64,000 nucleotides of DNA from Candidatus Poribacteria bacterium. GTDB taxonomy: Bacteria > Poribacteria > WGA-4E > WGA-3G. The position numbers and the translations under genes were made by a program. Each line of letters opens with the position of its first letter. Position 1 is the stretch's first letter. Positions 1 through 64,000 of the stretch are shown in pieces. A model generated the notes under the pieces. That model did no database searches. It saw only the letters and a list, made by a program, of their open reading frames with translations, and was not told the origin of the DNA. The stretch is taken from contig JAPPIG010000118.1 in assembly GCA_028820635.1 (NCBI GenBank), positions 186,001 to 250,000 on the forward strand, given 5' to 3'.

Positions 1-172
1 CCTAAAAATTGGATTATCCACAAACAGATATGGGCAGTTGAACATCCCAACAAATTTTATGATGGCAATGTGGATTATGGGTGGCAAAAGGCACAGTTAG
101 AAGCAGAAAAAAGATAAAGATTTTGTTGATAACAAGTACAAATGGGATCTACTATTTGGAAGGAGTTATACG

Positions 173-556
173 ATGTTGAAATATATTCTCTATTTCTCAG
201 TTTGCTTTTTTGCTCTTGCTATGTCATCTTTCGCCGATTTGACGCAGCAAGACCTTGATGAGATTCGAAAGGTTATTAAAGAGGAAATTCAGAAGGAAAT
301 TACGCCTATTAAGATAGAGTTAGCATCTGTTAAAGGAGAAGTTGCACGGGGCCGAGACACACTTGACCGTTTTGGCAAAAATATTATATGGTTTATTGCA
401 ATATTTGCAGTAGCAGGGATTATCCCGCAACGTATTGTCGCATGGCGTAAAAGGAAGGTTCGCTTACAAGAGAAGCAGATTCAAGAGAAGAAGACCCAAG
501 CAGCACTTATAGCGGAGGCAGAAAAACTCAAGCAACAACGTATTGTAAATCCTTGA
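173..556 (+). CDS. small secreted/membrane protein with N-terminal signal and predicted coiled coil
   Basis: ORF with hydrophobic N-terminus (MLKYILYFSVCFFALAMSSFA), charged heptad-like middle and a second hydrophobic segment (IIWFIAIFAVAGII); purine-rich RBS upstream (ggaaggag). Confidence 0.6.
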   Translation: MLKYILYFSVCFFALAMSSFADLTQQDLDEIRKVIKEEIQKEITPIKIELASVKGEVARGRDTLDRFGKNIIWFIAIFAVAGIIPQRIVAWRKRKVRLQEKQIQEKKTQAALIAEAEKLKQQRIVNP

Positions 557-571
557 AAAGTAAAGTCCAGT

Positions 572-1462
572 CTATCCCATCGCAAGCCGTTTTTTCTGCT
601 CTTCCAACATTTTCTTTTGACGTTTGACACGTTCCGGTACCAACCGTTCCCGCGGTGCTGTTGGTTTGAAATCTAAGCGATCTTCGCCCAATCCACGTAA
701 GACTGCCAACTCTATCGGTGAGAAATCGTCCGGATTTTCGCGATTGAAATTCATCGGTTCTTTGAGTGCAACTGGCGGATTTGTGATAAAACGGGCACGT
801 CCCGAAGGGTTTTGTGATGCAGAGTGCAAGATGAACGGATGTAAGAGAACAACGTCCCCCGCATTCCCAGTAATTTCCACAAAGTCTTTACACTTTTCAT
901 ACAACTGACCGAAACCTTGTCCCGGCAGCAAACCCTCTGGATGTGCGAACAGATGCTGTGCCACATGTTGGACAGAATCACAGGCAACATAAGTACCACC
1001 GCTTTTCGGATAAATATCTGACCAAACAATGATAGTAAGCAATCCTTGCTCAGGACTATCCAAGAAGTGTCTGAAGAAATCGCCATCTTTATGCCAACCG
1101 GTGAAGTGAGACTCAGGCGGCTGCCATTCATCCTCCGCACCTAATTTAAAGTTGATAATAAAACCATCACCCCAAGAAGGTTCTGTATTTGCAATCCTGT
1201 CTTCACCACCGAGCAAATCACAAATACCATCCCATGCTCTTGGCGCGATTTCTCGAATTGGCAAACGATTCATGGAGGGTAAATGGATACGCGGTTCTTC
1301 CCAAGTTGTGGGGTCGTCAGGTTCATAGCCGAGACGTTTAAAGGCGAATCCCCGCCACTCTGCTGCCAATTCTCGTGAAAAGCAGTCTTTCAGAACAACA
1401 TGTCCCTTCTCAACGAAATGGTTTACATCTGATTCTGTAAGTGTTTTGTAAGTTTTTGCCAT
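572..1462 (-). CDS. phytanoyl-CoA dioxygenase (PhyH) family protein
   Basis: 296 aa; HxD-like motif in 'GWHKDGDFF' and distal His in 'VVLLHPFILHSAS', typical of the PhyH 2OG-Fe(II) fold. Confidence 0.85.
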   Translation of the reverse strand: MAKTYKTLTESDVNHFVEKGHVVLKDCFSRELAAEWRGFAFKRLGYEPDDPTTWEEPRIHLPSMNRLPIREIAPRAWDGICDLLGGEDRIANTEPSWGDGFIINFKLGAEDEWQPPESHFTGWHKDGDFFRHFLDSPEQGLLTIIVWSDIYPKSGGTYVACDSVQHVAQHLFAHPEGLLPGQGFGQLYEKCKDFVEITGNAGDVVLLHPFILHSASQNPSGRARFITNPPVALKEPMNFNRENPDDFSPIELAVLRGLGEDRLDFKPTAPRERLVPERVKRQKKMLEEQKKRLAMG

Positions 1463-1472
1463 CTATATCCTC

Positions 1473-2681
1473 TTATTTCAGGCTATCCAACAACGTTTCT
1501 GCGAGTCTCGTAGCGAATTCGTCATCGTTGATATGTGCGTCCATCTCAATGACCGTCACATTGTCTCCGATGTGTGCTGTTAGATTTTTTCGCCATGCGT
1601 CGCGCGCTTCGGGTGAATCAAAAGGTTGTCCAGTTTTATCAATTCCAGAGACACCTTGTGTAGGAATGAGTACAGTTGTAGGTCCTTTCGCTTCGTTGAG
1701 TTTATGTGCCATGATTTTGCCTAACTCAGCAGTTTCCTCGGAGGTCGTCCGCATGAGTGTTACTGTCGGATTGTGTTGATAGAAATGTCGCTCACTAAAC
1801 TTCTCTGGCACTGTATCAGGAGGACCAAAGTTAACCATATCCAAGGCACCAGGGGCAATAACTTGGGGTAAACTTGCTTGCCCTGCGGCTTCTAACCGTT
1901 CGGGACCGGCACTGAGAATTCCGCCTACTAATTCGTCCGCAAGTTCTGTCGTTGTTACGTCAAGCACACCCGCAAGGAAACCACCTTTAACGAGGTCTTC
2001 CATTGCGCGTCCGCCTGTACCTGTTGCATGAAAAACGAGTACTTCGTAGCCAGCGGCTTCAAGGATTTCACGCGCTTTTGTGACGCACGGGGTCGTTACA
2101 CCGAACATTGTCGCAGCGATTAAGGGTTTATCGTCTGCTGCCTCTGGTGTTTCTGCGTTTACCATGCCGACAATTGCGCCAGCAGCATTAGCAAGAATCT
2201 GTCGTGACAAGCGGTTGATGCCAGCAATATCAACAACAGAATACATCATACTTATGTCTTTGGACTGTACATAAGGACTTGTATCGCCAGATGCCAGTGT
2301 GGAGACCATGATTTTCGGAACGCCTACAGGTAATGCCTGCATTGCAGTTGTTCCGATAGTAGTGCCAGCAGACCCACCGAGTGAGATGATGCCATCAATT
2401 TCGCCAGCAGCATGTTTTTCAGCGATAAGCGTAGCTGCGCCTTGTGCCATCACAGCGACACTATTGCCTCTGTCGCCTTCGTCTCGTAAAGCCTTTAGCG
2501 ACGAACCGCCTGCTTGTGCCACTTCATCAGCGGAAATATCGGGTGTCAATTGTGGTTCCCCCAAGATTCCTGTGTTAACGACACACGTTGAAACATCGCT
2601 TGATTCAATCTGGGATTTGATGAAGCTAAATTCTATACCCTTAGTGTCCATTGTTCCGACAATGCAAACTGTTTTCGCCAT
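1473..2681 (-). CDS. Tm-1-like ATP-binding domain-containing protein (UPF0261)
   Basis: 402 aa starting 'CIVGTMDTKGIEFSFIK' with 'GGSAGTTIGTTAMQALPVGVPKIMVSTLASGD', hallmark of the family. Confidence 0.9.
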   Translation of the reverse strand: MAKTVCIVGTMDTKGIEFSFIKSQIESSDVSTCVVNTGILGEPQLTPDISADEVAQAGGSSLKALRDEGDRGNSVAVMAQGAATLIAEKHAAGEIDGIISLGGSAGTTIGTTAMQALPVGVPKIMVSTLASGDTSPYVQSKDISMMYSVVDIAGINRLSRQILANAAGAIVGMVNAETPEAADDKPLIAATMFGVTTPCVTKAREILEAAGYEVLVFHATGTGGRAMEDLVKGGFLAGVLDVTTTELADELVGGILSAGPERLEAAGQASLPQVIAPGALDMVNFGPPDTVPEKFSERHFYQHNPTVTLMRTTSEETAELGKIMAHKLNEAKGPTTVLIPTQGVSGIDKTGQPFDSPEARDAWRKNLTAHIGDNVTVIEMDAHINDDEFATRLAETLLDSLK

Positions 2682-2781
2682 CGGCAGAATCCTCCGCTAT
2701 GTTTGTTGAATTGTGTTGGCAATTATATGGTGAGGTGTAAAATGTGTCAAGTAAATTTCGTGATGTCTCATTCCGAATTAT

Positions 2782-2807
2782 GCACCTTTTTCTTTCTAAC
2801 TCGCATC
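2782..2807 (+). promoter_or_regulatory. predicted ECF-type promoter (GCACC-N17-CATC) of the sigma-WD40 gene
   Basis: 'tgcacctttttctttctaactcgcatc' about 40 nt upstream of the start; same spacing as the three other copies at 7332, 8804 and 12021. Confidence 0.5.
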
Positions 2808-2846
2808 TTTATATATGAGTAAGTAAAGAGACACTTCTGGAGGCTT

Positions 2847-5423
2847 TTGGTGAAAAACGAAGATGTTGCGTTGATTCAACGTATCCTTATAGGCGATGAG
2901 AATGCCTTTGCGTGTCTGATTGGAAAGTACGAAAAACAAGTTCATGCACATGCATGGCGGAGGATAAGAGATTTCCATATCGCCGAGGATATTACGCAAG
3001 AAACCTTCCTACAAGTGTATCAGAAACTCGAAACACTGGAAGATGCAACACAGTTTTCAAGATGGCTTTATAAGATTGTGAATAATCTCTGTAACGCCTG
3101 GTTTCGCAAGAATCGGATAAAGACTGAATCGCTGGAAGAAACCGACATTTCAGAGATAGAGACAGAGGCGTATTCTCAATATGTCGCTACAGAACACGCT
3201 CAAACTACTGCGGAAGCGCAACGCGATCTTGTAGAAAAACTCCTTGCGAAGTTGAACGAAAGTGATCGGGAGGTTATCATGCTCCATTACTTTGAAGAGA
3301 TGACATCTGCTGAGATAGGAACTTATTTAGGCGTATCAGAAAATACCGTCAAGAGTCGGATCCGCCGTGCGCGGCAAAGATTAAAGAAGTATGAATTCAT
3401 GATTCAAGAAACTTTGGACATTACAGCTGAAAGGGAACAACGTTCCCAGCATCAATTAAAAGGAGATATTATCATGGCAAAAGAAGTGAAAGAGGCACTC
3501 AACAATAGAAGTAATGGCACCAGACAAGCATCAAATCAGATTTTATCTGACACAGAAGACTATATGCAATGGCGGCTGCCCGAAGGCGCAAAAGCACGCC
3601 TCGGTAAAGGAAATATAACCGGTAATGTCGCTTTCTCACCAGATGGGAATCGACTCGCTGTAGGGAGTTGTATTGGGATTTGGATCTATGATGTGCGTCC
3701 TGGTAAAGAAAAAGAGATTAACCTGTTGACCGAAGGGACGGGGAAAGTCAATGTCCTCGCGTTTTCTCCGAATGGTAAGATTATCGCGAGCGGAGATTTA
3801 GACAAAAAAGTCCGTTTGTGGGAGGCAGACACAGGACAGGACATAGCGACGCTCACAGGACATACATGGGAAATCACTTCAATTGCATTTTCGCCTGATG
3901 GAAACACACTCGCAAGCAGCAGTGGCATCTTGAGTGATTTTATGGAAGATTTTATAGAAATAGAACCAGAGATCAGATTGTGGAACGTTCAAACAAAAGA
4001 AATCAAAACGACACTCAAAGGACATATGAAAGGTATCACTTGTGTCGCATTTTCGCCTGATGGAAATACCCTCGCAAGCAGTAGTAGAGACCAAACGGTA
4101 CAATTGTGGGATACACAAACAGGAGAACAGAAATCTACACTCGCAGAAAACAAAGGAACGATTTCTGCTGTTACGTATTCACCGGATGGTAACATACTCG
4201 CCTTTGCATATCGTAATACAGTGAAATTGTTCGACAAACGCACAGATACACATAATATCACAGTCCAAGGAGATAGACGAAATGTTAATGCAGTGGCGTT
4301 TTCCCCTGATAGCACGACAATTACCACTGGACACCATGACGCGGTGCATTTGTGGGACGCGCAAACAGGTAAACATAAAACGACCTTCAAAGTGAATAAG
4401 AAAAGTGTTCGTTCCATCGCATACTCACCTATTCCTTCTGTTGCATATTCGCCTGATGGCAATACGCTTGCAACTACCGGTACAGACCATATCGTGCAGT
4501 TGTGGGACGTTCAAACGGGAAAACGCAGAAAAACATTCAAGGGACATACGGGGACCTTCACTTCTCTCGCCTATTCTCCTAATGGAAGGACGATTGCTGC
4601 AGGCAGTCGGCGCGGCGTAGGCTTTTTATGGAACCCCCATACCAGACAACACATAGCTACATTCAAAGGACACACGAGTCATATCTCTGCGCTTTCCTAT
4701 ACTCCAGATGGGGATACTGTTGCTACTATCGGTAGAGATGGATCAGTACGCTTGTGGGATGCTGGCAATGATGCATCACAGAAGCACACGAGAAAGCATA
4801 AAGAAATATTTATAAGCCATCCGGACGAATTTAGGGCTATGGCATACGCACCGGATGGAAATACAATTGCTACCGGGGGGACAGAAGGGACAGTATGCCT
4901 TTGGAATGCCCAAACAGGAAAAAAAATAGCAGCACTTGAAGGATATACAGATACTATCAATGCTCTCGCGTTCGCGCCAAACAGCACAACACTTGCAAGT
5001 GCAGGTGATGCCAAAACAATCAGATTGTGGAGCGTTCAAACAAAGCAGGTAGTCGTAACATTTGAAGGACATACAGAAGGTCCCAATTCAGTCGCATTCT
5101 CCCCAGATGGTACAATCTTGGCAAGTGCAAGTGATGACAAGTCAGTTCGATTGTGGGATGTTCAGACAGGAATGCAAAAAACTATGATTGAAACAACACC
5201 TCGATTGAGGTATATCAGCGTTCTGTTTTCACCTAATGGAGATATAATTGTTACCGGTAGTAGGGACCATCTGGTGCAGTTGTGGAATACACAGACAGGA
5301 GAACTCATAGCAACACTTACAGGACATACGGCGGGTGTTAACAACGTGGTTTTTTCTCCCGATGGAAACATCATTGCCAGTGGAAGCCACGACGGTACAA
5401 TCCTACTGTGGGAGTTGCGTTAG
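2847..5423 (+). CDS. ECF-type RNA polymerase sigma factor fused to a WD40-repeat double propeller
   Basis: Sigma70 region 2 (AEDITQETFLQVYQKL...FSRWLYKIVNNLCNAWFRKNR) and region 4 (LNESDREVIMLHYFEEMTSAEIGTYLGVSENTVKSRIRRARQRLKK), followed by about 14 WD40 'xxLWD.QTG' repeats. GTG at 2850 with ggagg upstream is the likelier start. Confidence 0.92.
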   Translation: MVKNEDVALIQRILIGDENAFACLIGKYEKQVHAHAWRRIRDFHIAEDITQETFLQVYQKLETLEDATQFSRWLYKIVNNLCNAWFRKNRIKTESLEETDISEIETEAYSQYVATEHAQTTAEAQRDLVEKLLAKLNESDREVIMLHYFEEMTSAEIGTYLGVSENTVKSRIRRARQRLKKYEFMIQETLDITAEREQRSQHQLKGDIIMAKEVKEALNNRSNGTRQASNQILSDTEDYMQWRLPEGAKARLGKGNITGNVAFSPDGNRLAVGSCIGIWIYDVRPGKEKEINLLTEGTGKVNVLAFSPNGKIIASGDLDKKVRLWEADTGQDIATLTGHTWEITSIAFSPDGNTLASSSGILSDFMEDFIEIEPEIRLWNVQTKEIKTTLKGHMKGITCVAFSPDGNTLASSSRDQTVQLWDTQTGEQKSTLAENKGTISAVTYSPDGNILAFAYRNTVKLFDKRTDTHNITVQGDRRNVNAVAFSPDSTTITTGHHDAVHLWDAQTGKHKTTFKVNKKSVRSIAYSPIPSVAYSPDGNTLATTGTDHIVQLWDVQTGKRRKTFKGHTGTFTSLAYSPNGRTIAAGSRRGVGFLWNPHTRQHIATFKGHTSHISALSYTPDGDTVATIGRDGSVRLWDAGNDASQKHTRKHKEIFISHPDEFRAMAYAPDGNTIATGGTEGTVCLWNAQTGKKIAALEGYTDTINALAFAPNSTTLASAGDAKTIRLWSVQTKQVVVTFEGHTEGPNSVAFSPDGTILASASDDKSVRLWDVQTGMQKTMIETTPRLRYISVLFSPNGDIIVTGSRDHLVQLWNTQTGELIATLTGHTAGVNNVVFSPDGNIIASGSHDGTILLWELR

Positions 5424-5551
5424 TCAAGTGGCTGGAATTCGGACGACTATTGTTGCGCGGGTCTGGGGCTTCTGCAAATATATTCATCAAGTGGCAAGAT
5501 TTTCTTGTCATGGTTCACCTCAAAAAAAGGGTGATTTTTTAGGTGAAGTAT

Positions 5552-5590
5552 AGCAGATGTAGCGTGAGAAATCACGCCACATCTGCTTTT
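5552..5590 (+). terminator. Rho-independent terminator of the sigma-WD40 gene
   Basis: AGCAGATGTAGCGTGA-gaa-ATCACGCCACATCTGCT followed by TTTT. Confidence 0.8.
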
Positions 5591-5700
5591 TCATAAATAG
5601 TAACGGTTGTGATAAATTTGATAAGAAAAATCTAAAACTAAATAACCCTGGACCAACCCCGAATCCGCAAAATTCGTGAGAGAATCAACAGAACATCTAA

Positions 5701-6050
5701 GTGATTATAGGACAGGGGTCAAGAAATTTAGAACACAGTGCAACATGTATAAAAGAAATTGGAGACGATATAAATCTTATTTTGGAACATATGAAACCAC
5801 TTGAAGATGCCATAAAACAGAGTTCTGAATATACCGAATCGTATCAAAATGTACTGAAAGAGAGCATGGAATATATGGAATCGTCTGAAGAATCACTGAC
5901 ACAATATACGTAAACTTCGTCGGAATCACATGTAAAATCGCTAAAACGGAGTTTAGAACGTACGAAACCAAATATAGAATCCCTAAAACAGGCATTAGAA
6001 ATAATACAATCGTATAAATCATATCTGAAAGAAACATACCTCTCTAATTA
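5701..6050 (+). pseudogene. degenerate coiled-coil repeat ORF interrupted by a stop codon
   Basis: ORF 5701..5913 encodes Glu/Ser-rich repeats (YTESYQNVLKESMEYMESSEESL). The same frame continues past a taa at 5911 with similar content (SLKRSLERTKPNIESLKQALEIIQSYKSYLKETYLSN). Confidence 0.35.
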
Positions 6051-6071
6051 AGACAACTGTCTTGTGTGAGA

Positions 6072-6102
6072 ATGAACGGATGCTCTTGTCGGGTCCGTTC
6101 AT
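6072..6102. terminator. hairpin, possible terminator
   Basis: ATGAACGGA-N13-TCCGTTCAT inverted repeat between the degenerate coiled-coil region and the next gene. Confidence 0.4.
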
Positions 6103-6146
6103 AAGTAAAATCTAAAATACCTTTGTAATGAAGTAAGGAGAATATA

Positions 6147-6905
6147 GTGAAGTATTCAAAAGTCCTCATTTTTTCTGGATTAGGTTGTGTTGCGGTTCTA
6201 CTACTTACAATCGGGGTAAGGCTCCAAGCTCAAAATACAATGAAAATGGAAATGTCCACTGCCAAATTAAACAAAACGAACACACAAGCGATACCTCGGA
6301 TGAGTCAATTTCGAAACAGCCAACAAAGTTCTAATTTGGAAGGCAAAAGAACGTCTATAAGTGCAGAATCTGAGAATTCAGATTTTTACAAAGTGATTGT
6401 TAACAACAACCTCTTTCGTCCACTCGGTTGGAAACCACCTAATAAAGAACCAGAATATATTCTAATTGGTACAGCGAGCAATCCAAACGGTGATCGGTCA
6501 GAAGCGTTTGTATTAGAACAACGTTCAAATAAATTTTATGTTGCGAGTGTTGGTGATAAAATCGGTTATGCAGTCGTAAAAGAGATTCAACAGAAGAAGG
6601 TTATTTTGGATAAAAATGGTGAAACAATCACAATCAGAAGTGGAAATATGCAGTTTCTCAAAAGTGGTGGTTCTCGGCACAGTGAAGGTCCCACCAGATC
6701 AAAAAACTCCAATCAGAACGCAAAGAGCGATAATGAAAACGTCACATCTGAATTATTTAAAACAAGAATGGATTTGATGAAAGAGAGGCAAGCGCGTAGG
6801 AAAGAAATGGATAAGGCAGTTAATTTGATCCGCGATTTGAACGCTATGCGTAAGATGTTGGATGAAAGCCACCAGATAATACGTGAACTTCAACAAAGTA
6901 GATAG
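6147..6905 (+). CDS. membrane-anchored protein, GspC/PilP-like periplasmic domain
   Basis: N-terminal TM, then 'NNLFRPLGWKPPNKEPEYILIGTASNPNGDRSEAFVLEQRSNKFYVASVGDKIGYAVVKEIQQKKVIL', resembling the type II secretion C-protein HR domain; C-terminal coiled coil. Confidence 0.6.
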   Translation: MKYSKVLIFSGLGCVAVLLLTIGVRLQAQNTMKMEMSTAKLNKTNTQAIPRMSQFRNSQQSSNLEGKRTSISAESENSDFYKVIVNNNLFRPLGWKPPNKEPEYILIGTASNPNGDRSEAFVLEQRSNKFYVASVGDKIGYAVVKEIQQKKVILDKNGETITIRSGNMQFLKSGGSRHSEGPTRSKNSNQNAKSDNENVTSELFKTRMDLMKERQARRKEMDKAVNLIRDLNAMRKMLDESHQIIRELQQSR

Positions 6906-6964
6906 AGATCACTAAATTACTACTCAGATTTGCTATCTTGAATCTATTATAGTGGAAACTATAA

Positions 6965-7222
6965 TTACTTGGATATTTTTATGATTTCATCGATTGACGC
7001 TTCGGCATTGTATTCCCATTTGCGCTTTATGTTCGCAAAATCTCTTTCAAGCTGATAAGGTTTACGAAATCCTTGTTTTTCGTAAATAAAAGGATCGGCT
7101 GCGTCTAACCAGTTATAGATACAACGGCGTGAAATGCGAAATCTACGGGAAGCTTCTGCTTTACTACCACCAGCTGCTATGAAATCAAGAACACGTTTTC
7201 GTAAGTCTTGTGAATATCTCAT
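6965..7222 (-). mobile_element. IS630-family transposase N-terminal HTH fragment (solo)
   Basis: 85 aa 'MRYSQDLRKRVLDFIAAGGSKAEASRRFRISRRCIYNWLDAADPF', the IS630 OrfA-type HTH; no DDE catalytic domain downstream. Confidence 0.75.
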
Positions 7223-7331
7223 AATATAACTATTATCACAAAACCGAAAAAATGTAAAGATATTTTTGATTTTAACTATAAAAATTTCCCTACACAGATT
7301 TTCTTTCCAAACCTATCTCATTCCGAATTAT

Positions 7332-7357
7332 GCACCTTTTTCTTTCTAACTCGCGTC
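7332..7357 (+). promoter_or_regulatory. predicted ECF-type promoter (GCACC-N17-CGTC)
   Basis: 'tgcacctttttctttctaactcgcgtcatt' upstream of sigma paralog 2; within a block repeated from 2766 onward. Confidence 0.55.
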
Positions 7358-7396
7358 ATTATATATGAGTAAGTAAAGAGATACTTCTGGAGGCTT

Positions 7397-8641
7397 TTGG
7401 TGAAAAACGAAGATGTTGCGTTGATTCAACGTATCCTTATAGGCGATGAGAATGCCTTTGCGTGTCTGATTGGAAAGTACGAAAAACAAGTTCATGCACA
7501 TGCATGGCGGAGGATAAGAGATTTCCATATCGCCGAGGATATTACGCAAGAAACCTTCCTACAAGTGTATCAGAAACTCGAAACACTGGAAGATGCAACA
7601 CAGTTTTCAAGATGGCTTTATAAGATTGTGAATAATCTCTGTAACGCCTGGTTTCGCAAGAATCGGATAAAGACTGAATCGCTGGAAGAAACCGACATTT
7701 CAGAGATAGAGACAGAGGCGTATTCTCAATATGTCGCTACAGAACACGCTCAAACTACTGCGGAAGCGCAACGCGATCTTGTCCAAAAACTGCTGGCGAA
7801 GTTGAAAGAAAGTGATCGGGAGGTAATTACACTCCATTACTTTGAAGAGATGACCTCTTCAGAGATAGGAACGTATTTAGGTGTATCAGAAAATACCGCC
7901 AAAAGCCGGATCCGCCGTGCACGGCAAAGATTAAAGAAGTATGAATTCATGATTCAAGAAGCTTTAGACATTACAGTTGAAGAGGGACAACGTACCCAAC
8001 ACCAGTCAAAAGGAGATATTATCATGGCAAAAGAAGTGAAAGATGCCCCCAAAGTTGAAGTAAATCCCGAAGAAATCAATCAAAGTCTTACTGAGATGCG
8101 ATCCGAGATTGCTGAACTCCGTGAACAGATTCAGTCTATCGTTAAGGAACAAAACACTCGCCGTTCTGAAGATGATATGTTGCGTCCTCCTCGCTCACAA
8201 CGAGGTGATGCACTTAAGACATTAAGCACACTTCCTGAAGATGCTGAAAATCATGTAGGATGGGGCTATGTTGGTGTATATAAGACCGCTTCCAATGCTG
8301 GCAAATCGCGCATCGCATATTGGTCAGACAGCATTGATATTTTCCTAAACAAAGCACCAGATGCTGACATCGTAAATCTTGCCAGTCTCTTCACAGATCC
8401 TACTATAGTTGCTGTTTTAAGGCAGTTAGTAGAGGGGAACAAATCTATTTCGGATTTGGCAAAAGGAAGCGAAATATCAGAAGATGAGATAGAGGAAGCT
8501 GTGCAGACGTTAATGGACGCGACATTAGTGGCACGCACGGAAGACAAGCTTATTAAACCTCAAAACGATGTAATTTCCTTTTTCCTAAACTTTGTGAGTA
8601 TGACGATCGTTCATCTCGGGCATATCAAACCAAAGAATTAA
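7397..8641 (+). CDS. ECF-type sigma factor fused to a coiled-coil/winged-helix-like C-terminal domain
   Basis: N-terminal ~130 aa identical to the 2847 ORF; C-terminus 'EMRSEIAELREQIQSIVKEQ' coiled coil, then 'TIVAVLRQLVEGNKSISDLAKGSEISEDEIEEAVQTLMDATLVARTEDKLIKP', a wHTH-like module. Confidence 0.88.
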   Translation: MVKNEDVALIQRILIGDENAFACLIGKYEKQVHAHAWRRIRDFHIAEDITQETFLQVYQKLETLEDATQFSRWLYKIVNNLCNAWFRKNRIKTESLEETDISEIETEAYSQYVATEHAQTTAEAQRDLVQKLLAKLKESDREVITLHYFEEMTSSEIGTYLGVSENTAKSRIRRARQRLKKYEFMIQEALDITVEEGQRTQHQSKGDIIMAKEVKDAPKVEVNPEEINQSLTEMRSEIAELREQIQSIVKEQNTRRSEDDMLRPPRSQRGDALKTLSTLPEDAENHVGWGYVGVYKTASNAGKSRIAYWSDSIDIFLNKAPDADIVNLASLFTDPTIVAVLRQLVEGNKSISDLAKGSEISEDEIEEAVQTLMDATLVARTEDKLIKPQNDVISFFLNFVSMTIVHLGHIKPKN

Positions 8642-8795
8642 ACTTAGTTCAATAACCCGTAGAGCATTTAGATGAATTATTAGAGCGTATCTCAAAAATC
8701 ATTTGTAGGGCGAGGTCTCTGTGCCTCGCCATCTACTATCCTTCTATTATCATAAACCCTACCACAAAATACCCTCTTAAATCCATTCACAATTT

Positions 8796-8887
8796 AAATA
8801 TATGCAACTATTTTCGCCTAATTCGCGTCACTATATAGCGAAATAAATTGATTTGACGTTTCATTGAGTTTTGTAAGCTCACTCACC
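8796..8887 (+). promoter_or_regulatory. orphan ECF-type promoter region (GCAAC-N17-CGTC), no sigma gene downstream
   Basis: About 92 nt nearly identical to the region upstream of the third sigma gene (12012-12105). Confidence 0.55.
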
Positions 8888-8897
8888 CTACAGTTCT

Positions 8898-9270
8898 CGT
8901 AGGTTGGGTTGAGGGACGAAACCCATAAATCAACGGTATGAATGCCATCAGGCATTCCCCGGGTGTCAACTTAAGAAGACATCTACGTTTTGACGAGTGC
9001 TTCTCAACCCTTATAGTGATTGAAACTGTCCCATATTTAGTCCCGTAGGGACGCTATGTTTATAGAAATATGTTACCCACCGCCTCTTGAGTTCCGTAGG
9101 AACGACATATCTGACTGGTGGACTGAGGCGACAACATACCGCCCCTACGGGGCTCAAGAGAGGGATTATCCGTTTCTATAAACATACCGCCCCTACGGGG
9201 CTTAAGAGGGTTTTCCATGTTTGAAAATTGCTTAAGTTGACACCTATGGGGTTGAGGGACGAAACCCAAC
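8898..9270. repeat. nested palindromic repeat locus A (REP-like hairpins within a GGGTGTCAACTTAAG/CTTAAGTTGACACC inverted pair)
   Basis: Hairpins GTCCC-GTA-GGGAC, GTTCC-GTA-GGAAC, GCCCC-TAC-GGGGC (x2), with 'tataaacata' flanks; direct repeat 'gggttgagggacgaaaccca' on both sides. Confidence 0.75.
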
Positions 9271-9380
9271 AGGTATACACTCTTGCCAGAAAAGACATCC
9301 TACCGACTACCGAATGCCGACCACCAATAATTATACCTTTTTCCCGCAGGCTCATGTTATAATATAGTAGATTATATAGA

Positions 9381-9478
9381 AGCGATCTCCGAATCGCGAC
9401 TAAACCACTAATAGTCGGGAATCGGGGTTCCCTCCCGACAAATGCCAAACGCGCATTTGGCGTTGATTCACAACTCAG
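9381..9478. repeat. palindromic repeat pair (GATCTCCGAATCGCGAC...GTCGGGAATCGGGGTTCCCTCC plus AAATGCC hairpin)
   Basis: Reverse complement resembles the palindrome at 57685-57746; followed by 'aaatgccaaacgcgcatttggcgttgatt' hairpin. Confidence 0.6.
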
Positions 9479-9538
9479 ATGTAAAGTTAATTGTAAAATC
9501 CACTATAAAAACAATCCCTCAGAAAAAGGGAAACTCTC

Positions 9539-11818
9539 ATGCAAAAAACAGTAATTTTGATTTTAGCGATTGGGTTGGCAATATGTGTTATTTCATTAAA
9601 CACCATCGCACAAGACACAAAAGAGGGGCAAATGACTCACAAAACATTGACGATTCCGGATATTCTTAAAATTAAGTCGTTTTCATCCCGTTCACGATTA
9701 CAGCTCTCCCCTGATGGAGAGTTTCTTGCTTATGTTGTGCAAGACCCTCATCACAAGTCATCGTTCCAAAAAAACACAGAATATTCCAGGTTTCTACCAA
9801 CCGGAGTATTCATTGAGCATCATAGTAGTGCAGTCTGGGTTACCAATATCAGAACAAAGGAAACTTATAAACTCGGTTCAGATGACGGAGTTGACTGGGC
9901 ACCACGGTGGTCACCAGATGGACGCTATTTAGCATTCTATTCTGACCGAATGGGCGCACCACAACTTTGGGTTTGGGATAAGATGAAAAATAAGGTGCGA
10001 CGAATTAGTGAGAAACCGATTACTGCAATATATGGTTTTGAAGCACCACAATGGACATCGGATGGAAAACATCTCATTGCGAAGTTACGTCCAGAAGATA
10101 TAGATATTTCCAGACTTATCTCACCCGATACCAATCCACAAACGATAAACGTGTGGGAAACTGAAACGTATGAACCGTCTTCTTTAGAGGGGCAAGCAGA
10201 TCGAGTTGCATTTCTCAAGGGAGATTTAGGGGTATTTGACTTTGACACAGGTGATGTGTCAATTCTCACAAGTGGATTATATACGACAAATATGTTTTTG
10301 TCTCCAGATAATGCTGCAGTTGCCGTGATCAACATAATAGGAGCGGGAGAATTGACAGTCCAAGAAACCATTTTTGAGCTGCTATTGGTGCCATTAGATG
10401 GAACGCCATTACAACGTTTAGCAACAGATATCAGGTCAGGATCGAAAATCGTAAGTTGGGCACCAGATGGTAAGCATCTGGTTTATGGACATCCGGACGG
10501 ACTGTTTTTGGTTTCAGTCCAAGATGGTGAACAGAAAAATCTCACGGCAAACCTTGCAGAAAACCCTCGATTTTTGATGCGTCCACTATGGAGTCCATCA
10601 GGTACATCTATTTTCTGTGGTTTCGATGGACATGTGTGGAAACTGACAGCAGACGGTAGTAATGCGCGGAGACTTACAGATGGTTTGGAGCGAGGGGTCC
10701 TCGGTATCGTGGCAAAGCGGGATACACATATCGTTTGGCAATCAAACGAAACACAATCTATCTGTATCCAAACTCATGATCCTGTAACAAAGAAAGGTGG
10801 TTTTTATTTGCTAAACTCAACAGAAGGAGGTGCTACCTGTCTGTTTGAAGAACCGCTTTCTATATATGGCCGTTTGGGAGACGAATTCGACATAATATCT
10901 GTAGGTCATAGTGGGAGGATTGTCTACAGAGCGCAGGATGTGACACAACCAGAGGAGATCTGGATGCTTGATACAAATTCTGGCAAACGACAGCAGGTGT
11001 CCGACCTCAACCCGCATCTGCGCGACTTACAATTTGGTGAGGTGCATCTCATCGAATCGAAAACGGCGGAGGGTCAGCTTTTACGCGGTGTTTTAATGTT
11101 GCCTATCAACTATGAGGAAGGAAAACGTTATCCTTTAGTCACGTGGGTCTATGGAGGTCGTAACCTTTCTGGGTATGCTTATCGTTTTGGATTAACGAGG
11201 CAGATTAACTTTCAGTTGTTAGCGACCCGTGGCTATGCTGTTCTTGGGGTTGATACGCCATTGAAATCCAACGACCCCATGATAGAACTCTCAGGATTTG
11301 TCCTCCCCGCAGTTGATAATGTTATTGAGATGGGAATCGCTGATGAGAATCGTTTGGGAATAATAGGATACAGTTACGGTGGATACAGCACAGTTGGACT
11401 GATTACGCAAACCAACCGTTTCAAAGCCGCAGTTGCCGGTGGAGGCAAATACAATTTAACAAGCCATTACGGGATTCTTTCGAAACAGGGGAACAGTTAT
11501 GGTATTGGTTGGTCAGAAGGTGGACAGGGGCGTATGCGCGGTTCGCTCTGGGAACAACGCCAGCGGTATATTGATAACTCTCCGATATTCCATCTGGATA
11601 AGGTTGAGACTCCCGTCTTAATCTATTGTGGTGAAGGGTATGATGGTAATGATTACACGCAGTCTGGAGAGCTTTTCTCTGGATTACGCAGACTTAAGAA
11701 GAAAGCGACTTTTGTCTGGTATCGTGGTGAAGGACATGGCTTGACAACTTGGCGAGCCGAACACCGCGCTGATTGCTGGGAACGCATTATTGATTGGTTT
11801 GAAAAACATCTGAATTAA
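9539..11818 (+). CDS. S9 family prolyl oligopeptidase (dipeptidyl/acylaminoacyl peptidase-like)
   Basis: N-terminal signal and beta-propeller (RLQLSPDGEFLAYV, PRWSPDGRYLAFYSD); catalytic 'GIIGYSYGGYSTVGL' (GxSxGG) and 'GEGHGL'. Confidence 0.9.
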   Translation: MQKTVILILAIGLAICVISLNTIAQDTKEGQMTHKTLTIPDILKIKSFSSRSRLQLSPDGEFLAYVVQDPHHKSSFQKNTEYSRFLPTGVFIEHHSSAVWVTNIRTKETYKLGSDDGVDWAPRWSPDGRYLAFYSDRMGAPQLWVWDKMKNKVRRISEKPITAIYGFEAPQWTSDGKHLIAKLRPEDIDISRLISPDTNPQTINVWETETYEPSSLEGQADRVAFLKGDLGVFDFDTGDVSILTSGLYTTNMFLSPDNAAVAVINIIGAGELTVQETIFELLLVPLDGTPLQRLATDIRSGSKIVSWAPDGKHLVYGHPDGLFLVSVQDGEQKNLTANLAENPRFLMRPLWSPSGTSIFCGFDGHVWKLTADGSNARRLTDGLERGVLGIVAKRDTHIVWQSNETQSICIQTHDPVTKKGGFYLLNSTEGGATCLFEEPLSIYGRLGDEFDIISVGHSGRIVYRAQDVTQPEEIWMLDTNSGKRQQVSDLNPHLRDLQFGEVHLIESKTAEGQLLRGVLMLPINYEEGKRYPLVTWVYGGRNLSGYAYRFGLTRQINFQLLATRGYAVLGVDTPLKSNDPMIELSGFVLPAVDNVIEMGIADENRLGIIGYSYGGYSTVGLITQTNRFKAAVAGGGKYNLTSHYGILSKQGNSYGIGWSEGGQGRMRGSLWEQRQRYIDNSPIFHLDKVETPVLIYCGEGYDGNDYTQSGELFSGLRRLKKKATFVWYRGEGHGLTTWRAEHRADCWERIIDWFEKHLN

Positions 11819-12020
11819 AGAACAAGAATTGTTTGAATCTCGGACTTACACGGATTGCCCCCTAATCGCTACGTGCTTTGTAAGCGCGCCTACCAGTGAA
11901 CGTCCAAGGCGCAACGTGCTACACGCGTACGCTGCGTTGATTTAATAGTGAGTTGCGAGACTACAAGAGCCGCGGCCCCAGAGAAAAGTGCTTATATTTT
12001 CTATTTCACCATAAATATAT

Positions 12021-12046
12021 GCAACTATTTTTATCCAATTCGCGTC
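12021..12046 (+). promoter_or_regulatory. predicted ECF-type promoter (GCAAC-N17-CGTC) of the third sigma gene
   Basis: 'tgcaactatttttatccaattcgcgtcactatatagcg' upstream of ORF 12161. Confidence 0.55.
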
Positions 12047-12160
12047 ACTATATAGCGAAATAAATTGATTTGACGTTTCTTTGAGTTTTGTAAGCTCACT
12101 TACCCAGAAACGTCTAAACCGTATAATTCCCTTAATGAAATAGCCTTCCGGAGATGTCAG

Positions 12161-13432
12161 ATGAAAAGCGACACTGTTGCGTTGATTCAGCGTACCCTTG
12201 CAGGCGATGAAACTGCTTTTACCAGTTTGGTGAGCAAATACGAGAAGCAGGTTCACGCGTATGCGCTGCGGGAAATAGGTGATTACCATATCGCTGAAGA
12301 CATTACCCAAGAGACCTTTCTGGAAGTCCATCAGAAGTTAAAGACGCTGAAAGACCCGGAGAAGTTTTCAACTTGGCTATATGCAATTGTCAAAAACCTT
12401 TGTATCGCTTGGTATCGAAAAAATCGGTTTCAACCTGAATCATTGGAAGAGATCCATATCTCGAAAATCGAGACAGATACATATTCGCGGTATGTCGCCA
12501 CCGAACATGCGAAAGCGACTGCTTATGCACAACGCGACCTCGTCAACAAACTGCTTAGGACGTTGAAAGAGAGTGACCGGGAGATAATCACGCTCCACTA
12601 TTTTGATGAGATGACAACTGCTGAGATAGAGACGTACTTAGGAATACCAGAAAATACGATTAAGAGTCGGCTATATCGCGCACGACAGCGGTTGAAGAAG
12701 CACGAATTCATGATTCAAGAGGAATTAGATATTACAATTCAAGGGAAACACTCTTCCCAACAACATTTAAAAGGAGAAATTAGCATGGCAGACGAAGTGA
12801 GAAATGAATCCGAGGTGGACGCAAGGTTGGAAGAAATGCAGCGTCAGATCACCGATCTACAAGAGCAAATTAAGGGCATCGCGGCTAACTCGGATGCGTC
12901 TACTGAATATACGGATGTTCCTGTTACTGATAGTGAAATAGAATATCGCTTTGTGGCTGACTCCGATGCTTCTACTGACTCAGACAAAAAACAAGCACTT
13001 GATGCATTACTCCAACTCTCTCATCATGTGAAAGACCCGATCACGTGGTGCTACGCGGGTGCCTATCAGGCCGCCCCTGGCCAGAGATCAAGCCGCGGTT
13101 CAGTCTGGACGACCAACGTTGATCACTTCCTATCGTTCGCACCGGATGCTGAAATCGTGAAACTTGCGACATTCTTCACAAACCCCACCGTAGTCGCTGT
13201 TTTAAGACAATTAGTGGCGGGCAAGAAATCGGTTACGGATTTGGCAAACGACTGTGGTATTTCCGAAAGTGAGATGGAGAAAACCGTGGAAATGTTAGTA
13301 GACGGAGCGTTAGTGAAGCGTACGGAAGACGATCTCATCGAACCTAAAAACGATGCCGTTTTCTATTTTCTCAACTTCGTCGGTATGGTAACCGTCTATC
13401 TTAATCCTGAAGATTATCATTATCAGGATTAA
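12161..13432 (+). CDS. ECF-type sigma factor fused to a coiled-coil/winged-helix-like C-terminal domain (paralog 3)
   Basis: Sigma70 region 2/4 motifs; C-terminus homologous to the 7397 ORF (TVVAVLRQLVAGKKSVTDLANDCGISESEMEKTVEMLVDGALVKRTEDDLIEPKND). Confidence 0.9.
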   Translation: MKSDTVALIQRTLAGDETAFTSLVSKYEKQVHAYALREIGDYHIAEDITQETFLEVHQKLKTLKDPEKFSTWLYAIVKNLCIAWYRKNRFQPESLEEIHISKIETDTYSRYVATEHAKATAYAQRDLVNKLLRTLKESDREIITLHYFDEMTTAEIETYLGIPENTIKSRLYRARQRLKKHEFMIQEELDITIQGKHSSQQHLKGEISMADEVRNESEVDARLEEMQRQITDLQEQIKGIAANSDASTEYTDVPVTDSEIEYRFVADSDASTDSDKKQALDALLQLSHHVKDPITWCYAGAYQAAPGQRSSRGSVWTTNVDHFLSFAPDAEIVKLATFFTNPTVVAVLRQLVAGKKSVTDLANDCGISESEMEKTVEMLVDGALVKRTEDDLIEPKNDAVFYFLNFVGMVTVYLNPEDYHYQD

Positions 13433-13449
13433 CTGTTAGGATAGTATTG

Positions 13450-13499
13450 CGCGTTGTATAGGAAAAATCGTCAGTCTGAGATTGATCCTATACAACGCG
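13450..13499. terminator. 14-bp perfect inverted repeat downstream of sigma paralog 3
   Basis: CGCGTTGTATAGGA-N22-TCCTATACAACGCG; no strong T tract. Confidence 0.5.
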
Positions 13500-13838
13500 T
13501 TACTGTTTAACAGCGGTGTATAAAGTTTTTGGCATGAATACTCTTTTTCTTTTGTTAGAGGGGTTTTCAACCCCGATAAATCGGGCTTACAAACCCCTCC
13601 AACAAGAAAGATAATACGGTTAATGCCAAATATTTACACACCCCACCTTACACCCTTTGATTCTCTTCGCTAAATGTGCTATTATTTAATGATGGTAGCG
13701 ATGCATATTTCAGAACCTGTTCGTGTGTCCTATAAGACCATTGCTTGAAATGCGTTCATGTTGTTTTTAGTTTTTCCAACCATAACCCTATTAACCGTTC
13801 TCTTTTATTAGCAATCACAACATTTTAACCATAGACAG

Positions 13839-16800
13839 ATGCGTAACCTCTTTTCTGCACGGTGTTGGATTCTTGTTTTCTTAAGTCTCTCCGTTACCTT
13901 TGCACACGCCCAAGACAGTGTGCCGACTCACCCCGTTGATGGCACGTTCATCAAAGAATGGCTGGTGTTAGGTCCCTTCTTTCCAGAGGATCTGGAGACC
14001 GATTTCCTCGTCTCAGCGAATGGCGAGGCTAATGCTAATCCTAAACCCGGCGATACAGTGACCACCGCTGAAGGCAAAACGTTGACATGGAAGGTATACC
14101 GTACCGGAGGAAGCCTCATCGATCTGCATCATGCCGTTGGAAATCATCAAGAAGCTGTCTGCTATACGTTCTGCCTGCTGCAAAGTGATCATGGTGGTGA
14201 TGGCGAACTCCTTGTCGGCAGTGATGACGGCGTTGCGGTTTTTCTCAACGGTCAGAAGGTACACACTCAGCCTGTTAGGCGGGCAATTGTCGTAGATGAA
14301 GATAGGGTTCCTGTTTTATTGCGTCCGGGTAAAAACCGCTGCCTGATGAAGATCTCAAACGGTGTTCAAGATTGGGCATTAACAACGCGTGTGCTTCCAC
14401 CGGCACGTGCGGTGATAGCTGGAATTATTACTGATGAGTCGGGAAAGACCTTAGCCAATGCCCCCGTGCACCTATGGCAAAGCAGTACCATGATTGCGAA
14501 AACAAAAACTGACACCGAAGGCTTTTTCCAGTTTTCAGTCTACCCAGCAACTGGACTCTACGATATTCAAGCCACCCTCGGGAACAAGGGTAATTGGGAA
14601 ATGGGGGTTCAACTTTCTGCAGGTGATCGGGCGAAAATGAACATAACGTTAGAGAAGGCTATTAGTATCTCTGGGAACCTATTGGCACTTGACAATAATA
14701 CCCCAAATGCTGGTGTTCTTGTGGAGGCAATTTTGATCGGAGAGGATGGTGCCAGTCAAAAGAGAGCAACGACTCTCTCAGACAGCAGAGGTAGGTATCA
14801 ATTCACCAACCTGATTGCTGGGTCGTATCAGGTACGTTGCCACACCTGGGACACGCATAACGATAATCCAAACCTAATCGCCCATGTTGACCTACAAAAT
14901 ACGGTTAATGTTAATATAGATTTTCATTTTCCTCCTTTCGAACATGGAACATGGAAACACTATACTTATCTTGACGGGTTAGGAAGTAATCACGTACGGC
15001 CGATCTATCAAGACCGAGACGGATACCTCTGGTTTGGAACCAACAACGGTGGGGTTTCTCGTTATGATGGTGAAAAATTTGTTAACTTCACAACCGACGA
15101 TGGACTCGCTGATAACTCCGTATGGGCTATCCATCAAGACCGAGACGGATACCTCTGGTTTGGAACCTTGGACAATGGAGTTTCTCGCTACGATGGCGAA
15201 AAGTTCGTTAACTTCGCAACAAATGAGGGACTCGCTGATAACTCCGTATGGGCTATCCATCAAGACCGAGACGGATACCTCTGGTTTGGAACGCGGGGTG
15301 GGGTTTCTCGTTATGATGGCGAAGAGTTCGTCAACTTTACAACAAATGATGGACTCGTAGCGAACTCCATATTTGCAATCCACCAAGATCAAGATGGACA
15401 CCTTTGGTTTGGGACATACAGCGGGGTTTCTCGCTACGATGGCGAAGAGTTCGTCAACTTCACAGCAAATGAGGGATTCACTAACGATTTTGTCTCGGTT
15501 ATCCACGAAGACCGAAAGGGACACCTTTGGTTCGGGACAAACGGTGGGGTTTCTCGTTATGATGGCGAAGAGTTCGTTAACTTCACAACAAATGAAGGAC
15601 TCGCTAACGACCTTGTCCGGACGATTCACCAAGACCGAGATGGCTTCCTATGGTTTGGCACTTGGGAAGGCGGGATATCCCGCTACGATGGCGAAAAATT
15701 TATCAACTTCACAACAAATGAGGGACTCGCTGATAATTCCGTATGGAATATTATTCAAGACGGAGCGGGGGACTTTTGGGTTTCAAGTCCGGGCAAGGGA
15801 ATCAGCCAATACGATAGCAACGGTTTTATTAACTTCACTACTGCTGATGGTCTCGTGGACAACGTTGTTTTCACCGTTTATCAAGACCGAGAAGGTCTCA
15901 TCTGGTTCGGAACCGAGGGCGGAATTAGCAAATATGATGGCGAAAAATTTATCAACTTCACAACCGATGATGGACTCGTAGCCAACTCGGTATGGGCAAT
16001 ACATCAAGACCAAGAGGGATACTTTTGGTTTGGAACAGATAATGGAGTTTCTCGCTACGATGGCGAAAAGTTCGTCAACTTTACAACCGATGATGGACTC
16101 GCATTTAACCAAGTATGGACTATCCATCAAGACCAAGAGGGATACCTCTGGTTCGGAACCTCTGATAATGGAGTTTCTCGCTACGATGGCGAAAAGTTCG
16201 TAAACTTTAGACCTTGGGGGACAGGGAGAAAAAGTGTGACCTCAATTAGTCAGGATCGGGAGGGTTCCCTCTGGTTTGGAATTTCTGTTGGTGGCATCTA
16301 TCAATACCGAGGTAATCAGTTCGTCAACTTTACAACCGATGATGGACTCACATCCAACTCGGTATGGGCTATACATCAAGACCAAGAGGGATACCTCTGG
16401 TTTGGAGCCCGAGGCGGCGATGGAGTCTCTCGCTACGATGGCGAAAAGTTCGTCAACTTCACAACTAATGATGGACTCGCAGAAAATGATGTAGCCTCCA
16501 TTTACCAAGACCGGGAGGGTTCTCTCTGGTTTGGGACGCACAGCGGCGGAGTCTCCCGATATGATGGAACCTCATGGACATCTTTAGATACGCGAGATGG
16601 ACTCATAAATAATCACGTTTTGGGAATTACTCAAGATTCGGACGGGAAGTTCTGGTTTGGAACACTTGAAGGGGTAACCCAATACAATCCGAATCGGGTT
16701 CCACCGAGCGTACGTATCGTTTCGATTCAGAGCCACAACACTTCTATCCAAACTGGTACTCTCAAGACAATTAAAGACATTACTACTGATACTCGGGTAA

Positions 16801-17885
16801 CTATCAAGTACAGTAGTATCGACTTCAAAACTGTCAAAGAAAAACGACAGTACCGGGTTCGCATTAAAGAGGTTGACTTTGATTGGCGTGAACCAACCCG
16901 ATCAGATACGTTCAACATCAGTTTTGACAAACCCGGAACTTATACTTTCGAGGTTGTTGCTATTGACAGAGACCTAAACTACTCTACCCCTGCGAGTCTA
17001 ACATTGACCGTTGTGTTGCCGTGGTTCCAAAATGGATGGATTCTTTATCCCTCAGGTGGCGCAATTGTGGTTTTACTGTTGCTTTGTGGCGTTTTAGCCT
17101 ATCGCTACCACCACCAGCGACAGCGGGTTTTAGCCTATCAGCAAGAAGCAGTTTCCGAGCTCGCCGATGCGAGAGAGATGCAGCTGGGGTTAATCCCCCA
17201 AACAGCACCTGAAGTTCCGGGGTTTGAGATTGCAGGCGTTTGTATCTCTGCCCGCACTGTCAGTGGGGATTTCTTCGACTATGTACCTCTCAGCAACGGC
17301 GCGCTTGCCGTTGTATTGGCTGATGTTACCGGTAAAGGTATGAAAGGAGCAATGAATGCTATTTTATCTTCTGGGGCACTTCATTCTGTGGCTAAGTTGG
17401 AGATGTCTCCATCTGAAATGTTGTGGGCATTAAACCAGAACCTTTATCCTCGATTTCAACAATATACCAATTGTGCAATGGCAATACTGACCATTTATCC
17501 CAAAGGTAAATCCCTTAAATATGCAAACGCTGGAATTCCTTATCCTATTATCAAGCGTGGAGAAGATGGTACTGAAGAACTCTTGATAGATGGAATGCCG
17601 TTAGGTGCATTTAAATCTTCTGAATATGAAGAGACACCTCCCATTGAACTAAAATCTGGAAATTTAATAATCCTTTTTAGCGATGGCATTACGGAAGCAT
17701 CTCAAAGTGGCAATCCTGACCAACTTTACATGGAAACTGACCGCTTACCCCATCTTATTAAGGGACTGGATAAAACGATGACCGCAGAAGCGGTAGCTGA
17801 GGCAATTATTAACGATGTACGTGACTTCTCAGGGAACGCTCAACAAAACGATGATATGACCATTGTGGTTATCAAAGCACTATGA
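13839..17885 (+). CDS. two-component-regulator-propeller sensor with Y_Y_Y-type domain, TM helix and SpoIIE/PP2C phosphatase domain
   Basis: Signal peptide; carboxypeptidase-regulatory-like region; 14 'QDRDGYLWFGT..GGVSRYDG' propeller repeats; TM 'GGAIVVLLLLCGVLAY'; SpoIIE domain 'SGDFFDYVPLSNGALAVVLADVTGKGMKGA...ILFSDGITEA...QNDDMTIVVI'. Confidence 0.93.
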   Translation: MRNLFSARCWILVFLSLSVTFAHAQDSVPTHPVDGTFIKEWLVLGPFFPEDLETDFLVSANGEANANPKPGDTVTTAEGKTLTWKVYRTGGSLIDLHHAVGNHQEAVCYTFCLLQSDHGGDGELLVGSDDGVAVFLNGQKVHTQPVRRAIVVDEDRVPVLLRPGKNRCLMKISNGVQDWALTTRVLPPARAVIAGIITDESGKTLANAPVHLWQSSTMIAKTKTDTEGFFQFSVYPATGLYDIQATLGNKGNWEMGVQLSAGDRAKMNITLEKAISISGNLLALDNNTPNAGVLVEAILIGEDGASQKRATTLSDSRGRYQFTNLIAGSYQVRCHTWDTHNDNPNLIAHVDLQNTVNVNIDFHFPPFEHGTWKHYTYLDGLGSNHVRPIYQDRDGYLWFGTNNGGVSRYDGEKFVNFTTDDGLADNSVWAIHQDRDGYLWFGTLDNGVSRYDGEKFVNFATNEGLADNSVWAIHQDRDGYLWFGTRGGVSRYDGEEFVNFTTNDGLVANSIFAIHQDQDGHLWFGTYSGVSRYDGEEFVNFTANEGFTNDFVSVIHEDRKGHLWFGTNGGVSRYDGEEFVNFTTNEGLANDLVRTIHQDRDGFLWFGTWEGGISRYDGEKFINFTTNEGLADNSVWNIIQDGAGDFWVSSPGKGISQYDSNGFINFTTADGLVDNVVFTVYQDREGLIWFGTEGGISKYDGEKFINFTTDDGLVANSVWAIHQDQEGYFWFGTDNGVSRYDGEKFVNFTTDDGLAFNQVWTIHQDQEGYLWFGTSDNGVSRYDGEKFVNFRPWGTGRKSVTSISQDREGSLWFGISVGGIYQYRGNQFVNFTTDDGLTSNSVWAIHQDQEGYLWFGARGGDGVSRYDGEKFVNFTTNDGLAENDVASIYQDREGSLWFGTHSGGVSRYDGTSWTSLDTRDGLINNHVLGITQDSDGKFWFGTLEGVTQYNPNRVPPSVRIVSIQSHNTSIQTGTLKTIKDITTDTRVTIKYSSIDFKTVKEKRQYRVRIKEVDFDWREPTRSDTFNISFDKPGTYTFEVVAIDRDLNYSTPASLTLTVVLPWFQNGWILYPSGGAIVVLLLLCGVLAYRYHHQRQRVLAYQQEAVSELADAREMQLGLIPQTAPEVPGFEIAGVCISARTVSGDFFDYVPLSNGALAVVLADVTGKGMKGAMNAILSSGALHSVAKLEMSPSEMLWALNQNLYPRFQQYTNCAMAILTIYPKGKSLKYANAGIPYPIIKRGEDGTEELLIDGMPLGAFKSSEYEETPPIELKSGNLIILFSDGITEASQSGNPDQLYMETDRLPHLIKGLDKTMTAEAVAEAIINDVRDFSGNAQQNDDMTIVVIKAL

Positions 17886-17921
17886 GAACCTACTACCTCA
17901 TCAAAATACTAAAGGAAAGTA

Positions 17922-18755
17922 ATGGCAATACTAACTCAAGCACATCACGATCATTTTGACGAATACGGCTATATGGTGATTGAAAATGCTGTACCGATTG
18001 AACTTTGTGAAGCAGTCGTTGATGCGATTTTCGCGTTTTTGGAGATGGATCCTTCAGACCCAAATGACTGGTATCGTGCGCCTCATAAACCTGGTGCAGG
18101 CATGGTAGAAATGTATTTTCATCAAGCGATGTGGAATGTCTATCAACATCCACCGATTCATCAAATCTATACTGAAGTGTATGATACTGAGCGGATTTGG
18201 GTTCATATTGATAGAGTTAACATGAAACCGCCTAAACACCCTGACTACCCTGAGTGGGACCATCTGGGCATGTATCATTGGGATGCGGACACCTCAAAAC
18301 TACCGGTTAGATTTAGCACACAAGGTGTTTTGTTTCTCAGGGACACAGCTGAAAATCAAGGGTCTTTTGTGTGTTGGCCTGGAGCACATAAGTCCCTGAT
18401 TGATGAAGAAAATCCATGGGTGCCAGAGCTTACACCGCAAATATATAAGGAAAAATTTATACAAGTACCAGCGAAGGCGGGTTCATTACTTATATGGCAT
18501 GTAGCACTTCCGCACGGCAATGGTCGCAACACGTCCGATAAGCCACGTTTAGCACAATACATGAACTACTATCGTGCTCCTAATCCTATGAATGAAGAGC
18601 GGCGACAAGAGCGCCTCACATTGTGGCGAGAACGAAGAGCATTAGGACACGGCCCCTATCCCGGCGATCCACGCGGGTGGGAAGCGAAAAACTACGGATC
18701 ACCGGAATTGACACCTTTGGGACGAAAACTGTTGGGACTTGATTTGTGGGATTAA
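17922..18755 (+). CDS. phytanoyl-CoA dioxygenase (PhyH) family protein
   Basis: 277 aa; 'HWDAD' HxD and 'WHVALPHGNGRN' distal His motif. Confidence 0.85.
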   Translation: MAILTQAHHDHFDEYGYMVIENAVPIELCEAVVDAIFAFLEMDPSDPNDWYRAPHKPGAGMVEMYFHQAMWNVYQHPPIHQIYTEVYDTERIWVHIDRVNMKPPKHPDYPEWDHLGMYHWDADTSKLPVRFSTQGVLFLRDTAENQGSFVCWPGAHKSLIDEENPWVPELTPQIYKEKFIQVPAKAGSLLIWHVALPHGNGRNTSDKPRLAQYMNYYRAPNPMNEERRQERLTLWRERRALGHGPYPGDPRGWEAKNYGSPELTPLGRKLLGLDLWD

Positions 18756-18790
18756 TCAGCATCGCGAGGTCGCTCCTACAGGAAAACAGA

Positions 18791-19588
18791 TTAATACGCC
18801 TTAATTATCGCCCAACTTGTGGCTAATTTGTCTTGCGGGTCTACACCAAGTGCAGTTTGTAACCCAGTCTTTCGGATAGCATTAATCTGCTTCAAATCCA
18901 AAGCCACATTAAAGATAGCGACTTCATCAAATGAACCGAGCATAAAGGTGTGGTTTGCCAACCTTGCTCCCATATTGACCGGTTGGGTATCAGCGTTGGT
19001 GTCCATCGCAAATTCTGTTCCCTCTTTTTCCTGAAGTTTACCGTCTACATATAGATCGTGGTCTTTCACCGCATCCGATCCTTTCGGAAAAACCACTGCA
19101 CAATGATGCCATTCACCATCGCAGACGTTGTCTGTGCCAAAATTGTTGCCGCTGTTGACTTCCACCCGTAAGTTGCATTCATTTCCGCGGACGTGTGCGC
19201 GGATGTAGTATTTTTGGCTCGGAGAATTCACACCCCATTTGACCCAAGAATGGTCACGGACTGTTGTAGATTTAAACCAGAAAACAGTTGTTCGTGGCTC
19301 AGTCCCACCGATACCGTTGTAGCCTGTGACAATGACGTTATCATCGCTTCCATCGTATTCTAAAGCGTTTCCGAACACACCTTTGACACGTTTTGCCCCA
19401 GTAAGTGCACCATCTCGATCATTTCCAGATATATCTTTGACAACGTTGGCACTATTCCCATCAAATAGGTAAGCTACCTCCAGTGTATCTTTCTCAATAG
19501 CTGCAGCGTAGCTTCCACTGGAGATTGACACTGTAAGGATGATACTTAGCCATAAGACCATCAATCTACTTTGATTTCCAAGTTTCAT
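18791..19588 (-). CDS. LamG / concanavalin A-like domain secreted protein
   Basis: Signal peptide; 'ALEYDGSDDNVIVTGYNGIGG...GEWHHCAVVFPKG...HDLYVDGKLQ...MLGSFDEVAIFNVAL', LamG motifs. Start placed at ATG 19588 because GGAGG precedes it. Confidence 0.88.
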   Translation of the reverse strand: MKLGNQSRLMVLWLSIILTVSISSGSYAAAIEKDTLEVAYLFDGNSANVVKDISGNDRDGALTGAKRVKGVFGNALEYDGSDDNVIVTGYNGIGGTEPRTTVFWFKSTTVRDHSWVKWGVNSPSQKYYIRAHVRGNECNLRVEVNSGNNFGTDNVCDGEWHHCAVVFPKGSDAVKDHDLYVDGKLQEKEGTEFAMDTNADTQPVNMGARLANHTFMLGSFDEVAIFNVALDLKQINAIRKTGLQTALGVDPQDKLATSWAIIKAY

Positions 19589-19739
19589 TTTTTCCTCCAT
19601 CGTAAAATGTTTACTTTACTGTGGGATATTCAAGCATTACTTGATTCAAGATTTGAAAGTGATTTTAGCAAAATCGCCTAAAATAAACAAGTGCAAAGAC
19701 ACAGATACAGAAGATTTAAGGATGTAACAATCTCCGAAA

Positions 19740-21035
19740 ATGTCCGTAGAGTTTATTATAAGACTTTTTCCTGAAAACGTTCCTATGGCAACAAATAACA
19801 ATACGGTTTTTAAAAATGTGAACTCAGCAGTTCAGACGATACTCTCGCAAAAATTTGGTGGGGAGGTGCGTCTTGACAAGAGTGAGACTATTCACCCCCA
19901 AAGCCTATATCGTTTTAGAGTTCTTTCGGGACCCAATGAGATACCCGAAAGTGTTTTTGTTAAACGGAAGCGGGAAAGGAGAATTCGTATTGAATGGGCA
20001 TGTCTGCAGTTCTTGAGTGAACAGATAGGCGAAAATAGTGTAACACCGCGCTTTTATGGGGGCGGATATACAGGGAAAAATAACGTGCCTCTCATTGTGA
20101 TGGAAGATATGGGCGACGGTCAGAATCTCAGAGCAACATTACTCTCTGATGATAGTCAAACAGCAAAAATGGTTCTGATTGAATGTGCTAAGGCTCTCGG
20201 CAGAATTAACGCACACTCAATTGGCAAGGCGGAAACATTCCTCAAAATCCGGGATTCAATCGTCCGTATTGAACAGCCAAGTGAAGACCTCTATAGTGTT
20301 TATTCTGAAAAGTTGACGGAAATATGTGATGCTGCAGGTATCATACCTTATCAAGAGTCCTTTTCCGAGTTAAAGGCACTTGTAGACTTCCTTAAGTCTT
20401 CCAATCGTTTTCACGGACTAACCCACGGTGATCTTTATCCCGTAAATGTTTATCATTCTACCTCAAAATCGAAAGTGTATGTTTTTGACTACGAGTTTGG
20501 ACACTTTCAACATGCGCTTGTTGATGGATTTCAGATCCGTGTTTATCTTGATATGTGGGCAGACGTTTCTCGGTTTCCTGACGATGTAGTGCAGGAGATG
20601 GAAAGGGCATACCGGGCCGAACTTGCCGCAACTTGTCCTGAAGCACAAGATGACACGTGGTATTATCAAGGTATCATAAAGGCATGTGTTTATGAGACGA
20701 TCCGTTGTATTTACCGGTTTTTTGAACCGCCAAAAAGTGTGTTTAGCAATATCATAAATGACCGTCCCGCTGGCGATTATGAGGCATTGAGGACTGACCC
20801 GAATTACAACCATTGGGGATTACCCGCGGTACGTAGGCGTGTCTTCTACCGTTTAGGCATGTTGGCGCAGTTGACTGAAGAATACGGTTATCTGCAAGCA
20901 CTTGGGGCAACAGCGAAGAAAATCCACGATAAATTCATTACAATATGGCCACCTGAAGTCCAAGAAATGCCACTGTTTCCCGCATTTCACCATAATTTAA
21001 TCGGAAACAATAACTCAACAACTAATAACAGATAA
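19740..21035 (+). CDS. aminoglycoside phosphotransferase (APH)-like kinase family protein
   Basis: 'FHGLTHGDLYPVNVYHSTSKSKVYVFDYEFG' Brenner-type HGD.YPxN and DxE motif; start may be ATG 19785. Confidence 0.75.
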   Translation: MSVEFIIRLFPENVPMATNNNTVFKNVNSAVQTILSQKFGGEVRLDKSETIHPQSLYRFRVLSGPNEIPESVFVKRKRERRIRIEWACLQFLSEQIGENSVTPRFYGGGYTGKNNVPLIVMEDMGDGQNLRATLLSDDSQTAKMVLIECAKALGRINAHSIGKAETFLKIRDSIVRIEQPSEDLYSVYSEKLTEICDAAGIIPYQESFSELKALVDFLKSSNRFHGLTHGDLYPVNVYHSTSKSKVYVFDYEFGHFQHALVDGFQIRVYLDMWADVSRFPDDVVQEMERAYRAELAATCPEAQDDTWYYQGIIKACVYETIRCIYRFFEPPKSVFSNIINDRPAGDYEALRTDPNYNHWGLPAVRRRVFYRLGMLAQLTEEYGYLQALGATAKKIHDKFITIWPPEVQEMPLFPAFHHNLIGNNNSTTNNR

Positions 21036-21052
21036 GAAAGGAATCATCTTCT

Positions 21053-21847
21053 GTGAAACCATCCGTTTCATATTTAATCTGTGCGACACCTCGTTGTGGA
21101 GGTTACCTGCTATTTGAGGCTTTGGAGAATACAGGCCTCGCTGGAATACCCGGAGAATATTTTTGGGACGATAAAGAGTGGGCAAAAAAATGGGGTACAA
21201 CGGATTATCCTGGTTTTCTCAATAAAGTAAAAGAAAAAAGCACAACCCCAAACGGTGTTTTTGGAACAAAACTTATGTGGGGATACTTTGATAAGTTTAT
21301 CGGTAAAGTGCGTCAAACACCGCAATTTATAAATCGTGATCTGTCTCCGTATGCAGTACTATCAGAACTGTTTCCTAATCTGAATTATATTTGGATTATG
21401 CGTCGAGATAAGGTGCGTCAGGCAGTCTCTTTTTGGAAAGGACTTCAGGGATTGGTTTGGTGGAAAAGAATTGGCGATCCCGAACCTAAACTGGAAAAAG
21501 AACTGGAATACAACTTTGCGGCAATTGACTATCTGGTTCAAGAGATTATTTTACACGAAGCAGCATGGCAAGCGTATTTTACACGATTCAATATCACTCC
21601 ATTTACGGTAATTTATGAAGATTTTGTGCCTTACTATGAGGAAACAGCACTTAGGATTATGGATTGGCTAAAAATTTCTTATCCTGAAGACCTTGTGTTT
21701 GGGGAAAGACGTTTATTGAAACAAGCGGATAGTGTGTCTGAGGAGTGGGTTCAGCGATATCGCGATGAAAAAAAGGAAAAGGAGAACAGTATGGAACGCT
21801 GCTCTCCTTTTTCTATTTCTTCTTGGAATTTCAATACATCTTCTTAA
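21053..21847 (+). CDS. Stf0-type sulfotransferase
   Basis: 'SYLICATPRCGGYLLFEALENTGLAGIPGEYF' PAPS-binding/Stf0 signature, 'IWIMRRDKVRQAVSFWKGLQ'. Confidence 0.85.
   Translation: MKPSVSYLICATPRCGGYLLFEALENTGLAGIPGEYFWDDKEWAKKWGTTDYPGFLNKVKEKSTTPNGVFGTKLMWGYFDKFIGKVRQTPQFINRDLSPYAVLSELFPNLNYIWIMRRDKVRQAVSFWKGLQGLVWWKRIGDPEPKLEKELEYNFAAIDYLVQEIILHEAAWQAYFTRFNITPFTVIYEDFVPYYEETALRIMDWLKISYPEDLVFGERRLLKQADSVSEEWVQRYRDEKKEKENSMERCSPFSISSWNFNTSS
21777..21812 (+). terminator. Rho-independent-like hairpin overlapping the sulfotransferase 3' end
   Basis: AAAAGGAGaaCAG-N9-CTGctCTCCTTTTT within the ORF. Confidence 0.55.
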
Positions 21848-21868
21848 TAGTCGTACTTTCATACATGC

Positions 21869-21960
21869 TGTAGGACGAGGCACCAAATCAATGCTATGAA
21901 TCATGGAGCATGCCACACGCGCATGCTGCTTTAGGCATTCAGCGGAGACCTCGCCCTACA
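21869..21960. repeat. nested palindromic repeat (outer TGTAGGaCGAGG/CCTCGcCCTACA, inner AAATCAA...GCATTCAGCG module)
   Basis: Outer arms 21869-21880/21949-21960 enclose a second palindromic module. Confidence 0.65.
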
Positions 21961-22165
21961 AATGATTATTGACAACAGGCAAAAGTTCCTTAATCAACAA
22001 ACGTCTCTAAACCCCGCACAATGTGATCGGCTCATCAATGTCTATTCTCGGTGCGATCGTCTCATCCACCCGTTCCGTCACGGCCGCGCGCCCATACCCA
22101 CAGCTGTCGAAAATAGCCTATTTCTTGAGTCGGCTAACGAGCGGGATCGTCTATTTCCCATGACC

Positions 22166-23152
22166 CTACTCCTCCTCTACTATTTTCCACGAAACTAAAT
22201 CCTTATTGTACGCGACCCTCGGAAACCATTCAGCAATCAGTTCTGCGAGCAGCGGATGCTGTTTAAAAAGTCTATCAATTCCGCCTGTAAACCACCATTC
22301 AACACCGTATGCCCAATATTCACGAGCGTTTATCAGATCCACGTCTTCTGATGCCTTTTCCTTCCCGACCTCCGCTATCCTCGCCTCATAAACCTTTTTC
22401 TGCTGCGCCCGAAACCCTGGTTTCAAAAGTTCCATCTCAGGCTCTAATGCGTGTGCAAACTCATGTATGAATATATTTAACGGATAAGCGTCTCTGTTCA
22501 CATGCGCGACACAGTTACCACTTACAGGATATGCTGCGAATTTTAAGTCGTACCCACTTTTGCTGCATGAACCCGCAAAACCAAAGGATGTATCCTTGAT
22601 GACAGGGCTATCCAACTGAAACTCTGGTACGTCATAGAAATCCGAGTAATCTCTGACAAGCACCATATAAAATTGTCTATGTTTCAATAAAAGCCGTTCC
22701 CGAAGTTCTGTATATTTGGAAGTCATCAGAAGAACAGCATCTCTGGCGGCAATCAAGAACACATCTTCTACCTTATTATTCGCCACAATTGCGATACCCC
22801 CTGCGTCAATATACTTCGTATAAAACGCTTTTTGCAGCGCGCGGAAGTCCAGATCAGCGACACCCGCAGCAAGATACTCATCCCGCCTTTTTCTAAAAAA
22901 ATCAATGACCTCCGGACTGTTGTACAGTGGGTTCGGGAGCGGTCCCAGGATAACTTCTCTCGTTCTATCCAGTTGGTCAGCTCTATGCAGCATCGCCGCT
23001 AACACATCGTCTGGCAATGTTGTTTGGATATCAGATGCTGGCTGTGTGACTGCAGCCTGAAGTTGCTCAGCAATGGATCCAACTTCAACAGTGTCGTCAC
23101 ATCCAAGTGCAGAAAAGCAAACGATCCCCAGCAGAAAAAGTAATCTTTTCAT
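22166..23152 (-). CDS. lipoprotein with HExxH motif, putative zinc metallopeptidase
   Basis: Lipobox 'MKRLLFLLGIVCFSALGCDD'; 'NIFIHEFAHALEPE' HExxH. Start placed at Met27 of the ORF (23152) for the lipobox. Confidence 0.75.
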   Translation of the reverse strand: MKRLLFLLGIVCFSALGCDDTVEVGSIAEQLQAAVTQPASDIQTTLPDDVLAAMLHRADQLDRTREVILGPLPNPLYNSPEVIDFFRKRRDEYLAAGVADLDFRALQKAFYTKYIDAGGIAIVANNKVEDVFLIAARDAVLLMTSKYTELRERLLLKHRQFYMVLVRDYSDFYDVPEFQLDSPVIKDTSFGFAGSCSKSGYDLKFAAYPVSGNCVAHVNRDAYPLNIFIHEFAHALEPEMELLKPGFRAQQKKVYEARIAEVGKEKASEDVDLINAREYWAYGVEWWFTGGIDRLFKQHPLLAELIAEWFPRVAYNKDLVSWKIVEEE

Positions 23153-23563
23153 CAAAACGCTCCTTTTCACCCAATTTTTAGCAGCCCCCGACTCATTTTC
23201 AAATTGTGTGTTAATTTTCTCATGCAACATTGCCGGGCGGATTGCATCTGAAAAAGTAAGAGAGAGCGTTCATAAGTACGCGCAGATCGCTGGATAAAGA
23301 CATAATATCTAACCTGAATTTGTGCGCCCAAAACCCTGCGATAATCTCATCGTTGCCCCAATACGGTCCGTATTTTTTTCATTCCACCCAATCCGGGTGG
23401 TGATTATGGAAATGTCTCGCAGGGTACAAAACCATGGAACATATCGGTTTCGTAAACGCTTGCGTAGAGACACCTGACATCGCAAGCAACGCCTTGACGC
23501 TCAAACCCGTTTTTATCTCGCGTTCGAGTCTTATGCGATAATACTCTTGAATATGAAATACAC

Positions 23564-24364
23564 TTAATACTTTTTAATTCTCGCCCAACTTGTGGCTAAT
23601 TTACCTTGCGGATCAACGCTGACGGAACCATGCAATCCATCTTCTCGGATGGCATTGATCTGGTCCACATCCAAGTCAGTACTGAAAATAGCGAGTTCAT
23701 CCAAAAAGCCCAACATAAATGTGTGTCCCGTTAGGCGTGCGCCGATGTTTACATCCTGCGCTTCACCGTTCGTGTTCATCTCTTTATCGTTGCCTATCTT
23801 CTCTTGAAGTTCACCATCAACATAGAGATCATGGTCTTGTACGGAGTCTGCACCTTCAGGAAAAACTACTGCTAAATGATGCCATTCGCCATCACAGACG
23901 TTGGTATTCCCATAGTTCTGTCCTCCATTAACCTCAATTCTTAAGAAGCAATTCTCACCGGTTACATGCGCGCGGATGTAGTATTTTTCTCCAGACGCAT
24001 TAGGTCCCCACTTTACCCATGAATGGTCTCTTGTGCCATTGGCTTTAAACCAAAAGAGCGTTGTTCTGGGTTCTGTGCCGCCAACACCAGCATAACCAGT
24101 TACGATCAGATTGTCATCTTCTCCATCGTATCGTAAACATTTGCCAAAGACTCCCTCGGCGTATTGTGCACCAATTATTTCTCCATCTCGCCCATGGGGA
24201 GAAGAATCTGTGGCGACCTCGCCTTTTCCTTCGTCAAAGAGATATATCACTTCAATTGTCCCCTCGTCAACCAAGGCAGCATAGGTGATACTGGTGACCG
24301 ACAATGTGAAAATTATAACACTTAACCAAACTAACATTGATCCACTTTGATTCCCAAATTTCAT
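23564..24364 (-). CDS. LamG / concanavalin A-like domain secreted protein (paralog of 18791..19588)
   Basis: 'CLRYDGEDDNLIVTGYAGVGG...GEWHHLAVVFPEG...MLGFLDELAIFSTDL'; start at ATG 24364 with upstream GGAGGAA. Confidence 0.88.
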   Translation of the reverse strand: MKFGNQSGSMLVWLSVIIFTLSVTSITYAALVDEGTIEVIYLFDEGKGEVATDSSPHGRDGEIIGAQYAEGVFGKCLRYDGEDDNLIVTGYAGVGGTEPRTTLFWFKANGTRDHSWVKWGPNASGEKYYIRAHVTGENCFLRIEVNGGQNYGNTNVCDGEWHHLAVVFPEGADSVQDHDLYVDGELQEKIGNDKEMNTNGEAQDVNIGARLTGHTFMLGFLDELAIFSTDLDVDQINAIREDGLHGSVSVDPQGKLATSWARIKKY

Positions 24365-24581
24365 CTTCGTTTCCTCCAATATCAAATTGATCGTTTTCAC
24401 TAATTTAAAACGTATGTTTTGATTCAGGTTTAGATTGAATTTGTGGCGTTTGTAATCAGATATTCCATTGTAGTTACATTCGCCAGAAAATCACAACAGG
24501 TATAAAGATGTCTCAAAAACATTATAGTTTTTACTATAATGTCCAATTATAGCAAAAACTATTAAAATAGACAACGAAAAT

Positions 24582-24843
24582 TGTAACAAAACCAGGGTTA
24601 TTCAGTTTTCGGTTTTCTGCGCATTTTATTGCAAACGTTAATATTTACAGTCGCATTGTAGGTCGGGTAGAGTTTACGAAACCCGACAATCTTAGTGTGA
24701 CAGTGCGATCATGTCGGGTTTCGTAAACTCTACCCGCAGCATGCCCAAAAGCGTATGCTGCGTTGATTTGGACCTACAATATAAACTTGCAGTAAAATCT
24801 ATTAACCGATTATTCTTAAAACTGAATAACCCTGTAACAAAAC
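24582..24843. mobile_element. MITE-like element: 11-bp direct repeat TGTAACAAAAC, 17-bp TIR CAGGGTTATTCAGTTTT, internal nested palindromes
   Basis: Direct repeats 24582-24592 and 24833-24843; TIR 24593-24609 and 24818-24834; inner 10-bp IR ATTGTAGGTC/GACCTACAAT and 24-bp IR CGGGTAGAGTTTACGAAACCCGAC. Confidence 0.65.
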
Positions 24844-24927
24844 TGTGACATGCAATTATGAAATTTGAAGCGCGCAAAATAGGTCACACACCCTAAAAAA
24901 TATGATGAATTGCTTGCAACAATCCGA

Positions 24928-26838
24928 TTAACCCGGTAAAGCACCATGATAATTTACACCTGTAAACATTCCAAGCACCATCCACGCGCCGACGATACCA
25001 AACTCACCTATAATCAATCCCATGAACAACGGACGAAACTTGCGAAAATATCCGATGCCGCCCGATTTCAGCACCAAAAACTTCAAAAACCAACCGATGA
25101 ATATACATGACCAAAGAAAATAGGAGGAATAAACCGCTCCCATCACATATCCAATCGGATGTAGCTGCCACCACATAAATTGGCGTTGCATAATGAGTAG
25201 AAAAGATGTGATTCCGACTCCTAAAATCATGCTGTAGGCTTCTCCTAATTTCGCATCTCTCGGATATTGAATGAGTGAAACCATGTGATTAAAATATCTT
25301 GGTGCTCCGACGAAGGGACCGCCTTGCAGATTTAAGCCTCCTTTTTCATAAATCAAGGGTAGCGAAGCGGCGTAGGAAACACCGATAGCAACAACAATAG
25401 CAAGTGCCATTGCACCCAACACACTTTTTCGATTTAATCGGAGTGGGTCTGCTGCTTTGAAACCGTGCAGAACACTGGGCATTAAAATTCCACCCCAGTC
25501 GCGCATCATTACCCGCTGAAATCCGAGAAGTGCTAAGCTGCTTGCATTGATGATCCTTGAACCTGTAACAATCTCAAAGTATTCTACGGGATACATAGGT
25601 GCTTGAATCAGCAACATTCCTCCGTTGACAACCATCCACGACAGCGCGGTAGAGGTAATCAGGAACAGTGCAATAATGCTGCAGGCAACCCAAAACGACA
25701 TCCCAGCGTAAACACAGAGACCGGCAAGCAGAAAGAAACTAAAAATTGCTCCCAGAACTGCCCATCTATACGGCAATACTTCATCTGAGTCGTTGATAGT
25801 TGTAGTGGAGGATTGCAGGAATGTTTTCTTTAGGAGGTCTATGATATGCAAGCGACTGTTGATTAGAAACGCAAGAACCATCACTATATAGGCAGCCATT
25901 GTCTGTCCTCTGGCACAAATCCAAGGACTAATAGGGATAGTGAAGGCGTTGATAATGATGTACTGTAGTTTGAAAAACAGAAAGAAAAACCAGCAGCTAA
26001 ACGATACCTCCATCGCGAGGAAATAGGTTATACCGATAACAGAGAAATAGAGAAAGAATCGGAATTGGGGCCACCATCTCATCACGATCCATGGACGTTC
26101 TGTAAATGGCGCGGAAAGGTCATACCGATTCGGTATTGATGGGAGCGCGGGAAAATACTCTTGCAGTCCGTTAAGTAGATGGAATGCGGCGGCGATCCCA
26201 AATCCTATCCATACGAGTCGATTCTTGAAAAGACTGCTCACACCTCTTTGCATTGAGGCTTGCTGAACCATCTCTACGGGAATGGTAACAAGCGGAAATA
26301 TAAATCTTTCGCGTTCAACCCACTGTTTTCGCAAGATGATTGACACACAGATTGTTACACAATAGAACAAAAGGATGAAAACTGACCATACTACAATCGG
26401 TTTTATCCAAAGCACCCACGGAACAGACGACTCTCCCTCATAGAAATTGGTAACAGCGTGTTTATCCCAGACTATTAACCATTCAGGAAAGTGGGCATGA
26501 AGTGTTTCTGCCCATTCGTTTTCAGGTGTAGCAAAATAGACAGGTGCAGCCAAATAGGGTAATAAAAATCCCATCATTCCCTTTGATGGAATCGCTGAAC
26601 TAACCCCCATCATCACCCATATTACGATCAACTCCGCTGGATTTAGCGTTGCGCGAGGGAATACCCTTTTTAAAATAGGGTTGATGACAAGTGTGAGAAA
26701 GATCAATGTAAAGACTGCACCTAAAGGGAAATGATTTCCGGCGACGTCTGTTCCTTGGAGGTAGTAGTCGTTGTACGGTGTGATTGCTGTTTGGACAATG
26801 ACGAGTGCTGAACCGAGTAGAAGTGCTCTTACGGTCAT
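24928..26838 (-). CDS. polytopic membrane protein (DUF6785/6784-like family)
   Basis: 636 aa, many TM segments; 'RKQWVERERFIFPLVTIPVEMV' shared with the 47506..49449 paralog. Confidence 0.8.
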   Translation of the reverse strand: MTVRALLLGSALVIVQTAITPYNDYYLQGTDVAGNHFPLGAVFTLIFLTLVINPILKRVFPRATLNPAELIVIWVMMGVSSAIPSKGMMGFLLPYLAAPVYFATPENEWAETLHAHFPEWLIVWDKHAVTNFYEGESSVPWVLWIKPIVVWSVFILLFYCVTICVSIILRKQWVERERFIFPLVTIPVEMVQQASMQRGVSSLFKNRLVWIGFGIAAAFHLLNGLQEYFPALPSIPNRYDLSAPFTERPWIVMRWWPQFRFFLYFSVIGITYFLAMEVSFSCWFFFLFFKLQYIIINAFTIPISPWICARGQTMAAYIVMVLAFLINSRLHIIDLLKKTFLQSSTTTINDSDEVLPYRWAVLGAIFSFFLLAGLCVYAGMSFWVACSIIALFLITSTALSWMVVNGGMLLIQAPMYPVEYFEIVTGSRIINASSLALLGFQRVMMRDWGGILMPSVLHGFKAADPLRLNRKSVLGAMALAIVVAIGVSYAASLPLIYEKGGLNLQGGPFVGAPRYFNHMVSLIQYPRDAKLGEAYSMILGVGITSFLLIMQRQFMWWQLHPIGYVMGAVYSSYFLWSCIFIGWFLKFLVLKSGGIGYFRKFRPLFMGLIIGEFGIVGAWMVLGMFTGVNYHGALPG

Positions 26839-26905
26839 CTATTTCCACCTCGCTTTAGCACACAATTTTTTAAGAAGCGGCTTAAAATCGGGAACAAACA
26901 ACACA

Positions 26906-28366
26906 CTAATGGGAAGCAACCCTGGGTACCATTTGCGGGTGTGCATAGACGGTGGCATCAAAACTTTTTTGCATGAGTGCCCACTTAATATCTTGATAAT
27001 CAGCATGCTCGGAGAGATCGTTGTGTTCCCATGGGTCATTATCAAGATCGTATAGTTCGCAAATACCTTTTTGGTGATAAACTATGAGTTTCCAACGTCT
27101 ATCCCGATACATCGTAGCGTGTGTTTGGTCGGGTGTTGCGAGTGCACCGAAAAATTCACAACGAGCTGCTTCTCGGTGTTCGTTGATAGGAGTGTCACCG
27201 TGTAGTAGTGGCGCAAGTGACCTGCCTTGCACGTAATAAGGTATTTCTATACCCAACATATCGTATAGTGTGGGGACAATATCAAGTAGTTCAACAAGCG
27301 CATCACTTTGAACGTTTTCCAAGAAGTGTGTTGGCAATGAGATAATAAGTGGCACCCTTGCCAATCCCTCGTAAAAACGACACCCTTTGTATAGCAATCC
27401 GTGGTCTCCGAGCGATTCTCCATGATCTGAAGTGAAGATGACAATAGTGTTTTCACGAAGCCCCTCCGCATCAAGATAATCAAGTATACGCCCAAATTCA
27501 TGGTCAACCAGTTCAATCATGGCGTAATAGGATGCTTGTACCTGTTTATCGTCAAATTCTGAGGGATGTTTCGCCTTTGATTGAAAATCAATGCCCGCAT
27601 CAGTTAGTTTCGTCTGATAAGCGATATCGCTTTCTTGAAAGTAGGAACCGGGTAGTGTTGCGGGGTCATAGCGTCGGTAGTATTCCCAAGGTGCGTCAAA
27701 CCCTGGATGCGGATCAAATGGGTTGATGTTAAGCATCCAAGGTTGATCTTTCCGACGATTTTTCTGGATAAATTCAATCGTTTTTTCCGTGCACCAGTAG
27801 GTTTGATGGAGATGAGGTGGGATATTATCACAATCTGGTGTCGGTTCAGGAAATTGCCCAGTATTTTTCTTTGACTTTTGGACGACCACTCGCTGTTTCA
27901 AAAGTTCACCAAGGTCCTCACCTTGTGTTCGGATCCAATCAGCGTATTCGTGCCCGAATGCATTTGGTTTTGCGTGGTCGTGGCTATATTGGAAGTAGCG
28001 GTAGCCATCGTTGACACGGTGCTCTTGTGCGTCAAATGCACTTGCGAGATGAAGTTTGCCGATTAAGCCGCAGTCATAACCTTCCTGAGCAAGAACATGA
28101 GAAACTAACCGATCTTCGTAATATTGCGGAAAAATGGGGTTTCCATTGCCAGTAACGCTTATGGCGGAGGGATACATGCCCGTCATAAAACTTGCACGTG
28201 AAGGTGTGCAGATGGGAGACTGACAATAGGCGTGGGTGAATGAGACAGATTGCTGGACAAATTCATTGAGTCTTGGTGTGTGGATATGCGGATTTCCTAA
28301 CGCTCCGATAGTATCAAAGCGCTGTTGGTCTGTACAGTACCACAAGATATTTGGACGTTGTTCCAT
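26906..28366 (-). CDS. sulfatase (type I, Cys-type)
   Basis: 'SPICTPSRASFMTGMYP' C-x-P-S-R signature; 'ILWYCTDQQRFDT' and 'VIFTSDHGESLGDHG'. Confidence 0.93.
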   Translation of the reverse strand: MEQRPNILWYCTDQQRFDTIGALGNPHIHTPRLNEFVQQSVSFTHAYCQSPICTPSRASFMTGMYPSAISVTGNGNPIFPQYYEDRLVSHVLAQEGYDCGLIGKLHLASAFDAQEHRVNDGYRYFQYSHDHAKPNAFGHEYADWIRTQGEDLGELLKQRVVVQKSKKNTGQFPEPTPDCDNIPPHLHQTYWCTEKTIEFIQKNRRKDQPWMLNINPFDPHPGFDAPWEYYRRYDPATLPGSYFQESDIAYQTKLTDAGIDFQSKAKHPSEFDDKQVQASYYAMIELVDHEFGRILDYLDAEGLRENTIVIFTSDHGESLGDHGLLYKGCRFYEGLARVPLIISLPTHFLENVQSDALVELLDIVPTLYDMLGIEIPYYVQGRSLAPLLHGDTPINEHREAARCEFFGALATPDQTHATMYRDRRWKLIVYHQKGICELYDLDNDPWEHNDLSEHADYQDIKWALMQKSFDATVYAHPQMVPRVASH

Positions 28367-28539
28367 TTCTATTATTCCTTGTAAACTAAGTGTTATTGGA
28401 ATTCAGAGTTCCCAACTATTTTATCAAATCTTCATCTTTTGATTAAGGAAAATTTTACGGTTTCTAATCAGGCTTGAAAAGTGACAATTATGTCAGTATA
28501 CTAATAATGCAAAATAAAAGAAAAACATGGAGATTTCAA

Positions 28540-30027
28540 ATGAAGACGTTGCTATTGGTAAATATGACCGATCTTGCTGATGTTTACCCCGAAGATGTAT
28601 CGGATATTCAAAAAGCGATTGAGGCGTTCGCGCGTAGACATAATGGTGATATACTTGATATTGATGAGATATACCAAGAAAAGACAGGAAAACATATTAA
28701 AATTCCGGAATATCCCAACCCTAAGTTAACAGAAATGGCAAGGGAAATCAAATCTGAAATCATCTCGCAAACTGGAGGAAAACTGGATTATCTCATATTG
28801 GTAGGAGATGAGAACATTATTCCGATGTGGGAAATTAGTTTGGACAGATTACGCCTTCACACAGATTCTTTTTATGCTGATTTAAATGACGATGGTTTTC
28901 CTGAAGTTGTGGTGACGCGGATTCTTGGAAACGCCGAAGCAATGAAGCGGCAACTCAGCGAAAATAGCCAAATCGGAGGACCGGAAACGTCGATTTTATG
29001 TTCCGAGGATACTCGCATCCATCTGGAAACGCAGCGGTTTCTTGATGTGTTAACACATCAAGGACATCAGGTTGCAGTCATGGGAAGAGGGGGTGCGGAA
29101 CAACTACCTCAATCAGATCTTATTATCCACTTCGGACATGGAACTCCGCAAAGTTTGAGTAATAGGTTTGGTGAGGATTTTGTGACAGCAAAAGGAATGC
29201 CAACGTTGTCGCGTCATCCAATTGCGATTGTGGATGGATGTGCCACCACACCACCGGGTTCAGCGTTGTTACGAGCGTTTTTAAATAACGGTTGTCGTGC
29301 CTATCTTGGCAGCACCGCTACCGTTGCAGGAATGACTCCCGCTCGGTATACTAATCAGTTAGTGATGCATTTCCTTGATGCATATCAAGCACATCCAGAA
29401 TGGCCCGTGGCAAAATTGCTTTCTGTAGCACGCACCGAATACGCGAATGTAACGAATCTTTGCGACATTTTACTGGAACTTGAACAGACAGGAACTATCC
29501 AGCGATTTGATAGAGAGAAAAGTACACACTTGATGACGTTTTTAGAATGGCATGCCTACGGCGACCCGTTTGCGTGTTTACATCAAGGAGCGGCGCGGTC
29601 AGTTTTTGCCAAGCACTCGCTGGTAAAATCTCCGATGCCTCTGTCAGTAGGAAAGAAAAATGTTGTTGAAGCAACCTTTGAATTAGAAAATACAGACGGT
29701 CAGCCGATACTTTTTCTTCGAGCGGATTGGTTGAATTCGATTTCATCTGCGCTTGTCGTTCAGATTGAACAAAATGGACAAGTTATACACGAGTTGCAAG
29801 GGGATGCGTCCATTATCTATCAACATCTGGAAGATATATGTGTTGGCGGTTATGTTGATGGGGAGTTGTATCACGCTTATTGGTTGTTACCTCTGCAGAG
29901 AGAAGTGGGGCAAAATAACCTGCAAGTTGAACTTATGAGTCAAGAGGGATCACTAACTATTTTGCCAGAATCTGCCATAGAAATTTGGCCCGATTGGGAA
30001 ACTATTTCTGCTCCTGATGAAAAATAA
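28540..30027 (+). CDS. C25 (gingipain-like) caspase-fold peptidase family protein
   Basis: 'DLIIHFGHGTPQSLS' (His-Gly) and 'IAIVDGCATTPPGSALLRAFLNNGCRAYLGSTA' (Cys). Start at ATG 28540, upstream 'catggaga'. Confidence 0.75.
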   Translation: MKTLLLVNMTDLADVYPEDVSDIQKAIEAFARRHNGDILDIDEIYQEKTGKHIKIPEYPNPKLTEMAREIKSEIISQTGGKLDYLILVGDENIIPMWEISLDRLRLHTDSFYADLNDDGFPEVVVTRILGNAEAMKRQLSENSQIGGPETSILCSEDTRIHLETQRFLDVLTHQGHQVAVMGRGGAEQLPQSDLIIHFGHGTPQSLSNRFGEDFVTAKGMPTLSRHPIAIVDGCATTPPGSALLRAFLNNGCRAYLGSTATVAGMTPARYTNQLVMHFLDAYQAHPEWPVAKLLSVARTEYANVTNLCDILLELEQTGTIQRFDREKSTHLMTFLEWHAYGDPFACLHQGAARSVFAKHSLVKSPMPLSVGKKNVVEATFELENTDGQPILFLRADWLNSISSALVVQIEQNGQVIHELQGDASIIYQHLEDICVGGYVDGELYHAYWLLPLQREVGQNNLQVELMSQEGSLTILPESAIEIWPDWETISAPDEK

Positions 30028-30195
30028 GGGATCCTATAAAAAGTGTGTGCAATTTTAGTTTATGGATTTTCCAAGACCATCTCTGATTGATGAAAAGCGC
30101 GAAGACGTGGTTGCTAAACCATTTTTCTCACTTCTGAACGTAGTCCTGACAAACTAAACCTGAATCGGAGCAAACTGCCCCTCAGTAGGCTCTGC

Positions 30196-31599
30196 TCAGC
30201 AGAACCATGCCTCAGTTATCCGTGGAGCGGGTAGATGTATTTGTTTTGTGTCACGGCACAGCGGAGTGTGCCTACTACCATGCATATCAGAGGCGAGTTT
30301 CCATATCCGATAAAAAGTATCTAATGCATCAACACTATTTCGCGCGTCGTTTTCAACAAGGGTGTTGACTGTTTTATGAAGATCATCCATCCGTGCATCA
30401 GGGTGCGCCCAAATATAACTAAAAGCAGTTTGGTCAAGTGAAAGGGGAAGTGCTTTTGTTTCGGGACGGTTCAGTAGATATGAACCGGGCGGAATGAGCA
30501 ACCGAACAGCAAACTGCACAGGATCAACGTGATAGATTAAACGATGTGTATCAACGAATTCAAGGATTTCAAGGTAGTCGTCTAATGTTGTCCACGGCGT
30601 AAACGGCACCCATGTTGGACGCAGGGCAATGCCCGCACCGTGAACGATGTGAATTGCAGCTTCAACATCAGCGCGAGTGTGATGTTTCTCCAAAATCGTT
30701 AGCACTTTCTCGCTCAGCGATTCCACAGCGGAGATCACGAATCGGCATCCGAGTTCTGCAAATTCTGGAATATGTCTACTGTGTTTGAGAATATGTTCAA
30801 TCTTCGTTGTAAAGTCAAAAGTAAGGTAGGGAAAAGTGTCGTGCATAGCACGGAGAATGCGAAGTCCATGCATTGGTCCATTGAGGAAATCCGGATCGCC
30901 AAACGTAATATGCGTAGCACCTTCAGCAATCTGTTTCTGAATTTCGTCTAACACCTTTTCTCGCTGTACAGGGAAAAACTTGCCGTTGTAGACAGGTGGA
31001 ATAGGGCAGTGCGTGCAAAGATGTTTACACCCATGCGTTGTTTCTGTATATCCGACGGTTCGCACCTCATTGTTATCCTCAAATCTTGCATATTTTTCCA
31101 GAGAAGGTAGTTTCCCGTTTTTCAGGGTTATCGGGTGAGGTTTCTGTGAATCAGGTTGTTTTTCTACTACAAGGGATTGCACTAATTCAACAAGTTGTGT
31201 TGATGCTTCACCGCTAATACAAAAATCAACACCGTTTGAGAGTAGATAGTCCGCATTGAGTTCTGCGTAAAGTCCATACATGCATATTGAAACATCTGGA
31301 TTAAGTTCTCGAATTCGTTGGAGAAGGTGAACACCAAGCCGTAGGGCAGTATGCATCGGAACAGAGATACCGATGAACTGAGCACGTTTAACCTTTTCAG
31401 CATCCAAAGGTTCAACAGCAATGTCAATTGCATCAGGAGAAAATCCAGCAGCTGCAAGCGCACCAAGTGGACGCGTAAGTCCCATTGGTCGATGTCCAAG
31501 TTCATAACAGGAAATTAAGAGTACCGCACCAGGGGGGTGCATTACTGAGGGAGTGCGTGTTTCCTTGTCCATGCTAATAGGATAGCACGCCATCACCAA
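30196..31599 (-). CDS. B12-binding-domain radical SAM protein
   Basis: 'TTHGCKHLCTHCPIPPVYNGKFF' CxxxCxxC; N-terminal Rossmann/B12-binding-like region 'FIGISVPMHTALRLG...MYGLYAELNADYLLSNGVDFCISGE'. Confidence 0.85.
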   Translation of the reverse strand: MVMACYPISMDKETRTPSVMHPPGAVLLISCYELGHRPMGLTRPLGALAAAGFSPDAIDIAVEPLDAEKVKRAQFIGISVPMHTALRLGVHLLQRIRELNPDVSICMYGLYAELNADYLLSNGVDFCISGEASTQLVELVQSLVVEKQPDSQKPHPITLKNGKLPSLEKYARFEDNNEVRTVGYTETTHGCKHLCTHCPIPPVYNGKFFPVQREKVLDEIQKQIAEGATHITFGDPDFLNGPMHGLRILRAMHDTFPYLTFDFTTKIEHILKHSRHIPEFAELGCRFVISAVESLSEKVLTILEKHHTRADVEAAIHIVHGAGIALRPTWVPFTPWTTLDDYLEILEFVDTHRLIYHVDPVQFAVRLLIPPGSYLLNRPETKALPLSLDQTAFSYIWAHPDARMDDLHKTVNTLVENDARNSVDALDTFYRIWKLASDMHGSRHTPLCRDTKQIHLPAPRITEAWFC

Positions 31600-31729
31600 A
31601 TACGCAAACAGAATTCAGTTCGTGGTCAATTTTGACAAACGTCATAACCCTGCTAAACGCTCAAAAAGTGCATCCAATCGTGTGTATGAATGAAACGTGT
31701 GTGAAATAACAAAGGAGAACCGTATTACG

Positions 31730-33211
31730 ATGATTTGGACGCTGATCCAACGTGAAATTCTAACAAATTTGATGACATTCCGATTTTTTGTTACGGTTAT
31801 AGCCTGTATGTCGCTTGTAATTGCTGGAACCGTCGTTTTAACGGATAATTATGAACGAAGACTCGCAAGTTATAACGCGGATTTCCAAACACACCAAGAA
31901 AGAACCTTTATCGCAAAAACGTATTCATCTTTTAGAGCAGAAATTGACAGGGCACCTAACCCATTAAGTCTCTTTAATCAAGGACTTGATAAGCGGGCGA
32001 AGAACTCTATCCGAATCCGTATAGGAAAGGTTCCCTTCCTATGGGATAATGTATATCAACATCAAAGCACAGGATTTAATAATCCTTTCCGACATTTACT
32101 TGCCGATATTGATCTGGTATCTATCTTCCAAATTCTTCTAAGTCTCCTCGCGCTGGTTTTTGCTTATGACGCAATAGCTGGCGACCGTGAGAATGGCACA
32201 CTACGTCTTATCCTCGCCAATCCTGTTGGGCGAGGAATCGTTATACTGGGAAAATATGTCGGTGCCATAGTTTGCCTAACACTGCCTTTCCTGATTAGTT
32301 TTTTGTTCGCATTGCTTCTACAACTTCAGTCAAGTGCTATCCAATATACTGTAGATGACTTCCTTCGAATCGGTGGCATTTTACTTACCACGATTGTTTA
32401 TATTTCCACTTTTTACCTCATCGGATTGTTTATTTCAAGTATGGTTCACCATACAGCTACATCACTAATAGTCTCAATGTTTATCTGGGTAACTTTGACG
32501 TTACTCTACCCGAACGTGAGTCTGTTCCTTGTGAATCGTCTCATTGATACGGAGGAGAAAATAGAGCAGGTGAATCGAGAGATTGAGCAGGTTTCTGAGC
32601 GTTATTATCGGGATGAACAGAAATTACGAGACCCATTTGAAAGCCCATCTCTACTAAAGGGTAGCATCGGCAGTGGAGGATCAAGAGGATACCTACACCT
32701 GAGTAAAAATTTGACGTATATTCCAAATGAATCCGAACGCAATATCCCTGCCGTAAAAGCCTATTTTCAAGACTTAACATCTCTGCATATTCGCGCTGCT
32801 GAAACAATTTGGCGGATACGAAAAAACGCCTTTGCTGAAACCTACATTCGTAAGTCCAGAATTGCCCGAAATGCTTTACGATTTTCTCCTGCAGGCTTAT
32901 ATCATCTCTCGACTGAAGCATGGGCAGGGACAGACATCGCCAGGATGGAACACTTTTTCGAAACTGGGCGGCAATATAGGCAAAGGGTACTGGACTATTT
33001 CCATGACAAAAAGGCGTTCAGTTCACGACAATGGTTTGCAAGCGATAAAGGGGCAGTTCGTTGGGACGATGCGCCACGATTCACTTATCACCCGCCTGAC
33101 GTATTTGAGGATGCAAGTTCTCGTGCACTGCCGGACCTGTTTCTACTTTCTCTTCTTAACCTTGTGTTATTTATAACTACCTTTATGATTTTTAGTCGGC
33201 AGGAGGTGTGA
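31730..33211 (+). CDS. ABC-2 type transporter permease (DUF3526-like)
   Basis: 'LIFAYDAIAGDRENGTLRL'-like motif (LVFAYDAIAGDRENGTLRLILANPVGRG), TM segments; start ATG 31730 with 'aaaggagaac'. Confidence 0.85.
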   Translation: MIWTLIQREILTNLMTFRFFVTVIACMSLVIAGTVVLTDNYERRLASYNADFQTHQERTFIAKTYSSFRAEIDRAPNPLSLFNQGLDKRAKNSIRIRIGKVPFLWDNVYQHQSTGFNNPFRHLLADIDLVSIFQILLSLLALVFAYDAIAGDRENGTLRLILANPVGRGIVILGKYVGAIVCLTLPFLISFLFALLLQLQSSAIQYTVDDFLRIGGILLTTIVYISTFYLIGLFISSMVHHTATSLIVSMFIWVTLTLLYPNVSLFLVNRLIDTEEKIEQVNREIEQVSERYYRDEQKLRDPFESPSLLKGSIGSGGSRGYLHLSKNLTYIPNESERNIPAVKAYFQDLTSLHIRAAETIWRIRKNAFAETYIRKSRIARNALRFSPAGLYHLSTEAWAGTDIARMEHFFETGRQYRQRVLDYFHDKKAFSSRQWFASDKGAVRWDDAPRFTYHPPDVFEDASSRALPDLFLLSLLNLVLFITTFMIFSRQEV

Positions 33212-33212
33212 A

Positions 33213-34634
33213 ATGTTGTGGCATATTGTCAAACGGGAACTCTTTGAACAGGCAAGTAGCCTCCGTTTTGCCATTGCGATGCTGCTCACTGTTTTTTTGA
33301 TGATTGTTAATGCCTTGGGACACATTGACGAATACAAAACGCAACAAGCAGAATATGGTCAGAAGGTTGCAGAGTCTTTGAGAGAATTGGAACAGAAAAG
33401 TAGTAATCTTTATAACCTCGTCCTTCGCGGTCCCGGTGAACTTCACAAGATGCCTTCATCCTTGTCTTTCTGTGCACATGGCAGTGAAAATAATTTACCG
33501 AGCTTTATATCAGGAAGGTATTCAGGATGGAATTGGGGAGGACGTTCTGGATTATGGAGACTCAAATATGATGCTTTTCCACCAATAACAGCAACAGATA
33601 TTTTTCCAATCTTCTTAAAAATCGATTGGACACTGATCATTTCCAGTGTACTAAGTTTTCTATCGCTCATTTTTACGTTCGACGCGATTTCTGGTGAGGT
33701 GGAGCATGGAACACTCCGACTGACCTTATCAAATTCCGTTGCACGACGCACAGTACTCACTGGCAAGTTTTTAAGTAGCCTGATTAGCCTCGGTGTTGTG
33801 TTGCTGAGCGGTGTGTTGATTAACCTTCTATTGTTACACCTCTCTGGAACACTCCAATTAAATGCGCAAGAATGGAGCAGAATCACAGGAATCTTCGTCG
33901 TAGGAATGATGTATATCTCTGTTTTTATTGCCCTTGGACTCTTCGTGTCTACTCTGACTAACAATGCCTCAACGAGCCTTGTAATCCTTCTCCTTACATG
34001 GGTAATTTGGGTTATTCTTGTGCCATCAATGGTTGGAACAATCATGAGTGGGATAAACCTGCCATCAATTGACCACGGTCCCAGTCCGGTATTTTTCGCG
34101 CGTAATGGACTCCTTGAACGTTATAAGGAACGTGGTTTGGATGAAGCTCCAACGCGTACTCGCCCACCAACGCCAGCAACATTACTCTGGGCAGAATTCA
34201 TGGATGAGGAAGCGCAAGAATGGAAACGTTTGAACAAAGAATTTCTAAATGCACAGATATATCAGATTCAGGTTGCTAGGGATTTTAATCGTATCTCACC
34301 AACTGCAATTTTACAGTATACGATTGAATCTTTCGCGGGAACGGGATTCCAAAGGTATCTGAATTTTATGAAAAACGCTGAAAATTATGAGACTGACTTC
34401 AACGCTTTTCTCATATCCGCTGACCGAGCAGATCCAGACAGTCTACATGTTCCCTTTGTGAGAGAAGGCATGTCCGACAAACCTGTCTCCTTTGAAAGCA
34501 TACCCAAATTCCAGGACAGGTTACGTTTAGAGGATGCGTTTAAAGAGGCAATTCTGGATGTGATGTTGTTGTTCCTATTCTTTGTTGTGCTATTTGCGGG
34601 AGCACACGTTTCATTTCAACGTAAAGAAATATAA
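33213..34634 (+). CDS. ABC-2 type transporter permease, paralogous to preceding gene
   Basis: 'LIFTFDAISGEVEHGTLRLTLSNSVARRTVLTGKF', TM segments; separated by 1 nt from the preceding stop codon. Confidence 0.85.
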   Translation: MLWHIVKRELFEQASSLRFAIAMLLTVFLMIVNALGHIDEYKTQQAEYGQKVAESLRELEQKSSNLYNLVLRGPGELHKMPSSLSFCAHGSENNLPSFISGRYSGWNWGGRSGLWRLKYDAFPPITATDIFPIFLKIDWTLIISSVLSFLSLIFTFDAISGEVEHGTLRLTLSNSVARRTVLTGKFLSSLISLGVVLLSGVLINLLLLHLSGTLQLNAQEWSRITGIFVVGMMYISVFIALGLFVSTLTNNASTSLVILLLTWVIWVILVPSMVGTIMSGINLPSIDHGPSPVFFARNGLLERYKERGLDEAPTRTRPPTPATLLWAEFMDEEAQEWKRLNKEFLNAQIYQIQVARDFNRISPTAILQYTIESFAGTGFQRYLNFMKNAENYETDFNAFLISADRADPDSLHVPFVREGMSDKPVSFESIPKFQDRLRLEDAFKEAILDVMLLFLFFVVLFAGAHVSFQRKEI

Positions 34635-34674
34635 CCTCGCAAGCAGATAGATCGCTGACTCACACACCTATTTC

Positions 34675-34723
34675 GAAAACCGCTGCAAAACATTATGCGC
34701 GTAATCCGTTCAACAACAGCATC
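34675..34723. repeat. ~48-bp direct repeat, copy 1
   Basis: gaaaaccgctgcaaaacattatgcgcgtaatccgttcaacaacagcatc; matches 36281-36327. Confidence 0.85.
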
Positions 34724-34747
34724 GCAACCTTGAAACTCACAAGAACT

Positions 34748-36196
34748 TCATAAATAAGGGTAGGTAGCATCGGGTTGATAATCCGGTAGTAAAGCGTTAT
34801 GGGGTTTTCCTGCTATGAGGTTTGTGCCATCAGTAAAGCCTTCGGGACGGTCGCGGAGAAACTCAATTAGTCTATTTCTCCAAGGCGTTAGTCGAGTTTC
34901 TGCATCGCTTTGATGTGCCAAATCAATTGTTTCGTGCGGATCATCCTGTAGATTGAAGAGGTGTTCTCTGCCAGTCTGGGAATACCAAATGTACTTGTAG
35001 TGTCCGTCAGTCACATAGTGGTTGCCGTGCTTGTAATTGTAGCAACCGGAATGCTCCCCGTGTAGACAGTCCCGCACCCTGTCAGTATCACCTCGCATGA
35101 TAGGCAGTAGACTTTTACCGGTGCATGTGCTGGGAATATCAATCTTTGCAGCGTCAAGAATAGTCGGCATGATGTCCTGCAGACCGACTGGACTGTGGCA
35201 GATAGATTCTTTTGGATAACCCCATTTCGCGGGTGCGCGCATAAGGAAAGGCACTCGCGCAGAGGCTTCGTAAGGAAAGGTTTTACGGAACATATTGTGG
35301 TCACCTAACATTTCACCGTGGTCAGATGTGAAAATAACGAGACAGTCATTCAGACTACCTGCATTTTGAAGCAGCCTGCCGATCTGATCGTCAATAAAAT
35401 TAATCATTCCGTAATAGGCGGCACGTGCACACTGCATATCGTACCTATCAAGGTTTATCTCCCAAGCATTTGGATTTAACCCTTTCTGCGCACCGTCAAA
35501 TTCAGGCGCCCAATCGCCGACCACAGGTGGGGGAAGTTCCCGCTGGATGTAGCGTTGGTAATAGTGGAGGGGTGGTGTCAGCGGTGGGTGTGGGTCTATA
35601 AAGGAAATATTGAGAAAATACGGCACTGACGGGTCACGTTTTCGTAGGAATTTGAGGGCGCGGTCGACACACCAGAAGGTATGCATCTGCTCTTCGGGCA
35701 GGTGATGCGGGCGTCCGACCCATCCGTTAGCAGAGACACCGTGTGCCATTCCCGGATCATAATCGTTGCGGCAGTGGGACTGCTGCAACCACTCGACGTA
35801 GTCGTTGTTTGCAGTTCCATGTGTAGCATCAGATAATTGGAGATGGTCGAAACCGTATCGCTTACGCGGCGGAGACAGATGCAGTTTGCCTATCATCTCG
35901 GTTTGATAACCGACAGCAGATAATTCACCAGCCAGCGTATGGGGCGGATTCCATTGTGCTCCTGTATACCCTACCATTCCGTTGGCTGCGGGTGCGGTGC
36001 CAGTCATGATACCACGTCGGGCAGGAATACAACTCGGACATTCAGCGTAACCGCGGCGGAAGTGTGTGCCACTGCGACCAATCCAGTCTAAGTTCGGTGT
36101 TTGCAGACAGTCGGGACCGTCAGGATCAATACCTAAACAGTCACCGCGTTGTTGGTCGGTGGTGATTAATACGATATTCGGACGGTTATTGGACAT
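34748..36196 (-). CDS. sulfatase (C-x-P-A-R variant)
   Basis: 'MSNNRPNIVLITTDQQRGDCLG', 'CPSCIPARRGIMTGTAP', 'IFTSDHGEMLGDHNMF'; start 36196 preceded by GGAG. Confidence 0.92.
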   Translation of the reverse strand: MSNNRPNIVLITTDQQRGDCLGIDPDGPDCLQTPNLDWIGRSGTHFRRGYAECPSCIPARRGIMTGTAPAANGMVGYTGAQWNPPHTLAGELSAVGYQTEMIGKLHLSPPRKRYGFDHLQLSDATHGTANNDYVEWLQQSHCRNDYDPGMAHGVSANGWVGRPHHLPEEQMHTFWCVDRALKFLRKRDPSVPYFLNISFIDPHPPLTPPLHYYQRYIQRELPPPVVGDWAPEFDGAQKGLNPNAWEINLDRYDMQCARAAYYGMINFIDDQIGRLLQNAGSLNDCLVIFTSDHGEMLGDHNMFRKTFPYEASARVPFLMRAPAKWGYPKESICHSPVGLQDIMPTILDAAKIDIPSTCTGKSLLPIMRGDTDRVRDCLHGEHSGCYNYKHGNHYVTDGHYKYIWYSQTGREHLFNLQDDPHETIDLAHQSDAETRLTPWRNRLIEFLRDRPEGFTDGTNLIAGKPHNALLPDYQPDATYPYL

Positions 36197-36280
36197 CTCA
36201 AACTCCATTCTCAATAATGTCAAATCGGCAGTTCAACGTTTTGTTAGGTTAAAGAATTCAGTTGCATACTTGCTTATACT

Positions 36281-36327
36281 GAAAGCCGTTGCAAAACATT
36301 ATGCGTAATCCGTTCAACAACAGCATC
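36281..36327. repeat. ~48-bp direct repeat, copy 2
   Basis: gaaagccgttgcaaaacattatgcgtaatccgttcaacaacagcatc. Confidence 0.85.
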
Positions 36328-36698
36328 CCCCAGCCAATCTGTGCGTAAAACATTTCACTAAATACAACTTGAACTTTCTGGACAAAGACATATCTTGTCT
36401 ACTCTCAGAGAGCATTTTCATGAACAAATACCAACAACACACTGATAAACATTGAAATCTAAAGAATTTTGATAAATATCAGATGTTAAGATAATGTGTA
36501 CGGATCCTAAAAATACAAAACACCCTGTCATTGATGCTACGTTGCAATAACGTGAGTTTATCACAATATTAGACCTACGTCAACCTATTTCCGGCGAAGC
36601 GACACCGATTTTCCTTGCAATTTTCTCCTATTTTTGATAAATTAAGCGTAAACATTAGCGCAGTTTTGATATAAAATTCTCAACTTAGGTCCAAGTAA

Positions 36699-38333
36699 AT
36701 GCCTACACGAAAAAATACTTTTATAATATTTTTTATTTGTTGTTATATTTTAGGTGTTGGAACAGTTTTTGCTGAACCTATTGATTCAGGAACGTATTGG
36801 TTTATGGTTGATACTACCCCTGATACCGATGCACGGGCACTGTTTAAAACACTGGACAAACTTTTAAAAGACAAGGGAAAGGTATCTCAGGAGCATATTC
36901 ACAGTCTTGCGGGGGATCGAGCGACTAAAGATGAAATACAGATCGCTCTGGCTGACATCGGGCACGCGCGTGGAAAAATAGATACCTTTATCTTTCTCTA
37001 TCACGGGGCAGTTTCCAAACAGCTTGGGGGGAACGCAATGCACCTTTCAACACAGTCGGAAGAAACTATACAGGATTCTGTTTTGAATCAATGGTTAAAA
37101 GGAACAGGTGCGGATCGTAGGCTTGTAATCATTGATGGTTACGCAAACGATGACAGCCTGACTATCTACTATGCCAACAGAGAAACGCTTGGCACTGCGG
37201 CACTAAACGTCATCCACCCGGCTGATGCGGTAGGTAAGAATGCCTTTCTTCAGGCTCTGATTGATGCTTTGTCTGAAGAAAAAGTAGACACAGATTATAA
37301 CAGACACATCAGTATTATTGAAATATATCAGCATTTACAGACAAACAGTGCTTTTGAACAAGCAATTTTTGCGCCCACCGGGGACGTTGAAGAAACAGTA
37401 ATGAAGCTCAGTCCAGCTATTAATGTTACTACGTTTCCAGAGGGGGCACAGATTCTATTAAATGAAAAAGAAAGTGGATTAACCCCTCAGCTTTTCACGG
37501 ACGAATTACAGCAAGGCAACTACACTGTCTCTGTCAGAAAAGCGGGGTATAATAGTCCAGAGGCTAAAACCGATGAATTGAAGTTAAAACAGGGTGAAGT
37601 TATCAATTTTGCATGGGCACTCAAACCGATTTCAGTTTTCGGTACTGTTTCCGGTCCTTCCGATGTATCGGTTGTTGGTACGCAGGTTTCAATTGATGGC
37701 ACAGGATATGAGGCACCCGTTGGAGAAGATGGAACTTATTCATTTCAAGACTGGCAAGCGTCGAAAATATTAACGCCAGGAACAGATTATACACTTTATG
37801 CAAAGCAAGGGGACCTCTATCACGGTTCAGTAACCTTTACTTTCGCCGGTTATGCTGCAATAGAGCAACCGATTGAATTAGTGAAAAAAACATGGTTTGA
37901 GATTTCAGAACTTGAATTTAGCCGAAATGACCATCAAAAAGCGGTTAATGCTTTCCAAAACGGAATTGAGTTAACGACAGATTTTCCACCGATGTCAGAA
38001 GACTTAACAGTTTTGCTGTTTACGACCTTCGCTGATGCTATTGATCGTTCCCAGGTTCAGGATGTAAATTATTATGTCGCCACAGCAAAGTTAGCCGAAG
38101 CATACCAGCAACCGGAACTTATCAAAAAGTATTGGAAACTCGTGAAATTGAAAGCAGAAAAAGGAACTTCTGCTGCGAAATTAGCTGGACAGCGTCTGTG
38201 GCGACTCAATCCTTGGCGCAATATTCTCAATATCGGCATAGCCTGTCTGTTAGTTATTGTAATTGCCTCTGGTATATGGACATTTTACCGATACCAAAAG
38301 TCTAAACAAACAGAGACGGAAGTAGATGCGTGA
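36699..38333 (+). CDS. caspase-like (apparently Cys-less) domain plus PEGA domain membrane protein
   Basis: Signal peptide; 'IDTFIFLYHGAVSKQ' and 'RRLVIIDGYANDDS' in caspase-like layout; PEGA 'INVTTFPEGAQILLNEKESGLTPQLFTDELQQGNYTVSVRKAGY'; C-terminal TM. Confidence 0.7.
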   Translation: MPTRKNTFIIFFICCYILGVGTVFAEPIDSGTYWFMVDTTPDTDARALFKTLDKLLKDKGKVSQEHIHSLAGDRATKDEIQIALADIGHARGKIDTFIFLYHGAVSKQLGGNAMHLSTQSEETIQDSVLNQWLKGTGADRRLVIIDGYANDDSLTIYYANRETLGTAALNVIHPADAVGKNAFLQALIDALSEEKVDTDYNRHISIIEIYQHLQTNSAFEQAIFAPTGDVEETVMKLSPAINVTTFPEGAQILLNEKESGLTPQLFTDELQQGNYTVSVRKAGYNSPEAKTDELKLKQGEVINFAWALKPISVFGTVSGPSDVSVVGTQVSIDGTGYEAPVGEDGTYSFQDWQASKILTPGTDYTLYAKQGDLYHGSVTFTFAGYAAIEQPIELVKKTWFEISELEFSRNDHQKAVNAFQNGIELTTDFPPMSEDLTVLLFTTFADAIDRSQVQDVNYYVATAKLAEAYQQPELIKKYWKLVKLKAEKGTSAAKLAGQRLWRLNPWRNILNIGIACLLVIVIASGIWTFYRYQKSKQTETEVDA

Positions 38334-39774
38334 AAACCCTCCTAATATACTCTGGATATGTAGCGACCAGCAACGATTTGATACGCTCGGTTGTTACGGA
38401 AATCCTTATGTCCAAACACCGAATTTAGATAATCTTGCGCGGGAAGGTGTGCTTTTTGAATACGCTTTTTCACAAAGTCCAGTTTGCACACCGAGTCGAG
38501 CAAGTTTCCTTACTGGACGCTATCCACGCACGACACGATGTCGGCAAAATGGACAAGCAATCCCACCGGATGAAGTGCTTGTAACAAAACTGCTCCAAGA
38601 TGCTGGTTACGTCTGTGGATTGGCAGGCAAACTTCATCTTGCTCCTTGCAACCCACGTGTTTGCAAGGGAACAGAACAACGGATTGACGATGGTTATGAC
38701 CAGTTCTTTTGGTCGCACGATCCGGCTGATGCTTGGCCCACACATGATTATATTCAATGGCTCTCAGATAAAGGATTGCGCCGAGACAGCGCACCGTTTG
38801 CCGACTCTAAATATGTACGAGTAATCCCATCAGAGGAACATAGTCAAACAACATGGAGTGTTGAGCGGGCGATGTCATTTATCAGCAGTGCGTCACGATT
38901 TAAGCAACCGTGGCTTTTCTCTGTGAATATGTTTGACCCACACCATGCGTTTGATCCACCAGTAGCATCGTTAGAACGATACAGCGATATGTTAGACGAT
39001 ATCCCATTACCGAACTATGTTGAAGGTGAACTTGACGATAAACCGATTTGGCAACAGATTGATCACAGTGGTGCTTATGGCGGAAAATCGGGGTATCCTT
39101 ACCAAGAAATGAGCGAATCAGATCACCGTTGGGTAACCGCTGCGTATTGGGCGATGATAGACGTCATAGACACACAAGTCGGGCGATTGTTTGATTTTTT
39201 AGAAGAAACAGGACAGAGAGAAAACACTATTGTAATCTTCACCTCCGACCACGGAGAAATGCTTGGCGACCACGGTATCTACCTGAAGGGACCTTATTTT
39301 TATGAACCTGCTATCCGTGTGCCGCTGATTATCTCAGGACCGGGAATGCTGAACAATGGTGCACGTTCAAACGCTCTTGTGGAATTGGTAGACCTTGCAC
39401 CGACATTTTTGGAAGCAAGCAATTTGGAACGTTACTCTGGCATGCAAGGGCAAAGTTTGCTGCCCATGCTAACAGATAAAAAAAGTCTGGATTCGCATCG
39501 TGATGATGTCTACTGTGAATACTACAACGCGATGGGATGGCATCGTGAACCTGCTGCGAATGCAACGATGGTACGGAGCGAACGGTATAAGTTAGTCGTG
39601 GCACATGGCACAGGTGGTGGTGAACTTTATGACTTAGAAAATGATCCAAAAGAGACACACAATCTCTGGGATAATTCTGATTATATAGATGTTAAACTTC
39701 AGATGCAGGAACGTCTTATTGATAGGATGGCATGGACGGTGGATCCGCTACCTGAACGGCAAGCACCGTGGTAA
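38326..39774 (+). CDS. sulfatase (type I, Cys-type)
   Basis: 'NILWICSDQQRFDTLGCYGN', 'SPVCTPSRASFLTGRYP', 'IFTSDHGEMLGDHG'; overlaps preceding gene by 8 nt. Confidence 0.93.
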   Translation: MRENPPNILWICSDQQRFDTLGCYGNPYVQTPNLDNLAREGVLFEYAFSQSPVCTPSRASFLTGRYPRTTRCRQNGQAIPPDEVLVTKLLQDAGYVCGLAGKLHLAPCNPRVCKGTEQRIDDGYDQFFWSHDPADAWPTHDYIQWLSDKGLRRDSAPFADSKYVRVIPSEEHSQTTWSVERAMSFISSASRFKQPWLFSVNMFDPHHAFDPPVASLERYSDMLDDIPLPNYVEGELDDKPIWQQIDHSGAYGGKSGYPYQEMSESDHRWVTAAYWAMIDVIDTQVGRLFDFLEETGQRENTIVIFTSDHGEMLGDHGIYLKGPYFYEPAIRVPLIISGPGMLNNGARSNALVELVDLAPTFLEASNLERYSGMQGQSLLPMLTDKKSLDSHRDDVYCEYYNAMGWHREPAANATMVRSERYKLVVAHGTGGGELYDLENDPKETHNLWDNSDYIDVKLQMQERLIDRMAWTVDPLPERQAPW

Positions 39775-39787
39775 ATCAGATATCCTT

Positions 39788-40285
39788 GTAGGTCGGGTAG
39801 AGCGAAGCGACACCTATAAATCAACGCTATGAATGCGCTTATGGCATTCAGCGGGTGTCAATTTAGCAAGGAAAGTTTGTGCATCTGATACACCTTTCGC
39901 CCCTCTGGGGCTTGATGAATACGGACATTATGCTGCTATACACCTTTCTCCTTTCCGAGGCTTTGGCAAATCACATCTTAGCCCCAGCGGGGCGGAATGT
40001 TTATAGAAAACGGTCAAAAGACTATATTGAGCCCCAGCGGGGCGAATGTGTATATTGTTATGTCGCTCCTACGGAGTTCAAGACTTTTTTGTTTTTCCAT
40101 TACTATAAACATATCGTTCCTACGGAACTCAAGAAAAAAGGTGTCGTTTTTTCTATAAACATATCGTTCCTACGGAACTAAATATGGGACAGTCTCAATC
40201 ATAGTGGGTGTTGAACATTGTTAGAAAATATATAGATTTCCTTAAGTTGACACCCATGGGTAGATCGAAGCGACACCCGACAGAA
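39788..40285. repeat. nested palindromic repeat locus C (REP-like hairpins between GGGTGTCAATTTAG and CTTAAGTTGACACCC)
   Basis: Hairpins GCCCC-tct-GGGGC, GCCCCAGCGGGGC (x2), GCTCC-TAC-GGAGT, GTTCC-TAC-GGAAC (x2); direct repeats 'gggtagagcgaagcgacacc'/'gggtagatcgaagcgacacc' outside. Confidence 0.75.
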
Positions 40286-40350
40286 CGCAAAGCACCGTGG
40301 TAGTACATCAGATATAGAAATTAGAATGTATGTAATAGAGGAAAGTTAAA

Positions 40351-40992
40351 TTGAAGCACCTTCAGCAATTATCAAGGTTCGTATCACCACAATTCATTCC
40401 GACACGGTTAAGACAAGTATCCTTAATAATCTACATAATGTTATTCTGCTGGTTTGCAATAGGTTTAGATGCAAATGCCGACAATATTTTGGCGCGCTGG
40501 GATCAGCAACTTTTTGATCGCATCTATGACGCACCACCGCATAGTGAACCGATGTGGACGGTTATGGAGGGAGTTTCAGAGTTTGGACATTACCGATCAG
40601 TCATGGGATTATCTCTTTTGCTGACGACTTATGGAGATGAGGACCATCGGAAAACAGGAAGACTGTTAACCTCAGCATACATCAGTGCAGGGGTGGTGAC
40701 GTATGGGCTAAAGCGGATAGTCCGAAGAAAACGTCCCCTTGATGAAATCCTCGGGAATCCATCTCTGCCATCAGGACATGCGGCTATTGCGTTTAGTGCA
40801 GCAACAATTTTAGGCTATCGGTATCCGAAGTGGCGAATTCCGCTATACATTGGCGCGGGACTGGTAGGCTTTTCGCGTATCTATCTTGGGCGGCACTATA
40901 CCTCGGATGTGTTAACGGGCGCAGTCATAGGTACCACGATGGGGGGACTCGTATGGCATAATCGTATTACATTGTTACAATGGGAGTTTTAG
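40351..40992 (+). CDS. phosphatase PAP2 family protein
   Basis: 'KRIVRRKRPLDE', 'PSLPSGHAA', 'SRIYLGRHYTSDVLTGA', the three PAP2 motifs. Confidence 0.9.
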   Translation: MKHLQQLSRFVSPQFIPTRLRQVSLIIYIMLFCWFAIGLDANADNILARWDQQLFDRIYDAPPHSEPMWTVMEGVSEFGHYRSVMGLSLLLTTYGDEDHRKTGRLLTSAYISAGVVTYGLKRIVRRKRPLDEILGNPSLPSGHAAIAFSAATILGYRYPKWRIPLYIGAGLVGFSRIYLGRHYTSDVLTGAVIGTTMGGLVWHNRITLLQWEF

Positions 40993-41033
40993 ACCTACAC
41001 AAACATAAATTTACCTAAATCCAAACACTGCAA

Positions 41034-41828
41034 CTATTGAAGACGTATCTCTGACAATGGGATACCGTGATTAAACATCTTCACGGGTGGAAGTGTCTCC
41101 TCCACTTCCGTTAATCCACACAACCAGTTCCACGTCAATTGTCCCCTATGCCGATCCCGATAAGATTCTACCTCCGTTACATACGGATGCCTTCCTTTAT
41201 GTTGATAAGACGGAATTTCATCGGATTCACTTACCCAATCCCGTTTTGGCATAGTGTTGCGGAAATATGAAAACTTAATCATACCGCGTCTGTCGGCATT
41301 GAGTTTTGGACCTGCCTTGTGCCAAATACCGTAGCGCGTCATCGCAACTGTACCAGCAGGCACAGTAAGCGATAATTGTCCGAGAATATCACCGTAGTGT
41401 GCAATTGCCTCTCGGTCAACAAGCCGAAAGTGTGACCCCGGCAAAATCATCGTAGGCCCATCTTCAATTCTAACCTCTTTTGGATAGTAGTAGCACTGGA
41501 GGTGTGTAATGCCGTAGCCGTATTCGGTAAGTCCATCCGAGTGCCAGGTTTGTCCTCGGTGTGGTGCTTCAAACAAGTGATGGTGTGCATTTGTCGGGAC
41601 AATGAAATTCGCACCTAACAGCGAACGCACAACGCCAGCAACCTCTGGATGAAGCAGGACATTTCGGCGAAATTCATCAGTTTGGACAAAATCGCCCATA
41701 CCTCCTCCACCAACGGATTCACATTCCCGATTGTAATCCGAATCAATAACGTTTTCCAGTGTAATATATCCGTTATGGATAAACTGCATGACTTGGTCAT
41801 CATTTAGTGTCGGTTCTACGTTAAACAT
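41034..41828 (-). CDS. phytanoyl-CoA dioxygenase (PhyH) family protein
   Basis: 'GQTWHSDGLTEYGYG' HxD, 'TMILPGSHF', 'RYGIWHKAGPKLNADRRGMIKFSYFR'. Confidence 0.85.
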   Translation of the reverse strand: MFNVEPTLNDDQVMQFIHNGYITLENVIDSDYNRECESVGGGGMGDFVQTDEFRRNVLLHPEVAGVVRSLLGANFIVPTNAHHHLFEAPHRGQTWHSDGLTEYGYGITHLQCYYYPKEVRIEDGPTMILPGSHFRLVDREAIAHYGDILGQLSLTVPAGTVAMTRYGIWHKAGPKLNADRRGMIKFSYFRNTMPKRDWVSESDEIPSYQHKGRHPYVTEVESYRDRHRGQLTWNWLCGLTEVEETLPPVKMFNHGIPLSEIRLQ

Positions 41829-41840
41829 TTGTGTTGTTCC

Positions 41841-42233
41841 TTATACGATTTTTTCTAAAATGAATTCAAAACTGAGATATGCGTTTTCAACTTCTGAGAA
41901 GTTGTGGAGTTCGGGGCGTGGAAATTGCACAATTCGCCACCCATCACGAACTGCCTCAAGCACTGAACCGTAAGGCGGATCTTGTGACGGCAGAGCCGGT
42001 TCGTCAGATTCTGTCGGATCATATAACGCCCATGCGCCAAGTGGTGAACGCAAATTGGTTGATTTGGAATAGAGATAGAGGACACTCTGTTTTTCTGAAT
42101 TCAACGCTGCTTCCACAGCGGCAAGGTCTTCTACTGTGAGTTCACCCGCGTCAAGTTTTTCGATGCAATTGTCAAGCCATTCTTTTATTGCTGATTTCAC
42201 GCAAAGGTCTCCCTTCAATATAAGTTTTAACAT
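41841..42233 (-). CDS. hypothetical protein, probably co-transcribed with the downstream PhyH gene
   Basis: 12-nt gap to the PhyH gene on the same strand; start uncertain. Confidence 0.55.
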   Translation of the reverse strand: MLKLILKGDLCVKSAIKEWLDNCIEKLDAGELTVEDLAAVEAALNSEKQSVLYLYSKSTNLRSPLGAWALYDPTESDEPALPSQDPPYGSVLEAVRDGWRIVQFPRPELHNFSEVENAYLSFEFILEKIV

Positions 42234-42284
42234 TATAGCATAGAAATATAAAATATGGTATGATAGTTAATGACGTGATTCGAC

Positions 42285-43580
42285 ATGATGCAAACTGTCA
42301 AAGCGATAAAAACTGAGGAAATGCTAATTATGGCTAAAAAACCTACCAATAAGCGAAAAAGACAGACTGACAGCCAGAGAAAAACCACTAAAAGTCCCGA
42401 TGCTTACAACAAGCAAGGACTCGAAAAAGCTAATCGTCAAGGACATCATGGAGCGATTAAGGATTTCAGTAAGGCAATCCAGCTCAAACCAGACTATGCT
42501 GAGACATACTATAATCGCGGCGTATCAAAGATTGCGTTAGGTGAACCTGAAGATGCAATTGAAGATTTTGAGGAAGCAATCAAAATTAATCCCGAATACG
42601 TTGAAGCCTATGTTAAACGTGGATTCGCACGGGGTTTCATCGGTGAAGAGGAAGCTGCCATTACAGATTGTAATACAGCAATCAATTTAAACCGTGATTT
42701 TGCCGAAGCGTACTTTATCCGCGGCTTGGCAAAGGGAGATTTAGAATTATACAAGGAAGCGTTCGCTGACTTTGACGAAGCAATTCGCCTGCAGCCTAAT
42801 AGTAGTGATGCATTCTATTATAGAGCTTGCCTGAAAGAAGAACTTGAAGAATATGAAGATGCCATCGCCGACTATGATGAGGCAATACGTTTAGATCCTA
42901 CTAATAGTGATGCCCGTGAGAATCGTCAAATATTAAAGGAAATGTTTATGGAGGAAGACGAACCATCTGATTTCCCAGGTCTGATCTTTCTGCCGAATCC
43001 TGAAGACGAAGATATGTTGCCGGACACTTCAGATTTCATCAATCCTATGATGCCCAATGTTTTTGACAATTTTTTTGAAGAATCGGATGAAGATATTGAG
43101 GAATACGAAACCACTATTAAAGCCGCTGATGAAGCCATATGTCTGGATCCTGAGAACATCACGGCATACTATGAACGAGGGATTGCAAAGTATCATCTGA
43201 ATTATTTTGAAGATGCCATCAAAGATTTTGATGAAGTGATTCTACGGCAGCCAGAAAACGTCGATGCTTACAATTATCGCGGAATAGCTAAGGATAGCCT
43301 CGGGTTGCATGAGGAAGCGTTCGCTGACTTTGACGAAGCAATTCGCTTACAACCAAATTCTTCTGAGGCGTACTACAACCGTGGCATGTGGAAGTGCATT
43401 CATGAAATGTTTGAGAAGGCGATCACTGACTTTGACGAAGCAATTCGCTTGCAACCGAATGCCGTAGAACCTTACTTAGGTCGATCGTTTGCTTATAACG
43501 CTCTTGAGAGACATGAGGAATCCAGAAATGATTTCATGGTAGCTGTACAGATGATGATATTGTCTGAAGAAGATGAATAG
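42285..43580 (+). CDS. TPR-repeat protein
   Basis: Repeated 'AYYNRGxxKxxLGxxEDAIxDFDEAIRLQPN' units; ATG 42330 (MAKKPTN) is a possible start. Confidence 0.9.
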   Translation: MMQTVKAIKTEEMLIMAKKPTNKRKRQTDSQRKTTKSPDAYNKQGLEKANRQGHHGAIKDFSKAIQLKPDYAETYYNRGVSKIALGEPEDAIEDFEEAIKINPEYVEAYVKRGFARGFIGEEEAAITDCNTAINLNRDFAEAYFIRGLAKGDLELYKEAFADFDEAIRLQPNSSDAFYYRACLKEELEEYEDAIADYDEAIRLDPTNSDARENRQILKEMFMEEDEPSDFPGLIFLPNPEDEDMLPDTSDFINPMMPNVFDNFFEESDEDIEEYETTIKAADEAICLDPENITAYYERGIAKYHLNYFEDAIKDFDEVILRQPENVDAYNYRGIAKDSLGLHEEAFADFDEAIRLQPNSSEAYYNRGMWKCIHEMFEKAITDFDEAIRLQPNAVEPYLGRSFAYNALERHEESRNDFMVAVQMMILSEEDE

Positions 43581-43738
43581 TAATTCTCAATACTCACATG
43601 AAACAGTGGTCGAATTACATGCATAGATTAGCCGGATTGTGTTAAAATTATTATGACCGAAGTGTGAACCTGTTATTATTAGATCCGTGGTGTGTTTTTA
43701 GTTGCCGCACCAGAGAATACATACAGAAAGGATTTACT

Positions 43739-44569
43739 ATGAGATTGGAAGGAAAAGTAGCGATTGTCGCGGGCGCTGCATGGGGCGGCATCGGGGCGGC
43801 AACCGCTTACAAATTTGGTTGCGAAGGCGCAAAAGTAGTTGTCAACACGCGCCGCCGAGAAGAAAAACTTGCTGAAACCGTCCAACACATCCAAGATGCT
43901 GGCGGCGAAGCAGTTGCCGTGATGGGTGATGTTGCCGATGAAAAGACGTGGCAAATGCTTGTTGAAACAGCATTAACAAATTACGGAAAAATTACAACAC
44001 TTGTCCATAACGCCGCACACTCATATACCAAAAAAGCGATTGAATTTACACCAGAAGAGTGGAACGAGAGTCTTGGTGTAACGCTTGGTGGTCCGTGGCT
44101 CGGTGCAAAATATTGTATTCCTGAAATGATTAAAAACGGCGGCGGCACCTTAGTGTTTATTTCAACCGTCAATGCTACAATTACAAACCCAGGTTTCGGG
44201 CTTTACGGTGCGGGAAAAGGTGGATTAAACGCCTTGACGCGAAGCATCGCACTTGATTACGGCAGAGAAGGCATTCGCGCAAACGCTATTGCGCCTGGAC
44301 AAATCGTTGGTGAACGCGGTGAAGCATCGCTCGCAGCGGATGCGCTTGAGGAACAAGCCTCGCGTGATTGCTACCCGATAGGACGTTACGGCAAACCTGA
44401 AGACATCGCGAATGTAGCACTCTTTTTAGCATCCGATGAAGCAGATTTCGTTACCGGTATCGTATTGACTGCAGACGGTGGTCTAACACTCCAGTCACCA
44501 GAGGCACTTGTGCGTCCCTCTTTCCGTTTAAGATGGAGAGACGACATTCTGGTGCCGCAATCAAAATAG
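43739..44569 (+). CDS. SDR family oxidoreductase
   Basis: 'GKVAIVAGAAWGGIGAATAYKFGCEGAKVVVNTRR', 'YGAGKGGLNALTRSIALDYGREGIRANAIAPG'; start ATG 43739 with 'agaaagga'. Confidence 0.92.
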   Translation: MRLEGKVAIVAGAAWGGIGAATAYKFGCEGAKVVVNTRRREEKLAETVQHIQDAGGEAVAVMGDVADEKTWQMLVETALTNYGKITTLVHNAAHSYTKKAIEFTPEEWNESLGVTLGGPWLGAKYCIPEMIKNGGGTLVFISTVNATITNPGFGLYGAGKGGLNALTRSIALDYGREGIRANAIAPGQIVGERGEASLAADALEEQASRDCYPIGRYGKPEDIANVALFLASDEADFVTGIVLTADGGLTLQSPEALVRPSFRLRWRDDILVPQSK

Positions 44570-44703
44570 GATTTGTTAGTTGAATTCATACATTCTTCAG
44601 CAAACACTCGCAACAAATAGACAGATAGGTCTCCGTACTAACTGGTTTCCTTGATCAAATAGAGGCAATATTAAAACCCATTTGTCATTAAAGGAGATAA
44701 AAA

Positions 44704-45447
44704 ATGTGTGGACGATTTACCTTCACAAGCGACCCTACACTATTAAGACAAACTTTTCGTGGTTGTAAATTACCAACAAATATTTCTCCGAGATACAACA
44801 TCACACCAACACAGGATGTGGCTGTCATTGCCAACACGCAGAATGATGACGAATCTGATGGAGATGGGAAAAAAGTTGAATTCTTCCATTGGGGACTTAT
44901 TCCATCTTGGGCAAAAGACCCTAAAATCGGAAGTAGGATGATAAATGCGCGTTCAGAAACGCTAACAGAAAAACCGTCCTTCCGAAGTGCCTACAAACGC
45001 AGACGATGTCTTATTTTGGCGGATGGTTACTACGAATGGCAAGAGGTCCTCGGCACCAAACTCAAACAACCGGTTTATATCCGTCTTAAATCGCAAAATC
45101 CGTTTGCATTCGCAGGATTATGGGAAGAATGGAGCGCAAATTATATGGAAAAACCGCTTCGATCCTGCACTATTATCACATGTCCACCCAATCCAATGTT
45201 AGAGGAAATTCACCACAGGATGCCAGTAATTTTACCACAAGAGGCGTATGTACAATGGCTTGCCACAAATGAACAATCAGCAGAAATGCTTCAACCACTC
45301 CTTAAGCCTTACCTCGGTGAAGAGATGGAAGCATATCCTGTATCAAGACTCGTTAATCGTCCGACAAATGATTCTCCAGAGTGTATTGCGCCAATATCGG
45401 ACGTGAACGAAAGTAGCGAGCAGAAATTAGATGGGACTCTATTTTAA
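44704..45447 (+). CDS. SOS response-associated peptidase (SRAP/YedK/HMCES family)
   Basis: 'MCGRFTF' catalytic Cys2, 'WGLIPSWAKD', 'NARSETLTEKPSFRSAYKRRRCLILADGYYEW', 'HHRMPVIL'. Confidence 0.95.
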   Translation: MCGRFTFTSDPTLLRQTFRGCKLPTNISPRYNITPTQDVAVIANTQNDDESDGDGKKVEFFHWGLIPSWAKDPKIGSRMINARSETLTEKPSFRSAYKRRRCLILADGYYEWQEVLGTKLKQPVYIRLKSQNPFAFAGLWEEWSANYMEKPLRSCTIITCPPNPMLEEIHHRMPVILPQEAYVQWLATNEQSAEMLQPLLKPYLGEEMEAYPVSRLVNRPTNDSPECIAPISDVNESSEQKLDGTLF

Positions 45448-45492
45448 TTTTTTGACCAAATTTGAATGAACATTATTTTATAGGAAGGATTT

Positions 45493-46476
45493 ATGTCAAA
45501 ACCAACCAAAGAGCAGATGCTCTTTATGTATCGCAAAATGGTAGAGATTCGCCAATTTGAAGAGGCCGCCGGAACGCTTTATCAAAGTGGGCAGCTCCCA
45601 GGGTTTCTGCACTTATACATCGGTGAAGAGGCTACAGCAGTTGGTGTCTGTGCACACTTAAAAGATGATGATTACATCACCAGCACGCATCGTGGTCACG
45701 GACATCTCATAGCGAAAGGTGGTAAACGCGACCGCATGATGGCAGAATTATTTGCCCGCACGACTGGGTATTGCAAAGGCAAAGGTGGTTCGATGCACAT
45801 TGCCGATAAAGAGACCGGTATTCTGGGTGCAAACGGTGTTGTTGGTGCGGGGATTCCACTCGCAGCGGGCGCTGCACTCTCTGCAAAATACCGTGGTACG
45901 CAGCAGATCGCTGTATCCTTCTTTGGCGATGGTGCCACAAATCAGGGTGTATTCCATGAAACGCTCAACCTCGCCGCTGTATGGGAACTGCCTGTTGTTT
46001 TTGTTTGTGAAAACAACCGATTCGGCATGGGAACACCACAAAGTGAGCATCAGCGAGTAGAGGATATTGCTGTCCGTGCTCCTGCCTACGACATACCGGG
46101 CGTTACCGTTGATGGGAACGATGTTCTGAAGGTTTTTGCTGCGGCGGACGCAGCTGTCATACGTGCGCGTGAAGGTGGCGGACCGACACTCCTCAATTGC
46201 GATACCTACCGCTTCCGAGGACATCACATCGGGGATCCGGGGACATCTTACCGTGACCGTGAAGAGGTTCAAGAGCAGGAACGCCAACGCGATCCCATCC
46301 GAAGACTCGCTCAGGTACTCACTGAAGCAGAAGGTGTGAGTGAAGAGGAACTTGATGCACTTGAAGCGGAACTCGCAAAAGAACTTGAGGAAGCGTTAGA
46401 GTTCGCAAAAAACAGTCCCGAACCACTTCCTGAAGATGCTCTGGATGACGTTTATGCTGGCGCAATTCAACCGTGA
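45493..46476 (+). CDS. TPP-dependent dehydrogenase E1 component alpha subunit (pyruvate/acetoin type)
   Basis: 'GKGGSMHIADKETGILGANGVVGAGIPLAAGAALSAKYRG', 'FFGDGATNQGVFHETLNLAAVWELPVVFVCENN' TPP-binding motif. Confidence 0.95.
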   Translation: MSKPTKEQMLFMYRKMVEIRQFEEAAGTLYQSGQLPGFLHLYIGEEATAVGVCAHLKDDDYITSTHRGHGHLIAKGGKRDRMMAELFARTTGYCKGKGGSMHIADKETGILGANGVVGAGIPLAAGAALSAKYRGTQQIAVSFFGDGATNQGVFHETLNLAAVWELPVVFVCENNRFGMGTPQSEHQRVEDIAVRAPAYDIPGVTVDGNDVLKVFAAADAAVIRAREGGGPTLLNCDTYRFRGHHIGDPGTSYRDREEVQEQERQRDPIRRLAQVLTEAEGVSEEELDALEAELAKELEEALEFAKNSPEPLPEDALDDVYAGAIQP

Positions 46477-46494
46477 TTGGCAAATCTCAGAAAT

Positions 46495-46521
46495 GTAGGC
46501 GCGATTTGAAATCGCGCCTAC
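46495..46521. repeat. 27-nt near-perfect palindrome GTAGGCGCGATTT-G-AAATCGCGCCTAC
   Basis: Direct reading; immediately 3' of the E1 alpha gene. Confidence 0.85.
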
Positions 46522-46563
46522 CGCAGCGTATCTACAATTTGGTGAAAACACGGAGATTTTAAA

Positions 46564-47499
46564 GTGTCCAACACAACTACAGCAAGAGAGATGTCTCCAT
46601 CCGAACTTGCGGAATGCAGAGAAAACCTCAAACGTCAGTGGGAAAATCGACAGGTAGACGAGGAATTGCTACAACGCGCATGGACGGTTGCACACCGTCT
46701 TGCTGCGGTACTTTACCAAGATTACGGGGCATCAAAAGTTGCCGTCTTCGGTTCTCTTGCTGAGCGTGAACGTTTCACTAAATACTCCGATATTGATATA
46801 GTTGTATGGGGTGTCTCATATAACAAATGTCTTGATGCGCTTTGGGACACGGAAGGTTTGGGTTCTGAATTTAAAATAGATATCATCAATTTCAAAACTA
46901 TTACCATGTCATTTCGTGAAAGGATTCTTAGCCAAGCCATTCTAATTGATAGAGATGAAACAGACGCTCCTAAAATTATCAGAGAAACGAGTAGTAGTGC
47001 AGACACAGAAACAAGAGAAATTGACGAAGTGAATAGAGAGAAATTGATTCAACGAATTTTTGATGAACGTCAAAAAATAGAGAAAACTGTTGAAAGAATT
47101 GGGAGAGCTTTGGAAAAAATTGATGTGTTGCCTGTTGACGCGCGAGAATTCGTTGAAAGGGCACTTGCTGCAGACCTTGCCGAAGTTTACACTGGTTTTG
47201 AAAAAATCTTTGAGCGGATTGCCAATGAAGTTGACAAGCAAATTCCGAGTGGAGGTCGCTGGCATAACAATTTGCTTACACAGATGGCTGAACGCCGCTC
47301 AGAACGTCCACCCGTAATTTCTGAAGCTACTCGACGTAGATTAAGACGGCTCTTAAGGTTTCGTCATATAGTAAACAATATCTACGGCGATGAATTGATT
47401 TTTGAAAGAGTAGAAAAACACGCAAAGCGGATAGACAAACTTTTTGATAACGTCTCCGAAGAATTAGATGTATTTGCCGCTTTTTTGAACGAAACATAA
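46564..47499 (+). CDS. nucleotidyltransferase (MNT-like) - HepT-like single-chain fusion
   Basis: 'KVAVFGSLAERERFTKYSDIDIVVWG' NTase motif and 'FKIDIINF' third Asp; C-terminal helical region ending 'RLLRFRHIVNNIYGDELIFERVEKHAKRID', HepT-like. Confidence 0.75.
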   Translation: MSNTTTAREMSPSELAECRENLKRQWENRQVDEELLQRAWTVAHRLAAVLYQDYGASKVAVFGSLAERERFTKYSDIDIVVWGVSYNKCLDALWDTEGLGSEFKIDIINFKTITMSFRERILSQAILIDRDETDAPKIIRETSSSADTETREIDEVNREKLIQRIFDERQKIEKTVERIGRALEKIDVLPVDAREFVERALAADLAEVYTGFEKIFERIANEVDKQIPSGGRWHNNLLTQMAERRSERPPVISEATRRRLRRLLRFRHIVNNIYGDELIFERVEKHAKRIDKLFDNVSEELDVFAAFLNET

Positions 47500-47505
47500 G
47501 GCAAC

Positions 47506-49449
47506 ATGAAAGAAAATGAACAGTTGAAATTGAACGGAGTCACATGGAAATCTGTCGTTATAACACTTGTATTGATTCCGTTTAATTTCTACTGGATCAT
47601 CGCCGGTGAAGTTGGTCTTGTCGGCTATGCGCTGAATACTTACGCTGTCCCGTTTTACAACGTTGTTTTCGTTGTTTTCACATTTACCCTAATCAATCTT
47701 GCCGTTCGATATACGTCCCGCATCCGCCTGTTCACTGATGCGGAACTTCTCACCATCTACATTCTGCTTAGCACCGCATGCGCCTTCCCTTCCATAACCT
47801 TAATGACGATCCTCGTCACGACTGTCGGACACGTCTTCTGGTTCGCAACCCCCGAAAACGAATGGAAACAACTCTTTTGGGATTACCTGCCGAGGTGGCT
47901 TCTTGTAGACGACCCGAAAGCACTGGCAGGATATTACACCGGTGCATCTAATCTCTCAACGCTGGAGATTGTTAGCGTGTGGATAGTACCAATCCTATCT
48001 TGGACGCTGTTTATAACTGTCCTTATCCTTGTGATGTTGTGTATCAACGTCATCTTACGGAAACAGTGGGTAGAGCGCGAACGACTCGCATATCCTATCA
48101 CACAGATTGCCTTTCATGTTACACATAACACAAAATCGCTGTTCTCGCACCGCATCATGTGGATCGGTTTTGGGATTGCAGCATCCATCGCAATTCTCAA
48201 CGGTTTCAGTTTCCTATACCCGACAATACCTTCGCTACCGATTAAGCGCGTCGGTGGGTGGCGTGGATTTGGACATCTGTTCACAGAAAAGCCGTGGAAC
48301 GCTATCGGTGGTATCAGTATGTCCTACTATCCATTTGTAATTGGATTAGGGTTGTTGATGCCGCTTGATCTTTCATTCTCCAGTTGGTTTTTCTTCTTTT
48401 TTTATAAAGCACAATTAGTATTCTCAAGTGCCGTTGGATTGTCCAGTCTCCCTGGATTTCCATATATTGATAGACAATGTTTCGGTGCTGCCATCGGGAT
48501 TTTCGTCTCCGTGTTAGTATTGAACCTGCGCCATTTTCGGGGTGTATTCCGTATCGCGCGGCACCGCACAGGTGAAGATTCTGCCGAACCCATTTCGTAC
48601 AGACTTGCACTGTGGGGTATTGTTGGTGGACTCGCCATCCTCTTTATCTTTTCTAAACGTATTGGCATGTCGCTATGGCTGATACCATTGTTTTTTGCTA
48701 TCTATTTCATTGTCGTTCTGGTATTGACACGGATGCGTGCTGAGCAAGGATTTCCCGTGCATGCGATGGAGAACATGCCGAATCATCATATCCTCATTGA
48801 TAGCTTCGGCACACGTATGTTAGGCACAAATAATCTTGTTGCTTTGACACTTTACCGTTGGTTCAATCGGAGTTATACGAGCAACCCAATGCCACATCAG
48901 TTAGAAGGATTTAAATTATCGGAACGTTCCGCTATTGCACCGAGGCGATTGTTCTTCGCGCTACTTGGCGTTTCGGCATTCGCCGCAATTATGGTATTCG
49001 GTGTTATTCTCTATCTCTACTACACGTATGGTGCTTTGAATATGAGTGGAAGCAGCAGTTGGAACATAGGTTTTGGTGAACGTGTGTTCAGCGGACTTCA
49101 ACGTTGGCTCTACTATCCTATCGAACCGAATTTCTATACAACTGGTGGTATCGTTTTCGGTTTACTCTTTTCGACGTGTCTGATGTTTATGCGGGCGCGG
49201 TTTTTCTGGTGGCCTTTTCATCCGATCGGGTTTGTCGTCTCAAGCGACTGGGGCATGCGGTATTTGTGGAGTTGTATGTTGGTGAGTTCCATCGTGAAAT
49301 GGTCTGTCTTGAAAATCGGTGGTCCGCGGGCATCTCAGCAACTGGTGATGTTTGCTGTTGGGTTGATGTTAGGCGATTTTACTGTCGGTGGTATTTGGAG
49401 TCTTATTAGTGTTGTGACGCAGCAGCCGATGTATAATTTTTGGCCATAA
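47506..49449 (+). CDS. polytopic membrane protein (DUF6785/6784-like), paralog of 24928..26838
   Basis: 647 aa with many TM segments; shared 'RKQWVERERLAYPITQIAFHV' and 'FATPENEW'. Confidence 0.8.
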   Translation: MKENEQLKLNGVTWKSVVITLVLIPFNFYWIIAGEVGLVGYALNTYAVPFYNVVFVVFTFTLINLAVRYTSRIRLFTDAELLTIYILLSTACAFPSITLMTILVTTVGHVFWFATPENEWKQLFWDYLPRWLLVDDPKALAGYYTGASNLSTLEIVSVWIVPILSWTLFITVLILVMLCINVILRKQWVERERLAYPITQIAFHVTHNTKSLFSHRIMWIGFGIAASIAILNGFSFLYPTIPSLPIKRVGGWRGFGHLFTEKPWNAIGGISMSYYPFVIGLGLLMPLDLSFSSWFFFFFYKAQLVFSSAVGLSSLPGFPYIDRQCFGAAIGIFVSVLVLNLRHFRGVFRIARHRTGEDSAEPISYRLALWGIVGGLAILFIFSKRIGMSLWLIPLFFAIYFIVVLVLTRMRAEQGFPVHAMENMPNHHILIDSFGTRMLGTNNLVALTLYRWFNRSYTSNPMPHQLEGFKLSERSAIAPRRLFFALLGVSAFAAIMVFGVILYLYYTYGALNMSGSSSWNIGFGERVFSGLQRWLYYPIEPNFYTTGGIVFGLLFSTCLMFMRARFFWWPFHPIGFVVSSDWGMRYLWSCMLVSSIVKWSVLKIGGPRASQQLVMFAVGLMLGDFTVGGIWSLISVVTQQPMYNFWP

Positions 49450-49537
49450 GGGAGAAACGCGCCCACATGTTATTTTAATTTAGAGCATTTTAATTTGAGA
49501 AATCGTTAGAAAGGTGCTATAATTGCGATAATTAACG

Positions 49538-49833
49538 ATGAACACAGAAAAGAACCAATTTCAGCAATTCGGATTATGTCTTAATAACGAAGGATACGCT
49601 GCTTCTCTTGAAGTAGGAAAAGTCTATCGTATCATTCCTGACGATAAAGCAGCGGTTCACGGCTATATTCGTGTAATAGATGAAGCGGTGAGGTTATGCA
49701 TACACTGCTAAACCGTTTTCACCTAATTCAACTTTCTATTGATGTTGAAAAGGCGTTGTTGTTGCTTCGCATATTTTCCGATGAACTCGAAAATCAACGC
49801 TTGGAAAAGCATAAAGTTTTGTTGGTTGAATAA
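49538..49833 (+). pseudogene. frameshifted small conserved protein gene
   Basis: Frame 1 'MNTEKNQFQQFGLCLNNEGYAASLEVGKVYRIIPDDKAAVHGYIRVIDEA' runs to a stop at 49709. A shifted frame continues 'ESGEVMHTLLNRFHLIQLSIDVEKALL', restoring a pattern I recall as GYIRVIDESGE...F..I.L...VEKAL. Confidence 0.5.
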
Positions 49834-50001
49834 AGGGCGAAAATCTGATAATATTTTTCTAAGCAGAGAAGGAGGTCCATTTTATATTCCTTTCAAAAAA
49901 AAATTTAGTATTTTGAAAGGATACCTGCTTTTCGTCTCTAAAGTTCTAAAAATTGTCCAAACTTTAGTAAATTTGACAGGACTAAGTAAAAGGATATTCG
50001 A

Positions 50002-50322
50002 ATGTCTACAAAGAAAAAATTAACCACAGTTTTTGAGATCTCAATAGAGAACCATGAATTACTCATAAATTACGAAGAGATAGTTAATGAGATACCATCA
50101 ACTTTTAAAAATGAATATGAAGAGGTGGTAGAAAAGGGTTTTCCCATAAAGATCTGTTTGGATGATCTAATTTCTCGGTGTGATTCAAACCAAGAAATTC
50201 GAGATTACATTTATGAGGAAGTGGACGTTAGAGTCCTTTCCATGGTCAACAATCTACTGAGCGCAGCAAGTGCAAAAATGGTGAGCGAATATGAAAAAAA
50301 CTCCGAGTCTAAAACTATATAA
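50002..50322 (+). CDS. hypothetical protein
   Basis: 106 aa ORF, RBS-like 'aaaaggat' upstream. Confidence 0.5.
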   Translation: MSTKKKLTTVFEISIENHELLINYEEIVNEIPSTFKNEYEEVVEKGFPIKICLDDLISRCDSNQEIRDYIYEEVDVRVLSMVNNLLSAASAKMVSEYEKNSESKTI

Positions 50323-50359
50323 TCTTCATACTCTAACTGTGAAAAAGGAGGTGTTTAAA

Positions 50360-50590
50360 ATGCCCAAAAGAGTTGTAGATGCACAAGCAGACAGTGATGG
50401 TGATATTACTGCCATCCGTTTAGAGGGAAACACAATCTTCACTCCGTTGAATACTGCCATCAGAATGGCAGAACGTGGGCAAATCGAAAATGTTCATGTC
50501 GCTCACACTGGTGCGGGCAGAGCTTATTTACGGACTAACCCCAACGGGAAGGAAAAAGACAATCTTGATTACCTGGCGGGTGACCGCTAA
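50360..50590 (+). CDS. DUF3892-like small protein
   Basis: 'DSDGDITAIRLEGNTIFTPLNTAIRMAERGQIENVHVAHTGAGRAYLRTNPNGKEKDNLDYL'; strong RBS aaaaaggaggtg before ATG 50360. Confidence 0.75.
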   Translation: MPKRVVDAQADSDGDITAIRLEGNTIFTPLNTAIRMAERGQIENVHVAHTGAGRAYLRTNPNGKEKDNLDYLAGDR

Positions 50591-50762
50591 GGTTGACTTA
50601 ATTGTAGAGCGAGATCTCTGTGCCTCGTAATGTCTCATGAACAGTAACAACGGGCAGGGACAAGGTCCTGCCCTTACGATAAAGGTTGCATTCTCTGAAA
50701 CAAACCTTATTCATGATTTTTTGAGATAGACTGTAGTTTCTGCCCCAAATTAGGAAAAAACA

Positions 50763-51380
50763 ATGAATCAACTATTCCCTGAAAATCCAAACAAAGTAGA
50801 AGAAATTTTAATCAAGGATGGAGAATTACGCCTCTATCCTAACCTATTCTCACCTGAAGAAAGCAAGGTATTTTTTATACAATTAAAAGACAAAATCAAA
50901 TGGAAACAGGAAAAAATTAAAATACATGGTAAAACTATCCCTGTACCTCGGTTAACCGCTTGGTTTGGGGATGCAGGAAAAACATATATGTACTCAGGGA
51001 TTACCGTTGAACCTGAATCTTGGACACCAACATTATTAAAAATTAAAAGCAAAATTGAAGAGGTATCAAATGTAACATTCAACAGTGTTTTACTCAATTT
51101 CTACCGAAACGAACGAGATAGCGTCTCTTGGCATAGCGACGACGAACCGGAATTGGGCAAGAACCCTATAATTGGCTCGGTGAGTTTTGGTGATGTCAGG
51201 ACGTTTCAATTAAAACACAAAACAGACAAAACCTCAAAAATAAACAAAGACTTGCCAGATGGTAGTTATCTTGAAATGGCTGGAAGTACACAACACCATT
51301 GGCTGCATCAAATACCAAAACGGACTCGTAAAATAGGTCCAAGAATAAATTTAACTTTTAGAATCATCCAAAAGATATAA
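50763..51380 (+). CDS. AlkB-like 2OG-Fe(II) oxygenase
   Basis: 'RLTAWFGDAGKTYMYSG', 'NSVLLNFYRNERDSVSWHSDDEPELGKNPIIGSVSFGDVRTFQLK', 'QHHWLHQIPKR...GPRINLTFR', AlkB family motifs. Confidence 0.92.
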   Translation: MNQLFPENPNKVEEILIKDGELRLYPNLFSPEESKVFFIQLKDKIKWKQEKIKIHGKTIPVPRLTAWFGDAGKTYMYSGITVEPESWTPTLLKIKSKIEEVSNVTFNSVLLNFYRNERDSVSWHSDDEPELGKNPIIGSVSFGDVRTFQLKHKTDKTSKINKDLPDGSYLEMAGSTQHHWLHQIPKRTRKIGPRINLTFRIIQKI

Positions 51381-51382
51381 CT

Positions 51383-52453
51383 ATGGCTCAAAATAATTTT
51401 CTTCCTGCCAAAGTCTTTCCGGCGATCTATTCAGGGTATAACGACCTTCTTAATGGAATCTATTCAGAGTGGGGGTTAGATTCTTACGCAGAAAAACTAA
51501 CCTTTCTGCAGACACTGCAAGATTCCGTTAAAGAACTATGGAATGAATACCAAAAGACAGAAATTTCGCCGAACTACCGAAGACATGATTACCAAATAGT
51601 ATACTTGCTCAGATACTTCTTCCCTCATTCCTTAGTTGTCCCAGCTATCTTAGATTCTCTCTGGAACAGAGATGAATTCTCCGAAAAACTTTCCGCTTTG
51701 TTCGAATGGAGATATTTCCATGTTTTTCGGGATGAATGTTGCCATCACTACCTTAACAATAGACTTTTGACCACCTCTTTTTTCGGATGCGGACCCTGTC
51801 CAGAACTCTACGGACTCATGCATTATTTGGGAAATAGGGAATCTCGGATTACCAGAATCTCCTCTGCTATGTTTGACATTGAACCTACTATTAAGGACTC
51901 AGAAACGCTTCCTGTGATAGTGAACGACCACCTAGAATGTCCCGGTTGGGAATACAGTAAAGTTATTACCTTTGAACAACTATTACATCAAGTACAGAAG
52001 CCTCGTTTGTACAAATTTACTGATTTTGAATCAGACATTGCAGCAGAAGATGGCAATTTTTTGCATCCGACTTCAGAGAAGTGGGTAAAAAATTCTAACT
52101 TGATAGTTTCCCAATTCTGTTTAAATGAAATACCTACTCCAAGGCATGGACAACTTAAAACCAACCTGATGCACGTATTGAATATAATGGAACCTGGGGC
52201 ATTAATGCTGATTGTTGAACGACAGGGGTATGTTGAGGAATTGCTTGAAGACCTTCACGATCAATTAAGCATCAAATTCAGCGACAGCATACAAATGTGC
52301 CGTGAATCCTATAATCAACTAAACCTAAGAGATCTCAATAATCACCATATTCCTGAAGAAATAGTACATAATTTATTTTTGCGAATTCAAGACAACGGGA
52401 CCTGGCTAGCTAACAAGGTTGACTATCATTGGTTGGCCATATTCAAATACTAA
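51383..52453 (+). CDS. putative SAM-dependent methyltransferase-like protein, adjacent to alkB-like gene
   Basis: 'TTSFFGCGPCPELYGLMHYLG' Gly-rich motif-I-like loop and 'NLIVSQFCLNEIP' motif-IV-like strand; 2-nt gap from the preceding stop codon. Confidence 0.55.
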   Translation: MAQNNFLPAKVFPAIYSGYNDLLNGIYSEWGLDSYAEKLTFLQTLQDSVKELWNEYQKTEISPNYRRHDYQIVYLLRYFFPHSLVVPAILDSLWNRDEFSEKLSALFEWRYFHVFRDECCHHYLNNRLLTTSFFGCGPCPELYGLMHYLGNRESRITRISSAMFDIEPTIKDSETLPVIVNDHLECPGWEYSKVITFEQLLHQVQKPRLYKFTDFESDIAAEDGNFLHPTSEKWVKNSNLIVSQFCLNEIPTPRHGQLKTNLMHVLNIMEPGALMLIVERQGYVEELLEDLHDQLSIKFSDSIQMCRESYNQLNLRDLNNHHIPEEIVHNLFLRIQDNGTWLANKVDYHWLAIFKY

Positions 52454-52508
52454 CATAGTAATGAACTAGATCCTTAAGGGACGGATCAGAACAAACTTTC
52501 ATAGAATT

Positions 52509-52543
52509 GGGACGGAAACAGAAGGTTACTCCGTCTCTTTTTT
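52509..52543 (+). terminator. Rho-independent terminator, repeat copy 1
   Basis: GGGACGGA-N13-TCCGTCTC TTTTTT, followed by CTTGCACACTAAACC. Confidence 0.75.
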
Positions 52544-52866
52544 CTTGCACACTAAACCGTTCCTTCCCATACTCTAATAAAGTTTAGACAATTTATGTGC
52601 TATTCAATTGACTTCCAAATTTCACTTTGAAAAATCGATACAAGTGTGCTAAATTAAACTTGCTAATCACCCTAAATCTGGCTATAGGAGCGTTGAGCAT
52701 GCACCCGCTCCAGATTGTCTCTATGAGAAATTGACACGGCAAGCACAAGCGCCCGGAATTTCTCTTGGAATTTGACTTGAAAGCGGTTTTGAAATATGTT
52801 AAGATCAGAATAGCACAAACAGAAAATCGGAGGATTAAATTTCGTTGTTGAAAAAGCAGTGGCCTT

Positions 52867-53058
52867 ATGCCAAAACCGAGTACCTCCAAAGAATATGTAT
52901 CAAAATTCATAAAACCTGATATGCTTGACCAGGATAACACAGTATCAGATACCGATGTGTCTCCTTCCCTCAAAAAAGAGGGAGGACCTGTCCCACCGCC
53001 AAAATGGACGCTTGAACAACTTCTTGCAACATACCAGAACCAGAGTTCAAAGTGTTGA
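52867..53058 (+). CDS. small hypothetical protein
   Basis: 63 aa ORF with 'ggagg' about 35 nt upstream; no recognised domain. Confidence 0.3.
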   Translation: MPKPSTSKEYVSKFIKPDMLDQDNTVSDTDVSPSLKKEGGPVPPPKWTLEQLLATYQNQSSKC

Positions 53059-53240
53059 AATCTAATTCTTCCGAGGAAGTGGATACAGGAAAACCGGTAG
53101 GCAAGGAGGTATGGTAAATTTGCAATGAATGATGAACAACCTATCCGAGCACGCGAAACCTCATAAGACTTGAGGTGTTATAAAATCTTAATAAGAAAGT
53201 TTGTTCAGATATTGAAAACAGAACATATTTCTAAGCAATA

Positions 53241-53277
53241 GAGATGGGATTTCAAGAAAACAACCTATCTCTTTTTT
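53241..53277 (+). terminator. Rho-independent terminator-like hairpin, repeat copy 2
   Basis: GAGATGGG-N15-CCTATCTC TTTTTT, followed by ATTGCACGCTAAACC. Confidence 0.65.
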
Positions 53278-53328
53278 ATTGCACGCTAAACCATCTCATG
53301 CTATCCTAATTTCTAAGGAGATAGCAAT

Positions 53329-54225
53329 ATGCCGCAGCCCACAGATACCCATCGCACAACGAAAGACCTATCACCAGAGGAATTAAAGGAATATCGCCTC
53401 CGCCTTGATGAGCAATTTCAAAATAGGAAGGTAGATGAGGCATTGCTGCAACGCGCATGGCACACTGCACATCGGATTGCAGCGATGCTATATAATGATT
53501 TCGGTGCAACACAAGTTGCTGTATTCGGGTCGCTTGCTCAACAAAATTTGTTCTCAAAATGGTCGGATATAGATATTGCTGTCTGGGGCATTTCGAATGA
53601 CAAATTTCTCCGCGCATCATCAATAATATCGGACATCAGCGGATTGTTCAAAGTTGACGTAGTTGATTTTGAAAGTTGTAAAGGATTGCTTCGTGAACGA
53701 ATTCAGAGTCAACTTATTCCTATTGAAAAAGGAGTAATTTACGAAGTGGACAGAAGCGCTCTTATTCAACGTATTTCTGATGAAGAAAATAAAATAGAAG
53801 AAACAATAATAAAAATAGCAGAGAGATTGGAAAAAATTAGAACTGCCCCTGTTGAGTATAGAGAAGAGATAAAAACGACAATTGCTAAAAATCTTGTTGA
53901 TTGTTACCGAGGTATAGAGAACATTTTTAGACGAATTGCGCTGGATGTTGACCTACGTATGCCCGATGGAAGTAGGTGGCATAAAGAATTACTTGTTCAG
54001 ATGGCAGCGCCACAAGATGAACGACAACCTGTGATTTCTCAAGAGACGTTTGAACTGCTGCAGGAACTTTTAGAATTTCGTCACGTTTTCAATAATATCT
54101 ATGAAGAAGAACTGGTTTACGAAAGAACCGAGAGAAATGCAAAGCAGATTAGTGAGTTGTTTAATACTCTCTCTGAAGAACTGGATACCTTTGTTGCTTA
54201 CCTAAAGAAACAGGAAAATGACTGA
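53329..54225 (+). CDS. nucleotidyltransferase (MNT-like) - HepT-like single-chain fusion (paralog of 46564..47499)
   Basis: 'QVAVFGSLAQQNLFSKWSDIDIAVWG', 'FKVDVVDF'; C-terminal 'LLEFRHVFNNIYEEELVYERTERNAKQI'. Confidence 0.75.
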   Translation: MPQPTDTHRTTKDLSPEELKEYRLRLDEQFQNRKVDEALLQRAWHTAHRIAAMLYNDFGATQVAVFGSLAQQNLFSKWSDIDIAVWGISNDKFLRASSIISDISGLFKVDVVDFESCKGLLRERIQSQLIPIEKGVIYEVDRSALIQRISDEENKIEETIIKIAERLEKIRTAPVEYREEIKTTIAKNLVDCYRGIENIFRRIALDVDLRMPDGSRWHKELLVQMAAPQDERQPVISQETFELLQELLEFRHVFNNIYEEELVYERTERNAKQISELFNTLSEELDTFVAYLKKQEND

Positions 54226-55375
54226 ACAAACACTTCTGCAACAGATCAACGACTTTTGCCGACTACTCCGAAAGATGAACGTAAAAGTTACCACAACTAA
54301 TCAACTCAGTTGGTGTAACAGTGTTCAGTTGATAGACATTGGCGAGCGGGAAACGTTTTATCACACAGCACGAACAAATCTAATTGCTAACCAAGCAGAC
54401 AAAGAAACGTTTGACTTAGCTTTCAACTTGTTTTGGCGGTATCCGCGTCCCGAATTCCAAGCTGTTGATACGGAAGGCGACGAACCTGAACCTTCTACCT
54501 TACAAGACCTCTACCATGCTGATAACGAAGAGAACATATTTGATCAATGGTTGGATTTTGAGGAAGAAGACGATGAGGAGGGACAAGAAGATGACCCTAT
54601 CGCTTATAGTGTAGAGGAAGTTCTCACCCGGAAAGATTTCAGTGAGTTTACTACGGAGGATATGGAAAAGGCACGGGATATAGTCGCAAAATTGGCGGCG
54701 GTATTGGCAACAAGATTAAGTAGACGAAAGGTTATTAGCAAAAAAGGTAAGGTTATTGACTTCCGAAGAAGTTGGCGTAGGAGTCTTGCACATGGCGGCG
54801 AACCGATTGAATTGATGCGGAAACAACAGAAAATCAAAAAGACGAAAATTTTGCTCCTGTGTGATGTAAGCGGATCTATGGATTGTTATGCAAAATTCCT
54901 AATACAATTTATCTACGGTATGCAACAGGAATTGAGAGAAGTAGAAGTCGCAGTCTTCAGTACACATCTGACGAATATTACGGGGCTGCTCCGGCGTAAA
55001 GGCTTGGCGGAGGGATTAAATGAAGTCGCGAACGTCGTTCCAGATTGGTCAGGTGGGACAAAAATAGGCGAAAGTTTGTTAGAATTCTATCGGCAATTTG
55101 CCACGTCTTTTTCAGCATATCGAACAGTGGTAATCCTTATCAGTGATGGATGGGATAGAGGGGATGCAGATTTGCTTCGTCGATCTATGGAGATGCTACA
55201 TCGGCATGCATACAAACTGATTTGGCTCAATCCATTGCTCGGTAGCGACACCTATCAACCAATCTGTCGAGGTATTCGCACGGCACTACCTTATGTGGAC
55301 TATTTTCTTCCTGCACACAATTTGGAAAGTCTGGCACAGTTGACAAAGGTATTGATCCCACTCTGGGCAAAATGA
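54218..55375 (+). CDS. VWA domain-containing CoxE-like protein
   Basis: MIDAS 'LLLCDVSGSMDCYAKFLIQFIYGMQQ', 'DWSGGTKIGESLLEF', 'VVILISDGWDRGD'; overlaps previous CDS by 8 nt (ATGACTGA). Confidence 0.88.
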   Translation: MTEQTLLQQINDFCRLLRKMNVKVTTTNQLSWCNSVQLIDIGERETFYHTARTNLIANQADKETFDLAFNLFWRYPRPEFQAVDTEGDEPEPSTLQDLYHADNEENIFDQWLDFEEEDDEEGQEDDPIAYSVEEVLTRKDFSEFTTEDMEKARDIVAKLAAVLATRLSRRKVISKKGKVIDFRRSWRRSLAHGGEPIELMRKQQKIKKTKILLLCDVSGSMDCYAKFLIQFIYGMQQELREVEVAVFSTHLTNITGLLRRKGLAEGLNEVANVVPDWSGGTKIGESLLEFYRQFATSFSAYRTVVILISDGWDRGDADLLRRSMEMLHRHAYKLIWLNPLLGSDTYQPICRGIRTALPYVDYFLPAHNLESLAQLTKVLIPLWAK

Positions 55376-55418
55376 ATGGTCTCTACAAACCATTAGAAAT
55401 TAGCAAGGAATTCTAACT

Positions 55419-56543
55419 ATGCAAGTTCAAGCAGCGGTGATGCTCCAACCGGGGCAGATAGAAATCCGAGAATTTGACAAACCTACACCCGCAGATGACT
55501 CCCTTCTGCTACAGGTAGACAAAGTCGGTATCTGTGGCAGTGATAAACACATGTATCTGGGACATACAGCACTGAAATTTCCTGTCATTCCTGGGCATGA
55601 AGTTGTCGGCACAGTCGCAGAAATCGGTAAAAATGCTAATCAAGTTATGAATGTGATGGGTGGGCCTATTAAGACAGGTGACAGAATCACTGTGGTACCG
55701 GGTTCAAAAAACTGCGGTCGATGCTACTACTGTTTGCATGTACCTGGACGTCCGACTTTATGTTCTGGACGAACTATTTATGGATTTAGCAATAGCGAAA
55801 CACCGCCTTATCTGACCGGAGAATTTTCTGAATATACCTATATTCACGGAAATTCTTGGGTGTACAAAATACCCGCAGATATTCCTGAAGAAGTTTCTGT
55901 CCTGACAGAACCTGTAGCGGTAGCGACGCGTGCTGTTGAACGTGCATGCGCTCCTGGATTGCCACAAGTAGGCGACGGTTACAGTATTGGAAGTAGTGTT
56001 GCCGTGCTTGGATGTGGTCCTATTGGTCTTCTTGTCATCGCTGTGTTGCGCGATAGTGGTGCTGGCACAATCATCGCCACTGATCTTGTAGATAGCCGTT
56101 TGGAAATGGCAGAACAGATGGGAGCAGATGTGGTTATAAATGTTGGGAATACCACCCCTGAAGAACGGGTTGAACGGATTCAGTCTCTCACAAATGGTGT
56201 TGGTGTAGATATAGCGATTGAGTGTGCTGGCATACCTGCTGTTTTCTCCGAAGCATTAGACGTTGTGAGACGGGGTGCGAAGGTCATTGAAGTCGGGCAT
56301 TACACCGATTCTGGGGACACCCAAGTGAGACCGCATCAAATTTGTAACAAAGACCTTGATGTTTGCGGCGTATGGGCATATCCACAAATCCAATTTCAAA
56401 CAGCGCTGGATTTTCTCCAGCGAACACGCGCTCCACTACACAAATTGATTACGCACCACCTTCCATTAAATCAACTGGAAATTGGCATTGATATGCTGGG
56501 AAAAGAAGGTGTTTACAAAGTTGTGATTGAACCTCAATCTTAG
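55419..56543 (+). CDS. zinc-dependent alcohol dehydrogenase (MDR family)
   Basis: 'GICGSDKHMYLGH', 'PGHEVVGTV', 'VPGSKNCGRCYYCLHVPGRPTLC' structural-zinc cysteines, 'VAVLGCGPIGLLVIAV'. Confidence 0.92.
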   Translation: MQVQAAVMLQPGQIEIREFDKPTPADDSLLLQVDKVGICGSDKHMYLGHTALKFPVIPGHEVVGTVAEIGKNANQVMNVMGGPIKTGDRITVVPGSKNCGRCYYCLHVPGRPTLCSGRTIYGFSNSETPPYLTGEFSEYTYIHGNSWVYKIPADIPEEVSVLTEPVAVATRAVERACAPGLPQVGDGYSIGSSVAVLGCGPIGLLVIAVLRDSGAGTIIATDLVDSRLEMAEQMGADVVINVGNTTPEERVERIQSLTNGVGVDIAIECAGIPAVFSEALDVVRRGAKVIEVGHYTDSGDTQVRPHQICNKDLDVCGVWAYPQIQFQTALDFLQRTRAPLHKLITHHLPLNQLEIGIDMLGKEGVYKVVIEPQS

Positions 56544-56609
56544 GGATATTCAACAAAAAATACATTATTATCACACCCACTAAATGAAATTCAATACATA
56601 GGTGAAAAA

Positions 56610-57620
56610 ATGAAAAATCAAAAACGCACGCTTATTTTACTATGTTGTCAGATAATGTTGTTTCTTTTCTGCTTTAACATTGCAGAACTTCTTGCATCAG
56701 ATGTTCTGCGAAAAACACCAAAGATACCAAAAGAGTCTTCGCTTTACAGAACGATTGAAAACGCAAAATCCTATATCGTAAAGAACCAAAATAAAGATGG
56801 TGGTTGGCCTCTGGTACCCGGCGAAAAAAGCGATGTAGAAATAACCGCTCTTGCTATCTGGGCATTAACAGATGCGGGTCGGGGAACCGGATCAATTGTC
56901 ATCCGTCGTGGAGTCAGATATTTGAGGAACAAGCAGCGTGAAGATGGTAGTTGGAACAATAATACTGCTCACACTATTTTTGCACTCATCGCCTTGGATA
57001 ATGCTAAAACGGATCCTGATGTGCAATTCAATGGACTGCGTTGGCTCAAAAATGCACAGAACCCCAGTGGAAGTTGGGGGCGTAAAAGCAAAAGCCCCGG
57101 ACATATTCTTTATACGGCAGCGACTCTGGCAGGATTTAAAAAACTCGGTTTTATCCAGAAACATTTTGAACCTATTCTCTCCGGCATGGAATGGCTTGCT
57201 GAACAGAATAATTTCGAAAACCTCTGGAATCTGCCAGGCGGAACCCAATCGGATATTTTTGTGACATCTTGGGTGCTGCAAGGATTATTACATTCAAGTA
57301 AATACGACCATATTGTATACGACCTTGACGAACAGATAGTTTGGTTAAAGCAATTTCAGAATGATGATGGTGGATTCGGCAGATTCAAAGGCAAACCGAG
57401 TGATCCAGAGGTTACCGCTGCCGCTATTATGGCACTTGTTGCGGCGAATGACCCGCTAAATACGAAACGTATTGCAGTTGCTTATTTAACAAAAACACAA
57501 GAACCCGATGGCGGTTTTGTCAGCGATACTCCGATAGAACTCAAGACACCCATCGCTAACTTACAATCTACCTGTTTTGTACTGATTGCCATCTATGCCA
57601 AATCAGATAGTGACCACTAA
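56610..57620 (+). CDS. prenyltransferase/squalene-cyclase-like repeat secreted protein
   Basis: Repeats 'IVKNQNKDGGWPLV', 'LRNKQREDGSWNNN', 'LKNAQNPSGSWGRK', 'LKQFQNDDGGFGRF', 'LTKTQEPDGGFVSD' (QW-like). Confidence 0.85.
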   Translation: MKNQKRTLILLCCQIMLFLFCFNIAELLASDVLRKTPKIPKESSLYRTIENAKSYIVKNQNKDGGWPLVPGEKSDVEITALAIWALTDAGRGTGSIVIRRGVRYLRNKQREDGSWNNNTAHTIFALIALDNAKTDPDVQFNGLRWLKNAQNPSGSWGRKSKSPGHILYTAATLAGFKKLGFIQKHFEPILSGMEWLAEQNNFENLWNLPGGTQSDIFVTSWVLQGLLHSSKYDHIVYDLDEQIVWLKQFQNDDGGFGRFKGKPSDPEVTAAAIMALVAANDPLNTKRIAVAYLTKTQEPDGGFVSDTPIELKTPIANLQSTCFVLIAIYAKSDSDH

Positions 57621-57684
57621 ATATGTAAGTTAGCGTAAAGCTGCAGGTTGGGTTGCACACAAGCAAACCTATAACCGTCATTTT

Positions 57685-57746
57685 TGTAGGAGGGAACTCC
57701 GATTCCCGACTAAAATTGGGGTCGCGATTCGGAGATCGCTCCTACA
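57685..57746. repeat. imperfect palindrome TGTAGGAGGGAACTCCGATTCCCGAC...GTCGCGATTCGGAGATCGCTCCTACA
   Basis: Outer arms TGTAGGAG/CTCCTACA; related to 9381-9437. Confidence 0.7.
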
Positions 57747-57801
57747 GAAGAAGTATCTGTTAAACTTAATCCAAAAGTTAAATTGATGCTTATGGTATCA
57801 A

Positions 57802-59331
57802 TCAAAATTCAACCAGTAGCTGTGGGATAATTGCCGCACTTCGTGTTGACTTTTCAACGTTGTTTACTTGGTAAACAAGTCGCGCTATAGCCCCTTCTGT
57901 GAAATGCCATGTCAATGCACCACCAAGTGTTGACCATACCTGTTCGTCTTGTTCTTGGTTGAACGTGAACGTGCTAAATTTCTCTGTATTCGGATTCCAT
58001 ACATCATACTTCAATCGAACATCTAAAGTTTCTGTCAAAGGCAACTCTGCATGCAGATAATAACCTTCTACCATTGCATTACGATCTTCCGATGGAATTG
58101 GAATGTGTAGATATTTCAAAAGTTGTGTGTCTCGTCCACGAACCCATTCCGCAGCAAGATCAAATCGCCACAACTTGAAACTCGTCGCGAGTCCCAAGCG
58201 ACGTTTGTATATCAACGTTGAAGGATTGACATCACCGTTCATAGAATTAAACGGATAACTATTGCCATCAAAATAGGAGGCACCGAGCCATATCCGCTTT
58301 CCAAAAACAGGAAGAGTACCATTCACATGAGCAAACAGAGGTGGACTGTTATTTCGGATCGGTTTTAGAATACCGCCCCCACTTCCGTGCGGACCGATTC
58401 GGATGCCTGTTGCCACCGTTCCCTCAGTGACAGTGCGGAGTGAGTCTGGGCCATCAGCAAGTGATAATGTGTATGAAACGGGTCCGACGAAACCGTTCAG
58501 TTGAAATCCACGGTCGGAAATAAAACCGATGTTCTTCCGAACCAGATTGTATAGAGGATTTGCCGCAGCGTCTGACTTCGTATCAATTCCAAAACCGTGT
58601 CGAAACCGACCGATTTTCATAGACGCACCCTTCGGCAAAACAGGTAGTCCTGTTAGGATAGCGTAAACAAATCCATGGTCGTCTGCAACCTGTGTACCTA
58701 AAGGAGAGGTCGTCAGTAGCTGCTCACCTAATATGCTGACATGATCACCGACATTCGTTGTTACCACAAATTCGGCAACATGAATAAGCGTGGTGCCGCT
58801 ATTCCAATTGTCTCTATCAGGGATTAAATCCTGCCCGCGAGTAATACGGCGGATATCCAATGCACCGCCGAATACAAGGTCTCCAAACGCGCCACCAAGA
58901 AAATCAGAACCACCCGTATCCTCGGTTGCATCCACGTCATCAAAACTAAAAACGTCTCCGTCCTCAATATCTAACGCTTCATCCGATTCAGTGAGATCGT
59001 TTATAACCTTAACATTTTCGGGTGTACTGGCAGCATCCCCTGGGTAGGAACGGGCAATAATTTCAACGATATTGCTAAATCCGTCTTTATCCGAATCCGT
59101 TTTTTCAATCCGAGTGAAGGTTGACAGATTCATGCCGTTGTGTAAAAATGCTCTGCCGTAAGGATTCGGCGAATCTCCACCCTTCTTTGAGAAATGACAT
59201 ACGTTACAACCGCCCGACCATTTATATTTAGCCTTGAACATTTTATGAAACGCTGGCAGAGCATAAGACGATTGACCTGCGATCATGGCACAAAAGAGAG
59301 CCATCACGCAGAAAAACAAGAATTTGCGCAT
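57802..59331 (-). CDS. single-CxxCH (c-type heme-like) N-terminus plus beta-barrel/porin-like outer-membrane protein
   Basis: Signal peptide; 'GGCNVCHFSKKGGDSPNPYGRAFL'; 'SDKDGFSN' Ca-binding-like; alternating C-terminal strands ending in Phe ('QLLVEF'). Confidence 0.75.
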   Translation of the reverse strand: MRKFLFFCVMALFCAMIAGQSSYALPAFHKMFKAKYKWSGGCNVCHFSKKGGDSPNPYGRAFLHNGMNLSTFTRIEKTDSDKDGFSNIVEIIARSYPGDAASTPENVKVINDLTESDEALDIEDGDVFSFDDVDATEDTGGSDFLGGAFGDLVFGGALDIRRITRGQDLIPDRDNWNSGTTLIHVAEFVVTTNVGDHVSILGEQLLTTSPLGTQVADDHGFVYAILTGLPVLPKGASMKIGRFRHGFGIDTKSDAAANPLYNLVRKNIGFISDRGFQLNGFVGPVSYTLSLADGPDSLRTVTEGTVATGIRIGPHGSGGGILKPIRNNSPPLFAHVNGTLPVFGKRIWLGASYFDGNSYPFNSMNGDVNPSTLIYKRRLGLATSFKLWRFDLAAEWVRGRDTQLLKYLHIPIPSEDRNAMVEGYYLHAELPLTETLDVRLKYDVWNPNTEKFSTFTFNQEQDEQVWSTLGGALTWHFTEGAIARLVYQVNNVEKSTRSAAIIPQLLVEF

Positions 59332-59396
59332 GATAAGTTCCTTTTAATGAGATGAATGGAGGGCGAATTTGGAATCCGCCCTATGTAGTATCAGAT

Positions 59397-60374
59397 TTAA
59401 TACGCCTCAAGGTCAATTTCTTCTTCGCTAAATCGGATGTGCGACTGTTTTATCAATGCATCTATTTGTTCCCACTGTTTACGCGTCTCGTCAGAAATTC
59501 CGTTCTTATCAAGTGCTTTAGCAAAATCGGTGAGCGTTTTGCTAAACTTATCTTGCATCTCAACATACTCTTCCTTTTGATCAGCGTTTTTCGGTGGTTC
59601 AAAATCGGAGATTGCTCTGGCGTAAGCGGCAAGTTTTTTGGCAGCGGTTACTGCTTCTGCTTTGCCTTCACCTTTGTCAAAATAGTCAACAACAACAAAA
59701 TACTCATCCACCATTAAAATCATGAGTTCCTTGAGATCCTCAACTTCAGGCACCTCTTCTGGCAGTTCTTCTGGTTGCGGTGTCTTTTCCACATCTGACT
59801 TCGGTTTGCGTTTCAGGAAGAGCGCATAACTCATGACAAGTGTCTTTTTGGGGATCAAGGCGACAGCTTTTGATGCTTCTTCATACCCTTTAACTGCCTC
59901 AATATCTTTGCCGACTTTGAAATCGTCGTCTATCCCTTTGCCAATGAACTGCTTGAGAAACTTTTCTGATGCAATCGCATCGGATTCCTTATGTTCATAG
60001 ACTGCTACTTTAACAATCTTTCCTTTCATGTTGAGTCCAACAGCACCGTCTATTACACCGCGCGGCCCCTGTACATCAACGAACAACACTAAACCGAGAG
60101 GCTTCTTTTGATCGCTAATCGGTATATAGAAAACCGGTTTCTGGTCTTCTTTCCGAAGTTTAGCACCCATTTCTTTTTCAATGGAAGCGATTTTATCTTT
60201 TGTAAGGGTTGCACTTCGCTGAACAAATTTTTTCGCTTTCGGGAAGATAGCCTCAAGTTTCTTTCCTGGCCACTCCGTCTCATGTGCATCACTAAGTAGT
60301 GGCGTAATTACCATTAAGGAAGCTAACACAAGCAGCATGCCCGCACGAAACGGACGGTAAATTTGGAAAATCAT
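59397..60374 (-). CDS. secreted protein with FMN_bind-like domain and C-terminal helical region
   Basis: 'DGAVGLNMKGKIVKVAVYEHKESDAIASEKFLKQFIGKG' resembling FMN_bind (RnfG/NosR-type) domain. Confidence 0.65.
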   Translation of the reverse strand: MIFQIYRPFRAGMLLVLASLMVITPLLSDAHETEWPGKKLEAIFPKAKKFVQRSATLTKDKIASIEKEMGAKLRKEDQKPVFYIPISDQKKPLGLVLFVDVQGPRGVIDGAVGLNMKGKIVKVAVYEHKESDAIASEKFLKQFIGKGIDDDFKVGKDIEAVKGYEEASKAVALIPKKTLVMSYALFLKRKPKSDVEKTPQPEELPEEVPEVEDLKELMILMVDEYFVVVDYFDKGEGKAEAVTAAKKLAAYARAISDFEPPKNADQKEEYVEMQDKFSKTLTDFAKALDKNGISDETRKQWEQIDALIKQSHIRFSEEEIDLEAY

Positions 60375-60434
60375 CTTTTTCTCCTTATTTTGGAATTGTA
60401 GGATAGGTGGATACCCACCCTACAATTAAGTGAT

Positions 60435-61451
60435 TTAGTCTGACTCCTCAACTTTTACCATGAAAGTGGGAAACAGAATTTGATCAGTGTGCTTCAGCTG
60501 ACCAAAAATCTGGTAGACCCCTGGTTTTGCAAATATCGTCATGAGCATCACGGTAGGTCCAAATTTATCTGGTGTACTACCTTGATGTTGATGCCCTGTT
60601 GTAGGTGTCTTTTTCATTTTATGTCCGGCATGCGGATCTTTCTTCATCATCTTACCCGTATCTCCATTCATAGGAACTGTACCATGCGTATGCAGTATAC
60701 CATCTAAACGGGTACTGACAATAGCAAAATGCATTGGCGCATCCAAAAATGGAACGAGATCAGTAATCGGTTTGTCATCGCGCGAAAAATGATAGGCGAT
60801 ATGAACCATCTCACCCGCCTTAATTTGTTCTGGCACTTTTATTTTCACGTGATATTTGGATGCCCCTTTGCTATCAGTGATGGAAACGGGTTTTGTAAAC
60901 CGATCTCCACCCTCTTCTGTATAACCGAAAACGGCTTTTTCTCTACGAAAATCTTGAGAAACATCTGCCATCTTCTTATTACCTGCAACATCTACATGCA
61001 TGTATTTTGAGATTTCGGCATCTGCAGTCATCACATCAAGTGCAAGGATATATCTGCCTGCTACGGGAAAAGTAAAGTGCACTGTATAAGCACCTTCAAG
61101 TTCCGCCATCATATCGCGAGACTCAAAATCTTCGGGATGAATATGTCCAATGGTCTGTAGATTTTCACTAACGATTAGCACATGAAGAATCCGATCATGA
61201 TGCACCATCAGATCTGTAAAAGGCTCCCCTTTCACATCGGTAAGATGGAACATTAGGGCCGCAGGTTCTCCAGCCTGAATCTTTTGAGGTTCGGTGTGAA
61301 GCATAACATTTAAGGCAGCGGTTTTATGTGCCTTATGTATATCGTGCTTTTCGTGTTGTTCGGCATAGCCGAGATTGATAAAAAACAGAGTGGTTACAAC
61401 GATTGCTATAGTAAAACGAAAATTGAAAAACTTGGAAATTCGGGATTGCAT
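60435..61451 (-). CDS. His/Met-rich periplasmic protein, FixH/YtkA-like repeats (putative metal-associated)
   Basis: 'HVLIVSENLQTIGHIHPEDF', 'HFAIVSTRLDGILHTHGTVP', His-rich 'DPHAGHKMKKTPTTGHQHQG'. Confidence 0.6.
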   Translation of the reverse strand: MQSRISKFFNFRFTIAIVVTTLFFINLGYAEQHEKHDIHKAHKTAALNVMLHTEPQKIQAGEPAALMFHLTDVKGEPFTDLMVHHDRILHVLIVSENLQTIGHIHPEDFESRDMMAELEGAYTVHFTFPVAGRYILALDVMTADAEISKYMHVDVAGNKKMADVSQDFRREKAVFGYTEEGGDRFTKPVSITDSKGASKYHVKIKVPEQIKAGEMVHIAYHFSRDDKPITDLVPFLDAPMHFAIVSTRLDGILHTHGTVPMNGDTGKMMKKDPHAGHKMKKTPTTGHQHQGSTPDKFGPTVMLMTIFAKPGVYQIFGQLKHTDQILFPTFMVKVEESD

Positions 61452-61569
61452 TTTAATGCCTCCATATATTTAACCGTAAAAATTAAGTATAAATTCAAAT
61501 AGATCAATCTTCCGTTGCCTCACACAAGGCAGGGAAGGAAATCAATAAATTATGAGTAGTTGAAATTAC

Positions 61570-62010
61570 TTAAGAACGGGTATAGGGAGGACCGCGGCGG
61601 GAGATGTCGCTATTTAAGAGAGAGGTATGTAGTTTTGGTGGTGGGAGATAAAGCAATATCTCCTGAGAAACTGGTAAAATTGCAGAGAATGGAACAATAG
61701 AAACGTTTTGGTGTGTTAACGACTCACGGATAGTCTCTCCGTTTGACGAAACATCCGGTAGAATAAGTTGTAAACTATTTAAACAACATGGAGTTTCACC
61801 TTCTGAAGATGTTTCAGATTCACTTGTAGCATTCGTTTGAGTCTTTTGACAACAAGGCGAATCGGTTTCAGTATGTGCCATCTGCATCTTTTCATACGAG
61901 CCGCTACACAAGATTTCTTCAAAAGCCGCACAGAATAGGGGACATACAGAATGAACACAGACCAATACTGCAAGTAAGATGGGAAACTGCCAATATTTTC
62001 GGAACATCAC
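61570..62010 (-). CDS. small Cys-rich secreted protein
   Basis: 'LVCVHSVCPLFCAAFEEILCSGSY...DSPCCQKTQ...GETPCCLNSLQ'; paired CC motifs. Confidence 0.6.
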   Translation of the reverse strand: MMFRKYWQFPILLAVLVCVHSVCPLFCAAFEEILCSGSYEKMQMAHTETDSPCCQKTQTNATSESETSSEGETPCCLNSLQLILPDVSSNGETIRESLTHQNVSIVPFSAILPVSQEILLYLPPPKLHTSLLNSDISRRGPPYTRS

Positions 62011-62326
62011 TTAATTACTCCGTTTGTTTCGTCTGAAAATAGATAACGAATTTAACGCTTCAAAGATATTATACACCAAAACCTGAAAAAGTTGCAACAA
62101 AAAGTTAAAACAGGTCTTGTAGAAAGGTTTCAATCTAATATATTTGGTATTGATTGACAACAGATTCCCATAATTCACGTAATCTGTATAATCCGCGATT
62201 CAGACAGAAAAAGGATTGCACTTATGACAGGAAACCTGTATAATTTGAATAATAAAAAAGAAAACCAATGAATTCGTCATAGTTTTGAACTCAAGATACT
62301 CAGAACTCAACATATAGGAGATTCTC

Positions 62327-63289
62327 ATGGCAAATATAAAAATCCCAAGGGGATGGGAAATCCCAGAAAACCAAGTAACACCTGAATCAGTTTACATTAA
62401 CCGTAGAAAGTTTATAAAAGAACTTGGTATAGCAGGTGCAGGAGCATTGTCGCTTTTTGGCACAAACGCCTGCGCACAAGATAGCAGAGTTGCTAAACAA
62501 CTTGAACCTTATCGCGCTCAGATTCTTGATGTGAAAAAAAACGAAGAATTCACAGTTAAACGCAAACAAACAGATGAAATTATCGCGGCAACCTACAATA
62601 ACTTCTACGAGTTCACAAGTTCAAAAAGCACCGTTTGGAGACGGGTCGAAAAGTTTAAAACGCGTCCGTGGGAGATTGAAATTTCTGGACTCGTTGAAAA
62701 ACCGATGACCTTAGATGTAGATGACTTAATTAAACAGATGCCGCTTGAAGAACGTATCTATCGTTTCCGTTGCGTTGAAACATGGGCAATGGTCGTACCG
62801 TGGATTGGCTTTCCAATGAAAGCACTGCTTGATAAAGTTCAACCGAAATCTGATGCGAAATACGTGCGGATGACCACATTTATGGAGCCTGATGTGGCGC
62901 CCCAACAAAACAACTTTCGTTTGCCGTGGCCTTATGTTGAAGGATTAACACTTGCAGAAGCGATGAACGACCTAACGTTGTTGGTTGTCGGTATCTATGG
63001 GCATATTCTGCCCCCGCAGCACGGCGCACCTATACGCCTGATTGTGCCGTGGAAATATGGATTTAAGAGCATCAAATCCATTGTTAGTATAGAACTCACC
63101 GACAAGAAACCGCGAAACTTCTGGAACGTTATACTTCCGAGAGAATACGGTTTTGAAGCGAACGTCAATCCGAACGTACCGCATCCACGTTGGTCGCAAG
63201 CCTCTGAGTGGATGATTCCCACAAGAGAGAAAAAATATCCAACCCAGATTTACAACGGATACGGTGAGTTTGTCGCACATCTTTACTAA
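62327..63289 (+). CDS. msrP: protein-methionine-sulfoxide reductase catalytic subunit MsrP (YedY)
   Basis: Tat-like 'NRRKFIKELGIAGAGALSLFG', 'YRFRCVETWAMVVPWIGFPM' molybdopterin Cys ligand, 'PLRLIVPWKYGFKSIKSI'-like motif. Confidence 0.95.
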   Translation: MANIKIPRGWEIPENQVTPESVYINRRKFIKELGIAGAGALSLFGTNACAQDSRVAKQLEPYRAQILDVKKNEEFTVKRKQTDEIIAATYNNFYEFTSSKSTVWRRVEKFKTRPWEIEISGLVEKPMTLDVDDLIKQMPLEERIYRFRCVETWAMVVPWIGFPMKALLDKVQPKSDAKYVRMTTFMEPDVAPQQNNFRLPWPYVEGLTLAEAMNDLTLLVVGIYGHILPPQHGAPIRLIVPWKYGFKSIKSIVSIELTDKKPRNFWNVILPREYGFEANVNPNVPHPRWSQASEWMIPTREKKYPTQIYNGYGEFVAHLY

Positions 63290-63384
63290 CGACAATTCTC
63301 AAGTAGCAAACCATCAATGTTACGGTAGATTTTAGAATTACTTGGACATTCTGCACGGTGAGGTTGGGAAATCTCCAAATCAAG

Positions 63385-63424
63385 AAATCAACGGTATGAA
63401 TACCATTTAGGTATTCACCGCCTA
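63385..63424. repeat. hairpin-family copy (AAATCAACGGTATGAATACC-attta-GGTATTCACCG)
   Basis: Same family as 8926-8962 and 39817-39855. Confidence 0.7.
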
Positions 63425-63635
63425 CCGGGAACGAAAGTGCCTATTTAACGTGAGTTTGAAAAAGTTTTCACCCGCAGCATTCTCTGTTATTTTTCGCAAA
63501 AACGGCACAACCTAACAGGTTATGCTACAAAATACTGCTTTTTTAGGCATGAAAAGTGTTTAGAGCAAACTCACATTTTATTATCAAACTCACGTTATTT
63601 ATTTTTTATAACTCACCATAAGATGGAGAAGATAA

Positions 63636-64000
63636 ATGAATATTAAACAAACATTCGGAAAAACCATGCTAAGTTTGATAATGATCGTTTTTCTGTTATT
63701 TATAGGGTGTTTTGAGTCTGTTATTAACACACTAACTCCAGAGAAGGACGAACCTATAACTGTCCCGATTGATTCCAACGTCGCTGGGGCAAATACTGAA
63801 TTTGGCTTTAATCTATTCAATACGATCTGGGAAACTGAACAGAATCAGAATATCTTTATTTCCCCATTCAGTATTTCGGTTGCGTTAGCAATGACGTTAA
63901 ACGGCGCTGCCGGTGAAACTGAACAAGCGATGATTGATACGTTGCAATTACAAGGCATAGACACCAATTCCATCAACTCCAGTTACGCACAATTGCAACA
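63636..64000 (+). CDS. serpin family lipoprotein, truncated by window end
   Basis: Lipobox 'LLFIGCFES'; 'NQNIFISPFSISVALAMTLNGAAGETEQAMIDTLQLQG', serpin signature. Confidence 0.88.
   Translation, partial: MNIKQTFGKTMLSLIMIVFLLFIGCFESVINTLTPEKDEPITVPIDSNVAGANTEFGFNLFNTIWETEQNQNIFISPFSISVALAMTLNGAAGETEQAMIDTLQLQGIDTNSINSSYAQLQ

Follow-up and report, generated by a model that had tools for sequence, protein, structure and literature searches.

Putative internal translation starts at the sigma-payload seam of ECF sigma factor fusion genes in Candidatus Poribacteria

The 64,000-nucleotide stretch of DNA analysed here (the window) carries three paralogous genes in which an ECF sigma factor is joined in frame to a C-terminal payload, and at each seam the coding sequence reads like a second ribosome-binding site (RBS) followed by an in-frame ATG. 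Does translation also start at the seam, or is the motif a leftover of history or a by-product of the protein sequence? It is likely (with a probability of roughly 0.8), judging from comparative sequence data, that each locus makes both the sigma-payload fusion and the free payload by internal initiation. A first-pass annotation had suggested two such products for each locus; the comparison of homologs argues that the internal signal is under selection, while the fusion and the free effector themselves stand as predictions from sequence.

The three sites in the window and in their genome

The spacing of 8 nt between AAGGAG and ATG, earlier claimed for all three ECF paralogs, is exact in the sequence, with the in-frame ATGs at 3474, 8024 and 12785 (Table 1). 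The pattern AAAAGGAGANATTANCATGGCA has exactly three matches in the window (3458, 8008 and 12769), with 0 expected in 100 shuffles. In paralog 1 the internal ATG is codon 210 when counted from TTG 2847 or 209 from GTG 2850, and the GTG, with its upstream GGAGG, appears to be the better start. Peptides that would mark the N-termini of short products start with MAKEVK, ADEVRNESEVDAR or (M)SSKQKESK.

Table 1. Positions of the full-length fusions, internal start signals and predicted free products in the window, and of FtsZ and PurC fusions in other loci
Feature	Position	Strand	Basis
GGAGG, RBS of full-length paralog 1 (start GTG 2850, spacing 6)	2839..2843	+	Sequence; SD duplex energy -9.3 kcal/mol
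Paralog 1 ECF sigma module (sigma2-sigma4) and linker	2850..3473	+	Sequence; 92-94% aa identity to paralog 2 sigma module (carries Sigma70_r2/r4)
AAGGAG, putative internal RBS, paralog 1	3460..3465	+	Sequence; duplex energy -8.9 kcal/mol
Internal ORF from ATG 3474, predicted free WD40 product (MAKEVKEA and WD40 propeller, 649 aa)	3474..5423	+	Sequence, Pfam
Paralog 2 full-length sigma, coiled coil and winged-helix fusion (413 aa from GTG 7400)	7400..8641	+	
AAGGAG, putative internal RBS, paralog 2	8010..8015	+	Sequence, SD duplex energy
Internal ORF from ATG 8024, predicted free effector (205 aa)	8024..8641	+	Homologs in 49/89 phylum genomes
Paralog 3 full-length sigma-effector fusion (423 aa, ATG)	12161..13432	+	
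AAGGAG, putative internal RBS, paralog 3	12771..12776	+	Sequence, SD duplex energy
Internal ORF from ATG 12785, predicted free effector (215 aa)	12785..13432	+	
ECF-FtsZ-PolIII-alpha and ECF-FtsZ fusion genes (one of 1435 aa, the FtsZ and DNA polymerase III alpha one)	L162:356-4660; L163:3922-5157	-	
ECF-PurC (SAICAR synthetase) fusions	L117:244-1839; L123; L211		

Pfam matches to Sigma70_r2 and Sigma70_r4 were obtained in paralogs 2 and 3, and sigma region 3 gave no Pfam match there, which is the ECF domain content (sigma2 and sigma4, no sigma3). In paralog 1 only, 11 WD40 stretches follow sigma4 (the best at 386-421), and the best 25 of its 72 Pfam matches are all of WD40 type. A search by Pfam for a known anti-sigma domain (zinc finger, ASD, RskA) found none in paralogs 2 and 3 of the window, nor any in the fusions to DnaN, S9, PurC and FtsZ considered below. 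The protein linker at the seam is probably disordered according to an AlphaFold model, which was used solely to grade linker confidence and is too weak for a fold search (mean pLDDT 60, pTM 0.28); the linker has a low pLDDT of 25-31. Within it, an alignment of 18 sequences shows no variation at K204, G205, M209 and E212.

Paralogs 1 and 2 share 84-100% DNA identity from about 2800 to 3499 and represent one recent duplication with differing payloads. Being near-identical, they are not independent, and the window alone therefore offers about two independent cases. Their homology ends near 3500, about 9 codons past the internal ATG, and the payloads are wholly different from there on. Paralog 1 is the least typical case, as its WD40 part appears to have been joined on recently, by a chimeric event or payload swap at this point (window 3474-3510). 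Paralog 3 had been described as diverged elsewhere while keeping the 8-nt spacing, which agrees with its aa identity of 68% and with identical codons at 54% of shared residues.

The host genome (G000, 5.97 Mb) has a 16S tail of GGATCACCTCCTTTCT, a canonical anti-SD, and SD starts are in use. At its inferred starts AAGGAG lies mostly 6-8 nt from the start codon with a mode of 7, and compared with this mode and range the seam places an in-frame SD and start codon at a usable distance. In sequence, in spacing and in being free of RNA structure, the RBS and ATG sites agree with the start signals that the genome itself uses. AAGGAG stands 5-10 nt 5' of an internal in-frame ATG in 35/18,639 cases genome-wide (0.19%), the three of the window among them. 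ECF fusion genes abound in a wider list of 47 sites (from codon 60 on): besides the three of the window it contains three genes of contig C130, two ECF-FtsZ fusions and a group of transmembrane-type ECFs. Sites of this kind can also appear by coding chance. This is so in the transmembrane-type ECFs, which were rejected as examples of the same design: a KKEE[TP]M stretch gives AAG GAG GAA NNN ATG, but the Met alternates with Ile, so that the ATG is not conserved, and the Lys and Glu codons vary.

Conservation of the signal and the readings it separates

Relatives of the paralog 2 effector occur in 49 of the 89 Candidatus Poribacteria genomes. We read 110 junctions, namely 75 of clade A, with winged-helix (wHTH), S9 peptidase, PurC or WD40 payloads, and those of a DnaN group. 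The internal start codon is ATG in 109 of the 110 and GTG in the remaining one, and AAGGAG lies exactly 8 nt before it in 70 of the 75 clade-A junctions. Excess synonymous conservation of AAGGAG and ATG across homologs, the mark by which the first-pass annotation had proposed to judge the idea, is evident at the junction Gly codon, which is GGA in 72/75 clade-A loci compared with 26% of the other Gly codons in those genes (and in 33/34 of the DnaN group). On a tree of the sigma region (FastTree, total length 7.7 across the 75 loci) this codon shows 3 inferred changes versus 12-21 at four control Gly columns, although related sequences are not independent and such tree-based counts address kinship only partly. 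A rate as low was found in only 1 of 31 four-fold control columns, and the Lys before the junction Gly is AAA in 56/56 with 0 changes on the tree. Residue -5 varies between K, E, Q and T with the codons AAA, GAA, CAA and ACA, residue -3 is mostly E or D and also A or G, and the codon after the junction Gly usually begins with G; AAGGAG is thus largely retained across these amino-acid changes. This pattern of codons shows AAGGAG and ATG to be conserved as a nucleotide signal beyond protein constraint.

A distant ECF clade of about 28% identity (clade B) occurs in the same Poribacteria genomes (66 genomes at E <= 1e-20) with FtsZ, FtsZ-PolIII-alpha, DnaN, PurC and WD40 payloads. The ATG is kept at 71/71 of its junctions, which were located via an ATG with an upstream SD-like stretch, a choice that favours finding one. 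An SD of five or more matching nucleotides is present in 32/71, occurring in all three codon registers, and the other 39 have a weaker purine-rich SD (GGGAG or AGAGGG type) with no 5-mer match. The peptides at the seam differ widely (RRGT, EGVRI, RGGI, KEGFE, KENT), while the SD and the Met are kept. Over all groups the ATG is kept in 180/181 junctions, mostly 4-9 nt from the SD.

The mean SD duplex energy is -8.8 to -9.0 kcal/mol in all three junction groups, as compared with -1.9 kcal/mol at random internal Met codons and a median of -5.6 at the first ATGs of long ORFs. The junction SDs are stronger than expected from synonymous randomisation, for which codon usage was taken from one genome (G000), by 1.5-3.0 kcal/mol versus 0.35-0.45 at control Mets. 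In the wHTH/S9/WD40 group the internal ATG is precisely where RNA folding is weakest (-1.6 versus about -5 kcal/mol per 40 nt); in the DnaN group the minimum does not coincide exactly with the ATG. In 89% of the fusions the first start has a weaker SD than the internal one, from which free payload is predicted to be plentiful. Window paralogs 1 and 2 have two SDs of about equal strength, and their first start codon is GTG.

The same data bear on what else the seam could be. It could be a mere fossil of once-separate sigma and payload genes, the stop codon having been lost and the RBS and ATG left behind without function, and split operons in an outgroup, a native-like leader in the DnaN fusions (both described below) and the recent copying that links paralogs 1 and 2 fit such a view. 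Yet GGA has persisted at the junction of diverged loci while control Gly codons have been scrambled, and the SD has outlived amino-acid changes and, in clade B, changes of codon register. The operon origin offered as an alternative by the first-pass annotation is thus probably right as history, but the signal being under selection, a mere fossil is an improbable account of the present state. A translational pause, in which the internal SD-like stretch would slow ribosomes and aid sigma folding with no initiation, suits a site at a domain boundary in a probably disordered linker. Pausing would not call for an ATG at 8 nt, for GTG as its sole replacement or for an unstructured start region, and in view of the near-constant ATG and its distance from the SD we regard it as quite improbable.

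The linker could instead be conserved as a peptide, K-G-[DE]-x-x-M, for example as a cleavage site, with the SD as a by-product of its codons. The four invariant residues speak for this, but the synonymous codons are nearly fixed, the K may be replaced by E, Q or T, and the clade B peptides are quite different while SD and Met are retained, which makes a protein motif very unlikely. The least probable reading is a +1 frameshift with coupled termination and re-initiation, where ribosomes would stop at a TAA or TGA before AAGGAG and restart at the ATG. Leu codons at -6 (window 3454-3459 and homologs) are indeed TTA or TTG in 56/58 cases versus 38% genome-wide, and these read as TAA or TGA in the +1 frame. 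Against this, 17 of the 75 clade-A junctions have another residue at -6 (S, A, T, I, M or Q), most clade-B junctions lack a +1-frame stop there and a slippery sequence was not identified, and the codons are equally well explained as a possible relic of an ancestral stop codon.

Payloads, origin and a proposed mechanism

According to Pfam, the fused payloads are winged-helix, WD40, DnaN, S9 peptidase, SAICAR synthetase (PurC), FtsZ, and FtsZ followed by DNA polymerase III alpha, and the sigma type of the window paralogs is joined to DnaN, PurC and S9-peptidase payloads besides winged-helix and WD40 ones. ECF sigma-DnaN in-frame fusions were seen in about 30 Poribacteria genomes (most of L114-L116, L118-L122 and L124-L151, e.g. 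L114:334-2088), and FtsZ-type ECF fusions recur across the phylum. Loci with interrupted effector frames (L096, L110) and a sigma gene without payload (L104) were left out of the evidence.

In alignments of the DnaN fusions the internal Met falls at the point where free dnaN genes natively start, and the fused linker, GGAGGTATTGGA/ATG, resembles the untranslated leader, GGAGCGATTGGA/ATG, in two of three free dnaN genes (GGAGGTATTGGAATG for the linker versus GGAGCGATTGGAATG for the leader). The PurC fusion of L117 has a second SD-ATG (AAGGAG-N5-ATG) inside the frame at the native PurC start, MSQNVITST. The suggestion to look for relatives with separate sigma and effector genes was borne out: a genome of another family in the same order (G018) has two operons in which the effector gene overlaps a separate sigma gene and has its SD within the 3' end of the latter, and a free effector gene in G074 starts with AAGGAG-N8-ATG-GCA (residues MAEEVKD). 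The split operons, the free effector and the leader-like DnaN linker fit a history in which adjacent genes were joined and the downstream start was kept. A supposed split ECF/WD40 pair at C135:29259 turned out to be a transmembrane-type ECF with a frameshift. We also considered fused DnaN or PurC as sole copies, which would force internal initiation, but in the genomes examined they are mostly extra copies beside free genes; a possible exception is G071, with a single purC match within a 503-aa frame.

Under internal initiation, one reading frame would encode the ECF sigma factor and its payload (winged-helix effector, WD40, S9 peptidase, DnaN, PurC, FtsZ or others), and the second RBS and start codon at the seam would let ribosomes begin also at the payload. 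Such genes most likely arose through loss of the stop codon of a sigma gene, or through a recombination that fused it, ahead of the next gene, whose leader would then have become a translated linker with its RBS and ATG kept by selection. The free payload would supply untethered subunits, and since oligomers are expected of DnaN, FtsZ and the coiled-coil effector, mixed complexes would carry few sigma domains, or the free payload might titrate the sigma domain. More tentatively, and we hold this wider idea to be possible rather than likely, Poribacteria could use translational capture repeatedly, ECF sigma genes fusing by read-through onto duplicated DnaN, FtsZ, Pol III alpha and PurC genes, with the captured RBS and start kept and free and sigma-tagged subunits co-assembling into mixed clamps or filaments. 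If true, this would couple the state of replication or division directly to transcription of the sigma regulon.

Relation to known systems and further observations

Bacterial internal in-frame starts have usually been found gene by gene via ribosome profiling. Here two ECF clades of a phylum without cultured members share one conserved design of seam, which precedes many unrelated payloads, and sequence comparison by itself is enough to tell selection on the RBS apart from selection on the protein. For CheA-S, IF2-beta and ClpB an internal RBS is known to give a long and a short isoform in frame; these are single gene families, in contrast to a seam reused with several payloads. Cas11 likewise arises from an internal in-frame start in cas8/cas10d, one ORF giving two in-frame products, with the internal start inferred to be stronger than the first and the free C-terminal part joining the same complex in excess (PMC11899642). 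That system serves CRISPR interference, while the present one concerns sigma factors with many unrelated payloads, whose complexes would be hypothetical. RpnS, the C-terminal domain of RpnL, is made separately from an internal RBS and start as a gene within a gene and can act on the long protein (PMC10327210). It differs in belonging to toxin-antitoxin nucleases, in being a short inhibitor and in the contribution of an internal promoter, whereas the free part here is often a complete enzyme or polymer subunit.

Among ECF sigma factors, ECF57 has WD40-like repeats as a C-terminal extension, and some ECF extensions may stem from an ancient translational fusion with anti-sigma factors (PMC8999054). 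The likeness to such sigma2-sigma4 proteins with a C-terminal WD40 or other regulatory domain is one of domain order, and for WD40 it holds for paralog 1 only. The review assumes one protein per gene and makes no mention of DnaN or FtsZ payloads (PMC8999054), and our results suggest caution in taking the gene of an ECF sigma factor with a C-terminal extension to have only one product. In the literature searched we found neither ECF-DnaN, ECF-FtsZ and ECF-FtsZ-PolIII-alpha fusions nor work linking Poribacteria with ECF sigma factors, an absence that is not proof of novelty. These three fusion types are candidates for a direct coupling of core machinery and transcription.

Some further features were seen beside the fusions. 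Free effector domains that carry a hydrophobic, transmembrane-like segment at the N-terminus and have an SD of their own directly adjoin fusions in L062 (2834), L067 (3201), L068 (2508), L076 (2632) and L080 (2781; all ORF offsets). The host genome has 74 ECF-like matches, about 50 of them close relatives and most fused to large C-terminal parts, and it carries dnaN three times in tandem at C118:485513-488928. ECF matches with identical scores extend over about 17 kb at C49:320635-337810 and C125:63822-80997, as a result of either duplication or redundant assembly.
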